Shown: positions 1 to 22,298 of the stretch, one piece after another
How the letters are laid out: each line of letters opens with the position of its first letter
Numbering within the stretch: position 1 is the stretch's first letter
Virus record (IMG/VR): IMGVR_UViG_3300008517_000250
Span: 1 to 22,298 of that record
Source: a virus
Direction: 5' to 3' (one strand)
Length of the DNA: 22,298 nt
The notes under the pieces: generated by a model
Seen by the model: the letters and a program-made list of their open reading frames with translations, nothing else
Database searches by the model: none
What the model was told of the DNA's origin: nothing
Position numbers and translations under genes: made by a program

Positions 1-2
1 GT

Positions 3-1505
3 TATGGGCAAGGTCCATATATAGCATCATCATTTCTTAGGGAGAGCGACTCTTTATATATAGTAAGATGTTTACCAGATGATGCTAATTATAGTAACTT
101 AGCAATATATGCAGAACCAGGAAGTTTATTGGGTTCAGACTCAACTTCCGATATATCATCTGCAAGTATTAGCAATGTAAACACCACAGGAGAAATAGAT
201 ACTTTAGTAGGAACTGATTCTACAGCATGTGTGTTGTTCTATGGAGTTGGTAGAGGTGATTATTATGATAATTATCAAATCGATATAAGTAAACACACTA
301 ACCCACAACTATCCGATCCGGATATTGTAGGTACTCATGATCTTGTATATGTTTTAGATTTATACAAAAGGCAAGAGGAAGACGATGAAGAAGGTCAACC
401 GCAGTATGAAATAATTGAATCATACGAAATATCTTTTAATCCAAATAGATTAGATTCTGCTGGTGAAAGTATGTTTATATATAATGTTATGGATAGATAT
501 TGTAGGTTTGTTAAATGTGCTGTTAATGAAATTAATTGTACTAACGCAATAACAAACCAAGCAGATTTTTCACAACCATTTATAAGTGGCGCGATAAACC
601 TCGACGAAGGTAGTACGGGTACTTTATTTGATGCTAATGGAATAGATCAAGATGTTGCAACACAAATTCTTGGAAAAGCATACCAAGGTATTCTTCCAAA
701 AACTACAACTGGTGAATATGTTGATGAAGTCCTTGATACAGATAACTATTATTTTACAATTGTCTTAGATGGTGGTTATCCAACAGACGTTAAAACTTCT
801 GTTAATACTTTAGTTAGAACTAGAAAAGATTGTATAGCTATTGTTGATAATGGAGATAATACAACTACATCTGCGGCAATTACTGCTAGGGAAGATGATC
901 ATACATTTAATACCAGATACATGGCGTTATATGAACCATACAGTAAGATTTATGATGTCTATACTGGAAAAGATATTTGGGTATCACCCGTTTATCATAT
1001 GGCAAACATAATTCCATATACTGATAATGTATCAGAGGTTTGGACTGCTCCAGCTGGAACAAATCGTGCTACTATAGCTACGATTAAAGAGCTTAGATTT
1101 AGTCCAAGACTTGGAGATAGAAACTCTTTCTATCTTAAACAAATTAATCCAATAGTTAAATTCTCTATAGGAAACGTTGTTTATTCACAATTGACTACTC
1201 AGAAAAGACCAACTGCTTTACAAGATGTTAACATTATAAGACTAGTTCTGTATATTAAGAGAGCACTTGAGCAATTTTGTAAGTTCTACGTATTTGAATA
1301 TAATGATTCTGAAACATGGAGTAAAATATCCAATGAGATTAATTCATTTCTTAAAGTTGTTCAATCTAAGAGAGGTTTGTATAGCTTTAGTGTAGAAGTT
1401 GGTGCTACTGAATATGAATTAAAAGCAAAACAAGTTCATGTTAATGTTACGCTTAATCCAACAAGAGTTATAGAACAAATTTACTTAAATTTCTTTATTG
1501 TTTAA
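3..1505 (+). CDS. Tail sheath protein, 5' end outside window
   Basis: The frame is open from the left edge, so about 500 C-terminal residues are present and the true start lies upstream. The TTG at 129 is only an internal codon. The sheath forms the contractile outer tube of the tail. The first visible residues (SFLRESDSLYIVRCLPDDAN) fit the sheath N-terminal pattern in which a hydrophobic strand is followed by a Val-Arg and a variable loop. The last 140 residues carry the conserved sheath C-terminal domain: RFSPRLGDRNSFYLKQINP, then a QKRPTALQDVNIIRLVLYIK helix, FVFEYNDSETW, an INSFL helix, RGLY and finally NPTRVIEQIYLNFFIV. The tube gene follows after 281 nt, the usual sheath-tube order. 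The sheath assignment is firm; its length cannot be judged. Confidence 0.93.
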   Translation, partial: YGQGPYIASSFLRESDSLYIVRCLPDDANYSNLAIYAEPGSLLGSDSTSDISSASISNVNTTGEIDTLVGTDSTACVLFYGVGRGDYYDNYQIDISKHTNPQLSDPDIVGTHDLVYVLDLYKRQEEDDEEGQPQYEIIESYEISFNPNRLDSAGESMFIYNVMDRYCRFVKCAVNEINCTNAITNQADFSQPFISGAINLDEGSTGTLFDANGIDQDVATQILGKAYQGILPKTTTGEYVDEVLDTDNYYFTIVLDGGYPTDVKTSVNTLVRTRKDCIAIVDNGDNTTTSAAITAREDDHTFNTRYMALYEPYSKIYDVYTGKDIWVSPVYHMANIIPYTDNVSEVWTAPAGTNRATIATIKELRFSPRLGDRNSFYLKQINPIVKFSIGNVVYSQLTTQKRPTALQDVNIIRLVLYIKRALEQFCKFYVFEYNDSETWSKISNEINSFLKVVQSKRGLYSFSVEVGATEYELKAKQVHVNVTLNPTRVIEQIYLNFFIV

Positions 1506-1510
1506 TTTAA

Positions 1511-1600
1511 TATTTATGGCCCAGAAACATTCATGGCCAGTATATCTGGCCTAGAATGGGTTACAAATGAATCTAACCCACTATTGGCCTAAAAATAGGA
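1511..1600 (+). other. Possible structured RNA element (three-way junction) after the sheath gene
   Basis: Three nested helices can be drawn by eye. The outer helix pairs TTTA-(T bulge)-GGCC at 1513-1521 with GGCCTAAA at 1586-1593. It encloses a 6-bp hairpin GGCCAG/CTGGCC (1535-1540 with 1546-1551) and a 7-bp hairpin TGGGTTA/TAACCCA (1557-1563 with 1574-1580). It lies in the 281-nt sheath-tube gap, upstream of two terminators. I do not recognise a known RNA family. It could be a 3' UTR stability element, part of an attenuator, or chance folding. No energy calculation was possible. Confidence 0.35.
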
Positions 1601-1631
1601 AATCATCTCAATTGATGGTAGTTCATAATAT

Positions 1632-1672
1632 AGATCATCTAGTAAACACAGCCCCTCACAGATGATCTTTTT
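1632..1672 (+). terminator. Intrinsic terminator 1 after the tail sheath gene
   Basis: AGATCATCT (1632-1640) pairs perfectly with AGATGATCT (1660-1668) across a 19-nt loop, followed by T1668-1672. The loop is long for a terminator. A second ATCATCT at 1602-1608 could compete for the same right arm, so this may be a switchable hairpin rather than a constitutive terminator. Confidence 0.55.
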
Positions 1673-1706
1673 AGGCCAAGTAACTTATATGTTACTTGGC
1701 CTTTTT
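1673..1706 (+). terminator. Intrinsic terminator 2 between sheath and tube genes
   Basis: A perfect 12-bp stem AGGCCAAGTAAC/GTTACTTGGCCT (1673-1684 with 1691-1702) with a 6-nt loop ends in a run of T to 1706. It begins one base after terminator 1, forming a tandem pair that should separate the sheath and tube transcripts. Confidence 0.9.
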
Positions 1707-1754
1707 AAAAAGTCCACATAGTATAAACCAAACTATGTTTAATATAGATATAAA

Positions 1755-1772
1755 TGAGGACAAAGAAATAAA
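1755..1772 (+). promoter_or_regulatory. Putative late promoter block, copy 1 (tail tube gene)
   Basis: The sequence TGAGGACAAAGAAATAAA carries the AGGACAAA core (1757-1764) shared by seven sites in the window. It is the weakest copy in its right half, with GAAATAAA in place of CTnTAAAT. It lies 22 nt before the tube ATG and about 50 nt after a terminator. Confidence 0.5.
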
Positions 1773-1786
1773 AGGGAGGAATATAG

Positions 1787-2515
1787 ATGGGAGCAACAAA
1801 TGCATTCGCAGCTTTGAAAGAAAACAGATTTTCTAGAAAATGGGGAGGCACTACTGCTGGTAGTACTGTAGATCCATACATATCAGGTTATTTTTTTACA
1901 CATTGGGCAGCAATTCCTGCCGATTTACAAACATATTCACAGATAGCAACCGAATCTGGAGTATCTGATAATGATACTATAAAACAAGTATTACACGCAT
2001 CTTGTCTAGCGGTAACTATTCCTGGTGGTACGGTTAATAAGGCTGAATTCACAGGTCTTGGTGGTATAAAATGGTCTGTTCCAACCAATGTAGAACATGA
2101 CAATACGATAACTCTTAAATTTTTAGAATTTTCTACATTACCTATTTTAGCAATTATGCATGGATGGGTACGGTTGATAAGAGATTACAGAACTGGTGTA
2201 TCGCCTTTAGTTGGAGCAGATGCTTATACTAAGAGTAAATATGCAGGAACTATGTATTATTGGACAACTAAACCAGACGGATTTACAGTAGAATATGGTG
2301 CTTGTTTAACAGGCGTATTCCCACTGAAAGATCCTACTGATCAATATGGTGGGGATTTAGCAACTGTAGATAAACTTGAGATGGATATAGATTTCAACGT
2401 TGATTATATTTGGCATGAAGACTGGGTTATGGAGCAATGTTCTAAATATTCTGAAAGAGCTTATGCTAACAAGGCAGCTACTGTTGAACAATATGGAGCT
2501 AAAGGCGCTAAGTAA
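1787..2515 (+). CDS. Tail tube protein (T4 gp19-like)
   Basis: This 242-aa protein is predicted to form the inner tube of the contractile tail. Residues about 107-136 (ITLKFLEFSTLP... W.RLIRDYRTG) fit the T4 gp19-type tube fold, in which a strand is followed by a helix bearing a Trp and a D-Y/R-G turn. The C-terminal strands (LEMDIDFNVDYI) also fit. The start is set by a strong AAAGGGAGGA ribosome binding site about 7 nt upstream. The gene has its own promoter block and its own 13-bp terminator, so it is a monocistronic unit, which suits a very abundant virion protein. Order relative to the sheath supports the call. Confidence 0.85.
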   Translation: MGATNAFAALKENRFSRKWGGTTAGSTVDPYISGYFFTHWAAIPADLQTYSQIATESGVSDNDTIKQVLHASCLAVTIPGGTVNKAEFTGLGGIKWSVPTNVEHDNTITLKFLEFSTLPILAIMHGWVRLIRDYRTGVSPLVGADAYTKSKYAGTMYYWTTKPDGFTVEYGACLTGVFPLKDPTDQYGGDLATVDKLEMDIDFNVDYIWHEDWVMEQCSKYSERAYANKAATVEQYGAKGAK

Positions 2516-2533
2516 CTATTATAAGAATTATAT

Positions 2534-2569
2534 AAGAAGGAATAAGGATTTATCTTATTCCTTCTTTTT
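2534..2569 (+). terminator. Intrinsic terminator of the tail tube gene
   Basis: A perfect 13-bp stem AAGAAGGAATAAG/CTTATTCCTTCTT (2534-2546 with 2554-2566) with a 7-nt loop is followed by a T run to 2569. It lies 19 nt after the tube stop codon. Confidence 0.92.
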
Positions 2570-2584
2570 GGTTTTGTAATATTA

Positions 2585-2602
2585 ACAGGACAAACTGTAA
2601 AT
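2585..2602 (+). promoter_or_regulatory. Putative late promoter block, copy 2
   Basis: ACAGGACAAACTGTAAAT contains the AGGACAAA core at 2587-2594 plus the CTnTAAAT right half. It lies 16 nt after the tube terminator and about 43 nt before the next ATG, so it should start the transcript of the gp26-like gene. Confidence 0.65.
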
Positions 2603-2645
2603 AGTTTTAAGGGGTAATAATAATTATTTAAAAGAGGGGAATTAA

Positions 2646-3707
2646 ATGATAGGATCTAGGCGATTAAGATATGAGTATCCTCATTATACTGTTATATGTC
2701 CACAAACAGGAGTTACATTCGATGTTAGAACATTAAACGTACAAGAGGTTAATCAATTAAAGGGATCAATGATGGTTCAATCCAAAACACCATCGCTGAT
2801 AAATAAAATCATATGGGGAGCAATAGAAAGCAAACCAGATGAAATTACAGATTTAAACACTTTTAAACAAATGGTAACTCTACGAGATAGAGAAGCAATA
2901 TTATATGGTATATATTGTTCAACATTTGGAGACGAAGAAGAATTTAGAGTTACATGTAGAAATTGTGAACACGAAGAACCTATTAAGGTATCAATGGAAA
3001 AGCTATTTTCAATAAATGCATATCCTGGAAGTGAGAGCATGAAAAATTCTTATAAACTTGCAAGAATTACAGGAGATGCAGACTATGATTCAGAAGTAGA
3101 GAAAGCAATTACAAATGGTGAGCCTCCTCCAGAAGGAATGCCAGCAAATATAGCAAAGTTTGATTATAAAATAGACGATCCAGACGATGATGATGGTATA
3201 ATAATAGTCGATAAAAAAGAGGTAAATTATGTAGAAGATGAGTCTAAATTAGAACCTAAACCAATTCCAGTAAAAGAATCCAAACCATCTTCGCCTGAAT
3301 CCATATTAGATAAAAGATTGGATGTAGTACTTCCAATTTCTAAGGTACATGCAATAATAAAACAACCAACGTTATTCGATGAAGAAAGTTCATTGAAATC
3401 GATTGCCTTTGCACAGAAAAAACAAACAGATTTAATGAATGAAATAATGGTGATTGAAAGATTTGAACAATACAATGTTGGTGATAAAGTACCTTCTGTG
3501 GTAATAACAGAAAGGGAAGACATATTATTTGAATATGAAAAATTGCCTCCAAGAGATAAGACTGAAATATTTAATAAGTTCTATGACTTCTTTGGTCAGT
3601 ATGGTATAGATCTAAAAACTAGATATGCTTGCTCACAATGTGGAGAATCAAATGAATTGGAGGTGGATATCGTCGTCCAGTTTTTTCGAATGGTGGCAAG
3701 ATCCTAA
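2646..3707 (+). CDS. gp26-like baseplate hub/tail assembly protein with two CxxC pairs
   Basis: This 353-aa protein has three parts. Residues 1-120 hold a conserved-looking module (VRTLNVQEVNQLKGS, a helical stretch, TLRDREAILYGIY, TFGDE) ending in C104-x-x-C107. Residues about 155-215 are acidic and Pro/Lys-rich, with DDPDDDD and PKPIPVKESKP, and are probably an unstructured linker. The C-terminal module ends with C329-x-x-C332 and EVDIVVQFFRMVARS. The two CxxC pairs could bind one zinc ion. From memory the N-terminal module resembles T4 gp26-type hub proteins (T4_baseplate family); this is unverified. The start follows AAAAGAGGGG. The gene sits just after the tube, where contractile phages often encode tail assembly chaperones, and its 3' end overlaps a +1-frame ORF. 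Confidence 0.6.
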   Translation: MIGSRRLRYEYPHYTVICPQTGVTFDVRTLNVQEVNQLKGSMMVQSKTPSLINKIIWGAIESKPDEITDLNTFKQMVTLRDREAILYGIYCSTFGDEEEFRVTCRNCEHEEPIKVSMEKLFSINAYPGSESMKNSYKLARITGDADYDSEVEKAITNGEPPPEGMPANIAKFDYKIDDPDDDDGIIIVDKKEVNYVEDESKLEPKPIPVKESKPSSPESILDKRLDVVLPISKVHAIIKQPTLFDEESSLKSIAFAQKKQTDLMNEIMVIERFEQYNVGDKVPSVVITEREDILFEYEKLPPRDKTEIFNKFYDFFGQYGIDLKTRYACSQCGESNELEVDIVVQFFRMVARS

Positions 3708-3915
3708 TTCAATAGACAAATTTACAAAAATATTAGATGAAAATGTTAGATCTCTTATGGAGTTGATGCATCAACCGTGGGATGCTATAATGCTCATGCC
3801 CTATAAGTTTTTTGTAGATACTTTAAAATGGAAAATAGATTTGGAGGATGAAAAAAGAAACCAATTAACAGAAAAGACCGGAGGATCTACATCAAAGGGA
3901 CTTGTAAAAGGATAA
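3652..3915 (+). CDS. Overlapping small tail-assembly ORF, or +1-frame extension of the preceding protein
   Basis: This frame lies +1 relative to the preceding gene and overlaps its last 56 nt. An independent start is possible at ATG 3652, with TGGAGA ending about 5 nt upstream, giving 87 aa beginning MNWRW. The reading frame extends back to 3625 without a ribosome binding site. Alternatively the body (FFEWWQDPNSIDKF onward, 3688-3915) is made as a fusion by a +1 or -2 shift at the TTT TTT CGA codons (3681-3689), giving about 422 aa. The peptide is helical, with LMELMHQPWDAIMLMPYKFF, and reminiscent of the second part of tail assembly chaperones that act with the tape measure. Position between tube and baseplate genes supports a morphogenesis role. 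Coding status is likely; the expression route is open. Confidence 0.6.
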   Translation: MNWRWISSSSFFEWWQDPNSIDKFTKILDENVRSLMELMHQPWDAIMLMPYKFFVDTLKWKIDLEDEKRNQLTEKTGGSTSKGLVKG

Positions 3916-3931
3916 AAGTTTTAAAATTTAG

Positions 3932-3969
3932 AATGGATTGTAACTATCATTGTTACAATCCATTTTTTT
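3932..3969 (+). terminator. Intrinsic terminator after the gp26-like unit
   Basis: A perfect 13-bp stem AATGGATTGTAAC/GTTACAATCCATT (3932-3944 with 3952-3964) with a 7-nt loop is followed by T to 3969, 17 nt after the stop codon at 3915. Its position after 3915, not 3707, supports translation of the overlapping ORF as part of the same unit. Confidence 0.92.
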
Positions 3970-3976
3970 CTATAGG

Positions 3977-3994
3977 TTAGGACAAACTTTAAAT
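3977..3994 (+). promoter_or_regulatory. Putative late promoter block, copy 3 (baseplate operon)
   Basis: TTAGGACAAACTTTAAAT is the best match to the consensus. It starts 8 nt after the terminator T run and lies 43 nt before the ATG at 4038. It probably drives the operon 4038-9428, in which no further terminator or block was seen. Confidence 0.7.
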
Positions 3995-4037
3995 ATGTAG
4001 ATATGTGTTAAGATATTTTAATAAAGAGGTAAATTAT

Positions 4038-4463
4038 ATGGCTACAGGCGGAATTGAAAAATTTTTTAATAGAGTTCCATCAAAAAAGAAAATACCGAAT
4101 GGTATCAGGCCAAAAATAACACAATCTGGAGATTTTCAACGTACAGAAGGAATAGACGAAATAATTAAAAGTCTTTCTAATATTTTAATGGTGGCCAAGG
4201 GAACGTATTTTTTCGATTCAAAACTTGGATCTAATCTTTATAAGTATGTTTTTGAACCTGTAGATATAACTACCAAAATTGAAATAGAACAAGAACTTTC
4301 TCAATCTATTTTTGAATATGAAAATAGAGCAGAAATTAATTATGAGGTTTTATTTTTTAAAAATAAAAAAGGATTTAGAATAAATATCTATGTTAAATAT
4401 AGAGGAGAAAAAGGAAAAGTCTCTATAGATATAGATGAAACATTGATGAGAACAGTTGGTTAA
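4038..4463 (+). CDS. Baseplate wedge protein, gp25/GpW family
   Basis: From the ATG at 4038 this encodes 141 aa. An in-frame ATG at 4005 exists but has no ribosome binding site, whereas AAAGAGG precedes 4038 at good spacing. The residues R.EGIDEIIKSLSNILMVAKGTYFFDSKLGSNLYKYVFEP fit the gp25/GpW family pattern of a helix, then a tightly turned G-(S/N)-x-L-x-K-Y-(V/L)-FEP segment. In T4 and in other contractile systems this protein joins the wedge core to the sheath. The C-terminal strands (FRINIYVKYRG..VSIDID) also fit. It is the first gene after promoter block 3, and the next start lies 2 nt beyond its stop. Confidence 0.85.
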   Translation: MATGGIEKFFNRVPSKKKIPNGIRPKITQSGDFQRTEGIDEIIKSLSNILMVAKGTYFFDSKLGSNLYKYVFEPVDITTKIEIEQELSQSIFEYENRAEINYEVLFFKNKKGFRINIYVKYRGEKGKVSIDIDETLMRTVG

Positions 4464-4465
4464 TC

Positions 4466-4984
4466 ATGAATATAAGTAAAGAGTATATAGATCAAAAAGC
4501 AAATGATTCAGCTACATCTCCAAAGAACAATCTTCCTATGCCTACAGAAGAACAAAAAAAGAATGGTGATTATAAAAAGGGTCATGTAAAAATACACGGT
4601 TTAAATATAAGTATAGAAAACCCAAAAGGTAGTATTAGAAGTGGTACAAGCTCAGAAGGTAAAAAATGGTCAATAAAATTAAAAAATCATTATGGGTATT
4701 TTAGTGGAGATAATATAGGAAAGGATGGAGATCCTGTAGATGTGTTTCTAGGTCCAGAACCCCAAAGCGAAAATGTATTCATTGTAAATCAAAAAAATAG
4801 CGAAGATAAATTTGACGAACATAAAGTCCTGCTAGGATTTAATAAATTTAAAGATGCTGTTAATGGTTATCTAGATAATTATGAAAAGGGTTGGGATATG
4901 ATAATGTCTGTACATCAAACTCCATTAAATAAATTTAAAGATTGGTTAAAATCAGGAAAAACCAAGATGCCATATAAGGATTAA
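4466..4984 (+). CDS. Pyrophosphatase-fold protein (phage InPase type)
   Basis: This 172-aa protein carries HYGYFSGDNIGKDGDPVDVF (residues 75-94). It contains DGDPVDV (87-93), an exact match to the family I inorganic pyrophosphatase signature D-x-D-P-x-D-x, preceded by the usual Y-G-Y strand. The three Asp equivalent to E. coli Asp65, Asp67 and Asp70 are D87, D89 and D92. FDEHKVLLGF (116-125) supplies further acidic and Lys residues near where the enzyme has its second cluster. Similar InPase domains occur in phage polyvalent proteins. The likely role is hydrolysis of pyrophosphate or a related phosphoanhydride, but activity and substrate are not proven. It is translated within the baseplate operon, 2 nt after the gp25-like stop and 2 nt before the next start. 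Its own ribosome binding site is weak, suggesting coupling. Confidence 0.7.
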   Translation: MNISKEYIDQKANDSATSPKNNLPMPTEEQKKNGDYKKGHVKIHGLNISIENPKGSIRSGTSSEGKKWSIKLKNHYGYFSGDNIGKDGDPVDVFLGPEPQSENVFIVNQKNSEDKFDEHKVLLGFNKFKDAVNGYLDNYEKGWDMIMSVHQTPLNKFKDWLKSGKTKMPYKD

Positions 4985-4986
4985 TA

Positions 4987-5643
4987 ATGCAACCATGGAT
5001 TCGTAGATATAATTATATTTCAGATTATTACAATACTGTTTATGATACATACTCTAAAGTCTATCCAGGATTTCCAATAACGTACTACAGTATTGATTGG
5101 CAAGAGAGTATATATGATAAGAAATTAATGGCTGGTAGTTACGAAAAAAATGGTGTTGGATCCTTGTCAGGAATAAAGTTCAAAAAAATTCTATTATTGC
5201 CAGTATTTGGAATAGAACAAATAAATCCTAATAATTCTGGTGGAGAAAGAGGTTTGACAATGCATGAAACCGAAACTAGCACAGTATCATTTTCTTCAAA
5301 TTATGGTTTAATTCCGTATGAGTGGGATATTGTTCATTTTAATCAAAATTTTATGTCTCCAGATAATAACGATGATGGTCCCGTTTTTGTAGTTAGAAAT
5401 ACAAATCCTGCGACACATGGTCGTATGGTAATGTGGAATTGTCAACTAAAAGTTGCTCCTTACAGACTTGGAGATGTTAAAAAACAAATAAGTAGTGAAT
5501 ATATGTTTTTAGAATTTACCAAAAAAATACATAGATTAGATACAGCAGCTATACTACTAAAATTACAACAAAGATCTGGTAGTTTATCTGAAAATTTGAG
5601 AAGTATTTTTCACAATACAGGATTTTATTTACAAGATGTATGA
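4987..5643 (+). CDS. Unknown virion/baseplate-associated protein
   Basis: This 218-aa protein is not recognised. It is rich in aromatic residues and short strands (GIKFKKILLLPVFGIE, GLIPYEWDIVHF, GPVFVVRNTNP, MVMWNCQLKVAPYRL), which suggests a beta-barrel or beta-sandwich, followed by a helical C-terminus. There is no signal peptide or membrane segment. It lies between gp25-like and gp6/J-like wedge genes in one operon, so a baseplate structural role (for example a wedge or gp53-position protein) is inferred from context only. AAGGA precedes the ATG. Confidence 0.6.
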   Translation: MQPWIRRYNYISDYYNTVYDTYSKVYPGFPITYYSIDWQESIYDKKLMAGSYEKNGVGSLSGIKFKKILLLPVFGIEQINPNNSGGERGLTMHETETSTVSFSSNYGLIPYEWDIVHFNQNFMSPDNNDDGPVFVVRNTNPATHGRMVMWNCQLKVAPYRLGDVKKQISSEYMFLEFTKKIHRLDTAAILLKLQQRSGSLSENLRSIFHNTGFYLQDV

Positions 5644-5660
5644 TTGGAGGGGATTAAGTA

Positions 5661-8312
5661 ATGTTTGAAGATAGATCTATAGAAATATATTCTAGTAGAG
5701 ATAAAATATTAGACGAGATGATTGACCAGATGAAAGATTATCTGGAGTTAGAATCTTTAGATTTAAGTAAGACAGATTATCTATCATATTTAGTAAATAT
5801 ATTATCCGGATTGACGGCCAATCTTTTATTTTATAATACTAGTACATACAGAGAATTATTTCTTACAAGAGCAGTTCAAAAAGATAGTGTTTTAAGTTGG
5901 TCGGCTATGTTAGGTTATAGTCCTATATGGGCAACAGCAGCAACTTGTTCAGTGCTTGTTACCATTCCAATAAAATTTGTTGGAGATGTTACATTCACTA
6001 TCCCAGAAGGACATCAATATAAGGCAGGATCAATAATATTTACTCAAGATAATCCAATACAAATAGATATTCCCAGAGATGAGCATGGAGAAATTATAGA
6101 TATAACAGTTACGGAAACATTGGATGTTGGTGGATCCAGATCTTTAAAATATGAGACGAATACAGATAGTGATGGAAATGTAACATTATATTTTGCATCA
6201 AATGTTACTCAAAAACAATTGGAAGAGTTTACTGAACCTATACCATCATTATTACCATATGAATTTTATGAAATAGATCTGAATTTTAGCGGACAGATAG
6301 CAGATATAAGTGAAGTAATATCTGAAGAGTGGGAGAGAGTAGATTCTTCAATACCGTATTATGAGTCTTTATTCCTTATTCCATTTGGGACAAAAGGATA
6401 TGTTTTCGAAATAATAGAATCTGGGGCAAGAATATCTTTTGGTAATGGAGTAGTTGGACAACAACCTCCAACAGGTAGTGCTTCAATAAAATTGTACACC
6501 ACAGAGGGTGCTAATGGAAATGTTATAGCAGGATCTATAAACAGAACAGATAAATTATATGTAAAAGATTATAATCCAAATGGAAATAGTGAAGATTCTG
6601 AAGGGATATTTACTATGAGAACTGTGAATATGGAAGTAGTTAATGTTGAACCTGCAACAGGTGGTTCAGATTTTCCAACTGTTGATGAGATAAGAGCAGC
6701 TGCTATTGCAAACGTTACTTCTATGAATAGGCTTGTATCGGAAACAGATTTTGAAAATATAGAAAATATAGTTACTGAACTGCCAATTAATCATGCCATA
6801 TCTGTTCTTAAAAGAAGCGATTTAAAGAGCAATGAAATATCCTTATTTACAGATATAATTTTTGAAGAAACTATAGTACCAACTAGAAATGTAAAATGGC
6901 AATTCGTAGATTCAACTTCTACACAATATACATATATACAAACCAAAGATACTATAACAGTAGATGGATCAGAATATTATAGTATGTTTAACATAGAGGT
7001 AGATCCAATAAATGAAGAGTGTACTTATTATTATTTAGCGGACGAGTTGGAAAAATCCGTAACTTTAAATAGAACCAAAGAAGGACTTACTACAATCTTG
7101 CCATCATATGCTAAATTTACAACAATTAGTACAGATAGTACAACTGGAGATCTATTACAAGTTGCAGAACAAAAATTAGATGTTGAATTACATTTCGACG
7201 TATTAGAAACAGGTGCAGATGTTGGTTTGCAATGTATACTAGAAACTAGTTGGAACGGCACAATATATAATATGGTACAAGAAGTAAATGATGAAGGGGT
7301 AACGGTTTTTAAAATACCAGATACAAATCCATTGTTACTCGAACCTATTCCAGATATGACACAAATATATTTGTTTAGAATGTATTATTTAGTTGGTGGT
7401 GAGGTCGATTTACCGTATCTAACTGAGTCACAGGTTAGTGTTATTATAAAGCAAAGATTAGACGAATTTATGTATAGTCAGGCAGCTACCGATTCTACAG
7501 GATCTTATAGTATGGGAGATACTATAACTATTTATGATGTTCCAGTTATTAAAAAGAGTTATTATGATTCAATAGATCAAAATGCATTTGCTCTACAAAC
7601 TTATAATGATATTCTAACATTAGATATTACCGAATATAGAATGACTTCAGATTTTATAAATTTAAAATTTAGTAACACAACAGGAATTTTAGATAATATG
7701 AAATATAATCTAACTACTAGAGAACCTGTTATAAGCATAAACCCAGTAGGTAGTTTAGCTTCTCTTGGAACTGTTGATGCTGCTAGATATTTAGTTGCAG
7801 ATAAGGAATATAACAACCCATGGGGTGAAGATTCAACATATGATAAAGAAGCTCCGTTTATAGCTGAGTATGTCGCCTCTACAGGTGGCTGGGTATTTGA
7901 AAGAGTAATAACTAATGATATTATCAATATTACCAGTACTGATGAGAAAATAGTATATGACGGTTATGACGCAGTAGTACCAATCTTATCAATACCTTTT
8001 TATATATATTTAATTGTGTGGAGAGATACATCTGTATCTGCCACAGTAGAAGCTATAGTTCAAAATATAAAAAATAGTTTGATAGATGGTCTTTATTCGA
8101 AATTTGGATTTGATTCAAATATATATTTATCAGAAATAGTTAAAATTGCACAAGGAGTAGAAGGAGTAAGAAACTGTACAGTTGTAGAACCAACACATGA
8201 TATTTTCTTTGATTACAATCTTAAAGAAGATTTAACACAACAAGAACTATTAGAATATTCCCCTCAATTAGTTTGGTTTGATAGTACAACCATTTCTGTT
8301 GAAGTCCGATAA
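5661..8312 (+). CDS. Baseplate wedge protein, gp6/J-like
   Basis: This 883-aa protein is larger than T4 gp6 (about 660 aa). Residues about 35-105 (SKTDYLSYLVNILSGL..., then LFLTRAVQKDSVLSWSAMLG and YSP) fit the N-terminal pattern of gp6/J-type wedge proteins, where a membrane-free helical segment is followed by R-x-A-x-x-x-(S/N)-x-x-x-x-A-x-x-L-G-Y. Residues about 331-365 (ATGGSDFPTVDEIR, then NRLVSETDFE) match the second conserved block. The extra length lies in a long beta-rich middle region (about 380-780), probably additional domains exposed at the baseplate periphery. A strong TGGAGGGG site precedes the ATG. In the virion this family forms the inner ring joining the wedges. Confidence 0.85.
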   Translation: MFEDRSIEIYSSRDKILDEMIDQMKDYLELESLDLSKTDYLSYLVNILSGLTANLLFYNTSTYRELFLTRAVQKDSVLSWSAMLGYSPIWATAATCSVLVTIPIKFVGDVTFTIPEGHQYKAGSIIFTQDNPIQIDIPRDEHGEIIDITVTETLDVGGSRSLKYETNTDSDGNVTLYFASNVTQKQLEEFTEPIPSLLPYEFYEIDLNFSGQIADISEVISEEWERVDSSIPYYESLFLIPFGTKGYVFEIIESGARISFGNGVVGQQPPTGSASIKLYTTEGANGNVIAGSINRTDKLYVKDYNPNGNSEDSEGIFTMRTVNMEVVNVEPATGGSDFPTVDEIRAAAIANVTSMNRLVSETDFENIENIVTELPINHAISVLKRSDLKSNEISLFTDIIFEETIVPTRNVKWQFVDSTSTQYTYIQTKDTITVDGSEYYSMFNIEVDPINEECTYYYLADELEKSVTLNRTKEGLTTILPSYAKFTTISTDSTTGDLLQVAEQKLDVELHFDVLETGADVGLQCILETSWNGTIYNMVQEVNDEGVTVFKIPDTNPLLLEPIPDMTQIYLFRMYYLVGGEVDLPYLTESQVSVIIKQRLDEFMYSQAATDSTGSYSMGDTITIYDVPVIKKSYYDSIDQNAFALQTYNDILTLDITEYRMTSDFINLKFSNTTGILDNMKYNLTTREPVISINPVGSLASLGTVDAARYLVADKEYNNPWGEDSTYDKEAPFIAEYVASTGGWVFERVITNDIINITSTDEKIVYDGYDAVVPILSIPFYIYLIVWRDTSVSATVEAIVQNIKNSLIDGLYSKFGFDSNIYLSEIVKIAQGVEGVRNCTVVEPTHDIFFDYNLKEDLTQQELLEYSPQLVWFDSTTISVEVR

Positions 8313-8351
8313 GAAAGAATATTTAATTACTAATAAAGGAGAAAATAGAAA

Positions 8352-9428
8352 ATGAACCTTTTGGAATTTACACAAGTAGAGGTAAAACCAGAGGAGGATT
8401 CAAAGGTTTATCGTTATATATCTAGAATTTTGGGAATAGAATTATCAGAAGTTTCTAAACCATGTTATAAACCAAAAGTCATAAAATACTTTTCAGATCT
8501 TCAACATATTTTAGGAATTGATGATGATAAAATAAAAGAATTTGTTGCTGGAATTGTTGTTCCATACCCCCATATATTTAAAATATATAAAGATAAATTT
8601 ACGGTATTATTATTAATAGCTACAATATATTATACTAGAAAAGAAAAACCAGAGATAGCCAAAGCATTTTTTACATTTCTAAATCTTAAATTTTATTCTA
8701 GTCGTGTACATAAACATTTCCAAAAATTTTGTAATGGAGATCTTTGGATTTTAACATTAGATAAATTATCTCCAAAACACTTGTTTAGAACCCAAAGAGG
8801 GGTATCAAGTGCAATATTATATATAGCAGAATTTGATTATAAAAAGAACAAGAAAAAATTAAAATCTTCAGAACTTCAAGATAAAGTATTGGGAGATATT
8901 GTATATGGGTTAAGAACAAAAATTGCTCAATCTGTCAGATCATTTGCCCAGTTATATTATAAATTATATGAAGCAGGGGCTACAAAAACTGGTACTGAAG
9001 AAGATGAAATTGGTGGGGTTAAACTAATAGCAGATAAAATCAGCATGACCATGTGTACATTTGGTCAGATTGATAAAGGGGCTTTGTCTAAAGCAATAAT
9101 TGGTAGTAGACTTAGAAAAGATTTATCAATATCAATAGTATCACAACTTTCTGTTTCAGAATATAAAGATAAAATAAGATTTATTATTATTCTAATGAGT
9201 AGACTTGGAGATTTAAAATCTGTTTGTAAAGAACCAGATAGACTAAGACTTATTAGAAGAATAAATTCTAATTTTAAAATAGGTGGTCGTTACCTACTTA
9301 AAAACGAAATAAAAGATTTACTTTACTCATTAGAGTCTGGATATCAATTAAAAAATTTGTATGATATTCAGTTAATTAATTTTTTTAGCCATTATTTGAC
9401 ACTTTTTATTGGTAGTAGAATCTGTTAA
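8352..9428 (+). CDS. Unknown basic helical protein at the end of the baseplate operon
   Basis: This 358-aa protein is not recognised. It is Lys-rich and predominantly helical, with no signal peptide. A hydrophobic stretch (FTVLLLIATIYYT, about residues 82-94) is probably a buried helix and not a membrane span. AAAGGAG precedes the ATG. It is the last gene of the + strand operon, after the gp6/J-like gene, so a virion or assembly role is likely but unsupported by any motif. Its TAA (9426-9428) interlocks with the TAA of the convergent gene (9427-9425) in the palindrome TTAA. Confidence 0.6.
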   Translation: MNLLEFTQVEVKPEEDSKVYRYISRILGIELSEVSKPCYKPKVIKYFSDLQHILGIDDDKIKEFVAGIVVPYPHIFKIYKDKFTVLLLIATIYYTRKEKPEIAKAFFTFLNLKFYSSRVHKHFQKFCNGDLWILTLDKLSPKHLFRTQRGVSSAILYIAEFDYKKNKKKLKSSELQDKVLGDIVYGLRTKIAQSVRSFAQLYYKLYEAGATKTGTEEDEIGGVKLIADKISMTMCTFGQIDKGALSKAIIGSRLRKDLSISIVSQLSVSEYKDKIRFIIILMSRLGDLKSVCKEPDRLRLIRRINSNFKIGGRYLLKNEIKDLLYSLESGYQLKNLYDIQLINFFSHYLTLFIGSRIC

Positions 9429-10825
9429 GATACCAAATCTTCCCATCTTGTATTAGAACTTGTTGGAACTCTTGGAGTAGGTTCGTTAACAGGACCAACT
9501 ACTTCAGTTTCTTTTTTTCCAATAGTTGCTACTTCGTCTAGCTCTGTATCTATGACGGTTCCTGGTCCAGCTGGTAAATCTGCAAAGGATACCATATGAT
9601 CTATATATTCTTTAAATGTTGGTCTAAAAGGATCTTTGGCAAATCCTTCTGTTTTTGATTTGTCTTCTGCTATTATAGTTCCATACAAATCATTAAAAGT
9701 CATTTTTACATCTACTATTCCTGGTCTTTGTATAAATGAAATATTATTAGCATCTCCACCTTTTATTACCTCTATAGAAGATACATATGCAGCTTTTAAC
9801 ATAAATAACCCAGGACATGATACAGAACAGAGTACTGGATATGTAAATGTTGAAGGAGAATCTGAAATAGGAGTAACAAAAGCTAATAATTTTGCCAATG
9901 GTTCGACAATTAATTTTTTATGTAAACGAAAATCTCTAGGATTGTGATTATATAATCTTATAGAAACAGAATAAGATGGTGAATATGCAGAACCTTTCCA
10001 CATTTGGGGGAAATCTATTTTACTACCTGATAATATTTTAGACAATCCAGCACCACCACTAAGAGTTTCAAGAGCAGCTTCACCAACACCAACGATGCCA
10101 CCTCCTGCTTTAGTCAATGTTCCAAGAACAGGTCCCATACTTTCACCCATTCGTTTTAGTGCGCCTTTCATACTAGTTTCACCAGTCATATATCGTAATT
10201 CTTCTGCAGCACCAGCAGTCAAATTTCCTAATTGTTCAAATCTTGATTCTCCAAATTCTGAGGAGAATGATTCTGTTAAACTAGCATCATTTGTAAATGC
10301 CACATAGATACAATGTTCGTCAGTACTATATATACTACGATTCTCACCAAATGCAGAATCTAATATTAATTTATAGATCTCTCTGCCTCTCTCATATTCT
10401 AGATTGAATGTTTGTAATCCAGCTCTTTCACCATCTGGTAATCCTGGATATGCTGGATAAATAGCCATTATTGGCATAGATGACAAAATGAGTTCTCTAT
10501 CACTTATGGCAAGATCTTGGTCAAAAAGATAATTAGGAGGAAGTCCAATAACTTTGTCTGTATCTATATCTTTGCTAAAAGAATTCAAAACAGGTAAACT
10601 AGATTTTACTCTACTGGTTTTTTCCTCCATAGTAGCAAGTTTTTTTTCTCTTTCCAGTATCTTTTTTTGCTTTTCTAATGCTTCATTCCTTGCTTTTTTC
10701 TGTTTCTTTATAGCATTCCAAGCTTCTTGAGACATACCAGGAGGTTTAAATTCTAATCTATACCACGGTTCTTGTTTATATAATCCAGCAGCTTTTGCTT
10801 CCTCGTAAGTTCTAATCGGTGGCAT
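9425..10825 (-). CDS. Unknown tail/baseplate protein downstream of the tape measure
   Basis: This 466-aa protein has a charged helical N-terminal region (residues about 38-72, KKQKKARNEALEKQKKILER) and a Gly/Ala-rich segment (about 205-260). Its C-terminal half is beta-rich, with SAYSPSYSVSIRLYNHNPRD, then YPVLCSVSCPGLFMLKAAYV and VDVKMTFNDLYG. The last part resembles the style of T4 gp48/gp54-type tube-initiator proteins, with membrane-free strands ending in a VxMTFxDL motif; this is a weak inference. It starts 14 nt after the tape measure stop with GAAAGG upstream, so the two are co-transcribed. Genes following tape measures usually encode hub or tube-initiation proteins. Confidence 0.55.
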   Translation of the reverse strand: MPPIRTYEEAKAAGLYKQEPWYRLEFKPPGMSQEAWNAIKKQKKARNEALEKQKKILEREKKLATMEEKTSRVKSSLPVLNSFSKDIDTDKVIGLPPNYLFDQDLAISDRELILSSMPIMAIYPAYPGLPDGERAGLQTFNLEYERGREIYKLILDSAFGENRSIYSTDEHCIYVAFTNDASLTESFSSEFGESRFEQLGNLTAGAAEELRYMTGETSMKGALKRMGESMGPVLGTLTKAGGGIVGVGEAALETLSGGAGLSKILSGSKIDFPQMWKGSAYSPSYSVSIRLYNHNPRDFRLHKKLIVEPLAKLLAFVTPISDSPSTFTYPVLCSVSCPGLFMLKAAYVSSIEVIKGGDANNISFIQRPGIVDVKMTFNDLYGTIIAEDKSKTEGFAKDPFRPTFKEYIDHMVSFADLPAGPGTVIDTELDEVATIGKKETEVVGPVNEPTPRVPTSSNTRWEDLVS

Positions 10826-10839
10826 GGTTAATTTCCTTT

Positions 10840-13800
10840 CTAATTTAATCTTCCGCTTAAAATTCTCTCAATGTCTTCATCGACTCCTGGTTGTGCAACG
10901 TTTGTATTTGTAGCGTTGTTTACGAGAGAGTTTGAGTTATTTATTTGGTTTGTAACAACATTGTTGGTAGGATTTCGTGAAATCATTGCTTCTTGTAATT
11001 TTTTGTTTCCTTCTAATAATCTGTCCGCACCAACTTTTTGTTTGGCAGATTCTAATATAGCTTCATGCTCTGCTATAGCTCTAGGATTAGTTAATGTAGA
11101 GCCATTCATCATACGTGCAAATTTATTTAAAGGAATAACTGCTTCTGGACCACTTTCGCCAATAAGGCCCATTGTAGGTTTAGTTACAATTCCACCTCTT
11201 GCAAATCCAGTTGCTCCAAATTTTTCTTTCATCCAAGCACTACCTCTACCAAAAAAGCTACCTGTTGGCATTGATTCTATTGCTTCATCTCCACCACCAA
11301 GCCATGGTATTTTTCCCTTTAGCCAATTTTTGAATTTTCTCATGAGTTTTCCAATTATTTTAAAAGGCCAAGTAACAAAATCATAAATTGCAACCGCTAT
11401 TTTCTTTACAGGTTCCCAGACTGCTTGTAAAGCTTTTGTAATATTTTTTCCTCCAATGGCTCCTAATATTCCTCCAGCCAATGCTCCAATAGCCGCACCA
11501 ATTGCAGTTCCAAATCCAGGTACAATACTTCCAATACCAGCACCAATAGCAGCACCCTTAGCAGTTCCCCATGCAGTTCTAGCAGCTAAATTTTCAAAAG
11601 TACCTCCCAAAAATCCTCCTACTCCGGCGGTTACTTTTTGAGATGTAGATAAGTCTTCACCTTCTTTTACACCATGCCATGCTCTAGCCTTTTTAACACC
11701 CCTAAAAGCGTCGAATGCAGCCATTGCTATTCCAGCAACTCCAATTGCAGCCATTATAGCTGGCATTATAGCTGGTAGCATGTTTTTCATCATTTGAACT
11801 TTATTTTTCATACCTCCAAATCCAGGCAAACCAAATCCAAATTCTTTTAATAGAATCTGATAAATGCCTTTTGTATATTTTACTAACAGTGCTGGCCATT
11901 TAGCATATACATATTTGCCTTCTGAATCCATTGCTATTGGGGCTTTCTTTCCGCCAGGTTTTAACCATTGTATAACACCTTTAACTTTTTCTTTTGCTTT
12001 CTCTTTGAATTTTAGATATTTATCCTTAATGGCTTCAAATGGCCTCATAATAAATCTACCAATTGCTTTGAATGGAGCTGTTATTACAGCCCAAGCAGTT
12101 GACATAGCGGTTTTGATGGTGGTAACTCCAACATTAATAGTATGTCTTAAAGCAGTAAATCCTGTTCTCATAGCAGACAATATTGTATGTCCAACATCAG
12201 TCAGCATTTCTATACCTTTTGAAAGACCTTTTGCAACTCCTTGTGCTATACTAGAACCTATTTGAAATGGTAGTTTAGCTAATATTACACCAATATCTGT
12301 TATCCCCCTAAGAAGACTTCCAAAGATACCCATAGTACCTTTTACTATTTTTGCCTTTTTAGTTTCATGGCCAGGAACTCCGCCAAGAATTCCTATAATA
12401 ACATCTAGTCTATTAATAATCATATCTCCAAGACCCATGTTTCCAAGTGCTTCTGAAAACATCCCAGATATTCTTGCAGTTGCTTTAGGATCATCCAATG
12501 GGATAACCGCTTCTGGCCCAGCTTCTCCAACAACTACACCTCTAGCAGCATATAACAAACCACCTCTTGCCATAGCTGGTGCTTTAACAAATGATGAAAA
12601 TCCCGAAACACTCTCTCCTATTTGAGAAGAAATAATTTTCATCTTAGTCCATAGAGTTCCAAAATCCTCAATTATTCTTGAAAGAGAATAACCTTTAGTT
12701 CCTTTTCCAACCCATACAATATCATTCCAAGTATTAACAATAGCTTCTCCAAGAGGAGCAAATGCTGCTTTTACTATTTTGAATAAGTATTGAAAAATGC
12801 CAGTAACAACTCCAGCTATACCTGGTCTTCTTATTCTGGCTTCTGTATAAGTTTTAGCTGCTTCATCCATGGCTTCAAATGCACCATAAAAAGATCTAAA
12901 AGATACTTGTGACCATTCTAAAAATCTATCAGAGATAGCATTAAATAATTTAGCCCAAGATTCTGGAAGAATTTTTTCTACAAGGTTTCTTCTTACATCT
13001 CCAAGAATATTAGGTATATCAATAACAGATACTTGTTGCACACTCTCAGAAAATTTTTCTATTATAGTTGTAGCATTCAATATATTTCCAATTGTTTTAA
13101 ATAAATCTTTACCAAGAGGTATTAATCCTTTTATAGCTTCCCATGTAGATTTTGGAATTGCTCCTATGACCTTAAGTACCTGGGTAAATGGTGAACCACC
13201 TTTTTCCCAAGCATCTTGAAATGGTTTTACTACTTTGATGCCGTAATTATATAAAACCTCTAAGAATTTTGAAGTCTCTCTTGATAAATCAGAAGTTGCC
13301 TGTAATGCGGATACAATAACTGTTTTAACAGAGCTAAATATTTTACCACCAGCCTCTTTAAATATATCTGGTATTAATGTTTGATATGCTTTTATTATTA
13401 TAGATCCTATTCCAGTTTTTCTATCAAATTCTTGACTAAATATCTCTTTTATATTTTTACCTATGTTCGTTAGAGTTTTTTCAACAATTATTGGTAATTC
13501 TCTAATAACATTAAATATTCCACCGAATATAGTTTCTTTTCCACGTTTTTGAACAAGTACTCCCGCTCCACCCACTAACTCTGTTACTTTGGCACCTTTA
13601 CCAATTCCAAATGCAGTTTCTATTTCATACATTGCTTGTACTGCTGGTTCAAGAAATGAAAATGTTGCCTTAAACCAATTCAACATTTGATCTATTTTAG
13701 ATGTTAATGGTGCAAATATACTTGCAACCCAGGCTTTTATTTTTTTGAATATACCGCCACTAAATAACCCAGCAATTCCTCCGAACATTCTAGAAAAAAA

Positions 13801-15582
13801 TCCACCTCTACCGCCACCAACTGTTTCCCCAGCATGTAATTCAGCTGCTCCTGTTTTTGTAACAACGTGTGGTTGGTTTGCAGCTTTTGCTAATGATATG
13901 GGTTTTGCCATTGCTGATCCACCCTTATCTTTCATTATGTCTCGCATTTCTGTAAGAATTTCTTTAATATCTGAGAGTAATAATATTCTTCTTGCCAAAC
14001 TAGGAGATGCTCTAAGCTCTTCAGATTCTTTTTTGACACCTTTTGTTTTTAACCAGTCTGAATAACCAGGGATCATTCCCATTAAACCAGCACCTTTTTC
14101 TTTACCAATTCCAAGAATATTTCCAAAAAGATTTTTTGCTTTTCCTGTTATTACTTCCTTCATAAATGTTAAGGGACCAGTTTCTCCACTCATGGAGTCT
14201 CCTATTGTTTTTCCTATCCATTCAGATAAAGACCTTGGGCCTGGTCTCCATAATGATCCTGGTATTTCAAAACCAATTTGTAATAATCTTGCTTGTTGTA
14301 GAGCTAGTTTATTACTTTCTTCAGATGCAAATCTAGTATGAACATAAATCATTCCTAATGTTTGTAACATTGCCCCAAACATACCATATCTTCTAACTTC
14401 AGGAAGCTCTGCCCTGTAACCAGCTCCAAATATTGGAAGAGCATAGGCTATAGTAGTACCAAGTTTGAATACACCCGTAAACATTCTTTTAAATAAACCT
14501 GACCTACCACTTTCTTCAAGAGCCGACGTAAAAGATTTAGTCATTATCTTTGTTTGTACCTCTTCATCTGGTTTGGAGATTATATTATTAGTTTCCTCTA
14601 TTTTATTGGAAACTGTTCCAAGTTCTGTACTGAATTCTTCGCTAGGAGCAACTTCAAAGTTATCTCCCTCAGCTGGCATCATCTTAAAAATACCTTTTTC
14701 ACGGGTTTCTCTAGGAAATCCAGCAACAAATTCTGCTAATTTACCAACACCAAATTGTAAACCACCCATTCCTCGTCTAGCAGCACTACCAACGCCAGAA
14801 GCCATTCTAGATCCCATTCCAGGACCTCCTCCTCCGCCACCTTCTCCACCAAACAAGTTTGCAGTTGCAGATTCGAAGAACATTCCAGGGCCTAATCCCC
14901 CACCAGCTAATGCTAAACCAGTTCCAAGAGCTTTCTTATATCCTCCCCAAAGATCTGTTCTAACATTTCCTAATATATCTGTGGCAGCACCTTCTTGTAT
15001 ATCACCATATGCTTTAATTGCGCCAACTCCAGCTCTCACAGGAGCAGTTGCTGCTCTTGCACCAAGCCTACCTGTTCCTCTTAATGCTTTATAGCCCATA
15101 TAACCAGCACCAGCTAAACCTCCAATAGCAGCCCACTTTGCAAATTTTTTCATATGGTCGCCAACATATTTTAGGCTTTCCATATTCTTGTTTGTTATAT
15201 CTACAACATCTCCCATGGATGAACTAAGTTCTTTATTGGATGCAGATAATTCTTTTGCAGAAACTTTGAATTTTTCGCTAGATGTATCTAGTTTATAAGT
15301 TGCGTCTGATAATCCGGTTATAGTTTTTTCTAATTTATCAGATTTTAATTCTATTTCTTTTTGTATAACGCCACTTTTGATTTTTCTAGATGCAATATGA
15401 ACTTCTTTTGCATGTTCTTGCATAGCTTTAACATTTATAGCACCATTCTTCTTAATTAATTTAGTCTGTTCAGAAATATTACCTTTTAATTTAGAATTAG
15501 TGTCTACAAGTGATTTGTTCAGAACCCCTAGATTTTTTGTGAATTCTGCCTGTTGTTTCGAAAAATCATTTTTAGGTGGCAT
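10840..15582 (-). CDS. Tail tape measure protein
   Basis: This 1580-aa protein has the standard features of a tape measure. The N-terminus is long and helical (residues 1-150). There are several Gly/Ala-rich hydrophobic segments near the C-terminal third, and repeated surface-loop motifs typical of phage tape measures: VVVGEAGPEAVIPLDDP (about 12495-12540), GLIGESGPEAVIPLN (about 11130-11170) and a related AAELHAGETV (about 13820-13855). At about 0.15 nm per residue it would specify a tail of about 235 nm, which is an inference from the usual ratio. The start is set by GAGGAG before the ATG. Promoter block 4 lies just upstream. The gene is on the opposite strand from sheath and tube. Confidence 0.92.
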   Translation of the reverse strand: MPPKNDFSKQQAEFTKNLGVLNKSLVDTNSKLKGNISEQTKLIKKNGAINVKAMQEHAKEVHIASRKIKSGVIQKEIELKSDKLEKTITGLSDATYKLDTSSEKFKVSAKELSASNKELSSSMGDVVDITNKNMESLKYVGDHMKKFAKWAAIGGLAGAGYMGYKALRGTGRLGARAATAPVRAGVGAIKAYGDIQEGAATDILGNVRTDLWGGYKKALGTGLALAGGGLGPGMFFESATANLFGGEGGGGGGPGMGSRMASGVGSAARRGMGGLQFGVGKLAEFVAGFPRETREKGIFKMMPAEGDNFEVAPSEEFSTELGTVSNKIEETNNIISKPDEEVQTKIMTKSFTSALEESGRSGLFKRMFTGVFKLGTTIAYALPIFGAGYRAELPEVRRYGMFGAMLQTLGMIYVHTRFASEESNKLALQQARLLQIGFEIPGSLWRPGPRSLSEWIGKTIGDSMSGETGPLTFMKEVITGKAKNLFGNILGIGKEKGAGLMGMIPGYSDWLKTKGVKKESEELRASPSLARRILLLSDIKEILTEMRDIMKDKGGSAMAKPISLAKAANQPHVVTKTGAAELHAGETVGGGRGGFFSRMFGGIAGLFSGGIFKKIKAWVASIFAPLTSKIDQMLNWFKATFSFLEPAVQAMYEIETAFGIGKGAKVTELVGGAGVLVQKRGKETIFGGIFNVIRELPIIVEKTLTNIGKNIKEIFSQEFDRKTGIGSIIIKAYQTLIPDIFKEAGGKIFSSVKTVIVSALQATSDLSRETSKFLEVLYNYGIKVVKPFQDAWEKGGSPFTQVLKVIGAIPKSTWEAIKGLIPLGKDLFKTIGNILNATTIIEKFSESVQQVSVIDIPNILGDVRRNLVEKILPESWAKLFNAISDRFLEWSQVSFRSFYGAFEAMDEAAKTYTEARIRRPGIAGVVTGIFQYLFKIVKAAFAPLGEAIVNTWNDIVWVGKGTKGYSLSRIIEDFGTLWTKMKIISSQIGESVSGFSSFVKAPAMARGGLLYAARGVVVGEAGPEAVIPLDDPKATARISGMFSEALGNMGLGDMIINRLDVIIGILGGVPGHETKKAKIVKGTMGIFGSLLRGITDIGVILAKLPFQIGSSIAQGVAKGLSKGIEMLTDVGHTILSAMRTGFTALRHTINVGVTTIKTAMSTAWAVITAPFKAIGRFIMRPFEAIKDKYLKFKEKAKEKVKGVIQWLKPGGKKAPIAMDSEGKYVYAKWPALLVKYTKGIYQILLKEFGFGLPGFGGMKNKVQMMKNMLPAIMPAIMAAIGVAGIAMAAFDAFRGVKKARAWHGVKEGEDLSTSQKVTAGVGGFLGGTFENLAARTAWGTAKGAAIGAGIGSIVPGFGTAIGAAIGALAGGILGAIGGKNITKALQAVWEPVKKIAVAIYDFVTWPFKIIGKLMRKFKNWLKGKIPWLGGGDEAIESMPTGSFFGRGSAWMKEKFGATGFARGGIVTKPTMGLIGESGPEAVIPLNKFARMMNGSTLTNPRAIAEHEAILESAKQKVGADRLLEGNKKLQEAMISRNPTNNVVTNQINNSNSLVNNATNTNVAQPGVDEDIERILSGRLN

Positions 15583-15602
15583 TCAACATCTCCTCAATTT
15601 TG

Positions 15603-15619
15603 TTTAAAAGTTTGTCCTC
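15603..15619 (-). promoter_or_regulatory. Putative late promoter block, copy 4 (tape measure gene)
   Basis: On the - strand the site reads GAGGACAAACTTTTAAA, lying 20 nt before the tape measure ATG and immediately after a - strand terminator. Confidence 0.65.
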
Positions 15620-15621
15620 AT

Positions 15622-15655
15622 ATAAAGAAAAAGGTAGGGCGTAAACCCTACCTTT
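15622..15655 (-). terminator. Intrinsic terminator after the histone-like gene
   Basis: On the - strand AAAGGTAGGG/CCCTACCTTT (15646-15655 with 15630-15639) forms a 10-bp stem with a 6-nt loop, followed by a T-rich tail TTTTTCTTT. It lies 28 nt after the stop codon at 15683. Confidence 0.88.
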
Positions 15656-15682
15656 AAACTAAATATCAATTATTAAAATATT

Positions 15683-16297
15683 TTATACGACTTTTTTCTT
15701 ATTCTTATATCTTAAAATGACCTCTTTGACTTTATCTCTCAATACTTTTGCCTTAGCAGCTAGTTTAGAAGCCATATTTTTTGCCTTGGCAGCGGCTGCC
15801 ATAGCACCTTTTTTGATTAGCTCTCTGGCTTTCATAGCATATTCTTTCGATTTAACAACGGCAGCTTTAGCAGCAGTTTTTAATTTTTCTGCAGCAATTT
15901 TTCCTTTAGCAGCAGCAGCTTTTCCAGCAACTTTTGCTTTAGCAGCAGCAGCTTTTCCAGCAACTTTTGCTTTAGCACCAACTGCTTTAATGACTTTCTT
16001 TATAGAAGATTTGACTGCTTCATCAAGTAATTCATTATCTTTATCTTCTAAACCTTCAAAAAATTTGTCAGCCTCTAATAAATCAGCGTCTATATCATTC
16101 AGAACGTCTTCTAATAATTGTACTTTTGCATCATCAATATCGCCTTCTTGTAAAAATGCCCATTCCCCAATTGTAATATCTCCACAATCCTCATTAATAA
16201 TAAGATCTAACTCAGTATCTAAATCAAACCCTTCTGAAACAATCGCTTCTTCATTATTAATAAATGTGTCTAAAAATCCCTTTGATGTAGTAATCAT
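15683..16297 (-). CDS. Lys/Ala-rich, histone H1-like protein with acidic N-terminal half
   Basis: This 204-aa protein has two opposite halves. Residues 22-93 are strongly acidic, with DLDTELDLIINEDCGD and LNDIDADLLEAD. Residues 96-204 are almost only Ala, Lys, Val and Arg, with an 11-residue repeat AKAKVAGKAAA starting at 108, 119 and 130 (the third unit diverged). This resembles histone H1 tails and bacterial Lys/Ala nucleoid proteins and suggests nucleic-acid binding. LDE-A (91-94) fits the (L/I)xE cleavage rule of T4-type prohead proteases, so the basic half could be released; this is speculative. The leader (GFLDTFINNEE) resembles those of the next two genes upstream. The start has AAAAGGAG upstream and promoter block 5. 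No confident family assignment. Confidence 0.7.
   Translation of the reverse strand: MITTSKGFLDTFINNEEAIVSEGFDLDTELDLIINEDCGDITIGEWAFLQEGDIDDAKVQLLEDVLNDIDADLLEADKFFEGLEDKDNELLDEAVKSSIKKVIKAVGAKAKVAGKAAAAKAKVAGKAAAAKGKIAAEKLKTAAKAAVVKSKEYAMKARELIKKGAMAAAAKAKNMASKLAAKAKVLRDKVKEVILRYKNKKKVV
15905..15970 (-). repeat. Perfect 33-bp tandem duplication in the histone-like gene
   Basis: Two identical 33-bp units (15905-15937 and 15938-15970) lie head to tail, with partial related sequence on either side. Each encodes 11 residues of the Lys/Ala repeat, so unit-number changes by slippage would keep the frame. Confidence 0.9.
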
Positions 16298-16320
16298 AGT
16301 TTAAACTCCTTTTCTAATTG

Positions 16321-16337
16321 TTTACAATTTGTCCTAA
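16321..16337 (-). promoter_or_regulatory. Putative late promoter block, copy 5 (histone-like gene)
   Basis: On the - strand the site reads TTAGGACAAATTGTAAA, 23 nt before the ATG at 16297. It starts 5 nt after the stop codon of the upstream gene with no terminator between. Confidence 0.6.
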
Positions 16338-16342
16338 TATTA

Positions 16343-16648
16343 TTAGTCCAGTTTCTTTCCTGCTTCTCTTTGTTTCTCTACCCAGGCAGCAAGCTTCTCT
16401 TGCATTTTATCAGCCCATACAGAAAGTTCTTTATTTCTAGTTTTATTCCAAACTTTTAAATTTATCAATGCTTTAGATATTTTTACCCATCCTTTTTTCT
16501 TTACTAGACTTTGGAAATGTCTCTCTGGAAGATCTTCCACATTTTTACCTTTTGGTACTTCTAATTTACCAGGCTCTTCTACAGGTATTTTAACTTTTTG
16601 TTCTCTCAATAAACCATCTAAAAAATTCTTTTTAGTGTTTGATTTCAT
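16343..16648 (-). CDS. Small basic protein with shared leader (B)
   Basis: From the second of two adjacent ATGs this encodes 101 aa. The first ATG (16651) overlaps the previous stop as TAATG but is only 3 nt from AAGGA, while 16648 has about 6 nt. The N-terminus KKNFLDGLLREQ aligns without gaps with KGFLDTFINNEE of the histone-like protein and KGCLKNILKEQT of the upstream protein. The rest is basic, with PVEEPGKLEVPKGK, then a Trp- and Lys-rich helical tail (KMQEKLAAWVEKQREAGKK). There is no membrane segment or known catalytic motif. Function unknown; packaging in the virion is inferred only from the leader and neighbours. Confidence 0.65.
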   Translation of the reverse strand: MKSNTKKNFLDGLLREQKVKIPVEEPGKLEVPKGKNVEDLPERHFQSLVKKKGWVKISKALINLKVWNKTRNKELSVWADKMQEKLAAWVEKQREAGKKLD

Positions 16649-16650
16649 CA

Positions 16651-16998
16651 TTAATCCTTATAAGCTTTCAATTTCAATTTTAATTTGTCTTCTCTAGTTT
16701 TTAATTTATTTAGAAAATCATCTATTTTTTTACAATCTTTTCCAACACAGTTTTTTCTTTCTTTTTCAAGTCTTTTTCTAGTTTCCTCAATTAAAACTAG
16801 ATTACATTCTATATTTTCTTTTCCTCGCATTCTATAGCATTCGTTTTTCCATTTAGCAAGTTTTTTACCTAACCACTTACTAAAATCTTTTAATCTATTA
16901 TATGACCATTTAACAATATCAAATAAAAGATCTACAGGTATTGGAATCATTGTTTGTTCTTTTAAAATATTCTTTAAACATCCCTTTTTCGTTTTCAT
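16651..16998 (-). CDS. Small basic protein with shared leader (C)
   Basis: This 115-aa protein begins MKTKKGCLKNILKEQT, similar to its two downstream neighbours. It then has an IPIPVD segment (compare KIPVEE in protein B), a Trp-rich basic helix (KWLGKKLAKWK, compare EKLAAWVEK in B) and a Lys/Glu coiled-coil-like C-terminus with ETRKRLEKERK and LNKLKTREDKLKLKLK. Cysteines occur in an NECY, IEC and KNCVGKDC pattern. AAAGGA precedes the ATG. Proteins B and C may be diverged paralogues. Function unknown. Confidence 0.65.
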   Translation of the reverse strand: MKTKKGCLKNILKEQTMIPIPVDLLFDIVKWSYNRLKDFSKWLGKKLAKWKNECYRMRGKENIECNLVLIEETRKRLEKERKNCVGKDCKKIDDFLNKLKTREDKLKLKLKAYKD

Positions 16999-17011
16999 AT
17001 AGTATCCTTTT

Positions 17012-17314
17012 TTAAATTTGTCTTATCTTTTTCCATGGAAGAATTGTATGATTTAGTGTTAATTCTTCTCCTTTATATATTGTCCTAGTAGTAAATATAT
17101 AATACTTCCACCTAGATATTTTTATAAATAAGTTGGGATTTTTTGAATGACCAATATTTTTACCTAGTTTGGTTTCTACAATATCTCTTTTTGGATCTCC
17201 AGTTCTTCTAATTTTGAGGAAACCAATACCTAAATTTGTAGCTCCAGGTATTATAGTAGATGCAAATATTCCATTTGATTTTATTTCTATATATTGTATT
17301 TGTATTTTAGGCAT
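17012..17314 (-). CDS. Small SET-domain-like protein
   Basis: This 100-aa protein matches the order of SET lysine-methyltransferase motifs. Residues 14-34 (NGIFASTIIPGATNLGIGF) fit the first strand pair GxGxFA..I..G. LGKNIGHSKNPN (50-61) fits the NHSxxPN motif that binds S-adenosylmethionine, with G in place of the first N. YYIFTTRTIYKGEELTLNH (71-89) fits the ..A.RdI..GEELT.dY block. The position of the usual catalytic Tyr after GEELT appears to be His/Asn, so activity is uncertain. At 100 aa it is about the size of minimal viral SET proteins (PBCV-1 vSET, 119 aa). It is transcribed from its own promoter block and lies upstream of three Lys-rich proteins, which are possible substrates. Confidence 0.6.
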   Translation of the reverse strand: MPKIQIQYIEIKSNGIFASTIIPGATNLGIGFLKIRRTGDPKRDIVETKLGKNIGHSKNPNLFIKISRWKYYIFTTRTIYKGEELTLNHTILPWKKIRQI

Positions 17315-17330
17315 GTCATTCCTTATCTTG

Positions 17331-17348
17331 ATTTAAAGTTTGTCCTTA
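17331..17348 (-). promoter_or_regulatory. Putative late promoter block, copy 6 (SET-like gene)
   Basis: On the - strand the site reads TAAGGACAAACTTTAAAT, 16 nt before the ATG at 17314 and directly after a terminator T tract. It probably drives the SET-like gene and the basic-protein genes B and C. Confidence 0.65.
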
Positions 17349-17354
17349 TTTTTT

Positions 17355-17390
17355 TAATAAAAAATAAATGGGGAGTTGTTAATTCCCCAT
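17355..17390 (-). terminator. Intrinsic terminator after the small membrane-protein genes
   Basis: On the - strand ATGGGGA/TCCCCAT (17384-17390 with 17368-17374) forms a 7-bp stem with a 9-nt loop, followed by ATTTATTTTTTATT. It follows the stop codon at 17396. Confidence 0.8.
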
Positions 17391-17395
17391 CTCCT

Positions 17396-17680
17396 TTATT
17401 GATTTGGATCAAATCCTATACATCTAAATAAGTCATTTATAATCTCTTCTTGTTTATTGTTTTGCTTAACAAGGTTCATTATTATAAAATTCCTTTTCTC
17501 TATTTCCTGTTCTATCTCAGAAACAGAAGATGTGTCTGCAGAACTGAATATTGTTTTTCTATATTCGTTCCTACCATCAATTTTTCCAAGATTATATGTT
17601 AAAAATAAAAGAACGGCTACAAGAATTATAACTGTACTAATTACTCCTTTTACAAGGTTGTTATTTCTAAGTATACACAT
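17396..17680 (-). CDS. Small single-span membrane protein
   Basis: This 94-aa protein has a short basic N-terminus, one strong membrane segment (residues about 12-30, VISTVIILVAVLLFLTYNL) and then a charged, coiled-coil-like tail (SEIEQEIEKRNFIIMNLVKQ) ending in GFDPNQ. It is not recognised. The shape is compatible with an inner-membrane lysis accessory (spanin-like) or another host-membrane protein, but no endolysin is nearby. AAGGAT precedes the ATG. It lies 13 nt downstream of another small membrane-protein gene. Confidence 0.55.
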   Translation of the reverse strand: MCILRNNNLVKGVISTVIILVAVLLFLTYNLGKIDGRNEYRKTIFSSADTSSVSEIEQEIEKRNFIIMNLVKQNNKQEEIINDLFRCIGFDPNQ

Positions 17681-17693
17681 AATAATATCCTTT

Positions 17694-17942
17694 TTAATTA
17701 TTAAAATATTTTATTAAAAAATAACATAAGTTGCCCAATAAAACCATTGTTACACCACACAGAAATTTCAAGAAATAATTTTCAGGTAATAATAATAGAT
17801 CATAATAAAATCTATATTCACTATATAATACGAATAGATATATAGGGATTATCCATTTTCCATACCTTTTTCTAGACATTATATCTTTTGATGTAATTAT
17901 TAATAATATAATTATAAATATTTGAATTAAAATTGAACTCAT
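17694..17942 (-). CDS. Small multi-span membrane protein
   Basis: From the ATG at 17942 this encodes 82 aa. The upstream ATG at 17948 lies directly against AGGAG and is therefore unlikely to be used. Hydrophobic segments lie at about 4-18 (ILIQIFIIILLIITS), 30-48 (WIIPIYLFVLYSEYRFYY) and 57-78 (FLKFLCGVTMVLLGNLCYFL). It is not recognised. A holin-like or membrane-remodelling role is possible but unsupported. No promoter block points in its direction; the nearest, at 17961, points the other way. Confidence 0.55.
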   Translation of the reverse strand: MSSILIQIFIIILLIITSKDIMSRKRYGKWIIPIYLFVLYSEYRFYYDLLLLPENYFLKFLCGVTMVLLGNLCYFLIKYFNN

Positions 17943-17960
17943 AAACATCTCCTTATAAAT

Positions 17961-17978
17961 TAGGACAAACTAAAAAGA
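17961..17978 (+). promoter_or_regulatory. Putative late promoter block, copy 7 (isolated + strand gene)
   Basis: TAGGACAAACTAAAAAGAGG contains the full AGGACAAACT core. The right half is AAAA rather than TTAAA and runs into the ribosome binding site of the gene at 17990. It lies in the divergent spacer between a - strand and a + strand gene and points only at the + strand gene. Confidence 0.6.
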
Positions 17979-17989
17979 GGAATTTAATA

Positions 17990-18328
17990 ATGATTGATGA
18001 AGGAATAAATAATATTTTAAGAAATGCTACTTTAGCAGTAGCCAAAGAACAAGAAGTAACAGCAAAGACTTGTAGCAAAGGAGTTCTATATAAACTTAGG
18101 GCTATGTTTAGTAAAAAAACATTTCTAGAACATCAAATATGTATGAATATAGGTGTGTTAAAATCTTTTGATGTTGGTATTGGTATTTTAGAAAATGGTA
18201 AGAGATTATATAAAACAGATCCAGACGCAATAAAAGAATTAGAGGATGGAATTCTTTTATTTAAAGATTTGAAAGAACAATGGGAAAAAAACTTACGTAG
18301 ATTAAAAGTTCATCAAAATATTTTATAA
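17990..18328 (+). CDS. Unknown helical protein, lone + strand gene
   Basis: This 112-aa protein is not recognised. It is predicted to be largely helical, with a moderately basic N-terminal half (KGVLYKLRAMFSKK) and a charged C-terminal half (AIKELEDGILLFKDLKEQWE). There are two Cys and no membrane segment. AAAGAGG precedes the ATG. It is the only + strand gene between 9429 and the right edge and is bounded by its own promoter block and terminator, so it is a self-contained transcription unit, possibly a recent insertion or a separately controlled late gene. Confidence 0.6.
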   Translation: MIDEGINNILRNATLAVAKEQEVTAKTCSKGVLYKLRAMFSKKTFLEHQICMNIGVLKSFDVGIGILENGKRLYKTDPDAIKELEDGILLFKDLKEQWEKNLRRLKVHQNIL

Positions 18329-18342
18329 AAATAATTTATTTG

Positions 18343-18377
18343 GAGATGGGACTACTTTTAGTAATCCCATCTCTTTT
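18343..18377 (+). terminator. Terminator between convergent genes
   Basis: GAGATGGGA/TCCCATCTC (18343-18351 with 18365-18373) is a perfect 9-bp stem with 3 more pairs after one mismatch, followed by TTTT. The same hairpin faces the - strand gene ending at 18384 and may act in both directions, though its - strand tail is less T-rich. Confidence 0.85.
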
Positions 18378-18383
18378 ATGTTA

Positions 18384-18767
18384 CTAAACTTCTTTTAAAG
18401 TATCTACAACAATTTTGAATAATTTACCATTAACAGTTGATGGAGTTGCTGGTACTGCTTCATCAGATATGTTTACCGTCTTGGTTTGCTTTTCACCAAG
18501 ATTTATCGAAAACTTTTTTGATATGAAATCCCTGTATTCGAAATGATAAATTACCATAATTCGAACTGATTTCAAGTTTTTGATAGTAATATTCAAATGG
18601 GTCGTCATAGTATCTGAAAAATGAAAGCCGTTGATGGTTAGCGAAACCTTTGTCATAATCTTTTTATAGATTATTGTTCCGACTGTTGCAATTCCTAAAA
18701 CTGCTAATATTCCTATTCCCCCTATTCCTAAAGATGTCGATAGTTCTGATATATCAAATGAGTTCAT
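18384..18767 (-). CDS. Membrane-anchored protein of unknown function
   Basis: This 127-aa protein has one N-terminal membrane segment (residues about 14-34, GIGGIGILAVLGIATVGTIIY) followed by KK and then a soluble beta-rich domain (VSLTINGFHFS, HLNITIKNLKSVRIMVIYHF, FSINLGEKQTKTVNIS). This is a topology with a single anchor and a folded domain on one side of the membrane. GAGGAG lies 8 nt before the ATG. Codon use looks slightly less AT-rich than its neighbours by eye. The gene is flanked by a terminator and by an AT-rich element shared with the right end of the window, so it may be its own transcription unit. Not recognised. Confidence 0.55.
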   Translation of the reverse strand: MNSFDISELSTSLGIGGIGILAVLGIATVGTIIYKKIMTKVSLTINGFHFSDTMTTHLNITIKNLKSVRIMVIYHFEYRDFISKKFSINLGEKQTKTVNISDEAVPATPSTVNGKLFKIVVDTLKEV

Positions 18768-18812
18768 TTTAAATACTCCTCTATTAAAAAGTTAATAATG
18801 GATTACTATTTA

Positions 18813-18829
18813 ATATTAATATATATAGT
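18813..18829 (-). promoter_or_regulatory. AT-rich element shared with 22254-22270
   Basis: The 17 bases ATATTAATATATATAGT (+ strand) recur exactly at 22254-22270. Both lie 46-63 nt upstream of a - strand gene (18767 and 22191). It may be an upstream promoter element for non-late genes. Low complexity in an AT-rich genome makes chance possible. Confidence 0.3.
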
Positions 18830-18834
18830 GAAAC

Positions 18835-19149
18835 CTAACCATTTTCAGTTTGTGTTAATGAATCTACAAACTCTTTAATGACATTAAATAACTGAACACC
18901 AATATATCGTTGAATTATATTTCCATCTTTAAATATAATCAAAGTTGGAATACTCTTGACTGAGAATCTTGCTGCTAATTTAATTTCTTCATCAATATTT
19001 ACCTTGCCTATTTCTATAATTGGATTTAATTTTATTAAAGTTGGTTTCATCATCATACAAGGCACACACCAAGATGCCCAGAAGTCCATTAAAATCAATC
19101 CATTTTTTCCAATTTCAATATCAAAATTTTTTTCTGTAATTTCTATCAT
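18835..19149 (-). CDS. Thioredoxin
   Basis: This 104-aa protein has the whole thioredoxin fold. The active site is W27-C-V-P-C31 (canonical WCGPC, with Val for Gly) within DFWASWCVPCMMMKP. VNIDEEIKLAARFSVKSIPT contains the cis-Pro, and LIIFKDGNII fits the next strand. There is no signal peptide, so it acts in the host cytoplasm as a dithiol reductant, for example for ribonucleotide reductase or for phage proteins. AGAAGGA precedes the ATG. It is the last gene of a run of small - strand genes. The Gly-to-Val change should alter redox potential or partner choice, which is an inference. Confidence 0.92.
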   Translation of the reverse strand: MIEITEKNFDIEIGKNGLILMDFWASWCVPCMMMKPTLIKLNPIIEIGKVNIDEEIKLAARFSVKSIPTLIIFKDGNIIQRYIGVQLFNVIKEFVDSLTQTENG

Positions 19150-19160
19150 TTTATCCTTCT

Positions 19161-19316
19161 TTATCCACGTAAGTAATAACTACCAATAGCGTCTTCCAAA
19201 TGTTTTAAATATGTTGAATCGTCATTTAACATTTTTAACTGCTCTACTTTACTCTTAAGTTCTTTTAGATTCATCTGGTTAACCTTTTTTACTTGTCCTG
19301 GTTTTGGTTTATTCAT
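19161..19316 (-). CDS. Small 51-aa protein, translationally coupled
   Basis: This short gene encodes 51 residues beginning MNKPKPGQVKKVNQMN and ending AIGSYYLRG. Its ATG overlaps the TGA of the upstream gene as ATGA, a typical coupling arrangement, and GAGGAG lies about 10 nt upstream. It fills the gap before the thioredoxin gene, whose ribosome binding site begins right after the TAA. The peptide is basic at the N-terminus with a helical Leu-patterned middle (LKELKSKVEQLKML). Function unknown. Confidence 0.7.
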   Translation of the reverse strand: MNKPKPGQVKKVNQMNLKELKSKVEQLKMLNDDSTYLKHLEDAIGSYYLRG

Positions 19317-19618
19317 TTTAAGTTTTCTCCTCTTAATCTTGGATTGTTTATATCATCATATACATCACCATTTTCTATTTTCTTTATATCTTCATAAGGA
19401 GCAGTCATCCTTCTATAGTTTTCCAAGATAACAAAAAGTATGGTCCCGGCCACCTTAGCCATATTTTCGAATTTAATCTTACCAGATTTATAAATAAAAA
19501 GTTTACATATTTTTGTGATACAATAATCTAAATCTCCAACATTCTCTATATTGGATATTAGACATTGAATCAATGAATTAAATTTTTTCTCTCTTCTATC
19601 ATTTTCTATATACGGCAA
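19313..19618 (-). CDS. Conserved small phage protein, DUF6899-like
   Basis: This 101-aa protein starts at TTG, with AAGGAAG about 8 nt upstream. Residues GDLDYCITKICKLF, then TILFVILENYRRMTAPYED and IENGDVYDDI match, from memory, a common small phage and bacterial protein family (DUF6899: RR..f..li, GdlnY.it, E.YRR...PYE..ki..NGDVY). The family has no established function. The end overlaps the start of the 51-aa gene (ATGA). The family call is fairly confident on the PYEDxKxxxNGDVY pattern. Confidence 0.7.
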   Translation of the reverse strand: MPYIENDRREKKFNSLIQCLISNIENVGDLDYCITKICKLFIYKSGKIKFENMAKVAGTILFVILENYRRMTAPYEDIKKIENGDVYDDINNPRLRGENLK

Positions 19619-19635
19619 TTCTAATACTTCCTTTC

Positions 19636-19974
19636 TTAAACCCGTTTTAAATTATATTTTGGTTTCCAAAATAATTGAGAATGATCATTTTCTTGAAAGT
19701 CTATTGGTTCACGTTCATTAATTGGTAATGTTTTATTTTTGTTAATAGAATTTGGTTTAGATCTTTTTATTTTGTGTCCAGGAAAATCTATGGATTCAAT
19801 CTCAGTATCTCTAATTGATTCATTTAAAACATCAATCATACAATCTGCTACATCTTCATCTATAACAAGATCTCCTCCTTCTAAATCACAATACTCCTTA
19901 ATATCCTTGTCTGGAATTTCCATCTTTATATCTATATATTTATCTAATAATAATATTGTGAATTTTACTTCCAT
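19636..19974 (-). CDS. Unknown acidic protein
   Basis: This 112-aa protein is not recognised. The N-terminal part is beta-rich and acidic (KFTILLLDKYIDIKMEIPDK, then a GGDLVIDEDVADCMIDVLNE helix). The C-terminal part (from about residue 65) is Lys/Asn/Pro-rich and probably unstructured. AAGGAG lies 7 nt before the ATG. It sits 2 nt after the stop of the upstream CxxC gene, so the two are probably coupled. Confidence 0.6.
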   Translation of the reverse strand: MEVKFTILLLDKYIDIKMEIPDKDIKEYCDLEGGDLVIDEDVADCMIDVLNESIRDTEIESIDFPGHKIKRSKPNSINKNKTLPINEREPIDFQENDHSQLFWKPKYNLKRV

Positions 19975-19976
19975 TA

Positions 19977-20219
19977 TTATCTCCTTATTAAATCTAATGT
20001 AACATCTCTAAGATCGTCTGGAATCTTATGAGACAATCTATAATTCCAACAAAACACTAAATCATACCCATTTGATTTATTATGCACCTCAAATATATCT
20101 ACGGCATCGTTCATACTATCCGTTATTTTATTGATTAACATTCCATCATCAAGACGCTCATATCCTAAAGGCCCTTGACAAACTGGACACCTATAAATTA
20201 TTCCTTTTCTTTCAATCAT
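19977..20219 (-). CDS. Small CxxC protein
   Basis: This 80-aa protein starts MIERKGIIYRCPVCQGPLGY, a single Cys-x-x-Cys knuckle typical of small zinc-ribbon proteins. A third Cys lies in DLVFCWNYRLSH. The rest is mixed alpha/beta with no catalytic motif. GGAGATGTAA precedes the ATG. It is one of three CxxC proteins encoded consecutively here (with 20229-20555 and the reading frame at 20568). A zinc-binding, nucleic-acid or protein-interaction role is possible. Not recognised. Confidence 0.6.
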   Translation of the reverse strand: MIERKGIIYRCPVCQGPLGYERLDDGMLINKITDSMNDAVDIFEVHNKSNGYDLVFCWNYRLSHKIPDDLRDVTLDLIRR

Positions 20220-20228
20220 TTACATCTC

Positions 20229-20555
20229 CTAATCTATATTTAGTTTAAAGTTCAAAGCTGTGCGTATATTGCATTTAAATTCACCATCTACATCTATATT
20301 ATCAATAAATCTAAACAGTTCATCTAGAGCCTTTACTCTTTTGGCGACCATATCTTTATATTCTTTACTATTTGGACATTTTTTAAGTACACCTACGTCA
20401 TCTCTATCCGACCTACAACTTAATTCTAAGCCGCAATCAAAAGTTTTGACTTCTGTAAAAGATCCATCCAATGGACAAATATTCAATCGTTGTTCTAATA
20501 CAGCCTTAGATTTACAATGTGGACATACTTCTGTTTTTATTCTTTTGAGATCCAT
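20229..20555 (-). CDS. Small Cys-rich, probably zinc-binding protein
   Basis: This 108-aa protein has C-P-H-C at residues 11-14, then NICPLDGSF, FDCGLELSCRSD and KKCPNSKEYK, giving about seven Cys in the first 62 residues, compatible with one or two zinc sites. The C-terminal half is helical (MVAKRVKALDELFRFIDNID). AGGAGAAG lies 7 nt before the ATG and overlaps the TAG of the reading frame upstream. Function unknown. Confidence 0.6.
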   Translation of the reverse strand: MDLKRIKTEVCPHCKSKAVLEQRLNICPLDGSFTEVKTFDCGLELSCRSDRDDVGVLKKCPNSKEYKDMVAKRVKALDELFRFIDNIDVDGEFKCNIRTALNFKLNID

Positions 20556-20567
20556 ATCAGACTTCTC

Positions 20568-20690
20568 CTATTTCAGTATTGATCCTTTTTTGATAACTGG
20601 ATTAAATAATTCGACCTTTATCTTACCTCTACCATAACAATTGGAACATATCCTTTGATATATAAAACATTGTTCTCTCCATTGGTTAAT
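20568..20690 (-). other. 40-codon CxxCxGxG reading frame without an ordinary start codon
   Basis: The open frame after the upstream TAA (20693-20691) reads INQWREQCFIYQRICSNCYG, then RGKIKVELFNPVIKKGSILK and TAG. It contains CSNCYGRG, an exact C-x-x-C-x-G-x-G half-site as in DnaJ zinc fingers. There is no ATG, GTG or TTG in frame ahead of the motif; the first codon after the stop is ATT. Its TAG overlaps the ribosome binding site of the next gene, as real genes here do. It may start at ATT, be a readthrough extension of the upstream protein, be reached by frameshift from ATG 20682, or be a decayed gene. Confidence 0.4.
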
Positions 20691-21116
20691 TTACCTAAAA
20701 TTTTTTTCTATAAAATCATATATGTCCTTATTTTCAAGATCAAAAATATATTTTAAGAAATTAAAATATTTTAATATTGATCGCCTATTTGTGGATATAA
20801 GGCTAATAGGATATGTACAATTATTAATCACTGCAAATTTTCTACTAAGATTTGGAATATATGGGTTCAAAGTTTTATGTGAAAATGATTTACTAGCAAA
20901 AATATCTAAATATTTTACAATAGTCCTTTCAGATATGAAATTATCCTTATCAAAAGAATCTTTAAATTTCAATAATATTGATTCATAATAATAAAAATTA
21001 AAATCCATATTAACACAATCATGGAAATTATCTATTTCACCACTTATTATACTTATTTCTTCTTGACTATTGGTTATATGTAAAGCATATACATTATCCC
21101 CAAGGTTATAATTCAT
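20691..21116 (-). CDS. Unknown protein
   Basis: This 141-aa protein is not recognised. It is rich in Asn, Ile, Phe, Tyr and Lys, with alternating strands and helices and no membrane span, signal peptide or metal motif. AAGGAAG lies 6 nt before the ATG. It is the first gene after the terminator at 21153. Its TAA is in the same frame as the CxxCxGxG reading frame that follows directly. Confidence 0.6.
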   Translation of the reverse strand: MNYNLGDNVYALHITNSQEEISIISGEIDNFHDCVNMDFNFYYYESILLKFKDSFDKDNFISERTIVKYLDIFASKSFSHKTLNPYIPNLSRKFAVINNCTYPISLISTNRRSILKYFNFLKYIFDLENKDIYDFIEKNFR

Positions 21117-21152
21117 CTAAATCTTCCTTATCTTAACAAACCATTATTTAAA

Positions 21153-21175
21153 GGGCCTGGAATAATTCCAGACCC
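21153..21175 (-). terminator. Probable terminator after the cytochrome-like gene
   Basis: On the - strand GGGTCTGGAA/TTCCAGGCCC forms a 10-bp stem (one G-U pair) with a 3-nt loop, followed by TTTAAATAA. The T tract is short. The hairpin may work in both directions. It lies 43 nt after the stop codon at 21218. The remainder of the gap 21117-21217 shows no gene. Confidence 0.6.
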
Positions 21176-21217
21176 TTATCTTCCCACTAGACCGATTTTC
21201 TGGACAATTGATCAAAA

Positions 21218-21592
21218 TTATAAACAGAGAAATAAATATATTGTAAACCCAGTAATATCTTCACATTTTGGGCCTGAACTTCCAAAGTTAGAAAATCTTG
21301 GTTCTATAAAGAGATGTTTAGAAAGCCAGTCAATGGTATCTTTTGGGGCTGTTCGATTACGCAGATCGCTTAGATCAGGAGCCATATTACTATTGCTTCC
21401 ATCTATAGAATGACACATTTCACAATTGACTTCTGCGAATAACCCATTTAGAGTTTCACAGGATCTATCTTCCGTAATTGTGGTTGAAATAATACAATCT
21501 GAAGATGTTGGACCTGATAGTAATATCTCTTTGGAGAACGCCTTTGCAGAAAGTAATAAAATAAGTATCAAAAGTATAATAGCTTTTTTCAT
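21218..21592 (-). CDS. Exported c-type cytochrome-like protein
   Basis: This 124-aa protein has a clear Sec signal peptide (KK, hydrophobic core IILLILILLL, then SAKA as a likely cleavage site near residue 18). It has one c-type haem attachment motif, C57-E-M-C60-H61, in FAEVNCEMCHSIDG, followed by APDLSDL as in class I cytochromes (PxL after the haem motif). A DTIDWLSKHL helix and a C-terminal helix EDITGFTIYLFL correspond to the last two cytochrome helices. The usual distal Met (MP motif) position reads GPKC; no Met follows residue 70, so the sixth ligand would be unusual. AAGGAGG precedes the ATG. It would act in the periplasm and needs host cytochrome c maturation. Phage-borne cytochromes are uncommon. 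Confidence 0.7.
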   Translation of the reverse strand: MKKAIILLILILLLSAKAFSKEILLSGPTSSDCIISTTITEDRSCETLNGLFAEVNCEMCHSIDGSNSNMAPDLSDLRNRTAPKDTIDWLSKHLFIEPRFSNFGSSGPKCEDITGFTIYLFLCL

Positions 21593-21628
21593 TTTGTAAA
21601 TCCTCCTTGTTTAATAGTTTGGGTTTTG

Positions 21629-21949
21629 TTACGACAATTGTAATTTAACCCTCATGAAAAACATTCTTATAAATCCAAAAAATCCACGATATTTGTTATA
21701 AAGAGACATGAAATCTTTGGCTGAAAAGATGAGTTCACCAACCTTTTTGTAATGACGAATACTTCCAAACGACATCGTTTTGGTTTCATGATTAATATCT
21801 ATACAAGATTGATTTCCAAACATTTTCCAGTGGCCTCTCGCGCTCGCACCATCCCAACGATAACCTAAATCAATTAGGAGATCGTTTATCTTTTCCCATA
21901 ATCTTTTTTTAGATATATGTACTATAAAAGAATCTTTACCTAAAGCCAT
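21629..21949 (-). CDS. Unknown small protein
   Basis: This 106-aa protein has an N-terminal module IVHISKKRLWEKINDLLIDL-GYRWDG followed by SCIDINHETKTMSFGS, then an aromatic, basic tail (FFGFIRMFFMRVKLQ). The K/E helix, LGYRW and short strand pattern resembles small phage proteins of unknown function that share a (L/A)GYxW turn. There is no motif to assign activity. AAGGAGAAATAAA precedes the ATG. It lies between a membrane protein and the cytochrome-like gene in one likely operon. Confidence 0.6.
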   Translation of the reverse strand: MALGKDSFIVHISKKRLWEKINDLLIDLGYRWDGASARGHWKMFGNQSCIDINHETKTMSFGSIRHYKKVGELIFSAKDFMSLYNKYRGFFGFIRMFFMRVKLQLS

Positions 21950-21972
21950 TTTATTTCTCCTTTTTGGTTAAA

Positions 21973-22191
21973 TTAACAAAGGATGTACTTTGCAGGTTCT
22001 TGTATATCTTTAATTGTGTTTTTAACACAATGAGAGCGAGCCTCCCCATAGAAAATAAATTTGTCTGTATCAAGCTTTTTTATAAATTCTTTATTTATCT
22101 TAAAAAACTTTGACTTTCTACACTCATCAAAAATAAAAACTAATATAATAAATGTCTTTATAAAAACAAAACTCCAAATAAATATTAACAT
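21973..22191 (-). CDS. Small membrane-anchored protein
   Basis: This 72-aa protein has an N-terminal hydrophobic segment (LIFIWSFVFIKTFIILVFIF) followed by a basic, soluble part with four Cys in total (DECRKSKFFK, RSHCVKN, terminal C). The N-terminal segment may be an uncleaved anchor. AGGAG lies 7 nt before the ATG. It is the first gene after the TATAAT-type promoter at the right edge. Not recognised. Confidence 0.5.
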   Translation of the reverse strand: MLIFIWSFVFIKTFIILVFIFDECRKSKFFKINKEFIKKLDTDKFIFYGEARSHCVKNTIKDIQEPAKYILC

Positions 22192-22236
22192 TGTAAGTCT
22201 CCTTAAAAGATTAAAAATTCATGTGGGAATCTACCC

Positions 22237-22270
22237 ATTATACTATAACTTACATATTAATATATATAGT
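22237..22270 (-). promoter_or_regulatory. Putative host-type promoter at the right end
   Basis: On the - strand TATAAT (22242-22237) is a perfect -10 hexamer, 46 nt before the ATG at 22191. No TTGACA-like -35 is visible at 17 nt; instead the AT-rich element also found at 18813 lies there (22254-22270). The AT-rich tract may act as an UP-like element. The remaining right edge (22271-22298) shows nothing further. Confidence 0.45.
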
Positions 22271-22298
22271 AGAGTTAAATATATTCTTAATTAAGAGA

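Follow-up and report, generated by a model that had tools for sequence, protein, structure and literature searches.

A phage cargo gene for a predicted exported c-type cytochrome that lacks the distal methionine

In this work, a gene for a predicted exported c-type cytochrome without the distal methionine ligand was found among the genes of a phage of the T4 superfamily. The window, by which we mean the whole stretch of 22,298 nucleotides that was analysed (IMG/VR record IMGVR_UViG_3300008517_000250), is a virus record of 22.3 kb that encodes tail components of this superfamily (sheath, tube, baseplate and tape-measure-like proteins), and a related contig encodes a T4-type large terminase. The product of a 124-codon reading frame, which starts with ATG and was judged real, is almost certainly a c-type cytochrome with the class I fold, as indicated by sequence profiles and structural models. 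The haem-attachment motif CxxCH lies near the N-terminus of the domain and the model has the N-terminal, middle and C-terminal helices of the fold, but the distal Met is missing. Because the strict class I definition fails on this residue, we classify the protein as Met-less with a class I fold. Judging from sequence and model, it most likely functions by binding small molecules at a haem whose sixth position is open or has another ligand, and the reading in which the sixth position is open or weakly liganded is given a probability of about one half. All conclusions on this cytochrome rest on one sequence from one metagenome fragment.

The features of the locus are collected in Table 1. The ribosome-binding site of the cytochrome gene is the fullest of its region. 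The N-terminus of the product (MKKAIILLILILLLSAKA followed by FSK) is a standard signal peptide with a hydropathy of 2.4, AKA before the likely cleavage site and no lipobox. The reading frame thus carries a predicted export signal, and the description of the protein as exported in the initial annotation agrees with sequence and hydropathy. The CEMCH and APDL motifs and the absence of Met beyond residue 70, to which that annotation had also pointed, were confirmed from the sequence, in which the last Met is residue 70 and GPKC occupies residues 107–110. A single copy of the motif C..CH...G......PDL is present in the window, and 100 shuffles contained none. The protein has six cysteines, at positions 33, 45, 57, 60, 110 and 123, and Cys33, Cys45 and Cys123 are extra residues that had previously gone unmentioned. 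The four cysteines outside CxxCH could occupy the sixth site of the haem or make disulfides.

Table 1. Positions of the cytochrome gene, its sequence elements and its neighbours in the window
Feature	Position	Strand	Remarks
Flanking phage gene	20691..21116	-	Syntenic counterpart at L004 6937-7383
12-bp hairpin, -18.5 kcal/mol	21151..21177	-	Directly 3' of the cytochrome gene; terminator-like, U-poor after the stem; missing from L004; unflagged in consensus scan
Met-less c-type cytochrome ORF, predicted exported	21218..21592	-	124 aa; mature protein about 106 aa, 11.7 kDa apoprotein, pI 4.6
GSSGPKC, residues 104-110	21263..21283	-	Takes the place of GSxMPK in the Nitrospirota domains; Gly107 aligns with Met in this register, Cys110 three residues further on
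Phe100	21293..21295	-	Aligns with Met in the other register, RFSNFG versus RMPNFG
APDL loop, residues 71-74	21371..21382	-	Lies as far from CxxCH as in cytochromes c of bacteria
Haem-attachment motif CEMCH, residues 57-61	21410..21424	-	His61 is the presumed proximal ligand
Predicted signal peptide, residues 1-18	21539..21592	-	From sequence and hydropathy; likely cut after AKA
Ribosome-binding site AAGGAGG	21602..21608	-	9 bases 5' of the cytochrome ATG
Upstream neighbour gene, 106 aa	21629..21949	-	No relative found; missing from L004 together with the cytochrome gene
Flanking phage gene	21973..22191	-	Syntenic counterpart at L004 7424-7627

The assignment to the cytochromes c was examined with several kinds of comparison. 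The Pfam families Cytochrome_CBB3 (PF13442; 17.4 of 27 bits, E 0.0055) and Cytochrom_C (PF00034; 17.5 of 21.3 bits, E 0.011) were matched below their curated cut-offs, and no match to SoxD or another named cytochrome c family of NCBIfam was above cut-off. The weak NCBIfam matches up to E 1 were all (6/6) to cytochrome c or haem-binding c families, and several weak tblastn matches in plasmids were cytochrome genes. In the related phage, a bare CxxCH is also present in a DnaJ-like zinc-finger protein, and therefore CxxCH alone is insufficient for calling a cytochrome. By scanning bacterial genomes with patterns made from the query and from invented variants, the invented sequences being used for the patterns alone, at least 24 loci with related cytochrome c domains were found in many phyla. 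CxxCH is present in all relatives, as the initial annotation had expected of homologues, though most of them were found with patterns that contain CxxCH. A profile was built from 25 natural cytochrome domains, taken from the scan loci and from locus L008. The phage protein scored 39.1 bits on this profile of bacterial domains, and 2,000 shuffles that kept CxxCH had a mean of 3.6 and a maximum of 14.8 bits; the score is somewhat inflated because some relatives were picked by their similarity to the query, but the gap is still large. In this phage and its relatives, which together have 1,049 reading frames, the runner-up reached 6.4 bits. Furthermore, hhalign gave probabilities of 98% and 97% against two different families.

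Structure prediction pointed in the same direction. The AlphaFold model from the single sequence was uninformative (pLDDT 40). With 24 sequences, 23 of them bacterial relatives, the model, which was made without haem, had a mean pLDDT of 78 and a pTM of 0.66, with helices at residues 45–54, 83–93, 98–106 and 110–123 in the class I order. In a Foldseek search, the 40 best PDB matches were all c-type cytochromes or complexes with one, including NorC, SoxX, Kustd1711, cd1, c551 and c6; each of these matches is weak singly, the top one having an E of 0.09 and a probability of 0.93. No match to the model was found in a fold search of viral structure models. The sub-threshold Pfam scores and the poor single-sequence model would be expected if a chance CxxCH had arisen in an exported Cys-rich phage protein that is no cytochrome, but this is highly improbable, because the profile, the shuffles, hhalign, the model and the fold search all point to cytochrome c. 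The small cytochrome c proposed initially is thus supported, and the cytochrome fold for which a predicted structure was to be checked is present.

Of the 36 aligned relatives, 35 have Met in the distal-ligand column. In the phage protein this column is taken by Gly107 or Phe100, depending on the set of relatives, and never by Met in any alignment. With 20 relatives of the first set, MAFFT in eight settings placed Phe100 in the Met column (RFSNFG versus RMPNFG), and hhalign agreed. With 16 domains from the Nitrospirota search, Gly107 was placed there in 8/8 settings (GSSGPK versus GSIMPK), and the local HMMER match to these domains (41 bits) spans the Met site. When both sets were combined, Phe100 was in the column in seven of eight settings and Glu97 in the eighth. 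The register is ambiguous, and as a matter of judgement we favour Gly107, because the second family is more identical across the loop. The initial equation of GPKC with the canonical MP site accordingly stands for the Nitrospirota domains, whose Met aligns with Gly107, and does not stand for the broader relatives, whose Met aligns with Phe100. A frameshift as the origin of the Met loss was rejected, since the domain and the last helix share one frame and no other frame restores Met-Pro. His93 was set aside as a sixth ligand because His is also common at this position in Nitrospirota domains that contain Met.

Alternatively, Cys110 or Lys109 might be a firm sixth ligand, and the protein would then be a six-coordinate low-potential carrier or a NaxLS-like NO binder. 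In the register that we favour, Cys110 lies three residues past the Met-equivalent Gly107. Moreover, in the diheme cytochrome Kustd1711, to which both the phage model and the phage sequence show a weak PDB match, the haem of the Met-to-Cys mutant M292C stays six-coordinate (PMC11791136). On the other hand, Cys110 is on the Met column in no alignment, it begins the C-terminal helix in the AlphaFold model, and a disulfide is equally possible for it. We regard a firm Cys or Lys ligand as a doubtful alternative, although one to be kept in mind, to an open or weakly liganded haem.

The cytochrome gene lies between two phage genes, so that contamination with host DNA was rejected. Two related viral contigs were found, a 42-kb record (L002, L004, L005) and L003. 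Both flanks are syntenic with the related phage L004, which bears out the earlier claim that the gene is phage-borne. The two flanking genes adjoin in L004 (7383-7424, as compared with 21117-21972 in the window), and the cytochrome gene, its upstream neighbour and the hairpin are missing there. By this comparison, the cytochrome gene is a predicted phage cargo gene, a moron-like insertion separating two genes that are next to each other in a relative. A DnaJ-like gene is a further difference from L004 in this region, and since both this gene and the cytochrome unit differ, the region is regarded as a variable cargo region. With two genomes compared, gain in the window phage and loss in the L004 phage both fit and cannot be told apart. 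Promoter-like sites were not more frequent than in shuffles.

It could also be supposed that the phage holds a decaying passenger, i.e. a cytochrome c taken from a host and now without its Met and without function. The gene occurs once and is missing in L004, the stretch from the Met site to the last helix is about five residues shorter than in the Nitrospirota domains, and the same variable region has a remnant of another gene. However, the signal peptide, CxxCH and the last helix are intact in one open frame, and the gene has the region's fullest ribosome-binding site and a hairpin of its own. Its base composition (GC 34%, 22% at the third position) is near that of the phage (GC 31%), which also argues against a very recent capture. 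Decay is regarded as unlikely.

Other genes of the window and of L004 were noted. At 20571-20655 (-) of the window lies the C-terminal remnant of a DnaJ-like zinc-finger protein (ending in CSNCYGRGKIKVELFNPVIKKGSILK before the stop), whose longer relative is at L004 6250-6921. A thioredoxin without signal peptide (WCVPC; window 18835-19149, -) and a small SET-domain protein (window 17012-17314, -; Pfam SET E 7.5e-6) are kept in L004, and the L004 counterpart of the latter is fused to a second domain that resembles the window ORF 16343-16651. Amid the baseplate genes, a free-standing protein of 172 residues (window 4466-4984, +) matches a domain within giant phage proteins of several PHROGs (endolysin, minor head protein, DarB-like), with E down to 5e-48. 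L004 also encodes a subtilisin-like protease (10285-11763, -) with a signal peptide and a tail of the calcium-binding type (DKDGDG...CNDNDANINPDATEICNDGIDNNCD), and a protein that by eye is macro-domain-like (14253-14708, -; VHGCNCFCTMGAGIAKSIKENFPEAY).

Although phages carry many metabolic genes, a soluble electron carrier of the cytochrome c type is a great rarity in their genomes. A survey of nitrogen-cycle genes in viruses states that none of the necessary electron carriers, among them cytochromes, was seen in the phages (PMC8115048). In our searches, the motif C..CH...G......[GA]PDL was found at three loci in 2.9 million viral contigs, namely in a NorC-like gene that has bacterial-type genes next to it (L008) and, by chance, twice in one antisense stretch (L009, L010). 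A wider pattern gave 11 stretches in viral contigs with no confirmed relative, and a nearly identical pattern gave at least 595 matches in bacterial genomes. Cytochrome c motifs of this type are thus almost absent from the 2.9 million viral contigs, the motifs covering part of cytochrome c diversity. The L008 stretch (8964-13528 of IMGVR_UViG_3300011383_000005) holds NorC-like, NorB-like and tryptophanyl-tRNA synthetase-like genes and looks, by eye, like bacterial DNA filed as viral.

No orthologue of the phage cytochrome was found by tblastn in 50,697 phage records and 72,556 plasmids, nor in the viral contigs, in both related phage contigs, in 58 genomes of the phylum of locus L014 or in 395 Bacteroidota genomes. 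The nearest sequences are cytochrome c domains that form part of larger proteins in Nitrospirota, Nitrospinota and Planctomycetota, the phylum names being those of the loci at the search centres, with about 29–41% identity over 40–66 residues. None of them is an orthologue from which a donor or a host could be named. The expectation that the gene would inform on them was not borne out, no close homologue being present in any collection searched.

We hypothesize that the gene is cargo of a T4-superfamily phage and encodes a monohaem cytochrome c drawn from the bacterial class I pool. During infection, the protein would be exported by Sec and its signal peptide cut after Ala18. The cytochrome c maturation system of the host, assumed to be Ccm, would then attach haem through Cys57 and Cys60, His61 being the proximal ligand. 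With Gly107 or Phe100 standing in place of the distal Met, the sixth position would be open or weakly filled by water, Lys109 or Cys110. The product would be a periplasmic low-potential or ligand-binding haem that may bind or react with NO, sulfide, CO, O2 or peroxide. It would protect or tune envelope respiration in the infected cell and would not be a standard Met-ligated shuttle. The loss of Met suggests handling of gases, peroxide or redox stress in the envelope of the infected cell rather than mere electron shuttling. It would mean that a phage exporting its own haem protein depends on the host for haem supply and cytochrome c maturation, and that infection is tied to envelope respiration. 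It is possible, and we put it forward tentatively, that the protein is a natural open-site cytochrome c with extra cysteines, a periplasmic binder of gas or peroxide that protects or reprograms respiration, and of a free-standing viral kind not described before.

An exported protein with a cytochrome fold might instead be a decoy or inhibitor, docking on the partners of host cytochromes (oxidase, bc1, reductases) with abnormal electron transfer, and thereby rewiring or slowing respiration or blocking superinfection. Small exported cargo proteins of phages often act on the envelope, which would suit such a role as well as the predicted export does. The phage protein matched no known defence families, however, and we consider this role quite unlikely beside an open or weakly liganded haem.

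Among the relatives, the Nitrospirota and Nitrospinota domains (L045-L050, L060, L036-L043) share CxxCHxIxG......PDL with the phage protein, and the Nitrospirota set also shares WLxxHF..P..xxPGSxMPK, apart from the Met loss of the phage. These relatives are mostly domains of frames of 400-900 residues that keep the Met ligand, whereas the phage protein is free-standing and Met-less, carries a signal peptide and is extended at the N-terminus by a segment with two cysteines. NaxLS have an unusual His/Cys ligation. They are likened to the phage protein by description only, as small c-type cytochromes with unusual ligation, but they are host proteins and bind hydrazine synthase. NaxLS of Kuenenia, which are small NO-binding cytochromes c, are cited in PMC8388095 and PMC7438415. 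Viral auxiliary soxD genes, which encode the cytochrome subunit of sulfane dehydrogenase, are known with cytochrome motifs and some of them without (PMC8190135). Like the gene described here, soxD lies on phage contigs and encodes a cytochrome c with a role in redox chemistry; it specifies a subunit of a known enzyme and was once found beside soxC (PMC8190135), whereas the phage cytochrome gene has no enzyme partner. Kustd1711 (PDB 7ZS0, 7ZS1; M292C mutant) matches the phage protein weakly in sequence and fold, but it is diheme, calcium-binding and, in the wild type, Met-ligated (PMC11791136). Horse cytochrome c M80A binds O2, and dissociation of Met80 raises peroxidase activity (PMC10041640). 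This mutant and M59A of H. thermophilus c552 have the class I fold in common with the phage protein, and theirs is an open sixth position that binds O2 (PMC10041640). Since cytochrome c without Met80 binds O2 (PMC10041640) and a Met-to-Cys mutant of another cytochrome c keeps six ligands (PMC11791136), an open site and His/Cys ligation are both chemically reasonable. M80A and M59A are laboratory mutants, whereas the missing Met would make the phage protein a natural counterpart of such Met80 mutants.
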